Virus record (IMG/VR): IMGVR_UViG_3300022750_000026
Location: 1-38,000 of that record
Source of the DNA: a virus
Direction: 5' to 3' (one strand)
Length of the DNA stretch: 38,000 bases
This document shows, piece by piece, positions 1 through 38,000 of the stretch; positions within the stretch are counted from its first letter, which is position 1; each line of letters starts with the position of its first letter. The position numbers and the translations under genes were made by a program. Below the pieces are notes generated by a model that was not told where the DNA came from, searched no databases, and saw only the letters and a list, made by a program, of their open reading frames with translations.

Positions 1-369
1 CTGCAGGCCGATATGCTGCAGTACCAAGCCGAGGCCGGGGACAGGGCAAGTGCTCGTGATTTGGCGGCGAAACAGCCCAATGATATGGTGCGACCAACCC
101 TGACTTTCATCATGCTTGGTGGTTCGCTGTTTGTCGTGGTGGCTGTGCTGATTGGCTGGGCTACCGAGGCAATCAAGGACCCGGTAGCCTCCCTGACGAT
201 TGGTATGGTTTTGGGGCTGTGGCTAGGCATGACCAAGGAAGTCATGGGTTTTTGGTTCGGTATGACCAAGGAAAGTCAGAAACAGAGCGCTGCGATCACG
301 GATTTTGCCGTGGCGCCCGGCACGGTAACCAAACCAGACCCATTGACGAAGCAAACCGACGGGCGGTAG
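1..369 (+). CDS. Holin-like two-TM membrane protein, 5' end cut by window
   Basis: The frame is open to the first base, so the gene very probably starts upstream; the first Met in the window is at 13. The visible product has a charged N-terminal part containing DRASAR, then two hydrophobic segments (about residues 33-55 and 60-80 counted from that Met), then FWFGMTKES and a polar tail. Small phage membrane proteins with an SAR-type charged start and a glycine-rich second segment ending in FWFG are usually annotated as putative holins, which make the lysis pore. That role is inferred from this layout only; no endolysin is in view. The stop codon TAG lies inside the CGGTAG element of the promoter that follows. 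Confidence 0.6.
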   Translation: MQADMLQYQAEAGDRASARDLAAKQPNDMVRPTLTFIMLGGSLFVVVAVLIGWATEAIKDPVASLTIGMVLGLWLGMTKEVMGFWFGMTKESQKQSAAITDFAVAPGTVTKPDPLTKQTDGR

Positions 370-398
370 TTATGTTTCCGGGGTTGCGATGGTATAAT
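358..398 (+). promoter_or_regulatory. Promoter A: GACGGGCGGTAGTT element plus extended -10
   Basis: The element GACGGGCGGTAG is at 358-369 and the perfect extended -10 TGGTATAAT at 390-398, with 24 bp between CGGTA and the hexamer. The -35 region (TTATGT, 17-bp spacer) is poor. This is the only plus-strand member of a six-member promoter family. It lies just upstream of the 66-residue gene at 435. Confidence 0.8.
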
Positions 399-434
399 AA
401 CCATCTAGACACAAACAACCCCGGAGATACTGAA

Positions 435-635
435 ATGTTTGATTTTGATATGACAGTTACGGTCGGCGACGAAACCTGCTCCAGTCTGACATGCGGCGAC
501 GTAATGTACACCCTGTCTACCTGTAATGGTAATGTGGCGTGCACAGCCCACACCCAAGGCGCTACTCGTGTTAGTTATCAACTAATTAACGGGAAATCGG
601 CCGATGTGGTGTTTACCGATACTAACGGCATTTAA
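435..635 (+). CDS. 66-residue Cys-containing protein in its own transcription unit
   Basis: The ATG at 435 has GGAG eight bases upstream. The product of 66 residues has four cysteines (CSSLTC, then C, then C) and no hydrophobic segment long enough for a membrane helix. It is mostly beta-type, with Thr, Val and Gly. No family is recognised. The gene sits alone between a strong extended -10 promoter (390-398) and a hairpin terminator (639-661), at the junction between lysis-type and early minus-strand genes. This isolated-cassette layout is typical of accessory genes carried by phages, but no function can be assigned. Confidence 0.75.
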   Translation: MFDFDMTVTVGDETCSSLTCGDVMYTLSTCNGNVACTAHTQGATRVSYQLINGKSADVVFTDTNGI

Positions 636-638
636 GCA

Positions 639-661
639 AAGGCCCGGATTATCCGGGCCTT
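639..661. terminator. Bidirectional hairpin terminator between convergent genes
   Basis: AAGGCCCGGA and TCCGGGCCTT form a perfect 10-bp stem with a TTA loop. On the plus strand TGTTGTATT follows. The hairpin lies between the convergent stops at 635 (plus) and 669 (minus), so it can end the 66-residue gene unit and the whole replication operon. Confidence 0.85.
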
Positions 662-668
662 GTTGTAT

Positions 669-1019
669 TCACTCGCCGTGCAACTGCCGCAGCATAAGCG
701 CGTTGCACAGCATCTTGTCCAGATGCGTCGCCCCGGTTGTGCTGTCTGGATCGACTATTTCCCCGTTCATATGTTTGGTCAGATGGCTCATCATCGAATC
801 GATGATTTCTTCCTGCGGGAATCCCTTCCTCCAATTCCCACGCCCGTACTTGGCCACCCCCTCGGCAAACCCTTTGGCAGCACCCTCCAAAGCTGCAGTG
901 AACTCAAGGATCAGACTCAGTTGGGGCTTGTTGGAGCCTCGCCGGTCCCGACTAGCATGCTTAACAACTCGCTCCAAACTATCTTGGCTTTCCACCGGAT
1001 CGTCGACTGTGCTTTCCAT
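669..1019 (-). CDS. DUF5664 / dGTP_diPhyd_N family protein
   Basis: The product has 116 residues. Its core (about 36-113) shows the features of the DUF5664 family: KYGRGNWRKG, a helix with DSMMSHLTKHMNGE, and a final THLDKMLCNALMLRQL. As I recall, this Pfam family was renamed after dATP/dGTP diphosphohydrolases of aminoadenine phages, but it also occurs in many ordinary phages. Here it is the last gene of the operon that carries purZ, mazZ and datZ, so a nucleotide-related role is plausible but unproven. The start overlaps the upstream nuclease frame by 103 bp, which is unusually long; no later Met precedes the domain. Confidence 0.75.
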   Translation of the reverse strand: MESTVDDPVESQDSLERVVKHASRDRRGSNKPQLSLILEFTAALEGAAKGFAEGVAKYGRGNWRKGFPQEEIIDSMMSHLTKHMNGEIVDPDSTTGATHLDKMLCNALMLRQLHGE

Positions 1020-1354
1020 CCTTCATAACTCCTATCGTGGATCAATGCCCGGCTGGCAGATCCGGGGATCAATAAAAATTCTGGTTTTCCGAATTCGTCG
1101 TCGTATCTTGCCAGAATCCATGGCGTGCCGCCGTGCCTGACCCGGTTGCACATCCACGCATTCTGTGTCGCACGCAAGATGAAACCGCCCCGCTTGCGAT
1201 CATAGAACTTAAGTTCTATGTCTCCTTGGATGCCGCTAAAGCAGTAATTGACATCAGGACGGCCCTGCGAAGTAGCATGGGACTCGATCCGGTCCAGATG
1301 GCCCATGTGATCTAGGCCATCTTTTAACGTACCCCACAGTTTTTTCTCAGTCAT
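917..1354 (-). CDS. PD-(D/E)XK (VRR-NUC-like) nuclease
   Basis: The product has 145 residues. GRPDV (Asp34) followed by DIELKF (Glu47, Lys49) gives the D...ExK metal-binding core of PD-(D/E)XK nucleases. The later pattern RATQNAW...G...WILARY matches small phage VRR-NUC or resolvase-like nucleases. Such enzymes cut branched or recombining DNA in replication; the substrate is not shown by sequence. The start is one base past the datZ stop, so it belongs to the same operon. The last 35 residues share DNA with the start of the next gene in another frame. Confidence 0.72.
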   Translation of the reverse strand: MTEKKLWGTLKDGLDHMGHLDRIESHATSQGRPDVNYCFSGIQGDIELKFYDRKRGGFILRATQNAWMCNRVRHGGTPWILARYDDEFGKPEFLLIPGSASRALIHDRSYEGWKAQSTIRWKAKIVWSELLSMLVGTGEAPTSPN

Positions 1355-1355
1355 G

Positions 1356-1865
1356 TTAAATCTCGTATACTGCGTTCTGGATTTCAGACCAGATCTGGTG
1401 ACTGACCCGGCCCGGCTCGCCTACCAGATCGAAATGGCGGAATGCATGGGTCATGATGTCATTCATCACAGCATCCGAATGGCGACCCACCTTATGTTCC
1501 ATCAGGAATATCATGGACTCCAAATAATCGGCGCACTTCATGACTGCTTTGAATGGCTTGTCAATCTCAAGCACTGGATCAAACTGCGCCAGAACGTCGT
1601 CGGCGAGGCCTCCGAGGGCCTCTCGGAGGCGCGTCTTGGTCGGGGTGGGCACGTCGCCCGTCCGAGTCTCTCCCGCGTCGTGGACCACGGACAGAAGGGC
1701 GAGCCGGGCCACCGCCGCATCGTCCCACCCCAGCCGGCCGGCAATCTCGCACGCCAGAATCGCGACGCCCCATTGGTGTTCAGCCAATGTCTGGATGCGT
1801 GTGGTGTTAACGATGTGGAATCTTTTGACCGTCCCGGCCCGGATGATGTCATGTAGAGCGATCAT
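1356..1865 (-). CDS. datZ: DatZ: HD-domain dATP triphosphohydrolase
   Basis: The product has 169 residues, close to cyanophage S-2L DatZ (about 175). The HD metal ligands are all present: His30 in AEHQW, His62-Asp63 in VVHDAGE with Glu66, and Asp113 in KCADYLES. DatZ removes phosphates from dATP to deplete it, so that dZTP replaces it in viral DNA. Generic YfbR-type HD nucleotidases have the same motif, so the assignment rests on motif plus position directly after mazZ and purZ. It overlaps mazZ by 17 bp, and AGGA lies about 10 bases before the ATG. The middle of the gene (1601-1740) is about 76% GC, well above its surroundings. Confidence 0.88.
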   Translation of the reverse strand: MIALHDIIRAGTVKRFHIVNTTRIQTLAEHQWGVAILACEIAGRLGWDDAAVARLALLSVVHDAGETRTGDVPTPTKTRLREALGGLADDVLAQFDPVLEIDKPFKAVMKCADYLESMIFLMEHKVGRHSDAVMNDIMTHAFRHFDLVGEPGRVSHQIWSEIQNAVYEI

Positions 1866-2151
1866 GTTTCAGGATTCCTTGGCCGTCAACCGACCACGTG
1901 CGCTTATCGTTTATGTCCATCTTGTGCTTGATCAATTTGGCAAGATCGAAGCCCATGTGGTCACACAGGTCAAACAGGATGATGGCGATATCCGCCATTT
2001 CAAAGGCATCCAGCGGGTTGGCTTCAAGTTCCTTGAACTCTTCTTGAAGCTTCTTCACCATATGCTCTTTGGTGCGATGGGGATACACCTCATCGCACCA
2101 CTGTCTGATCCCGTCCGTTATTTCCCTAAGGTCATACTGGACGGGGCGCAT
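1849..2151 (-). CDS. mazZ: MazZ: MazG-like dGTP (d)NTP pyrophosphohydrolase
   Basis: The product has 100 residues and the all-helical MazG/DUF550 pattern: EExxE at Glu37-Glu38-Glu41 and ExxD at Glu51-Asp54, ending NDKRTW. In Z phages the enzyme cuts dGTP to dGMP and pyrophosphate, giving PurZ its substrate; MazZ of Acinetobacter phage SH-Ab 15497 belongs to this family. The start lies one base after the purZ stop and the end overlaps datZ, so the three genes are co-transcribed. Other MazG-like house-cleaning enzymes share the motif; the neighbours decide the name. Confidence 0.88.
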   Translation of the reverse strand: MRPVQYDLREITDGIRQWCDEVYPHRTKEHMVKKLQEEFKELEANPLDAFEMADIAIILFDLCDHMGFDLAKLIKHKMDINDKRTWSVDGQGILKHDRST

Positions 2152-2152
2152 A

Positions 2153-3172
2153 TTAGGAACCTACTTCAAAAACATCGCCGTGTGCCGGGCCGCTACCATA
2201 GTAATTGACATCAACCCCCGTGGCGAGCGTGATCGCCGCTGCCAATTCTTCAACTTCGTCCGGCATATAGTTGCAGAAGTTCAGGAAGATTTCATCAGGA
2301 GCACAGTAAAACGCCGCTTCCTTGATCTGTTCGATGCTAAACGTGAATACCCGGCGTATCCGCTGCGTAACAGTCGTTCTTTCAGCGGTTTGGCCCAGTT
2401 TCTCCCACGTAGTCTCTGACTGATCCGGGTAACATGGACCGCTGAAACCATCCGCCGTGTTGCCGACACGGATAGGGTACGTCCGGGCAGTGCCAATGAC
2501 GCGGCGTAGGAAATTATGAGGGATCCCCATGTCAGACAGGAATCGGGCTGGCGTGCAATCGCGTGAAGTAGTAAACGGGTAGAATTTAGTATTGATCCCA
2601 AGTGAATAGCCTTGGCTACCCTCGGCGAGAATCTCTTCCGCGACCTCAAGCGCATCGCGCCACTCCTCGTGAGAACACACATACCGCATTACGATGAGGT
2701 CGGTGCTGTTGGCCGCAATCGGCGAATCGACTTCTTGGCGTTGCATCTTGTGAACCATGGCGGCCATCGAGCCTTGCATGGTGCTGCTGATGCCGCTCAG
2801 GGTCATCTGTTCTTGTTTGGCGTGGGCATCCGCCAGCACTGTGGCGTTCGGGTGAATCATAATTTCCACGCCGCCGCTGAGGTAGCCCAATTCACGGGCC
2901 TCGTCGATTTCCTTTTTCAGGCGTGCCGGGTCGAACACGGCACCGGGGCCGATCATCACGCAGCGCAGGCCGGGCGATACGATACCGTTCGGCAGCACCT
3001 TGTGGATCATTTTTTGACCCTTGCTGTCGATGTACGTGTGGCCGGCGTTTGGCATGTTGCAGGTGATCACGGTGTCGTATTCACGAGTTTCGGCGAGGTA
3101 CCCGGCGATGAGACCTTTGCCAGTCGAGCCGAATTGCAGGTCGACGATCATGTCAACTTTTTTATTACTCAT
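2153..3172 (-). CDS. purZ: PurZ: N6-succino-2-amino-2'-deoxyadenylate synthase
   Basis: The product is a PurA-like protein of 339 residues, much shorter than bacterial PurA (about 430) and typical of phage PurZ. The P-loop-like motif QFGSTGKG has Ser16 where PurA has its catalytic Asp (QWGDEGKG), the recognised mark of PurZ. NAGHT keeps the PurA His (His45 here). The enzyme joins dGMP and aspartate, using ATP or dATP, to form the precursor of 2-aminoadenine nucleotides, which host PurB and kinases can finish. The start is set at 3172, where AAGGGG precedes the ATG; an in-frame Met five codons earlier has no ribosome site. The gene overlaps the primase gene by 8 bp. Confidence 0.95.
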   Translation of the reverse strand: MSNKKVDMIVDLQFGSTGKGLIAGYLAETREYDTVITCNMPNAGHTYIDSKGQKMIHKVLPNGIVSPGLRCVMIGPGAVFDPARLKKEIDEARELGYLSGGVEIMIHPNATVLADAHAKQEQMTLSGISSTMQGSMAAMVHKMQRQEVDSPIAANSTDLIVMRYVCSHEEWRDALEVAEEILAEGSQGYSLGINTKFYPFTTSRDCTPARFLSDMGIPHNFLRRVIGTARTYPIRVGNTADGFSGPCYPDQSETTWEKLGQTAERTTVTQRIRRVFTFSIEQIKEAAFYCAPDEIFLNFCNYMPDEVEELAAAITLATGVDVNYYGSGPAHGDVFEVGS

Positions 3173-5513
3173 CTTGTTCCCCTTCATCGTAGATTGGACT
3201 TTCGATTGCGTAGATTTCCATGGCCTTATCGGCCAACTCTTTCAAACTCGGCACGTTTATCGACCGAACCCGGTCATTTTTGCGCCGAACCCTTGTGCCT
3301 TCGGTGAACCCCAAAAGAGTCATCTTGGTGTAGAACACGGATGACGCTGTGATGGCCACTTTTGACTTGTACTTGCGGGACCACTCGGCGTATGTCTCCC
3401 AGAGCGATGCCTTTTCAACTACACTTGGCCAGCCAGTCCCTTCATTGTTCATGTCAGCTTTAACGTCATGAATGCCGAGGTTGCCGGAATCCAGTAAGAA
3501 TGCGATCCACGCTGGCAGACTGTCGTACAGGCTCTGTACTTGCATCATGGTCCGTTGGGCCTTCAATTCCTGCGTCACTGGAGCATACCGCAGGTTTGAC
3601 AACACTTCACGCCCCAAAAGTTCAAACAGCATGGCCTCATACCCGCCGTTTTCCATTTGGCGCTTGATGGCACCAAAATACTCGCGGTTGTTGGCCACCC
3701 CATCCAGCACCTTCAACACGAACCAACGTCGAGATTCCGGCCCGGCCGCTACCTTCCAATCGTTGTTGGTGGACATCATGATGTGCAGGAATGACTCGAC
3801 TTTCTCCTTGGATCCGAATTTCTGCTCTCTGGTGTTGGTCTTCTCCGTAACCATCGCTTTCAGCACGTTGGCTGTTTCGTGATTACCGGCGTACACCACC
3901 TCATCAGCAAACAGGAACACCGAATCCATGATCATGTCGTTGAACTGTGAGTTCAAGTGCTTGCCGTTCGAAATGATCGAGGCATGCAACCCGAAGATGT
4001 GCGCCAATGCGTTGGCTAGGGTGCCCTTACCAGCACCCTCGATGCCCCCCAAGACTACTGCCGTCCCCTTCGGGTTGGATGGTTCTTGGAACATGTCGGC
4101 CATCCAGTCCATCAGCCAATCATAATGCACCTGATTGCTGTCGCATAGGTTCGTATAGATATGCTTCTTGAGCAGATCCCACTCGCCCTCGACCGCCTCG
4201 ACCGCAAAACCGGCCCATGTGTTCAGGAACGTCAGCCCGGTGGAGTCGACGATGGTCGGCCCCATGTCCGGTTTCAGGATCATGCCGTCAAACGAGTTAC
4301 GGCGCGGGCTGGCCATCCAGATATCAAATTTGCGTATCGGTTTCTCAGCACCCTTTTCGTTCTGGACCATTATCACGTCGTTCATGAAAAAGGACCGGAA
4401 TGCATCTATTGAATAGAGCTTAAACCGATGCTGAATCGACCCCAAGACCTGCTCTTTGCGAGCGACCTTGACGTTCTCGCCGGAAAGTACCAGAGCGTAC
4501 CTTCTGTTGTATTCATCCACACTATCCGAAACGAAACTCTCGTCACCGCCTTGATCCTCCGGAACCATCGACGGCGTGCCGCATTGCTGGACGATGTAGA
4601 AAAGAGTGGCCATTCGAACCGGCCCGTTCTGTTTAAACCCCTTCCATCTAACATGACACTCACCGGCTTCATATCGTTCGCCTCGTTGTGACCAGTCATC
4701 CCAAAGATCTAGAGCATCCGGGCCGCAATGCTGCGAGTGGATAGCCTGCCCGACCTTTAGCCATTGTTCGTAGTCCAGCACGTTAGGATCGAGGGCATCG
4801 AGCAGGCTGGACACTTTCTGCAGTGACACAAGTGTCTCAACATCATCCGCCCGCATGCCTTCGTTGCCGCGACCTTCTCCGTCCCGCTTGCGCCACGCAA
4901 TGCCCATCGCCTCATCGATCCACTCGGGGGAGGCGTGGATGTCTCCCCCTGCTATCCATTCGTAGCCTTTGCCATCAACCACACTTGGGAATGCCATGAT
5001 GTGGGATGAAATTTTATTGGGGTGGCCGCCCCGCGTGTCGATCCCGTTGGCTAGTCGGTTTTGGCTCGGCGTGAGGTTTTCTTTCCACGCCAATAACACG
5101 TGTTTACCGCCGCTCGGCGTAGATTGAACCGGGACAGCCTGTAACCCGCCATGCGCTTCCAGCAAGCTATCCCACGCGGCGGTTCCCCATATGTCTTTTC
5201 CGTATTTGGGGTGATACTTGTTATCAACGTCAATGGCGAACACTCCACCCTTGCCGTAGTAATCACCACATCCAATGGCAATATTCCAACCTGCGTAACG
5301 GCCAGTATCCGGGTGGAACCACTCTGTGATCTTGTCCTTTCGGGCAGAACAACGAGATGTATAGATTGACGTATTATTGACATGCTTCTCACCATAAGGG
5401 ATCGGAATGACCGGGATGCCTTGAGAGATATACATCAGCGCCGCCCGGAATACCTTGGTCTTGTGATCCTCTACATCCTCAATGGCCTTCACTTCGGCCA
5501 AGTCGATTCTCAT
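3165..5513 (-). CDS. PrimPol-helicase (archaeo-eukaryotic primase fused to D5-like ATPase)
   Basis: The product has 782 residues. The N-terminal half is a bifunctional primase-polymerase domain with Asp95-Val-Asp97 (IDVDNK) and the SGGKH motif at 134-138. A PriCT-like region follows (DYEQWLKVG...LWDDWSQRG...CHVRWKGF, about 235-300). The C-terminal half is a helicase ATPase with Walker A GGIEGAGKGT near 488-497, Walker B FLFADE and sensor MMSTNND. It makes primers and unwinds DNA at the phage fork. Cyanophage S-2L also pairs a PrimPol with its Z genes. The gene sits between the polymerase (13-bp gap) and purZ (8-bp overlap). Confidence 0.9.
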   Translation of the reverse strand: MRIDLAEVKAIEDVEDHKTKVFRAALMYISQGIPVIPIPYGEKHVNNTSIYTSRCSARKDKITEWFHPDTGRYAGWNIAIGCGDYYGKGGVFAIDVDNKYHPKYGKDIWGTAAWDSLLEAHGGLQAVPVQSTPSGGKHVLLAWKENLTPSQNRLANGIDTRGGHPNKISSHIMAFPSVVDGKGYEWIAGGDIHASPEWIDEAMGIAWRKRDGEGRGNEGMRADDVETLVSLQKVSSLLDALDPNVLDYEQWLKVGQAIHSQHCGPDALDLWDDWSQRGERYEAGECHVRWKGFKQNGPVRMATLFYIVQQCGTPSMVPEDQGGDESFVSDSVDEYNRRYALVLSGENVKVARKEQVLGSIQHRFKLYSIDAFRSFFMNDVIMVQNEKGAEKPIRKFDIWMASPRRNSFDGMILKPDMGPTIVDSTGLTFLNTWAGFAVEAVEGEWDLLKKHIYTNLCDSNQVHYDWLMDWMADMFQEPSNPKGTAVVLGGIEGAGKGTLANALAHIFGLHASIISNGKHLNSQFNDMIMDSVFLFADEVVYAGNHETANVLKAMVTEKTNTREQKFGSKEKVESFLHIMMSTNNDWKVAAGPESRRWFVLKVLDGVANNREYFGAIKRQMENGGYEAMLFELLGREVLSNLRYAPVTQELKAQRTMMQVQSLYDSLPAWIAFLLDSGNLGIHDVKADMNNEGTGWPSVVEKASLWETYAEWSRKYKSKVAITASSVFYTKMTLLGFTEGTRVRRKNDRVRSINVPSLKELADKAMEIYAIESPIYDEGEQDE

Positions 5514-5526
5514 CTGGCGTCCCCGT

Positions 5527-7398
5527 TTATTTCTTGTCAGGCTTTTTGATGGCTGCCCACCAATTGGAACCCACGCCGTTCAGGTCAAGTAGGAGCGGCA
5601 CCCTAGATGGGAGTGATGATGCCGCATCCTGCATTGCCTTGTACGCTGCGATTGGGTCGTCTACGCTGGTATCCCAGCTGTCGTGGATGTTCAAAAGGAT
5701 AGTGCCGTTGCCGTCAATTGCTTCCTCGACGCCGGTCCACATCATCTTGTTGAAGTCTGCCGATGTGCCTTGAATCAGCAAGCCGGATTGCTTGTAGGAC
5801 TTATATCCGTTGATGCAACGAAATCTGCGCCCGGTGAAACTTTTGATGTAACCGCGATCTTCCGAAATCTGCTTGGCTCGATCTGCCAAAGTCTTCACGC
5901 CCGGCACTTGGCGATGGTACTCATCAATGATGGACATCATTTCAATGCCCGGCTTGCGGTAGCGTATCTGCTTGCCCGCTTCGCGCCCGGTGGATACCGT
6001 GAACTCGGCCCATTCCCAAGGGAGACCAAGTTTGTGGGCGATCGCCCCGTTGCCGCTATTAAAAATCATGGACAGATTCAACTGTTTGGCGTTCGCCTCG
6101 CCCTGCCGCGTTGCGTTCCGGGGCACGCCCATCAGGTCCGCTACATATTGATGGAAGTCCATCGCCGGGTTGGCCGCGTAAATGTTCTGCAATGAGTTGT
6201 TGTATAGCGCCACCAAATGGGCGAATACCCTAACTTCAAATGAGTTCATGTCAGTAGACAGCCAATGCTGGCCGTGTTCTGGCAGGAATGCCTTTTTGAT
6301 CCGTTCGGCAATCTTTTTATTCCGGTTCGGGATCTGCTGCAGTGCAGGGTCTTGGTATGACAACCGGCCGCTGCCGGTGCCACCATCCTCGCCTTTACTT
6401 TGGTTGATGGTAGGATACACCCTATCCCCAACCATGTGGCCAAGGATGTGGCCCTTCAAGAATGTATCACGGGTCTTGATCATAGACCTGAGTTCCACGA
6501 CTGCGTTGGCAATCGGGTCACCCATGCCAGTCAACACCTCGGCGGTCAATGACGGACCGCCAGATTTTGCGGTGCCTAAAGTGGATCCAGTAAGCTCGGA
6601 TATCCAGATGCCTGACGGTAACTGCACTGGCTTGAACAGCGCTTTGATTTGCGAGGCGCTGTTGACGTTAATGCCCCTGATGTCTACCCTCTTTTCTAGC
6701 GCGTGCTGTTGTTCATCTACTACCACATCCAAAGCTTCAACAGCCTCTTCGGCGGCAGTCTGATCAACACGTATGCCTCGCATTGCGGTACGAGCAAGAG
6801 TAGGCAGCACTTTGCGTTCGAAGGCGATGATGCTATGTAGGTCTTGGCGTTCAATCTCTTTCTGCTGCCACAGCCACAGGCGTAGTGCCAAAGCGGCATC
6901 TTTATCTTGGTAACGGCGCACTAAATCACGCGGCGCAAACTGCAAGTTCATGATCTGCCCGTTTTTGGTGGCCCGACCGCCGAATATCGCGGCCAGCTCC
7001 TCCCAAGGCTCCTCCTTGCCTTCGCCGAGATACTTTTGGGCGAGGTCTTCAAGCTGGTAGCTGCCGGGGCGGTTGCCCCATGGGAAAATTGTACCTTCGT
7101 GTTCGTTGATTTGGCAGGCCCGCACTACAGTGCAATCCACACGCTCCAACGGCATGCGGATCCCGGCAGCAGCCAGCATTTTAACATCGAACTGCGCGTT
7201 ATGGAACACGAACAAGCAGCGGGAGTTGTCGATGTCCCGTTGCAGTTGAGGAATAAGGTGCTGTTCAGTGCGAAAGTCAATGAACAGCGAGGCACCCTGT
7301 GCGGGTGCGAATGAAACCGAGAACGCCTTGTCACGCGGGTACACAAGACCAGTGGTCTCGGTGTCGCCGCCGACAACAGGCAAATCGAAGACTGACAT
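5527..7398 (-). CDS. dpoZ: DpoZ-type family A DNA polymerase with 3'-5' exonuclease
   Basis: The product has 623 residues. The exonuclease domain has Exo I DTE at Asp12/Glu14, Exo II FHNAQFDV and Exo III YQDKDA. The polymerase domain has motif A DMNSFEVR (Asp383, Glu388), motif B RQGEANAKQLNLSMIF and motif C HDS at 572-574. There is no 5'-3' nuclease domain. DpoZ polymerases of Z phages favour aminoadenine over adenine, and the exonuclease helps reject dATP. The name is inferred from domain layout and from purZ, mazZ and datZ in the same operon; sequence alone cannot prove Z preference. Motif C has Ser where most family A enzymes have Glu. Confidence 0.88.
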   Translation of the reverse strand: MSVFDLPVVGGDTETTGLVYPRDKAFSVSFAPAQGASLFIDFRTEQHLIPQLQRDIDNSRCLFVFHNAQFDVKMLAAAGIRMPLERVDCTVVRACQINEHEGTIFPWGNRPGSYQLEDLAQKYLGEGKEEPWEELAAIFGGRATKNGQIMNLQFAPRDLVRRYQDKDAALALRLWLWQQKEIERQDLHSIIAFERKVLPTLARTAMRGIRVDQTAAEEAVEALDVVVDEQQHALEKRVDIRGINVNSASQIKALFKPVQLPSGIWISELTGSTLGTAKSGGPSLTAEVLTGMGDPIANAVVELRSMIKTRDTFLKGHILGHMVGDRVYPTINQSKGEDGGTGSGRLSYQDPALQQIPNRNKKIAERIKKAFLPEHGQHWLSTDMNSFEVRVFAHLVALYNNSLQNIYAANPAMDFHQYVADLMGVPRNATRQGEANAKQLNLSMIFNSGNGAIAHKLGLPWEWAEFTVSTGREAGKQIRYRKPGIEMMSIIDEYHRQVPGVKTLADRAKQISEDRGYIKSFTGRRFRCINGYKSYKQSGLLIQGTSADFNKMMWTGVEEAIDGNGTILLNIHDSWDTSVDDPIAAYKAMQDAASSLPSRVPLLLDLNGVGSNWWAAIKKPDKK

Positions 7399-7407
7399 AT
7401 CAACCCC

Positions 7408-7758
7408 TTAGAATGGAATGTCGTCGTCGAAATCCGCAGGCTGGTTCGGGCGCGATGGGCCGGACAGGTTATTAGGCCCCTGCTTATGGGCGTTGGCCTT
7501 GCCTTGATTTTGCGCCAAGAAATCAGCCGCGTCATTGTTGGTGGCTGTGCGGCGAGGTGCGGAAGACGCTTGTTCTTCTTTGGGGGTGAAGGCGAGCGAT
7601 AGATATTTGGCGCCTTTGGAGGAGGTCTTGATCCAGCAGGATACCCAGCATTCTACGCCTTCAACTTCGGCGGTGCCGCGATAATCCGGATGTTTGTCTG
7701 ATTCTTTGCGGTCATTGACAAACAATGCCCCGCGATTGCTGTTGTCATATTCGGCCAT
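7408..7758 (-). CDS. ssb: Single-stranded DNA-binding protein
   Basis: The product has 116 residues: a beta-rich OB-like N-terminal part (about 8-60, with WVSCWIKTSSKGAKYLSLAF), a disordered Asn/Gln/Pro-rich linker, and the tail DDDIPF. That acidic tip is the SSB signature for binding replication partners. It would coat single strands at the phage fork. GGAGAG precedes the ATG by seven bases. The gene ends nine bases before dpoZ starts, and a hairpin terminator (7792-7821) lies upstream. The SD is part of a small hairpin whose loop is TGTCGCC. Confidence 0.85.
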   Translation of the reverse strand: MAEYDNSNRGALFVNDRKESDKHPDYRGTAEVEGVECWVSCWIKTSSKGAKYLSLAFTPKEEQASSAPRRTATNNDAADFLAQNQGKANAHKQGPNNLSGPSRPNQPADFDDDIPF

Positions 7759-7764
7759 GATGCT

Positions 7765-7779
7765 CTCCGGCGACAGGAG
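7765..7779 (-). promoter_or_regulatory. SD-pairing hairpin before ssb (loop TGTCGCC)
   Basis: On the minus strand CTCC-TGTCGCC-GGAG pairs the ssb Shine-Dalgarno GGAG in a 4-bp stem. The same design, with GTCGCC in the loop and the SD in the 3' arm, precedes the genes starting at 9174 and 14546. It could limit translation or bind a protein. Confidence 0.45.
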
Positions 7780-7791
7780 TTAGAAAAGGGA

Positions 7792-7821
7792 ACGCGCCGG
7801 GGGTTGGCCCTCCCGGCGCGT
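7792..7821 (-). terminator. Hairpin terminator upstream of ssb
   Basis: ACGCGCCGGG and CCCGGCGCGT form a perfect 10-bp stem with a 10-base loop. On the minus strand TTCCCTTTTC follows. It lies between the 255-residue gene (stop at 7828) and ssb. Because no good promoter is seen between this hairpin and ssb, it probably works as a partial terminator that sets ssb, polymerase and Z-gene levels. Confidence 0.7.
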
Positions 7822-7827
7822 CGGGTG

Positions 7828-8595
7828 TTACATGTCGGCTGGATCGACGTAATCGGCAGCTGGCTCGGATTTGCGCGACACGTCGCGCTTGCCGGTCTTC
7901 ACTGCTTCATACACCGCTTCGGCACGCTTGAACAGGGACTCAGGAACGAACCCCAATTGCTTCACGGACCAGTTGAAGTAGTCGCCCTTCGGCCCGGTGT
8001 CCTGAATCACACTCAGACGGTACGCACGACCGAAACGATCGCCGCCGCCGTTCTGAACCATGGTGTTCCACTTGCGGCTAGGTTTCAGCTGCGAGCGGGA
8101 CATGGAAATCACAACATCTTCGCAGTGAGGTTTGGCCTCGGTGTGGTCCGAATGGACCATAATGCAGAAATGTTGGTGGGTGTAGGACACATCCCAAGCC
8201 GAAGGGTTTTCCTGCGCTTGAATCCACTCCTCGGCCTGTTCTTCGGTGTCGGTTGCGACACCGAAGCCCCCGCCCTGCTTGCGATCCTTCCACGCCACGT
8301 ATTCACCCCGGAAAAAGCAGGGGATGACGATGACGTTACCATCAGCATAAAGCGCATTGCTGGAGGTATTGAAGATCATGCCTTCTTCGGCGCCGTCGAT
8401 GTACGCATCCTCGTTCTTTTTGCGCTGAGGCGAAAGATCTTGGATGATCGACAGTCGGGGAAGCGACATGTCATCGGAGGTTACACCCTCACTGCCGCGA
8501 CCGGTGTCGGTCACGTAATCGGGGCGCTCGTTGCCGCCAAACAGGGCGAGTTCGGTTTCGGCGTTCTGTGTAGCCACTTCGTTCTTCTTAGCCAT
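7828..8595 (-). CDS. Conserved replication-region protein, 255 aa
   Basis: Not assigned to a named family. The product is soluble, with an acidic, flexible N-terminus (about 1-40), a core with SLPRLSIIQDLSP, GNVIVIPCFFRGEYVAWKDRKQGGG and RKWNTMVQNGGGDRFGRAYRLSVI, and a charged C-terminus ending DPADM. Phage proteins of this kind sit beside ssb and polymerase genes, and a role on single-stranded DNA or in recombination is possible, but no motif proves it. It is the second gene of the transcription unit that starts at promoter D and is followed by a terminator hairpin before ssb. Confidence 0.75.
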   Translation of the reverse strand: MAKKNEVATQNAETELALFGGNERPDYVTDTGRGSEGVTSDDMSLPRLSIIQDLSPQRKKNEDAYIDGAEEGMIFNTSSNALYADGNVIVIPCFFRGEYVAWKDRKQGGGFGVATDTEEQAEEWIQAQENPSAWDVSYTHQHFCIMVHSDHTEAKPHCEDVVISMSRSQLKPSRKWNTMVQNGGGDRFGRAYRLSVIQDTGPKGDYFNWSVKQLGFVPESLFKRAEAVYEAVKTGKRDVSRKSEPAADYVDPADM

Positions 8596-8634
8596 TATCT
8601 TATATCCTAGATTTGGTTAACCGTTCGGTTGCGT

Positions 8635-9174
8635 TTACTTTTTGGTTACGCTTGCACGCATGAAAGGTGTGTACTTGACGAGCTTGCAGATCTTGTCGAA
8701 GAGAGTTTCGTCATCTTCTACTTCTGCAGGGGGGTCAAATTCCACATTTTCTTCCGATGCGGCCTTCTCCAAATCCTTGACGATGGACTTGAGGGAAGAC
8801 GAGTTGACGGTTTCCTTGACGATGTCAGGGTAGCCGTTTTCCTTGAGGAACTTGAACAGATCCTCTTGGCATTCTTTCGGTTGGGTGCAGTAGGCATCTT
8901 TGGAAATGCCGAGGCGCCCGATGCCTGCAATGTTCATCGACGTCACTTCATCCTTGAGGAAGCGCTCAGGCACGACACGCAGGCGGATGACGTCGAGTTC
9001 CTTATTCAGGCGAGTGTTCTCATCGTCGGCGGCCTTGGCCTGCGTGGCCAGCACCAACATGCGGGCTGCGAGTTTAGGGTAAGGCTGCTCTTTGTACTCG
9101 TTGTACCACTTGAGCGAAAGATCGACCACCTCGGGGGCGTCATCCAGATCATCGAATTCTTGGGGTTCAGACAT
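8635..9174 (-). CDS. Conserved phage protein, first gene of the replication operon
   Basis: The product has 179 residues with an acidic N-terminus, a long helix (about 35-65), then KDEVTSMNIAGIGRLGI, which reads as a beta hairpin, and a helix with EDLFKFLKENGYPDIVKETVNSSSL. Phage proteins with this 'G(I/V)GR' hairpin and a following 'TVN..SL' segment are common near replication genes and have no settled function. The gene follows promoter D. Its SD (GAGGA) lies in a CCTC-AGTCGCC-GAGG hairpin. Confidence 0.78.
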   Translation of the reverse strand: MSEPQEFDDLDDAPEVVDLSLKWYNEYKEQPYPKLAARMLVLATQAKAADDENTRLNKELDVIRLRVVPERFLKDEVTSMNIAGIGRLGISKDAYCTQPKECQEDLFKFLKENGYPDIVKETVNSSSLKSIVKDLEKAASEENVEFDPPAEVEDDETLFDKICKLVKYTPFMRASVTKK

Positions 9175-9181
9175 TGTATGT

Positions 9182-9196
9182 CCTCGGCGACTGAGG
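9182..9196 (-). promoter_or_regulatory. SD-pairing hairpin (loop AGTCGCC)
   Basis: On the minus strand CCTC-AGTCGCC-GAGG places the Shine-Dalgarno GAGG in a 4-bp stem, seven bases before the ATG at 9174. It matches the leader design seen before ssb and before the gene starting at 14546. Confidence 0.42.
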
Positions 9197-9229
9197 GTGA
9201 GAGGTCACGGGGCCGCGACCAGAATCTGT

Positions 9230-9282
9230 ATTATATCATGCACGAAACGGCGGTGTCAAGCGAGATTTAACTACCGTTCGTC
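9230..9282 (-). promoter_or_regulatory. Promoter D: TTGACA / TATAAT with distal CGGTAG element
   Basis: On the minus strand TTGACA (9259-9254) and TATAAT (9235-9230) are both perfect and 18 bp apart. GACGAACGGTAGTT lies 12 bp further upstream than in the other family members (36 bp from CGGTA to the -10). It should drive the whole replication and Z operon. Sequence after the -10 (ACAG then TTCTGG) matches promoter C. Confidence 0.88.
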
Positions 9283-9563
9283 GGGCGCCAAAAAATTTCA
9301 CCCCACTGCATCACGTAACACCCGTGATAGTCGCCGACTCGAATGACCATAGTAGTATCGCCTGACAGCAGACGTACTGATACGAATTTCCCGTCCCATG
9401 GGCCGCCCTCGGCCCGGCGTTTTATGGACTTCAACTCTGGCTTTGGTTTTGAGCGAAAGTTGGGCAGGGTCATTTTGGGGATCTTGCGCATTTTTGGCGG
9501 CATGAATGTCCGATGCCGGATTTTCGTTTTTCTGCCAGTTATAGATTTAGTCATGCCGACCAT
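9267..9563 (-). CDS. Basic protein with C-terminal GGPWDGK domain
   Basis: The product has 98 residues. The first 50 are very rich in Lys and Arg (KMRKIPKMTLPNFRSKPKPELKS as a type), which suggests nucleic-acid contact. The C-terminal half starts with RRAEGGPWDGK and is beta-rich (VSVRLL, MVIRVG, CYVMQWGEIFW). The GGPWxGK motif recurs in the gene at 16914-17180. Function is unknown. Start and previous stop form TAATG, so translation is probably coupled to the HNH gene. The end overlaps the upstream element of promoter D. Confidence 0.68.
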   Translation of the reverse strand: MVGMTKSITGRKTKIRHRTFMPPKMRKIPKMTLPNFRSKPKPELKSIKRRAEGGPWDGKFVSVRLLSGDTTMVIRVGDYHGCYVMQWGEIFWRPTNGS

Positions 9564-9901
9564 TAGTCACCCCTTATTCTTCTATACAGCACGGCGTTGC
9601 CGCGCATTGTGTTTACTTGGGCTGTCACCGGCTCCAAATGGTCCGGGTTGCAGCAATTGCGGGTGCGGCAGTGCGGCAGATGATCAAGCAGTAGCTCGCG
9701 GTCATACTCTCCTTTGAATAGGACGTACATTTCGATATGGGCCATTTTGCGGTTGCGGATTCCGGGGCGCGGGCGAACCAGAAAGGTGCCGTATCCGTTC
9801 CGGTTAATCTCGCCCTGCCATAGCCAACATCCTTTGACCGGGCACACTGTGTATGCGCCTTTGGCCACTAAGTTAATGAAGACCTGCGCCTCTACGCACA
9901 T
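9563..9901 (-). CDS. HNH homing-type endonuclease
   Basis: The product has 112 residues. The pattern CWLWQG...GYG...KMAHIEMY, then DHLPHC...CCNPDHLEPVT...N, is the HNH_3 beta-beta-alpha metal fold with zinc-type cysteines. Free-standing enzymes of this kind cut a target site and help their own gene spread. No intron or split gene is visible next to it. The ATG overlaps the stop of the upstream 43-residue gene by 10 bp. Confidence 0.88.
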   Translation of the reverse strand: MCVEAQVFINLVAKGAYTVCPVKGCWLWQGEINRNGYGTFLVRPRPGIRNRKMAHIEMYVLFKGEYDRELLLDHLPHCRTRNCCNPDHLEPVTAQVNTMRGNAVLYRRIRGD

Positions 9902-10023
9902 TTGGGGTAGAACTCGGCGAGGTGCTCAATCATAAGCTCGAATGTCCTGAACTCACCTACAAGCACGCCATCAATCCACAGTTCCAGCATGCGGTTGGGT
10001 TGTTTGATTTCTGATCGTTTCAT
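9892..10023 (-). CDS. 43-residue small protein
   Basis: A short frame found between the HNH and helicase genes. It reads MKRSEIKQPNRMLELW, then IDGVLVGEFRTFELMIEHLAEFYPKCA. It looks like a compact beta-hairpin plus helix. The ATG comes one base after the stop of the 31-residue frame, and the stop overlaps the HNH start, so it fits the operon's tight packing. No family is known. Confidence 0.6.
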   Translation of the reverse strand: MKRSEIKQPNRMLELWIDGVLVGEFRTFELMIEHLAEFYPKCA

Positions 10024-10024
10024 G

Positions 10025-10120
10025 TCATGCCTTCCAATAATAGTCGTTTTCGTCGTTGGATTCCCAATTCTCGCCGTTTGTGGCTATCCATGCAGCCAGC
10101 ATCACAAGCAAGAATCTCAT
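10025..10120 (-). CDS. 31-residue peptide with hydrophobic N-terminus
   Basis: A very short frame whose ATG overlaps the helicase stop as ATGA. The product starts MRFLLVMLAAWIA, a possible signal or membrane anchor, then an acidic Asn-rich part ending DYYWKA. Frame and packing support translation, but codon evidence in so short a gene is weak. Function is unknown. Confidence 0.5.
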   Translation of the reverse strand: MRFLLVMLAAWIATNGENWESNDENDYYWKA

Positions 10121-11601
10121 ATGTAGCCGTCCATGTCAGGGTTAGAGTCGAACATCTTGGATTTATGCGCCAGCGAATCCTTGACGAGTTCGGCCAAGTC
10201 TTTTTTGAGGGTCAGTGCACGACGGATCATGCGATCTTCCTTCACCATGGCCTCAAAGTCGACATAAATGCAGTGATCAGTTTGTCCTGTTCGGTGGTTC
10301 CGGTTCTCCATTTGAATGCGGTCCTCTGATGAGAACGTATTGGAAAAATTAAGTGCGTATTTCGCCGCAGTGAGAGTAAGGCCGATTCCGGCGACCGTCT
10401 GGTTCCCCACAAAAAACTGGCAAGTCGGGTCATCCTGAATGCGGTCAACGGCAACGCGTCGATCTGCGTCGTTAACCGATCCATCGAAGCGCACCACTGC
10501 TGATGCTCCATACTTATCAGCGAGTCTTTGAACAATGCGTTCACGTTCAGGCTCGAAACGTGCCCATACGAGACATTTGGTTCCATGAGGTAGATCCTCG
10601 ATGTATTCGAACATGGCGTCCATTTTTGGGTTATCGCCCGGCATGGTGACCGTGCGATAACCGCCGTTTTCTTGGTCGATCATTGGCAGGCTACCACCAA
10701 CAATCTGCTGAATGCGCGTCATGCGCTCAAGGGCCATTTCTACATACAGCTCGGCCTCTTGTTCCGGCATGACCAGCATGCCTTCATCTTTCAGCTGTCG
10801 AATGGCCTTGCGTTGCTCAGGGGAAAGAGGAACATTAATGACTTGATAGATTTTGTCTGGGATATCGGCACAATCCTTAAGCGCGACGAGGTCTGCATAC
10901 TTGTTGATTCGCCCAGTAAGCTCATCGAGATTCTGGTACTTGACAATTTTTTTGTTCTCAAAGCCTCCCATAATGCAATATCTAGCTCGGAATTGCGCCC
11001 ATTTCGTAATGCCAATGATATTAGGGTTGAGAAACCGAAATTGCGCAAACAAGTCGTGAGGACCCTGCGTGACAGGGGTGCCCGTGAGAATAAGGCGGTA
11101 TTGACCAGTCCAAGCGAGGTTGGTAGCTTTCTTGGTTCGAATGGAGGACGGGTTTTTAATGCGGCTTGATTCATCTTCGACCACCATGGCCTTGCGGCCT
11201 TGCATGTAGGCCAGTACCTTCTCATAGGTCTTGCCTTGTGATAGGGACTCGACGGCCAGCACCAAAAATTCAAGAGTGCGGACGGTGACGCGGGGTCTGG
11301 TAGGGCTAACGCCTTGGCTCAGGGTCTGGACGTGAGTCGGAATATCCGATGCCCACAGCTTTACTTCGCGATCCCAAACTTGCTTGATCGAGTTCGGGCA
11401 GATGATGACCACGAGGTCGATTTCGTTCCACGTGAAACGTGTCTTGGCGACGTGAATTGTGGCGTAGGTCTTGCCTGCGCCCGGTTCCCAAAAGAAGGCG
11501 AACTCGTTAAGCTCCAAAGCTTTGGCGATCCCGCGTTCTTGGTGCTTGCCGGGCTTGCCGACCCATGGCACCTGCGACAGGAGATTTTCGTAGGCGCTCA
11601 T
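10117..11601 (-). CDS. SNF2-type superfamily 2 DNA helicase
   Basis: The product has 494 residues. Walker A is PGAGKT at 40-45, motif II is EDESS near 142-146 (DES in place of DEAH, common in phage SNF2-like helicases), and motif III is LTGTP at 172-176. The second RecA domain has the final NHRTGQ motif. Such enzymes move on double-stranded DNA and take part in phage replication, recombination or chromatin-like remodelling. A parS-like site lies inside the coding region at 11425-11438. It overlaps both neighbours by ATGA. Confidence 0.9.
   Translation of the reverse strand: MSAYENLLSQVPWVGKPGKHQERGIAKALELNEFAFFWEPGAGKTYATIHVAKTRFTWNEIDLVVIICPNSIKQVWDREVKLWASDIPTHVQTLSQGVSPTRPRVTVRTLEFLVLAVESLSQGKTYEKVLAYMQGRKAMVVEDESSRIKNPSSIRTKKATNLAWTGQYRLILTGTPVTQGPHDLFAQFRFLNPNIIGITKWAQFRARYCIMGGFENKKIVKYQNLDELTGRINKYADLVALKDCADIPDKIYQVINVPLSPEQRKAIRQLKDEGMLVMPEQEAELYVEMALERMTRIQQIVGGSLPMIDQENGGYRTVTMPGDNPKMDAMFEYIEDLPHGTKCLVWARFEPERERIVQRLADKYGASAVVRFDGSVNDADRRVAVDRIQDDPTCQFFVGNQTVAGIGLTLTAAKYALNFSNTFSSEDRIQMENRNHRTGQTDHCIYVDFEAMVKEDRMIRRALTLKKDLAELVKDSLAHKSKMFDSNPDMDGYI
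11425..11438. promoter_or_regulatory. parS-like site 1 (GTTCCACGTGAAAC)
   Basis: A perfect match to the 14-bp core GTTYCACGTGRAAC of bacterial chromosomal parS; the outer bases differ from the 16-bp consensus. It lies inside the helicase gene. Confidence 0.6.
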
Positions 11602-11771
11602 TTCGGCAACTCCCGCAATTTCTTGATCACTGACTGTACGTGGGTGATCTGTTGGTTATATTTGCGGGCCATATAATCGCCTTCATCGTTATCCGACGCT
11701 CGCTGTTGCGAAATTAGGGTGATATAGCCGTTAAGAGCTTGGATGGCTTCTTCGATGGGAGTGGCGCTCAT
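11598..11771 (-). CDS. 57-residue coiled-coil-like small protein
   Basis: The product starts MSATPIEEAIQAL and is helical and charged, ending VIKKLRELPK. The start at 11771 is chosen because its ATG overlaps the previous stop (ATGA); a longer in-frame start lies inside the upstream gene. Its stop overlaps the helicase start in the same way. It is likely co-translated with the helicase; no family is known. Confidence 0.68.
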   Translation of the reverse strand: MSATPIEEAIQALNGYITLISQQRASDNDEGDYMARKYNQQITHVQSVIKKLRELPK

Positions 11772-11947
11772 ACCTTCACCCAATCGAAGCACTTTTCCCG
11801 GTCGTCGCCTTGGTTGGGGCGATTGCAGGTGCATGCGGATAGGCGCTTGCAGATGCGGCCATGCTCCTTGATGCCTTTCACGATGTCATAGCCCGGCTCG
11901 CCTTCCCAAACCACAACATTGTTCTGCTTGGTCTTCTTGTCGGCCAT
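11768..11947 (-). CDS. 59-residue protein with four cysteines
   Basis: The product starts MADKKTKQNN and holds CKRLSACTCN and a later KCF, so four Cys could hold a metal. The start at 11947 has GGAG ten bases upstream; the Met three codons earlier is too close to that SD. It follows the hairpin at 11972-12001, so its transcription depends on read-through. Function is unknown. Confidence 0.62.
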   Translation of the reverse strand: MADKKTKQNNVVVWEGEPGYDIVKGIKEHGRICKRLSACTCNRPNQGDDREKCFDWVKV

Positions 11948-11956
11948 ATTTATCAT

Positions 11957-12103
11957 ACTCCGAATAAGGATGAGGCCGACCCACTCTACGGGGTCGGCCT
12001 CAAAGGGGTGACATCAAACCACCTCTCGGTGTTCGCCGTCAGATGTCACCGAAATTGAGCAGGCGAAGGGGTGACCCGCTCATTCACGGCTGTTGGTGCG
12101 CCG
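11957..12103 (-). other. Structured intergenic region with terminator hairpin and long-loop stem
   Basis: Two structures are seen. A perfect 11-bp stem GAGGCCGACCC/GGGTCGGCCTC (11972-12001, 8-base loop) is followed on the minus strand by ATCCTTATT and is a likely weak terminator after the 212-residue gene. A 9-bp stem GGTGACATC/GATGTCACC (12007-12050) encloses 26 bases. AAGGGGTGAC also occurs twice. No convincing gene lies here, although a 14-codon frame starts near 12080. Confidence 0.6.
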
Positions 12104-12742
12104 TTATTTTGGCTGTGCAGGCTCTTTAGGAGCCTTCGGTGCTGGGGCTGGTTTGGCTGCTTTAGCGTCGGCCGCTTTCTTCTCGCGTTCGGCCTTGGCA
12201 TCTGCAGCTTTCTTCTCGCGTTCAGCTTTCAGGCCAGCTTGGACCTTGGCCTTTTCATCGGCTTTGCGTTGCTTTTCAGCGTCGGCCAGTTTGGCAGCTT
12301 CGGCTTGGCGGGCATCCAGCGCTACGCGGAAATCGGTAACTTTCTCGCTGAAAGCCGACTCGATGCGGGCCGCTTTTTCGGCTTCTTTCGAGGCCATGCC
12401 GCCGCGAATCAGGTTGCCGAGGAACATACGTTGCTGGCCGACGTTGCTGGCGCTGTACTTGCCGCGCAGGACGTCTTCGGTGATGCCGACCACATCCGCC
12501 ACGAACGCATAGGTTTCGTCGAGGGTGGCACCGGCAAGGGCGAGCGACACGGCATCGCCGCAGATTTTGGTGCTGGAGCCGGACGCCGATTTGGCGGTTT
12601 GGTAGTTGGTCAGGTCAGGGCGGATGGCTGCGCCTTTCGGGGTGTCGACACCGGCAGCGCCTTCGCCGCCTTCGCCGGCCTCAGACATCAGGCAGTGAGA
12701 CATGGCGGAAATTACGGACAGACCGAGCAAGATGCGTTTCAT
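12104..12742 (-). CDS. Basic Ala/Lys-rich protein with conserved GNxIR domain
   Basis: The product has 212 residues. The start has GAGG eight bases upstream and gives a hydrophobic first 18 residues, which could be a signal or only a helix. The domain at about 45-120 (GDAVSLALAG...DETYAF...GKY...N.GQQRMFLGNLIRGG) is shared with the 201-residue protein at 21394. The C-terminus is rich in Ala and Lys, with the 11-residue unit AEREKKAADAK repeated in tandem, like histone-like tails. It is the first gene after promoter E. A DNA-binding role is inferred, not shown. Confidence 0.75.
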   Translation of the reverse strand: MKRILLGLSVISAMSHCLMSEAGEGGEGAAGVDTPKGAAIRPDLTNYQTAKSASGSSTKICGDAVSLALAGATLDETYAFVADVVGITEDVLRGKYSASNVGQQRMFLGNLIRGGMASKEAEKAARIESAFSEKVTDFRVALDARQAEAAKLADAEKQRKADEKAKVQAGLKAEREKKAADAKAEREKKAADAKAAKPAPAPKAPKEPAQPK

Positions 12743-12800
12743 AGGTATTACCTCAGGGCGGGGGCAGGAAAATTACTGGAATCGTGCTTCCAAGATCTTC

Positions 12801-12841
12801 ATTGTACCACGGCCATCATTTCGTGGGAATTACCGCTCGTC
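12801..12841 (-). promoter_or_regulatory. Promoter E: GACGAGCGGTAATT element plus TGGTACAAT
   Basis: On the minus strand GACGAGCGGTAATT is followed, 24 bp after CGGTA, by TACAAT (12806-12801) with TGG before it. Twenty bases of the upstream element are identical to promoter B. After the -10 it reads GAAG, as in promoter F. It drives the 212-residue gene. Confidence 0.82.
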
Positions 12842-13004
12842 GGGCAAACTTGGCAGCGGCCATTTCGTTCCACCCGGCCAATGCCACCCGTTCGGTTTGG
12901 CTGTTGCAAATGGTCGAGCAGCACCAAACCGAATAGAACGCAGGCCGCATTTGCCTTTTCGGCCGCTTGCGGCAGTCCGGGCACTTATACAGGATTCGAT
13001 ACAT
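12816..13004 (-). CDS. Lar-like zinc-ribbon protein, 62 aa
   Basis: The product starts MYRILYKCPDC, has a second Cys pair (CCSTIC), then AGWNEMAAAKFA, the layout of small Lar-like phage zinc-ribbon proteins (restriction alleviation family; function often only assumed). The start is placed at 13004 because GGAGGTGGCG lies just upstream. It overlaps the previous gene by 20 bp. Its last codons are also part of the promoter E element read in another frame. Confidence 0.68.
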   Translation of the reverse strand: MYRILYKCPDCRKRPKRQMRPAFYSVWCCSTICNSQTERVALAGWNEMAAAKFARRAVIPTK

Positions 13005-13182
13005 CGCCACCTCCCAAATCACGAATTTTGCGCTGCAGGTCGATGATTTCTTGATTGTAGCCTGCAATGGCGCGTTTGTCATTCCGGTAGGCTTGGCCCT
13101 CCGCGTACGGCAGGGCCTCCTGTAGGGACTTAATCCAGCCTCGCCGGACTTCGATTTGGTGTTGCAGGTCTGGTATGTTCAT
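12985..13182 (-). CDS. 65-residue coiled-coil small protein
   Basis: A charged helical product (MNIPDLQHQIEVRRGWIKSL, then a second helix NQEIIDLQRKIRDLG). The start overlaps the previous stop as ATGA, with GGAGG nine bases upstream. No family is recognised. Confidence 0.65.
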   Translation of the reverse strand: MNIPDLQHQIEVRRGWIKSLQEALPYAEGQAYRNDKRAIAGYNQEIIDLQRKIRDLGGGDVSNPV

Positions 13183-13679
13183 ACCTCAGGGCCTCCGAAA
13201 GCAGAATAGATGATCAGGCAGAACCAACCGGCGATAGCCACAACGGCGTAGGCATTGCGCCACCAATACGACCAATAGAGGTCTTCTTGGAGCTGCTTGA
13301 CCTTGTCGGTGCGGATCGACAGCAGGCGAGTCAGGCGCTCCTCGGCCATCGTCATTTTGCGGGGCGCTACCGTGATGACCGGCACGGCGGTTTTGGTCCA
13401 CGCCGCCTGCGCTATATTGTCGTTGAAGCGGGCGTCGTCCGACTCACACCACGCCATCCAGATTTGGAAACCTACGCGGTCGCCGTAGTCAGCACGCAAT
13501 TTTTTAGCTATTTCGGCCCATTCCTCGTGGGTGGCGCTTTTGCATGGCGGCAGCAGGCGCAAAGCCCTGTCGTTGAACGATTCATTTTTTACTTTGTCCA
13601 GTGCCGCCTGCGACACACAGGCAGGACACGGGGTCAGTTCGCTCTTGTAGCAGTGCGGATGCAGCTCGCATTTGTTCAT
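13179..13679 (-). CDS. Membrane-anchored protein with N-terminal Cys/His cluster
   Basis: The product has 166 residues. The N-terminus has CELHPHC and CPAC, a possible zinc site. The middle is soluble and helical (HEEWAEIAKKLRADYGDRVG). The C-terminus holds one membrane helix (about 143-162, YAVVAIAGWFCLIIYSAF), so most of the protein is outside the bilayer on one side. AAGG lies about nine bases before the ATG. The start overlaps the previous frame by 98 bp. Function is unknown. Confidence 0.65.
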   Translation of the reverse strand: MNKCELHPHCYKSELTPCPACVSQAALDKVKNESFNDRALRLLPPCKSATHEEWAEIAKKLRADYGDRVGFQIWMAWCESDDARFNDNIAQAAWTKTAVPVITVAPRKMTMAEERLTRLLSIRTDKVKQLQEDLYWSYWWRNAYAVVAIAGWFCLIIYSAFGGPEV

Positions 13680-14133
13680 GTCTGTCTACCTTGAAAGATG
13701 TGGTGTGCCAGTGGCTTTTGTGATGGCCAATGGTGGATTGGGGGTTGCCGAAGAACGAGTCGTACACGCTCATTCCTTTGTGCAGCCGGCGCCGGACGGA
13801 ACTGTAGGATATCTGGATGAAATCCTTGTAAGTTTCATATACGTCACGGGCCGGCATACACATGCCGCAGATTTCGACCCACAGCAGGCGTTTTATGCGG
13901 GCTTTCTCACTGGCCGCCAACAATGCGACACGGCCAGCCCCGGTCAAAGTTCCCTTACGACGCTCGTAGTATTGTTGACGATGGAGCGAGGCATTTTGCG
14001 GCGGCCACACCAAACCGGGGATCAGCTCGCACATATCAGCGAATTTGGCGGCAGTTACGCCCAAGGTGTCATACGTGGCCTTTTTAGACCACTGCTTCTT
14101 GGCGCAGTCGCGAATGAAAGCCTCGGTATCCAT
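13582..14133 (-). CDS. Helix-turn-helix / NUMOD-like DNA-binding protein
   Basis: The product has 183 residues. The N-terminal part (AFIRDCAKKQWSKKATYDTLGVTAAKFADMC) looks like a helix-turn-helix. A middle region with Cys pair CGMC is followed by the pattern SYSSVRRRLHKGMSVYDSFF, similar to the specificity modules of homing endonucleases, but no HNH or GIY-YIG catalytic core is present. It is probably a DNA-binding protein. The start at 14133 overlaps the upstream stop; a GTG three bases earlier is possible. The last 33 residues overlap the next gene. Confidence 0.62.
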   Translation of the reverse strand: MDTEAFIRDCAKKQWSKKATYDTLGVTAAKFADMCELIPGLVWPPQNASLHRQQYYERRKGTLTGAGRVALLAASEKARIKRLLWVEICGMCMPARDVYETYKDFIQISYSSVRRRLHKGMSVYDSFFGNPQSTIGHHKSHWHTTSFKVDRHEQMRAASALLQERTDPVSCLCVAGGTGQSKK

Positions 14134-14546
14134 CACTCAGAAACCGGGTCTGACAAATAGTCAAACAGGGCCTGTGCATCCCGGAACACTTCATAAGCTT
14201 CCTCGGCAGTAGCCATAAATGTGAATGAATTGTCGTGCAGGTGGTTGTAGTCAGCTCCGACTTGATAGCAAGTCACTTCGCCGCTATCGCCGCGATGACG
14301 GCGCAGATAACTAGGCCCGCTGTGCAGCGGCATGGCGGTGCATACATCTTGGTAGAAACTATCCGTGTCATTGAATTGCTCAAACAAGCGGTGCACAGGG
14401 AAGATATAAGCATACACTGCCCAGCGGTGCACTCCCGATGGTTCGAAACTCGAAAGTGGGGAATGCATTACCTCATGGCGTGACACTGTGACATTAAACT
14501 TGTTGCTTTTTTGCTGCCATTCATCTTTATGTTTAAAATTGTTCAT
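14133..14546 (-). CDS. Conserved phage protein, 137 aa
   Basis: The product starts MNNFKHKDEWQQKSNKF. It has WAVYAYIFPVHRLFEQF, LHSGPSYLRRH, QVGADYNHLHD and a C-terminal helix VFRDAQALFDYLSD, a layout familiar from many phage early regions but without known function. The start at 14546 is chosen because GGGAGA lies upstream; the longer open frame has no ribosome site. The SD is in a hairpin with a TTGTCGCCG loop. Confidence 0.75.
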   Translation of the reverse strand: MNNFKHKDEWQQKSNKFNVTVSRHEVMHSPLSSFEPSGVHRWAVYAYIFPVHRLFEQFNDTDSFYQDVCTAMPLHSGPSYLRRHRGDSGEVTCYQVGADYNHLHDNSFTFMATAEEAYEVFRDAQALFDYLSDPVSE

Positions 14547-14551
14547 TTGTT

Positions 14552-14587
14552 TCTCCCGGCGACAAGGAGAGGCGCCACTTAGGCGCC
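14552..14587 (-). promoter_or_regulatory. Two leader hairpins before the 137-aa gene
   Basis: GGCGCC-N5-GGCGCC (14571-14587) lies just after the ATPase stop. Next to it TCTCC-TTGTCGCCG-GGAGA (14552-14570 as read on minus) pairs the Shine-Dalgarno. No T-run follows the first hairpin, so it is not a clear terminator. Confidence 0.45.
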
Positions 14588-14595
14588 CGCTCAGG

Positions 14596-14844
14596 TTAAG
14601 CAGTTCTGGTTTTGATGGCGTATTCGTATTCGGCCAGCCGCAAAGCAAAGCGCCGGGCGAGGGAGTACGCCGTGTCTTGGTTGTTGGTCAGGAACAAATA
14701 GCCGTGCTTCAAATTATCCGGCATTGTCTGATGCTGGTCTAACTCAATGACATTATCGAGGCCGTGCCGTTCCATGAGGATGGCAGCCTGCGAAGTTTTG
14801 CCGCACCCTCGCGGACCATACACCACGAGCGAAACGTTAGCCAT
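14596..14844 (-). CDS. Small P-loop ATPase, 82 aa
   Basis: The product starts MANVSLVVYGPRGCGKTSQA, giving a textbook Walker A (GPRGCGKT, about 10-17) at the end of a first beta strand. GYLFLTNN may supply a second strand. It is short for a full AAA+ domain and may act in a complex. GAGGA precedes the ATG at 14844; the longer open frame overlaps the gene upstream and has no ribosome site. Substrate and role are unknown. Confidence 0.75.
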   Translation of the reverse strand: MANVSLVVYGPRGCGKTSQAAILMERHGLDNVIELDQHQTMPDNLKHGYLFLTNNQDTAYSLARRFALRLAEYEYAIKTRTA

Positions 14845-15031
14845 TTTGATTGTCCTCTTTGATGCCGAGGGCATCACAGGTCGCCAAGAACAGGCGATAG
14901 GCAGTGGAAATTTCCGGCTTGTTATAGCCTGTGTGTGAGGTGAAGCGGTGCTGACGCACCACCTCAGGCAGCATGGCATGCAAGTCGGCATAGATCCGTT
15001 CGAACATATCTTGAAGATCTTGCCGTGTCAT
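14837..15031 (-). CDS. 64-residue helical protein
   Basis: The product starts MTRQDLQDMFERIYADLHAM and is largely helical, ending LGIKEDNQNG. AAGGAG seven bases upstream sets the start. That ribosome site lies in a 34-bp repeat copied from the junction after the DUF3102 gene. It overlaps the ATPase start by 8 bp. Function is unknown. Confidence 0.68.
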   Translation of the reverse strand: MTRQDLQDMFERIYADLHAMLPEVVRQHRFTSHTGYNKPEISTAYRLFLATCDALGIKEDNQNG

Positions 15032-15062
15032 TTCAGTACTCCTTCTTGATGATGTCGTAGGC
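15029..15062. repeat. 34-bp direct repeat, copy 1
   Basis: Identical to 15181-15214, offset 152 bp. Read on the minus strand it contains the last codons of the DUF3102 gene (AYDIIKKEY-stop) and the next ATG, but here it is a remnant that provides the ribosome site of the 64-residue gene. Confidence 0.95.
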
Positions 15063-15072
15063 TCGCGCCCCG

Positions 15073-15183
15073 CTAATCCAAGCTTTCGCATGGGCAACCG
15101 CATTTTGGGCATTTATCGACTACTCGCAGTGTCCAATGCCCCCACCACCCACATTTGGGGTTTGTACATGCCTCGAAGCCCAT
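15073..15183 (-). CDS. 36-residue zinc-ribbon protein
   Basis: A short frame MGFEACTNPKCGWWGHWTLR then VVDKCPKCGCPCESLD. Two Cys pairs (CTNPKC and CPKC, with more Cys after) make a clear zinc ribbon. AAGGAG precedes the ATG by seven bases. The gene is exactly enclosed by the two 34-bp repeats and so looks like a small inserted cassette. Function is unknown. Confidence 0.75.
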   Translation of the reverse strand: MGFEACTNPKCGWWGHWTLRVVDKCPKCGCPCESLD

Positions 15184-15214
15184 TTCAGTACTCCTTCTTG
15201 ATGATGTCGTAGGC
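15181..15214. repeat. 34-bp direct repeat, copy 2
   Basis: The copy at the true end of the DUF3102 gene. It has the last codons, the stop TGA, the SD AAGGAG and the ATG of the zinc-ribbon gene. Recombination with copy 1 would remove exactly the 152-bp zinc-ribbon cassette. Confidence 0.95.
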
Positions 15215-16123
15215 GCGGGTGATGGTTTTCAGCAGGCGTTCTTCATCAGCCTGCCCGGTGACCTCGTTGTCCATGCCGCGCTCGATGAACAGGAGGGATT
15301 GGCGGTTTGGCAGTTCGGCCGGGTCGATGTCGAGGCCAAACACCAACCACGCCCACTCGACCGGTTTGATGCCCTTCCACGGTTCGGTTTTGGTGGGGTC
15401 GAGCTTCTTGAGGCGCTCGACGCAGTCCATCATCATGATCTGGCCGATCACCACACGGACATTCGGGCCTGCAGGCTGCGCCGGGGCAGTTGGTGGTTTG
15501 ATGGTCGGGGCCGGTTTTGGCGGGGCAGTGTCCGCACCGGCATCCGGGGCCATTGCGTCGCAGTTGATGGTTTCGTACTCACCTTCAACGGTCGTGGGGG
15601 TTGGCTCGCCGAGTTTGAAATCTGGCTCGCGGGTTTCCTTGATGGCGTCACGCACTGTGGTGCGAGTGATTGGCTCATTCTCGGCCAGTTTGTCGCGGAT
15701 GTGGATCAGGACGCTGTCCGGGGCCGAAATCAGCTCTTTCAGGGTGCTGACCGGCAGGGCATCGACCATTTCCTGTGTGATGCGGCCTTCACCGACCATG
15801 GTGGCGAGGTTCATCAGCTTGTTGGCGGTGGACTTGTTGTTGATTTGGGTGTTGGCTTCGCGCCATTTGCCAAACTGCAGGTCGCCGGGGATCAGGGCAC
15901 GTGCTTCATTCAGCAGGCGGCCGACTTTGATTTGGGCCTTGGCCACGTCTTTGGCGGTCGCCTCGACGATTTCATTGATGCCTGCGCTGATTTTGGTCAG
16001 CTTGGCGATGCCCGCGCCGTCCACGCCGTGATACCACTTGCTGCCATCTTGGGTGGAGTGCGGGTCAGCCAGCGAGCCTGCGGGGGCGATGCCCAAGGCT
16101 GCGCGTTGGTCTTTGTAGCTCAT
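15185..16123 (-). CDS. DUF3102 protein (ParB-like region), 312 aa
   Basis: The product has 312 residues. About 45-105 matches DUF3102: EIVEATAKDVAKAQIKVGRLLNEARALIPG as a type, then FGKWREANTQINNKSTANKLMNLA. A helix-turn-helix-like part (ITQEMVDALPVSTLKELI) follows, then a Pro/Ala-rich linker (about 175-235) and a C-terminal domain with PVEWAWLVFG. DUF3102 proteins are thought to bind DNA and resemble part of ParB. It is the first gene after promoter C, with AAGGGG before the ATG. ParB-like function is inferred only. Confidence 0.78.
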   Translation of the reverse strand: MSYKDQRAALGIAPAGSLADPHSTQDGSKWYHGVDGAGIAKLTKISAGINEIVEATAKDVAKAQIKVGRLLNEARALIPGDLQFGKWREANTQINNKSTANKLMNLATMVGEGRITQEMVDALPVSTLKELISAPDSVLIHIRDKLAENEPITRTTVRDAIKETREPDFKLGEPTPTTVEGEYETINCDAMAPDAGADTAPPKPAPTIKPPTAPAQPAGPNVRVVIGQIMMMDCVERLKKLDPTKTEPWKGIKPVEWAWLVFGLDIDPAELPNRQSLLFIERGMDNEVTGQADEERLLKTITRAYDIIKKEY

Positions 16124-16161
16124 TTTGTTTCCCCTTCGTTATTGACGGAACCAGAACCTGT

Positions 16162-16202
16162 ATTATACCATACATGCAATGGCGTGCATACTACCGCTCG
16201 TC
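16162..16202 (-). promoter_or_regulatory. Promoter C: GACGAGCGGTAGTA element plus TGGTATAAT
   Basis: On the minus strand the element ends in the TAG stop of the upstream gene (16193-16191). Exactly 24 bp after CGGTA comes TATAAT (16167-16162) with TGG in front. The predicted start is about 30 bases before the ATG at 16123. Bases after the -10 match promoter D. Confidence 0.88.
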
Positions 16203-16748
16203 GCCCGCCGCGAACGGATAATCCCATGCATGCCACACTGTCGTGAACGGCGAAGGGCAGTGCTTGCCGTTATGCTCGGATTTCGGGCGCAGACAGTTGG
16301 TGCACGGGTCTGCCGAGGATTCGTTGGACTTGACGCCGCCCCGGATTGCGGCTTGGAGTCTCTCGTTAAAGTCTTCTTTAGACTCATCAGGACCTTGCAC
16401 AATAAGACCGCTTCCGAGTGAGTACACGGCAACGAATTTCGGTTCAGGGAACATCACTTCAATTGGAATTTTGTCGGGCCAGTTTTTGTCGCGGGCCGTG
16501 AACGAGCCATCCCAATTACCTTCAAACTCCGGGATGCCGTCGAGCAAATGGACCTCGGAGGGGGCGATGTGCCACGACACTTGGGTGTCGCCGGGCAGCA
16601 CTACGTAAACCACGTTCGCCCATGGATCGCCGTCGGGCTTGGAGGTGTCGATACCCCGGCCCGCCTTCCACCCGGCAGCCAAGGCTGCTTTGCAAAAGGC
16701 AATGGCGAGGTTGTTGCGTTGGCGGTACAGCTCGTTAATCTGATCCAT
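16191..16748 (-). CDS. Conserved phage protein with zinc-type cysteines, 185 aa
   Basis: The product has an N-terminal helix (NELYRQRNNLAIAFCKAALAAG), a beta region with VVYVVLPGDTQVSWHI and NWDGSFTARD, and a C-terminal part with CTNCLRPKSEHNGKHC that could bind zinc. Proteins with this VSWH...WDG layout occur in many phages without a known role. It overlaps the previous gene by 14 bp and is the last gene of the unit from promoter F; its stop lies in promoter C. Confidence 0.72.
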   Translation of the reverse strand: MDQINELYRQRNNLAIAFCKAALAAGWKAGRGIDTSKPDGDPWANVVYVVLPGDTQVSWHIAPSEVHLLDGIPEFEGNWDGSFTARDKNWPDKIPIEVMFPEPKFVAVYSLGSGLIVQGPDESKEDFNERLQAAIRGGVKSNESSADPCTNCLRPKSEHNGKHCPSPFTTVWHAWDYPFAAGDER

Positions 16749-16917
16749 TCTCGGCCTCTAACAGTTCTTTCAGCAGTTTGCGTTGGCGCTGGATGGCGCG
16801 GGCGGTTGTCATGAAACGTTTGGCCAAGACTTCGTTGGAGAGTTTATGCTCCAAAATCATCTTGTTCTGGCGCTCATTGAACCGGAGAGATTGCATTGTT
16901 GCAGCTAAAAGGCTCAT
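16735..16917 (-). CDS. 60-residue helical, HTH-like protein
   Basis: The product starts MSLLAATMQSLRFNERQNKM. The part LSNEVLAKRFMTTARAIQRQRKLL reads as a helix-turn-helix followed by a basic helix, so a small DNA-binding protein is possible. GAGGAA sets the start at 16917, which overlaps the previous stop (ATGA). Confidence 0.65.
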   Translation of the reverse strand: MSLLAATMQSLRFNERQNKMILEHKLSNEVLAKRFMTTARAIQRQRKLLKELLEAENGSD

Positions 16918-17180
16918 GTTTTGTTCCTCGCATATTCTCCCATCAGTTCTTGGATCACGCACTTTGTTTCACGTGAAACCATGACTTCCACCGGACCACC
17001 GGGGCCGCGCAAAGCAACGCGGTCGTACATGTGATAGTGGGCCACCTTAAGAGGTGGCAGTTCGGCATTCTCGTTGGTAAAAAATGTCTCGGTTTTATCC
17101 GGTTCGTATACTGCAAAACTCCGCATGTTGGGTTCGACCGCGTAGACTTTCCCGGCCCAAGGGCCTCCTATGAACAGCAT
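16914..17180 (-). CDS. GGPWAGK-motif protein, 88 aa
   Basis: The product starts MLFIGGPWAGKVYAV and is beta-rich, with HYHMYDRVALRG in the middle. It shares the GGPWxGK turn with the C-terminal half of the gene at 9267. GAGGAG precedes the ATG. It contains a perfect 14-bp parS palindrome in its coding sequence. Function is unknown. Confidence 0.68.
   Translation of the reverse strand: MLFIGGPWAGKVYAVEPNMRSFAVYEPDKTETFFTNENAELPPLKVAHYHMYDRVALRGPGGPVEVMVSRETKCVIQELMGEYARNKT
16966..16979. promoter_or_regulatory. parS-like site 2 (GTTTCACGTGAAAC, perfect palindrome)
   Basis: With its flanks it reads TGTTTCACGTGAAACC, 15 of 16 bases of the bacterial parS consensus TGTTYCACGTGRAACA. It lies inside the GGPWAGK gene. 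Confidence 0.72.
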
Positions 17181-17461
17181 ATCAGCTCCTCATGCAGCAA
17201 GGACTCATGCTTAGCCTTGGCTGCATTGATGGCATCCAACAGTTTGGTTTGTTTGGCGTCCCGGCTAGACCAAATGGCCTTCATGTCGGCCAGCAGCGCC
17301 GCCAATGCACCCTCATAGGTGGTGAACACTTGGGTGTCGAGGAGCACCCAACGGCGCGAGCCGATGTAAATGTTGGAGCGCCGGCCGGGGTCAAAGCGGT
17401 TAGGATCCTTTTCGATCCTCTCCACCCGGCGCATGCGGAGGTTGGCCATAAACAGGCTCAT
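17168..17461 (-). CDS. 97-residue protein of unknown function
   Basis: A basic N-terminal half (MANLRMRRVERIEKDPNRFD), a short beta part (RRWVLLDTQVFTTYE) and a C-terminal helix ending in a double Cys. The start at 17461 overlaps the previous stop as ATGA. No family is recognised. Confidence 0.65.
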   Translation of the reverse strand: MSLFMANLRMRRVERIEKDPNRFDPGRRSNIYIGSRRWVLLDTQVFTTYEGALAALLADMKAIWSSRDAKQTKLLDAINAAKAKHESLLHEELICCS

Positions 17462-17790
17462 TTCGGCTCCCGAAACTCGGCAAGGGCTGCTCGCATAGCC
17501 ACAACACGTGGGCCGTTGGTGTTGCCGATGACTTTGAGCAATTCATCAAGCTCATCGAGGACGGGTTTCACGCGCTCCATCAAGCCGTCATAGCTGGAGC
17601 GGGCAGTGGTGCCGAGGTCAACCCGCTGTTGCTCGTCGCCGGGCATTTCAACGACCAGCTGGACGAGGCCGTCCGGGCGCAACTGCCATTCACCGGCACA
17701 GACCGAGGCGCCGGTTTCGTCTTCGCATTCAATGAATGTGCAGCCAGTAGGGCCGGGAGTTTTGTCACATACAAATCGCAATTGTTTCAT
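17458..17790 (-). CDS. 110-residue protein of unknown function
   Basis: The product starts MKQLRFVCDKTPGPTGCTFI. The first half is beta-rich with three Cys, and the second half is helical (RVKPVLDELDELLKVIG). GGAGC upstream sets the start at 17790; the longer open frame runs into the gene upstream. No known family. Confidence 0.65.
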   Translation of the reverse strand: MKQLRFVCDKTPGPTGCTFIECEDETGASVCAGEWQLRPDGLVQLVVEMPGDEQQRVDLGTTARSSYDGLMERVKPVLDELDELLKVIGNTNGPRVVAMRAALAEFREPK

Positions 17791-17791
17791 A

Positions 17792-18001
17792 TCAGTACGC
17801 TCCAATTTTACCGCAAAAGTCGATGTAGGCATCAAAAGGCGAGACGCCGAAACCGATGTCAACGAAATGATCGAGTGTGTCGCGGCCCGAAAGCCACGTG
17901 ACCCAGAACACGGGCTGGTTAAAGCGGGTGCCTGTGTTCAGAGTTTGTTGGAACCGCATCGGCACGCCGTTAACTAGGCGTGTCACATTCGTTTCTGCCA
18001 T
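17792..18001 (-). CDS. 69-residue protein of unknown function
   Basis: The product starts MAETNVTRLVNGVPMRFQQT and is probably a small beta-rich fold (PVFWVTWLSG, SPFDAYIDFCG). GGAGGTAGA lies before the ATG at 18001. It overlaps no neighbour and lies one base from the next start. No family is known. Confidence 0.62.
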   Translation of the reverse strand: MAETNVTRLVNGVPMRFQQTLNTGTRFNQPVFWVTWLSGRDTLDHFVDIGFGVSPFDAYIDFCGKIGAY

Positions 18002-18002
18002 T

Positions 18003-18185
18003 CTACCTCCAAGGCTGCATAGCCCAACGTTCAAAACGTTTCTTGATGTCGATTGATTGGTACGGGCAGCGCACGGCGGTCATTTCTTTGCCGTCATTGC
18101 GCACGACCGCGTAAAACTGGCAGACGCCGGACCTTTTGGTTCGCCTGCGACACGGAACGATTTCATACGTCCAGCGCGGTTTCAT
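18003..18185 (-). CDS. 60-residue basic small protein
   Basis: The product starts MKPRWTYEIVPCRRRTKRSG, then GVCQFYAVVRNDGKEMTAVR. It is basic and beta-rich. The start overlaps the previous stop (ATGA). No family is recognised. Confidence 0.62.
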   Translation of the reverse strand: MKPRWTYEIVPCRRRTKRSGVCQFYAVVRNDGKEMTAVRCPYQSIDIKKRFERWAMQPWR

Positions 18186-18328
18186 TTTGGCATGTGGTCG
18201 TTGTACGCCCGAACCCAACCCGCGTCCCAACGTACATGCGAACGCGGCGACTTTTCTTTGTCAAACTTGTTCATTTGGCGCAGGTCGCGGCGCAGGTAGG
18301 CGGCGTAACCTTCTTCAAATGGAGTCAT
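18182..18328 (-). CDS. 48-residue small protein
   Basis: The product starts MTPFEEGYAAYLRRDLRQMN and contains RWDAGWVRAYNDH. The 'F..GY.AY' start and 'W..GW..A' end are typical of tiny phage early proteins of unknown function. AGGAGG sets the start, which overlaps the previous stop. Confidence 0.65.
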   Translation of the reverse strand: MTPFEEGYAAYLRRDLRQMNKFDKEKSPRSHVRWDAGWVRAYNDHMPK

Positions 18329-18534
18329 AGTAGCCTCCTGAGCTTCTCCATACAATCGGTTTGATTGTCCACACCCAAAGCCGTCCACACTTGGGACAAG
18401 GCGCAGGTTTGGGCCTGAGCAGCCATGCTGTCAGATGAATAGCCTTTAGCCCAATGCGGGCGCATGGCCTCCAACACTTCGATGTTGCTTTGAAGGCGTA
18501 TGATTTCTGCCTTCAACTCTGCTTTCTTCGCCAT
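18325..18534 (-). CDS. 69-residue helical protein
   Basis: The product starts MAKKAELKAEIIRLQSNIEV and is a helical coiled-coil type. AGGAGG lies before the ATG at 18534. The stop overlaps the next start. Function is unknown. Confidence 0.65.
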   Translation of the reverse strand: MAKKAELKAEIIRLQSNIEVLEAMRPHWAKGYSSDSMAAQAQTCALSQVWTALGVDNQTDCMEKLRRLL

Positions 18535-18542
18535 ACTGCCTC

Positions 18543-18788
18543 CTAGTTCAAAACAGGCCATGAAACCGAGACCTGCTCAGGGTGGGCCGCCACTTCAACT
18601 ACATTCGGCGCCCACATGAACTGGCCATTGATGAAATTGAGCTTGCCCTCGTAGATGTTGGTCGACTCCATCGGAGTCATGAGGCGGTTAGGGCAATCGG
18701 CAGGCATGTCAACTCCTATAAACCCGCCGCATACGAGGCAGCACGACGGACCGCGCATGCCGATGGCTTTGAGCCGGTGCCCGGCCAT
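18543..18788 (-). CDS. Small CxxC protein with PxDCPxxxM motif
   Basis: The product has 81 residues, with CCLVCGGFIGVDMPADCPNRLM followed by YEGKLNFINGQFMW. This layout (Cys pair, 'DCP', then 'G.L.F..G.W') recurs in phages of Gram-negative bacteria; function is unknown. The ATG overlaps the upstream TAA (TAATG), so the long start is kept, but a start at Met11 is also possible. Confidence 0.68.
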   Translation of the reverse strand: MAGHRLKAIGMRGPSCCLVCGGFIGVDMPADCPNRLMTPMESTNIYEGKLNFINGQFMWAPNVVEVAAHPEQVSVSWPVLN

Positions 18789-18973
18789 TACGGTTGAGTC
18801 GATTTGGTGCGGGAATCGTTGGCCATGACGGCCAGATCGATCCGTTGGTTGTAGCTGCGGTTATACAGCACAAAACAGATCCACGGTACGATCCAGAAAC
18901 CTGCTGTCAACAGGAACAGGATGAAGTGAAGGAGGTGCGACGTTTTGCGGTATTGCAGAGCTTGCAGGTTCAT
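18788..18973 (-). CDS. Small membrane protein, superinfection-immunity-like
   Basis: The product has 61 residues and starts MNLQALQYRKTSHLLHFILF. One or two closely spaced membrane segments (LLHFILFLLTAGFWIVPWICFVLY) are followed by a charged tail. The 'H..LFLLTGG.W..W' type of segment resembles phage Imm-type superinfection immunity proteins, but the match is only by eye. GGAGA sets the start at 18973. Confidence 0.62.
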   Translation of the reverse strand: MNLQALQYRKTSHLLHFILFLLTAGFWIVPWICFVLYNRSYNQRIDLAVMANDSRTKSTQP

Positions 18974-19061
18974 AACGATTCTCCACACGAGTTGATACGC
19001 AAACAGCGATTGAGATTAGGGAGTGCCAGATGACAGCTCCAAGAACAAGCCAGAACAGCAT
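18861..19061 (-). CDS. Possible single-TM protein, 66 aa
   Basis: The frame starts MLFWLVLGAVIWHSLISIAV, a convincing membrane or signal segment, then a Pro-rich tail. It overlaps the next gene by 113 bp in another frame and has no strong ribosome site; a Met 12 codons earlier is an alternative. Listed with caution. Confidence 0.4.
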   Translation of the reverse strand: MLFWLVLGAVIWHSLISIAVCVSTRVENRYEPASSAIPQNVAPPSLHPVPVDSRFLDRTVDLFCAV

Positions 19062-19069
19062 CCGGGCGT

Positions 19070-19471
19070 TCACTGGATCATCTTCTTCGTGAAACATTGC
19101 GCGCAGTAAAAAACTGGCTCAGTCTCGATGTGCCGGATTTTGTCGACGAATTGAACCAGACTGCCCCGGCCTTTCTGCTCGCAAATAATGCAGATGCCAA
19201 GTACACCGAACATTGGGGCAGCTTTCTTGAAATCCTGTATGCCGGGGCCGCCCTCAAGCGATTTCTTGATGACCTCGATGCCTTCATCAACGAACACGCC
19301 CATTGGCACATTCTTGCGAGCTTTGGCGCGGGCGTTGAAAATCCAAACATTGGCGAGGATCGCGGCCATTGATGCCCGCATGCGGTCACCCTCTAAACGC
19401 TGATCGTAGTCAAGATTGGGGAGAAGTTCGCATGCACGGGGGTGCTGGTTCCAAGGGGTGAGGCGATTCAT
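19070..19471 (-). CDS. 133-residue protein with two CxxC pairs
   Basis: The product has a helical core (RASMAAILANVWIFNARAKA) and a C-terminal zinc-ribbon-like pair set, CIIC near residue 95 and CAQC near 124. The start overlaps the previous stop (ATGA). A regulatory or nucleic-acid role is possible but unproven. Confidence 0.68.
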   Translation of the reverse strand: MNRLTPWNQHPRACELLPNLDYDQRLEGDRMRASMAAILANVWIFNARAKARKNVPMGVFVDEGIEVIKKSLEGGPGIQDFKKAAPMFGVLGICIICEQKGRGSLVQFVDKIRHIETEPVFYCAQCFTKKMIQ

Positions 19472-19800
19472 GACCTACCCCCGACTTTAGCTTCGAGTTT
19501 GCTGATGCGCAGGAGGAGGGTCTTAACGACATCTGACTCGCCCTGCAGGCCGAAAGACTCCAAATCGGCGATGCGCTTGAGCAGCTTTTCGTTGTTTTGC
19601 GACAGGCTGGTGATCGTGTAGGCGGCTTGGGTCAAGCCTTCATTCACGCCTTTGGCCATGCCCATGTAGAAGGCATGCTCGATGTCGGCAATAGTGAACG
19701 AGACCAAACGCCTTGAGTCGACGCTAGGCTTGCCCGTTTCCTCGAAGGCGTTGTGGGCAGCGAAAGCCTTGAAAGCGGCTTGGTATGTGTCAGTGGCCAT
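19468..19800 (-). CDS. 110-residue coiled-coil protein, first gene after promoter F
   Basis: The product starts MATDTYQAAFKAFAAHNAFE and ends with a long coiled coil (LSQNNEKLLKRIADLESFG...LLLRISKLEAKV). AGGAGAG lies upstream of the ATG. It is the first gene of a unit of about a dozen small genes that runs to 16191. No family is known. Confidence 0.7.
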   Translation of the reverse strand: MATDTYQAAFKAFAAHNAFEETGKPSVDSRRLVSFTIADIEHAFYMGMAKGVNEGLTQAAYTITSLSQNNEKLLKRIADLESFGLQGESDVVKTLLLRISKLEAKVGGRS

Positions 19801-19838
19801 TGGTCACTCTCCTAAGAAGCGTTGGTGTAGGAAGCTTC

Positions 19839-19879
19839 ATTGTATCATGGAGGACCCCGGCTGAATACTACCGTCCATC
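19839..19879 (-). promoter_or_regulatory. Promoter F: GATGGACGGTAGTA element plus TGATACAAT
   Basis: On the minus strand the element is a weaker match, but CGGTA is again 24 bp from the -10 (TACAAT, 19844-19839, preceded by TGA). Sequence after the -10 starts GAAG, as in promoter E. It lies at the left edge of the iteron block. Confidence 0.75.
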
Positions 19880-19880
19880 G

Positions 19881-20339
19881 GATCGCGGAGGGTGGACCGG
19901 GCGGCACTGGGGGAAGTTATTGTGGGGCGCAGGCAGGACGCAAGAAAGCTATTGGGCGGATTTAATATGCCGGAGGAGGCTGGATTTGTGGTCTGGAAGG
20001 GGGGAAGTTATTGGGAATGGACCGGGTCTGGACCGGGTCTGCCGTCGACATAGAACCTCGGAGAGACCCCGAAGGACCGGGGGTGGGCCGGGTATCGAGA
20101 ATCGTCCAACTAGAAAAGAATAAGAGGGAGAGAGACCCTCCCCCCTCTTCCCCTTGCCGTAGGCCGGGAGAGACGTCTTGGTACCCCGCAAGGGGAAGGA
20201 GGGGGAGGTTCCGTCTCCCCGGCTATTCGCCGGAAGGTCAGGACACCCGAGACACCCGGCCAGTGCCCGTCGTCCGGGGGTCAGGCCGATATCCTATCTC
20301 CGCCATCTGGCCGGTCCACGCCGGTCCATGGTGAGGAGG
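19881..20339. other. Non-coding GGACCGG-iteron block, candidate replication origin
   Basis: No convincing gene lies in these 459 bases. The plus strand is purine- and G-rich. GGACCGGG occurs at 19894, 20019, 20030 and 20074; CCGGTCC (its reverse complement core) occurs at 20311 and 20321. GGGGGAAGTTATTG occurs at 19909 and 20000. A large inverted repeat lies at 20140-20205 and a CCGGC-TATTC-GCCGG hairpin at 20219-20233. Iterons plus a cruciform-type repeat in a gene-free block suit an origin; a packaging or regulatory site is the main alternative. Confidence 0.6.
20140..20205. repeat. 18-bp inverted repeat with 30-base centre
   Basis: Arms 20140-20157 and 20188-20205 pair at 16 of 18 positions; the inner 11 (CTTCCCCTTGC/GCAAGGGGAAG) are perfect. 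The centre holds the palindrome AGACGTCT. The arms are polypyrimidine and polypurine, so cruciform or triplex forms are possible. Confidence 0.8.
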
Positions 20340-20768
20340 TTAGTTGTTCCGGATGCGGCTGTATTTCTGGCGTGCGGACAGTTCGAACTCATAAACCCCG
20401 TAGAAGGTCCCTTTGTACCACACGTGCCATCTTTTAGTGCGGGGGCTTTGCCGTACGCCATCCTCCCTGCTAACTTCTGGCTCCCGGTACGTGCCGAGCA
20501 GCTTTTGCAGCTTGACTTTGGCTGCCGCCTCAGTGCCAAACCCGGCCCTGTAAAAACCATCGAGGTACAAATTCCACTTGCCGGAGGCGGGATTAAATTC
20601 AATCCGCCAAGAAACCGACCGATCTTGGGCAGTGGGTTTGGGGGTCGAGTCGAAAACCGAGAGCGCCAGATTCGCCTCGCGCCGGCTGGGGTGGGTCGAA
20701 ATCAGCTTGCCGCCAAACCAAAACTCCCAGTCGTTGCCATTTTCGCAGTGTACGCCATTGTCTTTCAT
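20340..20768 (-). CDS. Protein with three degenerate W-type repeats, 142 aa
   Basis: The product has three similar units: WEFWFGGKLISTHPSRREA (about 14-40), WNLYLDGFYRAGFGTEAAA (about 65-92) and WHVWYKGTFYGVYEFELSA (about 113-138). Each reads strand-turn-strand-helix, starts with Trp and has a G, then an Ala in a helix. This resembles AP2-like or other small DNA-binding repeats, but no firm family match can be claimed. It lies directly beside the iteron block, so a role there is worth testing. Confidence 0.65.
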   Translation of the reverse strand: MKDNGVHCENGNDWEFWFGGKLISTHPSRREANLALSVFDSTPKPTAQDRSVSWRIEFNPASGKWNLYLDGFYRAGFGTEAAAKVKLQKLLGTYREPEVSREDGVRQSPRTKRWHVWYKGTFYGVYEFELSARQKYSRIRNN

Positions 20769-20834
20769 GCTAAATCCTCTTAGGTGCGGGGGTCGTTGCC
20801 ACCATTAGACCACGCCTTCTTGGGGCCGTCAATC

Positions 20835-20948
20835 CTTGCCCGACGAGCTTCCCGGAGGCCAGAGACGACGACGCCCGGCGAGGTCCGGGCGTCGGTGGGG
20901 GGTCGAACGTTCCACGGGCGGGGAGGTACGTTCCACGGGCACCGTGCC
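20835..20948. other. Structured non-coding region with half-parS repeats
   Basis: From left to right: CTTGCCCGACGAGC (20835-20848), identical to the start of the promoter B element but on the plus strand and without CGGTA; a perfect 9-bp hairpin GACGCCCGG/CCGGGCGTC (20870-20893); and ACGTTCCACGGGC at about 20907 and again at about 20930, each with half a parS core. The second copy runs into the palindrome GGGCACCGTGCCC. No gene is seen. Confidence 0.55.
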
Positions 20949-21134
20949 CTATGGTCGTCCGCCGTTGCATATGTCCTGTTCGATCTTGGCCGCTGTCACT
21001 TCACATTCGCGTTCGACGGGCACTGGCTCGACGACATACGCCCCGCAATTGTCGCATTGTCGGCTTTGTTCGCCATTGAGCAGGTCGATGACAGTGTAGG
21101 TCGTAGTGCCGGGGCATTTAAGATGATGTTCCAT
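20949..21134 (-). CDS. 61-residue zinc-ribbon-like protein
   Basis: The product starts MEHHLKCPGTTTYTVIDLLN and has CDNC plus two more Cys (ECEV, DIC). The start at 21134 follows GAGGTTTCAC; the start region GTTTCACATGGAACA resembles that of the gene to the right. Function is unknown. Confidence 0.65.
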   Translation of the reverse strand: MEHHLKCPGTTTYTVIDLLNGEQSRQCDNCGAYVVEPVPVERECEVTAAKIEQDICNGGRP

Positions 21135-21142
21135 GTGAAACC

Positions 21143-21355
21143 TCAGCAATTCAGGATAAGGTGTTCGCAGCCTTCGCGCTCATCGCACTTGCAGCGGACG
21201 TGGGTTTGATTACGGTCAATACGCCACTCGGACGATATGCCGGTGGGGCTTTGCTCGTTGGCCCATTTTTCGATCAGGCGGTCCGACCACTCTTGCGGCA
21301 CGCACACTTTCATGCTTATCAAGCCAACTTGCGTAATTTCAGGTTTGTGTTCCAC
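21143..21355 (-). CDS. 70-residue Cys-containing protein, GTG start
   Basis: The product starts with GTG at 21355, six bases after AGGAG, and reads MEHKPEITQVGLISMKVCVP. It has a C-terminal cluster CKCDEREGC and a last Cys. The GTG lies in parS-like site 3. It follows the 201-residue gene with a GAAA-loop hairpin between. No family is known. Confidence 0.65.
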   Translation of the reverse strand: MEHKPEITQVGLISMKVCVPQEWSDRLIEKWANEQSPTGISSEWRIDRNQTHVRCKCDEREGCEHLILNC

Positions 21356-21362
21356 GTGAAAC
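21349..21362. promoter_or_regulatory. parS-like site 3 (GTTCCACGTGAAAC) over a start codon
   Basis: A perfect 14-bp parS core that includes the GTG start of the 70-residue gene. With flanks it matches 15 of 16 bases of TGTTYCACGTGRAACA when read on the minus strand. A fourth, imperfect site (GTTCCATGTGAAAC, 21128-21141) lies over the next start. Confidence 0.62.
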
Positions 21363-21367
21363 TCCTA

Positions 21368-21383
21368 GGGGCCTTTCGGCCCC
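21368..21383 (-). promoter_or_regulatory. GAAA-tetraloop hairpin before the 70-aa gene
   Basis: On the minus strand GGGGCC-GAAA-GGCCCC is a very stable stem with a GNRA loop. No T-run follows, so it more likely marks RNA processing, stability or partial termination after the 201-residue gene. Confidence 0.55.
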
Positions 21384-21393
21384 GGATTTGGGT

Positions 21394-21999
21394 TTATTCT
21401 TCCGACAGGTAGGCGTCGATTTCATTGCTTGCAATATCGTCGTTGGTGAGGTCGTCGCCTTTGATTGCTGCTTGGAGGTCGGCAGCGGTTTTCTCGCCGC
21501 GTTTGATCAAGGCCCGGATGCGGTTGCCTGCGTTCATCCGGCGTTGGCCACGGTTCAGGTATTGGTATTTGGCGAAGTGGGTGCCGGGGATTTCACCGAA
21601 CAGGTGGTCTGCAATGGCGCAGGTTTCATCAGGGTTCAGGCCGCGCAGCATTTCAGCCACTTCATCACCATTGTCGACCGAGGCCGAGCCGGACCAGTTG
21701 ACGGTCTTGACATAGGTCGGGCGGTATTTGTTCAGGGTGCCCGCCATGGTGTTTTCGTCTTCCTCGGATTCTTCATCCTCGTCCTCTACTTCGCGCTGGG
21801 CGATGCATTCTTCGATTTCTTCCATCCACTGCGCTTCGGTCAGGTCGTTGATTTTGGCCACTTCGATCATTTCACCCAACTGGTCTTCGGTGTTGGTGTC
21901 GATCACATAGAAGTAGGTTTGGCCTTCATCTTCACCGCGAACCAATTGCACGTTCAGGGCGGCCAGTTTTTTGTTGAAGGTGTCGATGCGCAGTGCCAT
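21394..21999 (-). CDS. Acidic early protein with conserved GNRIR domain, 201 aa
   Basis: The product starts MALRIDTFNKKLAALNVQLV. The middle is very acidic (EDEDEESEEDEN, about 73-84). The part at about 98-170 (GDEVAEMLRGLNPDETCAIA...KYQYLNRGQRRMNAGNRIR) is homologous by eye to the basic protein at 12104. It is the first gene after promoter B and the first minus-strand gene seen from the central control region. A regulatory or DNA-mimic role can be proposed, but not shown. Confidence 0.75.
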   Translation of the reverse strand: MALRIDTFNKKLAALNVQLVRGEDEGQTYFYVIDTNTEDQLGEMIEVAKINDLTEAQWMEEIEECIAQREVEDEDEESEEDENTMAGTLNKYRPTYVKTVNWSGSASVDNGDEVAEMLRGLNPDETCAIADHLFGEIPGTHFAKYQYLNRGQRRMNAGNRIRALIKRGEKTAADLQAAIKGDDLTNDDIASNEIDAYLSEE

Positions 22000-22045
22000 G
22001 ATGAATTCCTCGGTAGAGTGGGGCGGCGAAAGCCCCGATGTAGTT

Positions 22046-22086
22046 ATTATACCAAAGGGGGATTGTTTTGAAAATTACCGCTCGTC
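22046..22086 (-). promoter_or_regulatory. Promoter B: GACGAGCGGTAATT element plus TGGTATAAT
   Basis: On the minus strand the element is 24 bp from TATAAT (22051-22046), which has TGG in front. The bases after the -10 match promoter A. The leader then holds GGGGC-TTTCGCC-GCCCC before the ATG at 21999. It opens the first minus-strand unit from the central divergent region. Confidence 0.88.
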
Positions 22087-22143
22087 GGGCAAGATGTGCA
22101 ATCTCACGGGCGCGTGCGCTCCACAAAAGCTGACCTCCGATAT

Positions 22144-22191
22144 GCGTCAAGCCTTTGACGCAAACACCCCACCCATTGTCAAAATCTTGAC
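22144..22191. promoter_or_regulatory. Two GTCAA-N4-TTGAC dyads, 32 bp apart
   Basis: Site 1 (22144-22161) has perfect 7-bp arms GCGTCAA/TTGACGC around GCCT. Site 2 (22178-22191) is GTCAA-AATC-TTGAC. Their centres are 32 bp apart, about three helical turns. Site 2 overlaps the -35 of the structural promoter. Together they look like operators for one regulator. Confidence 0.7.
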
Positions 22192-22215
22192 GCGCGGTTT
22201 CGGGCGTGGTAAACT
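22187..22215 (+). promoter_or_regulatory. Promoter of the virion operon: TTGACG / TGGTAAACT
   Basis: TTGACG at 22187-22192 and TAAACT at 22210-22215 are 17 bp apart, with TGG before the -10. It is the only good plus-strand promoter before terminase and faces away from promoter B. Its -35 lies in the second dyad. Confidence 0.72.
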
Positions 22216-22256
22216 TCGACCTACGATGACCCGGAAAACGCCGGGAGATTTGGACC

Positions 22257-22511
22257 ATGAGAAAATATAAATATGACCCGCGCCTGTTCGACGATTGTGA
22301 CCCATTCCGGATCCCCTACGGCGAAGATGGCTATGACCCCTTTTATGATCGGCCACTTCCACGGCTGACGGTCCGGGCTGCTCTTGATCCAAACACCCTC
22401 TATCTAAGAGAGGCGATATTAAACGCCAGAGCACAGAGATTCCACTATGAGCAACGACACGAAGCCGTCAGATCTGACGCCGTCCGACTTAAAGCAGTTC
22501 TTAGTCGATAA
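22257..22511 (+). CDS. 84-residue protein, first gene of the virion operon
   Basis: The product starts MRKYKYDPRLFDDCDPFRIP and is rich in Asp, Tyr and Pro, with a C-terminal helix (YLREAILNARAQRFHYEQRH). GGGAG lies about ten bases before the ATG. It overlaps the terminase small subunit frame by 65 bp. No family is recognised; it might act in packaging, given its place. Confidence 0.6.
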   Translation: MRKYKYDPRLFDDCDPFRIPYGEDGYDPFYDRPLPRLTVRAALDPNTLYLREAILNARAQRFHYEQRHEAVRSDAVRLKAVLSR

Positions 22512-22968
22512 CCGCGAAAACGGCTTCCTGTCCCTCACTCAAGCTCAGCGGGTTTTCGGCCTCGAATTTACAAAAGGCGCCACCTATCTTGAGGCAGCAG
22601 AAACTGCCGGGATCCACAAGTCTCAAGCGGCACGTACTCTGCGCGATCCTTTGGTGGCGTGCTTCATAAACTACCTGAATCAGCAGAAAGAGCATTACTC
22701 GCTGATCGACGCCAGTTTCATTGAGGTCACCTATCTGACCTTGCTGTCGAAACTGATGGGTGAGGAAGAAGTCCCGATGATAGACCGGGAAGGCACCGCG
22801 ATGTTGAGGAAGGTTTTCCACTCCTCCGAGGCTGTCGCCCTGCTGAGAGATATGGCCAAAATCAGCGGCCACTATAAGGACGATCCTAGCATCATCCTTA
22901 ACGTGCAGACCCAGCTGACCGAAGAACAACGGATGATTTTGGATAAGGCACTAGATGAACGCTTCTAA
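22447..22968 (+). CDS. Terminase small subunit
   Basis: The product has 173 residues. The helix-turn-helix at about 25-65 (QAQRVFGLEFTKGATYLEAAETAGIHKSQAARTL as a region) suits DNA recognition, and the rest is helical with an acidic C-terminus, as in terS proteins. It marks the packaging site on the phage DNA and passes it to the large subunit. The position just before terL supports the call. The end overlaps terL by 14 bp. Confidence 0.8.
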   Translation: MSNDTKPSDLTPSDLKQFLVDNRENGFLSLTQAQRVFGLEFTKGATYLEAAETAGIHKSQAARTLRDPLVACFINYLNQQKEHYSLIDASFIEVTYLTLLSKLMGEEEVPMIDREGTAMLRKVFHSSEAVALLRDMAKISGHYKDDPSIILNVQTQLTEEQRMILDKALDERF

Positions 22969-24499
22969 TATGAACCTGAACCCGTTAGCCGAGGCTGTTT
23001 CTAGACCTCGGCTTTCGATTGTTCAGCATATTAGCGACGAGCAGATGATAGCCCGCATCCGTGAACGTTGCGAGGAGGACTTTGAGTTCTTCGTCCGCTA
23101 TTTCTTCAAGCATCGCAAAGGCGTTAAGTTCGTTTTCAACGATCATCACCACGTGATCTGCCAAGACCTGATGGACGTGTACAATGGCACCCATCAGGGT
23201 TATATCCTGAACATTCCGCCGCGCTATTCCAAAACCGAAGTGGTCGTCATCCTGTTCACGGTTTGGTGCTATGTCAAGAATCCGAAATGCGAGTTCATCC
23301 ACCTGTCGTATGCACAGCCTTTGGTATTGGAAAACTCCGATGCCATTCGCACTGTTATCAAGTCGGCCGAGTTCGTCCAGCTGTGGCCGCACATCAAAAC
23401 CAAGGATAACAAGGACGCCAAAGGCGCATGGGCTACCTCGGCCAATGGTATGTTCTTGGCCACACCTGCTGGCGGTCCTATCACAGGGTTTGGCGCTGGC
23501 CGCATGGACGAGTGGAATGAGGATACTGGCGAGTTTAAGTTCTCCGGCGCCATTCTCATTGATGACCCGCTCAAGCCTGATGATGCACGCCACCCGACCA
23601 TGCTCGCCGCTTCTAACAAGCGCTGGGATGAAACGATTAAATCTCGCCGCAACAGCCCGAAAACGCCGGTTGTTCTGGTCATGCAACGGTTGCACGAAGA
23701 AGATTTCACAACCGAGCTGCTGAAAGATACCTCGGTCAAATGGTTCCACCGCAAGATGTCCGCCATCGTTGATGAGGGCGGCCCTAAAGAACGCGCACTG
23801 TGGCCAGCCAAGCACGACCTCGAAACCCTGAAAAAGATGAAGGCCAAATCGCCCTACACCTTTTCCGGCCAGTATGACCAGAAGCCTAGCCCACTTGGCG
23901 GCGGCCTCATCAAAGGTGCTTGGTTCGGTCGCTATAAAGTGCTGCCACGCCAGAAATACCGCAAGATCTATGTGGACACGGCGCAGAAAACGAAAGAACG
24001 CCATGACTACAGCGTATTCGAGGTTTGGGGCCACGGTGAGGATGGCAACATCTATCTGCTGGACCTGAAACGCGATAAATGGGAATCGCCGGACCTGCGC
24101 AAGAACGCGAAGGATTTTTGGAACAAGCACCGCGCCGTGCCCTCGGAGACCCATGGCCACCTGCGCCAAATGCGCGTGGAAGATAAGGCCAGCGGCACCG
24201 ACCTTATTCAGTCGTTGAAGCGTGACAAGGCAAGCCCTATTCCGATTTTCGCTCAGCAGCGGAACATCGACAAAGTAACACGCGTAGGCGATGCCTCGCC
24301 GTACATCGAGGCAGGATTCGTGTTCATCCCGGATCCTGAACTAGGTCTGCCGTGGGTGTCTGATTTCGTGTCGGAGTGTGAATCCTTCACTTCGGATGAC
24401 ACCCACGCTTATGATGACCAAATCGACCCGATGTGTGACGCAATCATGGACATGCTTGGCGGTCGCCAAATAGCCAACCTGTGGGAGAACATGACATGA
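22955..24499 (+). CDS. Terminase large subunit
   Basis: The product has 514 residues. The ATPase part has a Walker A-like PPRYSKTE near 88-95 and Walker B ILIDDP at Asp203-Asp204. The RNase H-like nuclease part has acidic residues at Asp341 (VDTAQ), Asp410 (EDKASG) and Asp487-Asp488 (DDQIDP). It powers DNA packaging and cuts the concatemer. A Met five codons in could also be the start. The stop overlaps the portal ATG (ATGA). Confidence 0.93.
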   Translation: MNASNMNLNPLAEAVSRPRLSIVQHISDEQMIARIRERCEEDFEFFVRYFFKHRKGVKFVFNDHHHVICQDLMDVYNGTHQGYILNIPPRYSKTEVVVILFTVWCYVKNPKCEFIHLSYAQPLVLENSDAIRTVIKSAEFVQLWPHIKTKDNKDAKGAWATSANGMFLATPAGGPITGFGAGRMDEWNEDTGEFKFSGAILIDDPLKPDDARHPTMLAASNKRWDETIKSRRNSPKTPVVLVMQRLHEEDFTTELLKDTSVKWFHRKMSAIVDEGGPKERALWPAKHDLETLKKMKAKSPYTFSGQYDQKPSPLGGGLIKGAWFGRYKVLPRQKYRKIYVDTAQKTKERHDYSVFEVWGHGEDGNIYLLDLKRDKWESPDLRKNAKDFWNKHRAVPSETHGHLRQMRVEDKASGTDLIQSLKRDKASPIPIFAQQRNIDKVTRVGDASPYIEAGFVFIPDPELGLPWVSDFVSECESFTSDDTHAYDDQIDPMCDAIMDMLGGRQIANLWENMT

Positions 24500-25989
24500 G
24501 TTGGCTTGCGAAGGTCGAAGAAATCAAAACCAAGGCGAACGCCGGGACTAGCGACGGGTTTAGCAACCTCGTGCAGCGTTCGGGTATCGGCCTCGGCCAG
24601 AACTCTATTTCGGCAGGCAATTACACCCTGACGAATATGCTGTCCCGCAACCGCATCAAACTTGAGGCCATGTACCGCCAGAACTGGATCACCGGTTCTA
24701 TGGTGGACAGCGTCGCGGAAGATATGACCCGTGCTGGCATGGACCTTTCCGGTGATGTCGATCCGGGCCGCATTGAAGAGATTCAGGAAGCGTTCAACAA
24801 CCTGCAGATCTGGGATGCCCTCCTTGATACTATCAAGTGGGCGCGGTTGTATGGCGGTGCTGTTGCCATCATGCAAATCGACGGTCAGGATCTGACCTCC
24901 CCACTGCGCTTGGAGACAATCGGCAAGGGTCAATTTTTGGGCCTGACGGTTTACGACCGTTGGATGATCCAGCCTGACCTGCAGCGTATGGTGACATCAG
25001 GCCCTTGCATCGGCCTGCCAGAATATTACCGTGTAGTCAGCAGCTATGACGGCACGAGCCAAACCTACGCATACGGCCAGTCGATCCACTACTCGCGCCT
25101 TATCCGTCAGGTCGGCATCAAGTTGCCGCCATATCAGGCGATGACTGAGGAATATTGGGGGGAATCGGTCCTTGAGCGTTTAGAGGACCGCCTTATTTCG
25201 TTTGACACTGCGACCATGGGCGCGGCCAACCTTATCGACAAGGCGCATTTGCGCCGCATCGGCATTGACGGCCTGCGTGATATCCTATCCGCAGGCGGCC
25301 CGGCCGAAGAAAACTTGATCAAGATGTTCACCTACGTTCGCCAAATGCAAACGAACGAAGGCATCACACTGCTGGACAAGGAAGACGTCTGGGAAACCGG
25401 CACCTACACTTTTGCCGGGCTGGCCGACATGATGCTGCAGTTCGGGCAACAGTTGGCTGGCGCCACACAGATTCCGTTGGTTCGCCTCTTTGGCATGTCC
25501 CCAGCTGGCCTTAACGCCACTGGCGAGAGCGATCTACGTACGTACTACGACGGCATCAATACCAAACAGGAATCTAACCTGCGCACGGGCGTTCAGACCC
25601 TGATCGCAGTGACGTATCGTTCGCTGTTCGGTGAGGATGTACCGCCTACATTGAAAATGAAGTTCGCCCCACTGTGGCAGACCTCGGACACTGAAAACGC
25701 CAACAACGCCAAGACCATCACCGAAACTGTGGTCACTGCGTACGACGCTGGTTTGGTGTCCCAGTCCGTGGCGATGAAAGAATTGCGTCAAATGTCCGAG
25801 GACACAGGTGTATTCGGCAACATCAGCGATGAGGACATTGAGGCGGCAGATCTTGAAGCTGCGCCGATGGCACCCGCTGCTGTGGTGCCGCCTGCGACAC
25901 TAAACCCGGACGACCCGACTGGCGAGCCTGTTGTTGATGCCGCCCCAAGTTTGAGCCAACGCATCATGGCGTGGGTTAAAGGGCAATGA
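24496..25989 (+). CDS. Portal protein (DUF1073 / Phage_portal_3 family)
   Basis: The product has 497 residues. The early part WITGSMVDSVAEDMTRAGMD and later IKWARLYGGAVAIMQIDGQD are typical of DUF1073 portals, and PLVRLFGMSPAGLNATGESD sits in the expected place. It forms the ring at one head corner through which DNA passes. The start is the ATG at 24496 after GGGAG, not the GTG at 24481. The last 40 residues are Pro/Ala-rich and probably flexible. Confidence 0.9.
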   Translation: MSWLAKVEEIKTKANAGTSDGFSNLVQRSGIGLGQNSISAGNYTLTNMLSRNRIKLEAMYRQNWITGSMVDSVAEDMTRAGMDLSGDVDPGRIEEIQEAFNNLQIWDALLDTIKWARLYGGAVAIMQIDGQDLTSPLRLETIGKGQFLGLTVYDRWMIQPDLQRMVTSGPCIGLPEYYRVVSSYDGTSQTYAYGQSIHYSRLIRQVGIKLPPYQAMTEEYWGESVLERLEDRLISFDTATMGAANLIDKAHLRRIGIDGLRDILSAGGPAEENLIKMFTYVRQMQTNEGITLLDKEDVWETGTYTFAGLADMMLQFGQQLAGATQIPLVRLFGMSPAGLNATGESDLRTYYDGINTKQESNLRTGVQTLIAVTYRSLFGEDVPPTLKMKFAPLWQTSDTENANNAKTITETVVTAYDAGLVSQSVAMKELRQMSEDTGVFGNISDEDIEAADLEAAPMAPAAVVPPATLNPDDPTGEPVVDAAPSLSQRIMAWVKGQ

Positions 25990-26705
25990 AAACGTTTGAT
26001 GCTAAGCAGCCGAAGTTCAAGACGCCAAAATCAGCCGAGGCTGAATACAACCGTCAATTGCGCTCGGTGGCTAAGCAGGTAGGACATCTGGTCAAGCTGT
26101 ACCAAGTCGGCGCTACTTTGATGCCCGGCTTTGATAATGCCATGAAGGCATACGCTGAGACTTTGGCACCGTGGGCCGCTAACGTGGCCGCCAAAATGCT
26201 GTTGGCAGTGTCCAAGACCAACTATCGCCATTGGAAGGCAGAATCGCAAAAGATTGGCAGGGAGTTGCGCGACGACAACAATGTAGCATTGGGTCGCCTG
26301 CTCCAGCAAGAACAAGTCATCCTGATCCAGTCGTTGCCGCTAGAGGCCGCGACACGCGCTCAGGAGTTGGCTTTTCAGGCTGCGACTGGTGGCCGCAGGG
26401 CCGATACGGTAGCTGCAGAAATTGCACGCAGTGGGGAGGTAGCTGCCAGTCGCGCCACCCTGATCGCAAGGACCGAGGTCGCGAAAGCGAATAGCACCAT
26501 TACGCAGGCCCGGTCTGCAGAAGTTGGGTCAACGCACTACATATGGCGGACTGCGGAGGATGAAGCAGTCCGGGAATCGCACGCAGAAATGGAAGGTGTG
26601 ATTGTTGCTTGGGATGATCCTCCTGAGCTGAGCGATGGCACCGTCACTCACGCAGGCCAAATTTACAACTGCCGCTGCTACGCAGAACCGATAATCGAGG
26701 GCTGA
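25986..26705 (+). CDS. Mu gpF-like minor head protein
   Basis: The product has 239 residues. The C-terminal part has the gpF motif set: RTEVAKANSTITQARSAEVG, YIWRTAEDEAVRESH and a last NCRCYAEPI. gpF-like proteins are head morphogenesis factors next to the portal. The N-terminal half is helical. The start overlaps the portal stop (ATGA). Confidence 0.88.
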   Translation: MKTFDAKQPKFKTPKSAEAEYNRQLRSVAKQVGHLVKLYQVGATLMPGFDNAMKAYAETLAPWAANVAAKMLLAVSKTNYRHWKAESQKIGRELRDDNNVALGRLLQQEQVILIQSLPLEAATRAQELAFQAATGGRRADTVAAEIARSGEVAASRATLIARTEVAKANSTITQARSAEVGSTHYIWRTAEDEAVRESHAEMEGVIVAWDDPPELSDGTVTHAGQIYNCRCYAEPIIEG

Positions 26706-26706
26706 C

Positions 26707-27957
26707 ATGACAATCACCAAAGACGCCCACTTTTACGCCACGGCGCGCATCAGTGAGAACATCGTTACGACGCCAGAGGGGTTTCTCCTTTGCATCGGCG
26801 TACCGATCGCCCGTACTGGCGAACTGCTGTATGCAGAAGGTGAGTTGCTGACCGAGGATGGCAAAGAAGTCATCGAGCCGGTTGATGGCCGCGTCAATGT
26901 GATGCGTGACGGTGACGCACTGTTCGCCCCGTCCACCATGGCCAGTTTCGAGGGCAAGTCGATCACTATCGGCCACCCGCAGGATTTCGTCAGCCCACTG
27001 AACTGGATGCAGGTATCGGTTGGCCACATGCAAAACGTTCGCCGAGGCACTGGCGAAGATGCTGATAAGCTGATTGCCGACTTGCTCATTAAAGGGCAGC
27101 AGGCAATTGACATGGTTAAGGCAGGTCTGCGTGAAGTCTCCTTGGGGTATGACGCAGCCTATGAACAAACGAAACCCGGATACGGGATTCAAACAGGAAT
27201 CGTGGGTAACCACGTGGCGCTAGTTCGGAAAGGTCGTAATGGTTCCGAAGTAGCTGTACGGGACTCTGCGCCCGAATTTAAACCAAAGGGTACTATCATG
27301 TCGGCTAAAGACAAGCTCATGAAACTGCTCGGGCGCGCTATCGATGAGGCGATGCCCGAAGAACCAAAAACCAACGAGGGCGATGAAGCTACTTCGATGG
27401 ATGCCCGTATGGCAAAAATCGAAGACTTGCTGACCAAGCTGACCGATGCTGGCGCCACCAAAGACGACGCTCCTCCAGCAGCGCCGCCCCAAGAAGAAGC
27501 GCCAAAGGATCCGATGGCTGCCCGCATCGACGCAATCGAAGCTGCCATTGCCAAGCTCATGGAAATGCAGTCTACCAAAGTGGATGATGCAGCCCCGCCT
27601 GCGCCGAAAACCACTGACGAGAACGGCGTGGTTATGTGCACCGATGCTGCCACCATCAGTCTCGCCGAAATTTTGGTGCCCGGCATTGCCAACAGTGCCA
27701 CTCTTGTCAAGGATGCATTGGATCAGTTCGGCAAAACCACTGATGGTGCTGCCGTGCTGAAAACTTTCGACTCCATCAAGGATGAATCGGTGCTGTTCAC
27801 TGCAGCGGCCGAAGTGATGAGAGCCACTCGGTCCGTCCAGCTGGCCCCGCCAAAAGCTGCCGATTTCGCCACGCTGCGAGCCGGTACTGCTGACGGCAAG
27901 GGTCCGATGACCCCGGAAGCAATCAACGCCGCCAACGCCAAGCGTTACGGCCAGTAA
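26707..27957 (+). CDS. DUF2213 prohead protease fused to scaffold
   Basis: The product has 416 residues. About 15-185 is DUF2213: ITIGHPQDFVSPLNWMQVSVGHM, LLIKGQQAIDMVKAGLREVSLGYDA, and TGIVGNHVALVRKGR. His and Ser in these segments could be catalytic, as in phage prohead proteases. The C-terminal part (from about 198) is helical, charged and Ala/Pro-rich, like an internal scaffold that the protease would clear during head maturation. An in-frame ATG at 27298 with its own SD may make the scaffold alone. Confidence 0.85.
   Translation: MTITKDAHFYATARISENIVTTPEGFLLCIGVPIARTGELLYAEGELLTEDGKEVIEPVDGRVNVMRDGDALFAPSTMASFEGKSITIGHPQDFVSPLNWMQVSVGHMQNVRRGTGEDADKLIADLLIKGQQAIDMVKAGLREVSLGYDAAYEQTKPGYGIQTGIVGNHVALVRKGRNGSEVAVRDSAPEFKPKGTIMSAKDKLMKLLGRAIDEAMPEEPKTNEGDEATSMDARMAKIEDLLTKLTDAGATKDDAPPAAPPQEEAPKDPMAARIDAIEAAIAKLMEMQSTKVDDAAPPAPKTTDENGVVMCTDAATISLAEILVPGIANSATLVKDALDQFGKTTDGAAVLKTFDSIKDESVLFTAAAEVMRATRSVQLAPPKAADFATLRAGTADGKGPMTPEAINAANAKRYGQ
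27286..27957 (+). CDS. Possible nested scaffold protein from internal start at 27298
   Basis: AAAGGG (27286-27291 region) lies eight bases before an in-frame ATG at 27298 (residue 198 of the long product). The product would be about 219 residues, MSAKDKLMKLLGRAIDEA onward, exactly the helical scaffold part without the protease. Phage lambda C/Nu3 is a known case of this layout. No direct proof is possible here. Confidence 0.5.
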   Translation, partial: KGTIMSAKDKLMKLLGRAIDEAMPEEPKTNEGDEATSMDARMAKIEDLLTKLTDAGATKDDAPPAAPPQEEAPKDPMAARIDAIEAAIAKLMEMQSTKVDDAAPPAPKTTDENGVVMCTDAATISLAEILVPGIANSATLVKDALDQFGKTTDGAAVLKTFDSIKDESVLFTAAAEVMRATRSVQLAPPKAADFATLRAGTADGKGPMTPEAINAANAKRYGQ

Positions 27958-27994
27958 TTCAACCAGCAATCACACAATAGTTGGAGTGTCAATC

Positions 27995-28504
27995 ATGACT
28001 GCTTACTTGTACAAGGCACCCGCTGGCATTGCTGGCGCCATTACTCGGGTTGACGATACCACCGTCGAACCCGGTTTCATTGCTGCCGCCAACGGCCCGA
28101 CTCTTTTTGGCCAGCCGGTCAAAATCGAAGTTGGCACCGGCAAATTCCTGCTCATGGGCCTGACCTCGGTTGCTGCCGATTTCTACGGCATCCTGATCCG
28201 TGAGGTCCCATCCATCGGCAACTCTGCTACCCTGCAGGGTTTCAACGACGGCGGCCCGAACATCACTTCGGCCCATGGCATCGCTGTCAAAGGCTACGTT
28301 AACGTGGTCTGCGGCCAAGGCACCCCAACTCGCGGCTTGGCAGTATATGTCCGCGTTGTTGATGGCGGCGTCGGCAAGCCTGTCGGCCAGTTCGAAGCCG
28401 TTGCCGACGGTGTGAACAGTGTTCCAGTACCAAAACTGACGTGGGCCGCCAATGGCCGCGACACCGCCAACGGTAACATCGCCGAGGTCCGCATCGGCTT
28501 CTAA
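27995..28504 (+). CDS. Head cement / decoration protein
   Basis: The product has 169 residues and is beta-rich: GAITRVDDTTVEPGFIA, LFGQPVKIEVG, ADFYGILIREVPS, GIAVKGYVNVVCGQG. This matches structural cement proteins that sit between scaffold and capsid genes and stabilise the full head. The ATG at 27995 follows GGAG by eight bases; a GTG nine bases earlier is too close to it. Confidence 0.8.
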   Translation: MTAYLYKAPAGIAGAITRVDDTTVEPGFIAAANGPTLFGQPVKIEVGTGKFLLMGLTSVAADFYGILIREVPSIGNSATLQGFNDGGPNITSAHGIAVKGYVNVVCGQGTPTRGLAVYVRVVDGGVGKPVGQFEAVADGVNSVPVPKLTWAANGRDTANGNIAEVRIGF

Positions 28505-28545
28505 TCGAAGCTGATCGATCCCTGAACTTTTAGGAGAGACAAAAC

Positions 28546-29544
28546 ATGGGCCGCATCATCCTCCCCGGCGATAAACGATTCGCCCGCACCCTCGATCAAG
28601 GGGTTGCAAACGCACGTACGCAAGACAGTAACCTTGCGTATTACGTCAACCAGTTGGACAACTTCGACCAACGCCTGCACGAGCCTTTGGTGTCGGTGTC
28701 TTGGGGCCGCGACATCAAGCTGCGTACTGGCTTGACCATGGCCAACGAGTCCACCTCGTTCACCCGTTCCAGCTTTGCTGGCGGCGGTACTCAGGAAGTC
28801 CAAGGTAAGCCTTGGATCAGCCCTGAAACCACCACCATTCCGGGCGTTTCGGTTAACGGCGAGCGCATTGTATCCCCGCTGCGCCTGCTCGGTCGTGAAG
28901 TCAGCTACACCAGCGTTGAGCTGGAACGCAGCCAACTGCTCGGCCAGCCGATCGACACCGCCAAACTGAACGCGTTGAACACGCTGTATCAGATGAACAC
29001 CGATGAGCAGGTTTACATCGGCGACACCTTCACTGGCGACCAAGGTCTGGTTAACTCCAGCCAAATCGCCTTTGGCAACGTGACTGGCGGTACTTGGGCG
29101 GCCAACGTGGCGACCCCGGACGTGATCCTCGCCCAAATCAACGAAATGTTGATGACCGCTTGGACCGCATCGGCGTTCACCATCTGCCCGGCTGAAATCC
29201 GCGTGCCGCCTGTGCAGTTCGGTTTGATCACCACCATCAAGGTGTCTGGTCAGGCGAACATGTCTATTCTGGAATACATCAAACAGAATAGCATCGCCAA
29301 CAACCTCAACGGCAAACCGGTGAACATCCAGCCGCTGAAATGGCTGACCGGCCGTGGCGTTGGCCCGACTGACCGCATGATGGCTTACACCAACGAGGAA
29401 GATCGTCTGCGCTTCCCAATGGTGCCGATCCGTCGCGAAACCGCCTACTATCAGGGGATCCGCTTCATTTCCCCTTACATCTGGGCATTCGGCGCTGTCG
29501 AGTTCGTCTACCCTGAAACCGTCATTTATCGCGACGGGATCTAA
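28546..29544 (+). CDS. Major capsid protein (DUF2184)
   Basis: The product has 332 residues. It shows the DUF2184 capsid pattern: NLAYYVNQLDNFDQRLHEPL, VSVSWGRDIKLRTGL, ALNTLYQMNTDEQVYIGD and YYQGIRFISPYIWAFGAVEF. It builds the icosahedral shell (HK97-type fold by family). AGGAGA lies before the ATG. A very stable hairpin at 29551-29574 follows the gene and may help keep its mRNA level high. Confidence 0.92.
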   Translation: MGRIILPGDKRFARTLDQGVANARTQDSNLAYYVNQLDNFDQRLHEPLVSVSWGRDIKLRTGLTMANESTSFTRSSFAGGGTQEVQGKPWISPETTTIPGVSVNGERIVSPLRLLGREVSYTSVELERSQLLGQPIDTAKLNALNTLYQMNTDEQVYIGDTFTGDQGLVNSSQIAFGNVTGGTWAANVATPDVILAQINEMLMTAWTASAFTICPAEIRVPPVQFGLITTIKVSGQANMSILEYIKQNSIANNLNGKPVNIQPLKWLTGRGVGPTDRMMAYTNEEDRLRFPMVPIRRETAYYQGIRFISPYIWAFGAVEFVYPETVIYRDGI

Positions 29545-29550
29545 CCGAGA

Positions 29551-29574
29551 GCCGGCGCCTTCCGGGGCGCCGGC
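29551..29574 (+). terminator. Strong hairpin after the capsid gene
   Basis: GCCGGCGCC-TTCCGG-GGCGCCGGC has a perfect 9-bp GC stem. No T-run follows (AACTCAGAGG), so it is more likely a partial stop or RNA stabiliser than a full terminator. The SD of the next gene lies just after it. Confidence 0.6.
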
Positions 29575-29592
29575 AACTCAGAGGAATTGAAC

Positions 29593-29928
29593 ATGCTTAA
29601 AGTGCAGAATAACAACCAAGGCGACATCACTCTGTCCCATGATGATGGGCGGAAAACCACTTTGGTTCACGGCATCAACGAGGAAGTTCCGGATTGGATC
29701 GCCGAGTTGAAGTACGCCGAGGGTTTGGCTAAAGCGGGCGTCATCCTTGTCGTGGAACGGGTGTCGTATGACGACGACGACGATGACGGCGATCTCCCCC
29801 CGCTGAAATCGCCGTACAAACTCGACCCTGAAACCGGCAACCCGATTCAGGCAATCGGCGAAGACGGCGAGCTGATGTTCGACGAAGAAACCGGCAACCC
29901 GATTTTCGTGCCTGCCGACGAGGAGTAA
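29593..29928 (+). CDS. Acidic 111-residue protein after capsid
   Basis: The product starts MLKVQNNNQGDITLSHDDGR. The second half is very acidic (a run of six Asp near residue 60) and carries two similar units, DPETGNPIQA and DEETGNPIFV. Small acidic proteins often follow capsid genes as head or connector components, but no family is recognised. GAGGA precedes the ATG at 29593. Confidence 0.7.
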   Translation: MLKVQNNNQGDITLSHDDGRKTTLVHGINEEVPDWIAELKYAEGLAKAGVILVVERVSYDDDDDDGDLPPLKSPYKLDPETGNPIQAIGEDGELMFDEETGNPIFVPADEE

Positions 29929-29935
29929 CACCATC

Positions 29936-30319
29936 ATGGCGTACGTGTTCGATATACCACTGTTCCGTGAACACTTCCCAGCGTTCACGGATGCTGTTAA
30001 GTACCCGGACGCCATGATCCAATTTTGGGCTGACCTCGGAATGGTCATGCTTATCGAATGTCGTTGGGGCAACGCCTATACCGCAGGGTTAGAACTTTAC
30101 GTTGCCCATAACGTCGCATTAGAAGGAGCTAATACGGGCGGGGGCGTTCCGGGCCAAGGGACTGGCATCAAATCTGGCAAGACTGTAGGCAGTACAAGCA
30201 TACAGTACGACACCCAAAACACGACCGAGGCCAATGCTGGTTTCTGGAACCTGACCACTTATGGCCAGCGTTTCTATCGCATTTCCCGGATGATCGGCGC
30301 CGGTGCGCTGCAAGTATGA
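29936..30319 (+). CDS. Head-tail connector (DUF4054)
   Basis: The product has 127 residues: FREHFPAFTDAVKYPDAMIQFW, LELYVAHNVALE and a C-terminal YGQRFYRISRMIGAGALQV. This is the DUF4054 pattern, a connector or adaptor between the portal and tail in many phages. The end overlaps the next gene by ATGA. Confidence 0.82.
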   Translation: MAYVFDIPLFREHFPAFTDAVKYPDAMIQFWADLGMVMLIECRWGNAYTAGLELYVAHNVALEGANTGGGVPGQGTGIKSGKTVGSTSIQYDTQNTTEANAGFWNLTTYGQRFYRISRMIGAGALQV

Positions 30320-30798
30320 AAGGCGTAAAGGTCGTCGTGGATCGCGTGGACGAGGTGATGAAAGCCCTCCGCACCATGACGACGGAAGAAGTGTTGATAG
30401 GCGTTCCAATGGACGAGAACGCCCGTGATGATGACCCGATAGGCAACGCGCAGATCGGGTATATCAACGAAAACGGCAGTGAAGCCGCCAATATCCCGCC
30501 GTCGCCGCATTTGGTGCCGGGCGTTGAGAAGGTTGCAGAAAGATGTGCTGACCTGATTGCCAAGGGGGCAGCCGCCGCGATGACTGGCGATTTTGCCGCC
30601 TTGACCAAGGCTTACAATCAAGCTGGGTTGGTAGCGCAGGCAAGCGTCAAGAACCAGATTCGGTCGCAAGAAGGCTTCGAGATACTGTCTGAGGTGACTT
30701 TGGAGCAGCGGCAGAAAATAGGGTTTAAAGGCACCAAACGTCTGATCCACACTGGTCAGTACATGAATTCGATAACGTACGTAATCCGGAAGAAATAA
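30316..30798 (+). CDS. Neck / tail-completion protein (gp10-like)
   Basis: The product has 160 residues. VLIGVPMDENAR, QIGYINENGSEAANIPPSPHLVPGV and a late GTKRLIHTGQYMNSITYVI are typical of neck or virion morphogenesis proteins of the HK97 gp10 and Mu gpG types. It follows DUF4054, the usual order. It should join head and tail; details are not shown by sequence. Confidence 0.78.
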   Translation: MKGVKVVVDRVDEVMKALRTMTTEEVLIGVPMDENARDDDPIGNAQIGYINENGSEAANIPPSPHLVPGVEKVAERCADLIAKGAAAAMTGDFAALTKAYNQAGLVAQASVKNQIRSQEGFEILSEVTLEQRQKIGFKGTKRLIHTGQYMNSITYVIRKK

Positions 30799-31172
30799 TG
30801 GCCCTTATCGACACATCAGAGCTGCTGTCCGATCCTGACTTTTGTGATACTGTCGGTTTGATCCGCCGTACCGCAACCATCGGATCGAACGGGCGCAACG
30901 TTTTGGCGGAGGCCGCGCCGCTGATGGTACTGATGTCGGTACAGGGGTTGAAGGCAGGTGATTTCATCCGCTTGCCGGACCTCGCCAATTTTGATAGCGT
31001 GATTGCCGTGTGGTACAACGGCATTCTGATCCCGGATGCGACGACCGATTATTCGGATATCATCGTTTGGAACGGCAAGCGGTATCAAGTACATAAGATC
31101 GACGAAGATTTCAGCAACTTCGGCGGCGGGTTCATGAAGGCGTTTTGTGTGGCGGAGAATTCCAATGGCTAA
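30798..31172 (+). CDS. Head-tail junction protein, 124 aa
   Basis: The product has SDPDFCDTVGLIRRT at the start and IVWNGKRYQVHKIDEDFSNFGGGF near the end. Proteins of this size and pattern sit between gp10-like and tail terminator genes in related myoviruses and are thought to be collar or junction parts. No family name can be fixed. Start and previous stop form TAATG. Confidence 0.7.
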   Translation: MALIDTSELLSDPDFCDTVGLIRRTATIGSNGRNVLAEAAPLMVLMSVQGLKAGDFIRLPDLANFDSVIAVWYNGILIPDATTDYSDIIVWNGKRYQVHKIDEDFSNFGGGFMKAFCVAENSNG

Positions 31173-31746
31173 CACCAGCGCTACTGGCGGATACCTAACA
31201 GCTGGGCCGGTGCTTAACGATGACGGCCTGCTCGACTTCATGCAGACTGTGATCATCGGCCTGACTGGTTTGGCAGGCAACATGGTCCGCCCGGCGTTCC
31301 AGCCCAACCCGCCCAAGCGGCCCGGCATCACTGTTGATTGGTGTGCGTTCTTCATCAGCAATCAGATGCCGGAAGCAGGCAACGCCTATGTGGTAGTTGA
31401 CGACAACGGCCTAGGGTCGAAATCCCAACGCCATGAAACATTTGATATGCGCTGTTCATTCTACGGGCCGAATAGCGCTAGCAATGCGGGTAATGTACGG
31501 GATAATTTGCAGATCGGCCAAAACCGCGACCAATTGTTCTTGGCGGGCATCGGGTTTGTAGGCGCAAATCCCACGCCGACTTTCGGTGAACTCGTAGAAG
31601 AGCAATGGTACAAACGATCTGACATAACCCTGTCTTTCCGAAGGGAGATAAACCGCAACTACAGTGTACTGTCCTTCCTATCGGCCTACGGGCAGATCAT
31701 AACAGAAACGCAGACCATCGATTGGGCAGCAGGCCCGGAGGTTTAA
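31165..31746 (+). CDS. Neck / tail terminator protein (LIC_12616-like)
   Basis: The product has 193 residues from the ATG at 31165 (GGAG seven bases upstream). It has VRPAFQPNPPKRPGITVDWCAFFIS, HETFDMRCSFYGPNSASNAG and LSFRREINRNYSVLSFLSAYG, the layout of LIC_12616 or gp12-like neck terminators. It caps the tail and joins it to the neck. Its place just before the sheath gene fits. It overlaps the previous gene by 8 bp. Confidence 0.82.
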   Translation: MANTSATGGYLTAGPVLNDDGLLDFMQTVIIGLTGLAGNMVRPAFQPNPPKRPGITVDWCAFFISNQMPEAGNAYVVVDDNGLGSKSQRHETFDMRCSFYGPNSASNAGNVRDNLQIGQNRDQLFLAGIGFVGANPTPTFGELVEEQWYKRSDITLSFRREINRNYSVLSFLSAYGQIITETQTIDWAAGPEV

Positions 31747-31747
31747 C

Positions 31748-33238
31748 ATGGCAACGCAAGGTCTTTCCGTCAACCGTCTGATCCGCACGACCGTCAATTT
31801 GTCGCCGATTGCCGCGCAACGTCGCGGTTTTGGCACCCTGCTGACCCTCGGCGATTCCAGCGTAGTGGCTGCGGGCGAAATCCCACGCCTGTACACCAGC
31901 CTTGAAGCTGTAGCGGCCGATTTCGGTCTGTCTGCTCCAGAATATCTGGAAGCGCAGGCGTATTACAGCCAATCCCCAAAACCGCTGTACTTCATGGCCG
32001 GTCGTTGGGCGCGCACCGATGCCCCGGCTCAACTCCGCGCAGGCATCCTGACTGCTGCTGAACAGGTTATGGCGTCGTGGATCGCCTTGACTTCCAGCAC
32101 TTTCCGCATCACTGTCGGCGGCGTCGTCAAAAACGTTACCGTGCCGACTCTGGCGGCGCAAGTCAACCTGAACGGTGTGGCCACGCAAATCACTGCCGGC
32201 CTGACCACTGCTACTGCCGGTGTGACTTGCACTTGGGATGGCAGCCGTTTCATTTTCACCACCACTGCAGTCGGCGCGGCTGCCACCATTTCCTACCTTG
32301 AGCCTACCGGCGCAGGCGTGGATATCTCGGCCAAGCTGAAAGGCACTCAGGCGTTTGCTTCCCCGCCTGCTCAAGGTGTGGCTGCCGAAGCCCCGGTCGA
32401 TGCAGTGCTGCGCGCATCCATCGCTTCTGGCCTCTGGTTCGGTCTGACCTTTGCATCGTCCGTGCTGCCGACTGATGCGCAGAACACTGCCGTTGCCGGA
32501 TTGGTTGAAGGTTTGGCGCTGGACCGCATGTTCGGTGTTACAGTGACCAACACCAACGTGTTGGACCCGCTCGTAACCAACGATCTGTCGTCCAGCCTCA
32601 AAGCGTTGAAATACGCCCGTACCTTCACCCAATTCAGCGCCAACACCCATGCCGCTGCCAGTATGTTTGGCCGGGCATTCTCGGTGAACTTCGCTGCCAA
32701 CCGTTCCACCATCACGCTGATGTACAAGCAAGAACCGGGCATTGCCGCCGAGACCTTGACCGAGGCCCAAGCGACCACCCTGAAATCGAAAAACTGCAAC
32801 GTGTTCGTTAACTACATCAACGACACGGCCATCATCCAGTACGGTACTATGGCCAACGGTGCGTATTTCGACGAAATCCACGGCCTGTCGTGGTTCAAGG
32901 ATGCGATCCAGAACTCGGCGTTCAACCTGCTGTACCAATCCAAGACCAAGATCCCGCAAACCGATCCCGGTCAGAACCAATTGATTGGCGTGGCAGCCGG
33001 CGCTTGCAACGAAGCAGTGAACAACGGCCTGTGTGCACCGGGCACGTGGAACAGCGACGGGTTCGGGCAGTTGGCACGCGGCGACTACCTGAAAACCGGG
33101 TTCTACATCTTCACGCCTCCGCTGGCATTGCAGGACCAGTCGATTCGCGAAACCCGTACCGCACCACCGCTGCAAATTGCGCTTAAGCTTGCTGGCGCTT
33201 TCCAAGAACTCGACATCATCGTCAACGTTAACCGTTAA
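31748..33238 (+). CDS. Contractile tail sheath (DUF3383)
   Basis: The product has 496 residues. The start SVNRLIRTTVNLSPIAAQRR, the region YTSLEAVAADFG...YLEAQAYYSQSPKP and the C-terminal DYLKTGFYIFTPPLA...RTAPPLQIALKLAGAFQ are typical of DUF3383 sheaths. It forms the contractile outer tail layer, which makes this a myovirus. The next gene is the tube, as expected. Confidence 0.92.
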   Translation: MATQGLSVNRLIRTTVNLSPIAAQRRGFGTLLTLGDSSVVAAGEIPRLYTSLEAVAADFGLSAPEYLEAQAYYSQSPKPLYFMAGRWARTDAPAQLRAGILTAAEQVMASWIALTSSTFRITVGGVVKNVTVPTLAAQVNLNGVATQITAGLTTATAGVTCTWDGSRFIFTTTAVGAAATISYLEPTGAGVDISAKLKGTQAFASPPAQGVAAEAPVDAVLRASIASGLWFGLTFASSVLPTDAQNTAVAGLVEGLALDRMFGVTVTNTNVLDPLVTNDLSSSLKALKYARTFTQFSANTHAAASMFGRAFSVNFAANRSTITLMYKQEPGIAAETLTEAQATTLKSKNCNVFVNYINDTAIIQYGTMANGAYFDEIHGLSWFKDAIQNSAFNLLYQSKTKIPQTDPGQNQLIGVAAGACNEAVNNGLCAPGTWNSDGFGQLARGDYLKTGFYIFTPPLALQDQSIRETRTAPPLQIALKLAGAFQELDIIVNVNR

Positions 33239-33249
33239 GGGGTGCTGGC

Positions 33250-33702
33250 ATGTCTACTTACTCTTTTCTCGACTGCAACGCCGCCATCAGTGGGCCGGGC
33301 GGTTCGATCAACTTGGCATCCGGTGCTGGTGCGTCCGAGGAGGGCATCACCATCGTGCCCTTGGAAGACAAAAACATCATGCAAATCGGTGCTGGCGGCC
33401 AAGGTCAGCATTCTTTGGTGGCCGGTGAGGCTGCCACTGTAACCGTTAACCTGCTGAAAACCAGCCCGGTTAATGCCCTGCTGATGAACATGTACAACTA
33501 TCAGACCAGCTCCAGTGTCCTCCACGGCAAGAATACCATTGCCGTGACCGACCTTGGTCGCGGGGACCTGATCACCCTCAGCAAGGTGGCATTCAAACGA
33601 GTGCCTGACCTTAATTATGCCAAGGAAGCTGGCATCAACATTTGGGTTTTCGACGCAATCAGCGCCGGCCGAATCCTTGGCGTAGGGACTCCTGAACTAT
33701 GA
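33250..33702 (+). CDS. Tail tube protein (DUF3277)
   Basis: The product has 150 residues: YSFLDCNAAISGPGGSINL, VPLEDKNIMQIGAGGQ and ATVTVNLLKTSPVNALLM. It forms the inner tube under the sheath. The end overlaps the chaperone gene by ATGA. Confidence 0.92.
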   Translation: MSTYSFLDCNAAISGPGGSINLASGAGASEEGITIVPLEDKNIMQIGAGGQGQHSLVAGEAATVTVNLLKTSPVNALLMNMYNYQTSSSVLHGKNTIAVTDLGRGDLITLSKVAFKRVPDLNYAKEAGINIWVFDAISAGRILGVGTPEL

Positions 33703-34157
33703 GCCAATTCACTTGCGGCGCCCATAACTACCGGGCCGGCGTGATCGACGCCAAAAAACAATTCCACATCGTTCGCCGTCTCGCCCCCTTTTTGGGGGGC
33801 TTGGCCCCGGTGATGGGGAAAGTGTCCGCCATTAAAGCGTCAGGAGGCAAGGCATCCGACATGAGTCAGGAAGACATGATGGATGTCCTGCCAAAAATCG
33901 GCGAGGCACTGGCCAGCATGGATGATGCGACAGCGGATTATGTGATCGACGGCCTTTTGGCCCACGTCACCCGCGAACAGGGCCAAGGACTCGGCTGGGC
34001 GTCGGTGTGTGTCAACGGCTCGATGATGTTTAACGATATCACCATGCCGCAGATGTTGACACTGGCCGGCCGGGCACTGCAGGCGAACCTCGGTGATTTT
34101 TTCGTCGTGCTCAACTCAATTTCGAGCCAACTCGGCCAGAAAGCAAACGGCCAGTAA
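33699..34157 (+). CDS. Tail assembly chaperone
   Basis: The product has 152 residues. A helical protein with FHIVRRLAPFLGGLAPVMG and a long acidic middle, placed between tube and tape measure, the usual site of the tail chaperone. It would bind the tape measure while the tube grows. The next small gene is in the -1 frame, as in many chaperone pairs, but each has its own start and stop here. Confidence 0.82.
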   Translation: MSQFTCGAHNYRAGVIDAKKQFHIVRRLAPFLGGLAPVMGKVSAIKASGGKASDMSQEDMMDVLPKIGEALASMDDATADYVIDGLLAHVTREQGQGLGWASVCVNGSMMFNDITMPQMLTLAGRALQANLGDFFVVLNSISSQLGQKANGQ

Positions 34158-34168
34158 ATTGGGTTGAG

Positions 34169-34333
34169 ATGCCTGACTCTGAGGACTGGCTTTGGCGGCC
34201 AGTCGCTGCAGGTATGTGCAAATACGAGAGCGTGATCGATGGCACGCTCTCACTTGCCGATATCGCCACGATGAATGACATCTTGACGGTCAAGCAGGAA
34301 AACGAAGTGCGGTACATGGAGGCTAACAAATGA
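34169..34333 (+). CDS. Second tail assembly chaperone product, DUF6889-like, 54 aa
   Basis: A short gene: MPDSEDWLWRPVAAGMCKYE, then DGTLSLADIATMNDIL and VKQENEVRYMEANK. The 'LWRPV..GMC' start and 'LADIA.MN..L' centre match small second chaperone proteins of myoviruses. It starts 11 bases past the previous stop in the -1 frame, and its stop overlaps the tape measure ATG. No clear slippery heptamer was found. Confidence 0.8.
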   Translation: MPDSEDWLWRPVAAGMCKYESVIDGTLSLADIATMNDILTVKQENEVRYMEANK

Positions 34334-36000
34334 GCGCCACTACGGTAAAAGAGTTTCTTGTTAGCCTTGGTCTCAACGTCGAGGGTGCCTCAGGCTTTGA
34401 TGCAGCTGTAGGCAAGGCCACGGTAGTAGTGGCCGGTCTCGGCACCGCTGTATTTGCCGCCACTGGCTTGCTGTTCGGGTTCACCAAAGCTATCGCTGAA
34501 CAATACGACGATTTGGGCGATTTGTCCAATCGTATTGATGTGTCTGTAGCGTCTATTGAAGAATTCGGCTACATCGCCCAACTGACCGGCTCTGATATCG
34601 CCACTGCCAATTCCTCTTTGGAGCAGTTTTCCAAAACGGCTGGCGATGCTGCCAACAACATGGGCCGGGGGCAAAAAGTATTTGAATCCCTCGGCATTCA
34701 GGTCAAGGACGCCAACGGCAATGTAAAGGAGACGGTTGGCCTGCTCGGTGAGGTAGGCGATAAAATCAAGGACATGGAACGGGGGCAACAGACGGCCATT
34801 CTCGGGCGTTTGGGCCTCGACAGAACATTGGTGGACGCACTGACCACTGACGTGTCTGGGCTGCGTGCCGAGTTCAAGACGCTTTATGATGCCACTGGCC
34901 TAGACTCCAACACTGCCGCCGAGAAGGCAGGCAAGTTCATGGATGCTTTTGACCGGCTTAACTTTGTCATCAGTACCGTGGGCAAGTCTTTGGCGGTTAA
35001 CTTCATGGACCGCTTCACTGATGCGTTGGATAGCCTGCGCAAGCTGATCATTGACAACCTCCCGGCTATCATGCGCACTGTGAAGCCGATCATCGCGATT
35101 ATCCTTGCGCTGGCTGACACTTTTATCGCTGTCACCTATCGCATCGCTCAAGGCGCCGGGGTTATCATCGGGTGGATAGGCAACATTGTCGAGCATACGA
35201 ACAAGTGGGTTCTGGCAGTAGGCTTGGTGATTCTGGCGTGGAAACGCCTTAATCTGGCCTTCCTGTTGTCGCCGGTTGGCATCATAATCGCCATCACCAC
35301 GGCACTCGGCTTGCTGATTGATGACTTCATGACGTGGAAAGAGGGCGGCGAGTCCCTGATCCCGTGGGAGAATTGGCAAAAAGAAATCGACATGGCTATG
35401 GCTGTGTTGAGCGTTTTCGAGAAGGCACTTGAAAATTGGTTCTCGGTGTTGCTCGGGATTTCCGACGCTGTAGGCAAGCTGTTTGCCGGGGATGTGGCCG
35501 GGGCCGTCGATTCGCTGAAAGGCGTGTTTCAATCGATGGTTGATTTCGTGTCGTCGTTGTTCGGCCCGGTCCTTTCGGCGATAGGTGCCAAGTTCGGCAT
35601 CACATTCGACACAATCAAGGGTGTGGTGGAATCGTTGAAGGATGTGTTTAAATCGGTGTTCGACTACATTGCCTCGGTTATTGATGGCACCCTAGGTAAG
35701 GTGCGGTCGGCGGTTGACTGGGCAAAATCGGCAGTTGATGCCGTGTCGTCCGTCATTCCCGGCATGGATTCCGGCGATGAGTCTAAACCGGCCCGGTACA
35801 GCAACAGCCCGATGCTGCCGCCACCATCCGCCCCATCCCCTCTCATGGGCGGGAAGTTTGGCGCGCAGTCCATCCAACAAGAGACCCAAATCATCATCCA
35901 AGGCGCCACTAACCCACAAGCCACTGCAAGAGAAGTGGCCAGCCAACAGGGCCAAGTCAACGGTGATATGGCCCGGAACCTGAAAGGAGCAGTGCGATGA
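34330..36000 (+). CDS. Tape measure protein
   Basis: The product has 556 residues, short for a tape measure, which predicts a short tail. Hydrophobic segments lie near 30-50 and at about 250-335 (PIIAIILALADTFIAV, WVLAVGLVILAWKRL, PVGIIIAITTALGLLIDDF). The rest is helical with many Ala and Lys. It sets tail length and passes into the host envelope. It lies after the chaperone pair. The C-terminus overlaps the next gene by ATGA. Confidence 0.9.
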   Translation: MSATTVKEFLVSLGLNVEGASGFDAAVGKATVVVAGLGTAVFAATGLLFGFTKAIAEQYDDLGDLSNRIDVSVASIEEFGYIAQLTGSDIATANSSLEQFSKTAGDAANNMGRGQKVFESLGIQVKDANGNVKETVGLLGEVGDKIKDMERGQQTAILGRLGLDRTLVDALTTDVSGLRAEFKTLYDATGLDSNTAAEKAGKFMDAFDRLNFVISTVGKSLAVNFMDRFTDALDSLRKLIIDNLPAIMRTVKPIIAIILALADTFIAVTYRIAQGAGVIIGWIGNIVEHTNKWVLAVGLVILAWKRLNLAFLLSPVGIIIAITTALGLLIDDFMTWKEGGESLIPWENWQKEIDMAMAVLSVFEKALENWFSVLLGISDAVGKLFAGDVAGAVDSLKGVFQSMVDFVSSLFGPVLSAIGAKFGITFDTIKGVVESLKDVFKSVFDYIASVIDGTLGKVRSAVDWAKSAVDAVSSVIPGMDSGDESKPARYSNSPMLPPPSAPSPLMGGKFGAQSIQQETQIIIQGATNPQATAREVASQQGQVNGDMARNLKGAVR

Positions 36001-36557
36001 GCTGGCTGGCCTCGGGTATACTGTACCCAATCATGTTTCGCCCTCGCCGCAGGATTGCGGATTTTACTGCGTACCTCACCATCGATGAGACTGGTGAGGA
36101 TGAATTGGAGATTACCGAACACCCCGTGCAAGAGGGTGCGGAAATCACCGACCATGCCTACAAAAAATCGGCTACGTTGAGCCTGTCGGTACAGTTCAGT
36201 GAGGGTGAAACGTTTGTCCCACTTGACGAAACATACCGCGCCATGTTAGAATTACAAAAGTCGCGAGTTCCGTTCGATGTGGTTACGGGAAAACGCGTTT
36301 ACACCAACATGCTGTTCAAGTCCCTCCGCACCACGACCGATAAAAACACTGACAACGTGTTGGCGATACAGGCCACGTTGCGCGAAATTTTAATCGTTTC
36401 GGTCGTGATAACTTCCGTCCCGCCTAGGGACAAGCAGTCCAAGCCCGGCAAAACCGGGGCGACTCAGCGGGCAGGCACCAAAAAAGCACAGCCGGTGAAG
36501 GCGCAGGATCAGCCCACCAAACAATCAGCGCTTAAGAAAATATCGGGGCTTATGTAA
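35997..36557 (+). CDS. Dit-like / baseplate protein, 186 aa
   Basis: The product has 186 residues. The first two thirds are beta-rich: LTIDETGEDELEITEHPVQEG, ITDHAYKKSATLSLSVQFS, KRVYTNMLFKSLRTTTDKNT. It matches Dit-like proteins that follow tape measure genes in PB1-like myoviruses. The C-terminal 45 residues are basic and flexible. It should link the tail tip to the baseplate. Confidence 0.8.
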   Translation: MSWLASGILYPIMFRPRRRIADFTAYLTIDETGEDELEITEHPVQEGAEITDHAYKKSATLSLSVQFSEGETFVPLDETYRAMLELQKSRVPFDVVTGKRVYTNMLFKSLRTTTDKNTDNVLAIQATLREILIVSVVITSVPPRDKQSKPGKTGATQRAGTKKAQPVKAQDQPTKQSALKKISGLM

Positions 36558-36874
36558 TGGCTGACACTCTGTTCACCATCCCAGTTGAAAACATCCCGCA
36601 GGATTTTAACATCACCCTGTCGGGACTTCAACTGCGGACGGTGTGCAAGTGGAATGAGTTCTGTGGCTGGCTGCTGGACATCTATGACGCCACGACTCAG
36701 GAGCCGTTGATTATGGCCCTCCCTTTGGTGGTCGGCTGCGACATTTTGGAGCAGTACAAGTACACCGGCATTCCGGGCGCCATGATCGTTTACACTGACG
36801 GCGACCAATACGCCGCCCCCACACTGACCAACCTCGGCGTGGAATCTAACCTGTATTATTTGGTGAATGTATGA
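36557..36874 (+). CDS. Baseplate plug protein (Pam3 gp18-like)
   Basis: The product has 105 residues: QDFNITLSGLQLRTVCKWNEF, WLLDIYDATTQEPLIMALPLVVGCDILEQYKY, and a last LGVESNLYYLVNV. This pattern is known from baseplate plug proteins of cyanophage Pam3 and relatives. The start overlaps the previous TAA by one base. It is placed between Dit-like and hub genes as expected. Confidence 0.82.
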   Translation: MADTLFTIPVENIPQDFNITLSGLQLRTVCKWNEFCGWLLDIYDATTQEPLIMALPLVVGCDILEQYKYTGIPGAMIVYTDGDQYAAPTLTNLGVESNLYYLVNV

Positions 36875-37812
36875 CTGGCGGGCAGACGCAGTACATCCGC
36901 AAGTGCAACCTGATCTTCGCCAATGAAGCGGGCGATGCGCTGGATGTGTCTAACTTGCGTATTGTGTTTGCCATTCGCCGGACTGACGGGCAGACCCCAA
37001 ACACTGCCAACATCCGCATTTTTGGGCTGAACCGGGACACCCGCAACAAGATCCAAAAAGAATTCACCGATGTGCTGATGCAAGCTGGCTATGAACAGAA
37101 CTTCGGCGTGATTTTCACCGGAACGGCCAAGAAGATCATCACCGGTAAGGACAATAACGTCGACACGTACCTTGAGATTCAGGCGGCGGATGGCGACACG
37201 GCATACAACTTTTCGACTGTTAACGCTACGATTTCTGCTGGCGCCACCCAACGGGACCAAATCGATCAAGTGATCAAGGTCATGAAGACGAAAGGCGTTG
37301 TGGGCGGTGCTGTTGAAGTCGGCGACACTCAAAAGCTGCCGCGTGCCAAAGTGATGTATGGCATGAGCCGCGATTACATGCGCCAATCAGCTTCTTCTGG
37401 CGGGGCGTCATGGACCATCCAAAACGGTGTTGTTCAGGTGATCCCGCTGACCGGCGTGCTACCTAACGAGGCTGTAGTCCTTAACAGCGGCTCGGGCTTG
37501 GTCGGTAGACCAGAGCAAACCAACACTGGCATCAAGTTCCGTTGCCTGCTGAACCCGTTCATTCTGGTGGGCGGCGCTGTTCAGATCAATCAGGCAGACA
37601 TTCAAGAGGCGGAGTTGGATCAATCTTTTGCCGATCCCGCCAGCAAGTCCAAGAAAGAGGACAAGCCAGTCACTATCGAGGCAGACGGCCTTTACCGCGT
37701 CATCACCCTGAACCTGACGGGCGACACACGCGGCAATGATTGGTACTGTGAAGGTGAATGTCTGGATATGGATACCACCGTCGACAAAAAGAAATCGGTA
37801 CAGGTGAATTAA
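36871..37812 (+). CDS. Baseplate hub protein
   Basis: The product has 313 residues. The start YIRKCNLIFANEAGDALDVSNLRIVFAIRR, then NIRIFGLNRDTRNKI and late ALDEL-like PVTIEADGLYRVITLNLTGDTRGNDWYCEGECL, are typical of hub proteins of this phage group (E217 gp41 type). It forms the baseplate centre around the tube end. The start overlaps the plug stop (ATGA). Confidence 0.85.
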   Translation: MTGGQTQYIRKCNLIFANEAGDALDVSNLRIVFAIRRTDGQTPNTANIRIFGLNRDTRNKIQKEFTDVLMQAGYEQNFGVIFTGTAKKIITGKDNNVDTYLEIQAADGDTAYNFSTVNATISAGATQRDQIDQVIKVMKTKGVVGGAVEVGDTQKLPRAKVMYGMSRDYMRQSASSGGASWTIQNGVVQVIPLTGVLPNEAVVLNSGSGLVGRPEQTNTGIKFRCLLNPFILVGGAVQINQADIQEAELDQSFADPASKSKKEDKPVTIEADGLYRVITLNLTGDTRGNDWYCEGECLDMDTTVDKKKSVQVN

Positions 37813-38000
37813 TGGACCGTAGAGAATTGATGGATGACCCGGAAGAATCTCAACGCATGGCGTTTGAGGGTCTTGCGGCTGGTCTGTGGACGGCCATGCC
37901 GGGCATCGTCGAATCGGTCAATTTCGCAGCTCAAACCGTCAGCGTGCAGCCTGCCATTCGCGGCACGGTAGCCGGTGAGGATGGACTAGTTGCTCTCCAG
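37812..38000 (+). CDS. gp138-like baseplate spike / puncturing protein, 3' end cut by window
   Basis: Sixty-three codons are visible, starting MDRRELMDDPEESQRMAFEG, then LWTAMPGIVESVNFAAQTVSVQPAIRG. The 'PGIV..vn...qtvsVqPa' pattern is the N-terminal domain of gp138-type spike proteins, which puncture the host envelope. The gene runs off the window. Its ATG overlaps the hub stop by one base. Confidence 0.85.
   Translation, partial: MDRRELMDDPEESQRMAFEGLAAGLWTAMPGIVESVNFAAQTVSVQPAIRGTVAGEDGLVALQ

Follow-up and report, generated by a model that had tools for sequence, protein, structure and literature searches.

The best explanation for the genes in this DNA is, with little doubt, a 2-aminoadenine (Z) replication operon carried by a contractile-tailed phage. 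The window is the whole stretch that was analyzed, the entire 38,000-base virus record IMGVR_UViG_3300022750_000026. The identities of the Z genes and the structure of their operon were established (Table 1), and the genes make up the complete set known to serve the synthesis of DNA with Z in place of adenine. That the virion DNA carries Z is the best prediction for this phage, and a sound one. The Z gene set itself is already known, since the predicted set and its order match those of Alteromonas phage ZP6 and Stenotrophomonas phage BUCT555.

The original prediction had put datZ, mazZ, purZ, and a dpoZ-type polymerase in one minus-strand operon with a PrimPol-helicase and ssb, and the open reading frames bear out this arrangement and its coordinates. 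The operon does, however, reach beyond the claimed 1356-7398 at both ends. A PD-(D/E)XK-like gene, a DUF5664 gene, and then a hairpin are found 3' of datZ. Upstream of ssb are the gp34-like and gp33-like genes and a sigma70 promoter. From 8595 to 669, neighboring genes overlap or are at most about 70 nt apart. The first 100 nt or so of the DUF5664 gene lie within the nuclease gene (917-1019), and this overlap is kept in the IMG/VR relatives G001 and G005. The gp34-like gene was present in every known PurZ/DpoZ phage compared, save S-2L. The records of phiVC8 and BUCT555 label the PrimPol-helicase an integrase (L124 5683-7971 and L125 5749-8019), which could falsely suggest lysogeny.

Table 1. 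Features of the Z operon, its surroundings, and the structural module in the window.
Feature	Position	Strand	Evidence	Remark
Hairpin, terminator-like	639-661	symmetric stem, scored on +	10-pair stem, 7 G-C	just past operon end
Stand-alone DUF5664 dATP/dGTP diphosphohydrolase, predicted	669-1019	-	PF18909 3.9e-18, 65.7 bits (cut-off 27)	operon's last gene
PD-(D/E)XK-like nuclease gene	917-1354	-	phrog_2165 3.9e-25; VRR-NUC/RecU-like by motif	adjoins datZ
DatZ, predicted dATP triphosphohydrolase	1356-1865	-	phrog_7076 1e-23	
MazZ-1 (DUF550), predicted (d)GTP diphosphohydrolase	1849-2151	-	PF04447 5.6e-9	
PurZ, predicted 2-amino-adenylosuccinate synthetase	2153-3172	-	NCBIfam NF038379 342 bits (curated cut-off 300), 2e-102	
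PrimPol-helicase	3165-5513	-	PF09250 3e-17, PF08707, PF19263; phrog_1156 1e-66	
DpoZ, family A polymerase with 3'-5' exonuclease	5527-7398	-	NCBIfam NF038380 741 bits (curated cut-off 500), 1e-222	
ssb, single-strand DNA-binding protein	7408-7758	-	phrog_18154 4.9e-22	
Pam3 gp34-like gene	7828-8595	-	PF23977 5.7e-65	shared replication module
Pam3 gp33-like gene	8635-9174	-	PF23984 7.2e-21	operon's first gene
sigma70 promoter TTGACA-18-TATAAT	9259-9230	-	12/12 match	extended -10 TG
SNF2-family helicase	10117-11601	-	PF00176 9.8e-22; phrog_62 3e-94	shared replication module
Major capsid protein	28546-29544	+	PF09950 2e-65; Pam3 capsid structure 2.8e-21	
Contractile tail sheath (DUF3383)	31748-33238	+	phrog_205 1.2e-109; PF11863	
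Tail tube protein	33250-33702	+	PF11681 KPP10_Orf10 1e-44; Pam3 tube 0.014	
Baseplate hub	36871-37812	+	phrog_196 6e-66; PF22759 E217 gp41	

PurZ scored well above its family's cut-off, and its score against the best PurA model, PRK04293, was 132, below that model's cut-off of 368. Its best match among solved structures is PurZ of phiVC8. The longest reading frame spans 2153-3187, but the claimed start at 3172 is probably the right one, because its ATG follows AAGGGG and the ATG at 3187 has no comparable sequence before it. The motif GSTGKG stands where E. coli PurA has GDEGKG, so that Ser replaces the catalytic Asp13 of PurA. The pocket residues V241, T273, and R280 are kept, as is T276 (S-2L numbering). 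Phylogeny had been proposed as a check, and the protein fell with known PurZ, apart from E. coli PurA, which is on a long branch, and from the PurZ0 pair (support 98/96). Membership of the PurZ family was confirmed, and the enzyme is a predicted user of dGMP.

The same check on the polymerase placed it inside the phiVC8-like DpoZ clade (support 100/98). Neither of the two sequence-level outcomes named as refuting the prediction, PurZ within PurA and a polymerase outside the DpoZ clade, was found. This clade has 13 members and takes in all phiVC8-like DpoZ. It is apart from the polymerases of E. coli, S144, YuA, and Pam3 and from Wayne-type DpoZ. The best solved-structure match is DpoZ of phiVC8 (7pbk, 1.7e-193). 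The signature residues L455, F459, G548, and S583 are kept, as is R440. These four signature residues are atypical for family A, and the first three are characteristic of the phiVC8-like clade (PMC8599892). The protein carries the helix-O insertion and the palm insertion, and its exonuclease ligands D26/E28/D85 are intact. Some other polymerases fall outside this clade. These are the polymerase of Ochrobactrum phage OH (L131 4963-6789), which is without L455, F459, and G548, and those of six new PurZ contigs (G094, G098, G099, G101, G105, and G106).

DatZ matched the S-2L DatZ structure (6zpa) at 6e-16 and E. coli YfbR at 1e-6. Its identity to known DatZ outside its own lineage is only 23-32%, and the DatZ tree did not separate it from YfbR. 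It keeps the metal ligands H34, H66, D67, and D119, as well as R19, I22, P79, K81, and K116. I22, the adenine-selecting residue, excludes the 2-amino group (PMC8065100). The best solved-structure match of MazZ is S-2L MazZ (7ody, 8.5e-9). It keeps the acidic metal ligands E35/E38/E50/D53 together with I56, D60, and R83, and it is assigned to the S-2L type, MazZ-1. Among the phage records that matched MazZ, 17 of 18 are PurZ records. In both enzymes, the residues linked by the S-2L structures to dATP and guanine specificity are conserved. The claim that each Z gene has its family's key residues held for PurZ, MazZ, DpoZ, and the metal ligands and I22 of DatZ. The W20 position of DatZ, the sugar gate, is Phe in the window and Tyr in BUCT555.

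The DUF5664 gene is the fifth dNTP-pool gene of the operon, and its position is kept in three relatives (G001, G005, and G004). The DUF5664 enzyme of the Arthrobacter phage Wayne hydrolyzes dATP and dGTP, dATP ten times faster, and in SH-Ab 15497 the DUF5664 domain is fused to DUF550 (PMC12884076). In the window each of the two is a gene of its own, and the phage has PurZ and not PurZ0. DUF5664 was rejected as a Z-specific gene, as many non-Z phages carry it. A role in the Z pathway is therefore suggested by its position and neighborhood. The nuclease next to datZ has relatives in phiVC8, K300, ZP6, Bm1, and BUCT555. It was likewise rejected as Z-specific, because Pseudomonas, Xanthomonas, and Stenotrophomonas phages that are not listed with PurZ carry it as well.

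The Z pathway of the window phage can be inferred by analogy with characterized relatives. MazZ would convert dGTP to dGMP, and PurZ would use dGMP and aspartate to form the aspartyl intermediate. The host lyase PurB and host kinases would complete dZTP. DatZ would remove dATP, with the DUF5664 enzyme assisting. The PrimPol-helicase would prime and unwind, and DpoZ would replicate the genome, preferring dZTP over dATP.

Drift of DatZ or dominance of the host pool might leave adenine only partly replaced even though the Z genes are present, but this is unlikely. The divergence of DatZ, with W20 changed to F, fits this, and the S-2L cluster placed in E. coli converted a significant share of adenine but not all (PMC8342488). 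However, the metal and phosphate ligands and I22 of DatZ are all kept, a second predicted dATP-consuming enzyme (DUF5664) is encoded, and DpoZ would add selectivity. It is very unlikely that the enzymes only control the ordinary dNTP pool, or dGTP, and that the DNA is normal. MazG, HD, and DUF5664 enzymes do occur in non-Z phages, but a PurZ with Ser in place of PurA Asp13 and with the dGMP-pocket residues, and a polymerase with the signature residues of the Z clade, speak against this reading. A Z-containing virion DNA is preferred.

The plus-strand module encodes terminase and portal in addition to the proteins in Table 1. The sheath matched solved sheaths (7kh1 at 4e-44 and Pam3 8hdr at 1e-13). 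About 6 kb that lie in the relative G001 between the window's two ends are absent from the window, and these would hold baseplate, fiber, and lysis genes. Relatives fill parts of this gap: they encode a spike-like protein, an Rz lysis protein, a tail fiber assembly protein, and a DUF2612 protein, which in phage S144 is annotated as belonging to the baseplate. The sheath, tube, and baseplate genes indicate that the window phage would be contractile-tailed, a myovirus. Z phages have been placed in Siphoviridae and Podoviridae (PMC8599892, PMC8342488), and those published as such have tails that are short or do not contract. They have also been divided into seven genome groups, in a paper from which the word myovirus is absent (PMC12884076).

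The lack of a close deposited phage and the origin of the window as an assembled virus record would fit a metagenome chimera, in which the replication module of a Z podovirus was mis-joined to a myovirus structural module. This is scarcely credible and was rejected, because independent contigs from three other metagenomes (IMG/VR G001, G005, and G003) carry the Z-module genes and the sheath on one contig, with the same arrangement and 65-100% identity. The joined modules are thus taken as those of one phage. The entire replication module is common to the window and the Z podoviruses, and the tail module is common to DUF3383 myoviruses. The two therefore appear to have been joined by recombination. 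PurZ was not found in 39 records, many of them fragments, whose DUF3383 sheaths are more distant; the same query matched 4 of 5 records in another set. No DNA-level relatives of the window were found among deposited phages. When bacterial genomes were scanned with DpoZ for a host, the sole match was a distant polymerase. Of 50,697 deposited phage records, 204 matched PurZ, and these were mostly Arthrobacter phages.

A second phage that joins Z genes to a contractile tail is Burkholderia phage Bm1 (L128, L160; PP183292). Its record contains PurZ, DpoZ, DatZ, the nuclease, and a DUF3383 sheath. When sheath profiles were run on twelve named Z phages, DUF3383 was found in Bm1 only and Phage_sheath_1 in none. 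Electron microscopy shows Bm1 to be a myovirus, and the main text of the paper that describes it does not mention adenylosuccinate synthetase (PMC12003559). The Z replication module thus lies behind contractile tails in the window lineage and in this overlooked isolate, and morphology appears to set no limit on it. Bm1 differs from the window in its structural module, in the very long branch of its sheath, and in having its PrimPol elsewhere. In the sheath tree it is apart from the window lineage, with non-Z phages in between. AU tests of one clade for the window lineage and Bm1 gave p values of 0.076 for DpoZ, 0.30 for PurZ, and 0.054 for the sheath. The two may have taken up the Z module separately, as the trees separate them, but the AU tests are not firmly against a single origin. 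Since Bm1 is in culture, Z DNA in a myovirus is accessible to LC-MS.

The Z podoviruses Alteromonas ZP6 and Vibrio phiVC8 and K300 have the same order as the window (SNF2 helicase, gp33/gp34-like, DpoZ, PrimPol, PurZ, sometimes MazZ, DatZ, and nuclease). Their PurZ is 54-57% and their DpoZ 49-53% identical to that of the window. Unlike the window, they have no match to a tail sheath, their MazZ is of the MazZ-2 type or unmatched, and no DUF5664 match was found in the loci compared. BUCT555 has the same module as the window, including MazZ-1 (PurZ 55%, DpoZ 50%), but no match to DUF3383 or Phage_sheath_1, and none to DUF5664 in its locus. Acinetobacter phage SH-Ab 15497 and cyanophage S-2L share PurZ, DatZ, and MazZ-1 with the window. 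The former also has DpoZ and the DUF5664-DUF550 fusion described above, whereas S-2L is without DpoZ. The sheaths of non-Z DUF3383 myoviruses (IMG/VR G008 and G014-G016, and Burkholderia phage Magia) are 46-61% identical to that of the window. An annotated adenylosuccinate lyase gene in the Gordonia Z phage Ghobes (L151 1-546) is a possible phage source of the next step of the pathway. In Pam3 (L149, not listed with PurZ), a thymidylate synthase, an HD deoxynucleotidase, a "nucleotide modification" gene, and a polymerase occur together, as if another base change were carried.

Z phages of proteobacteria are strongly enriched in near-perfect sigma70 promoters that carry an extended -10 TG. The operon promoter is the same in G003 and has an 11/12 counterpart at that place in G005. 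A scan of 13 Z-phage genomes or contigs of the PurZ type (531 kb; hosts proteobacterial where known) gave 68 sites with at least an 11/12 match, and 64 of these had the extended -10 TG. Among controls, TG was present at 0 of 2 sites in seven named non-Z phages (209 kb), several of which share the polymerase, nuclease, or HD gene. It was present at 0 of 30 sites in 28 non-Z polymerase loci (405 kb) and at 2 of 6 in 15 non-Z DUF3383 genomes (596 kb), for a pooled count of 2 in 1.21 Mb. The TG fractions differ at a Fisher p of about 2e-21, with sites taken as independent and phylogeny ignored.

IMG/VR was also scanned by promoter alone, with PurZ information unused. PurZ was carried by 8 of 63 tested records with a GC-biased pattern (7/48 and 1/15) and by 1 of 42 with an unbiased pattern, so that nine PurZ contigs were recovered in total. 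A family A polymerase was near PurZ in all eight that were examined. Non-TG control patterns gave PurZ in 0 of 26 records, which are mostly AT-rich, so this contrast is weak by itself. A scrambled pattern, used as a random sampler, gave no matches. The class was not found in S-2L or in the actinobacterial phages Wayne and Ghobes, perhaps because the host polymerases differ. Non-Z phages with the class exist; thus it is enriched in Z phages and not exclusive to them.

A Z:T pair has three hydrogen bonds, which would make the -10 region harder to melt. Z phages that use the host sigma70 polymerase may for this reason have been selected for the strongest promoters, those with consensus -35 and -10 elements and an extended -10 TG, of which the operon promoter would be one example, and the class would then mark Z phages and make them findable by promoter alone; this proposal is tentative and rather doubtful. 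Selection of consensus and TG promoters by Z:T melting is a lead, not a result. The predicted loss of UP elements from the promoters of Z phages was rejected, as GC-matched non-Z promoters of that class showed no difference. The signature prompts one to ask how transcription begins on Z DNA with the host RNA polymerase, a subject on which a search of the literature gave no results.

A 13-base motif, CCGACGARCGGTA, lies just upstream of the -35 element, or replaces it, in several promoters of the window lineage. It is found in the window at 22088, 12843, and 9284 (minus strand) and in G005 at 2772, 5098, 8460, 10238, and 10481. It is present upstream of BUCT555 promoters as well and is perhaps the site of a phage regulator.
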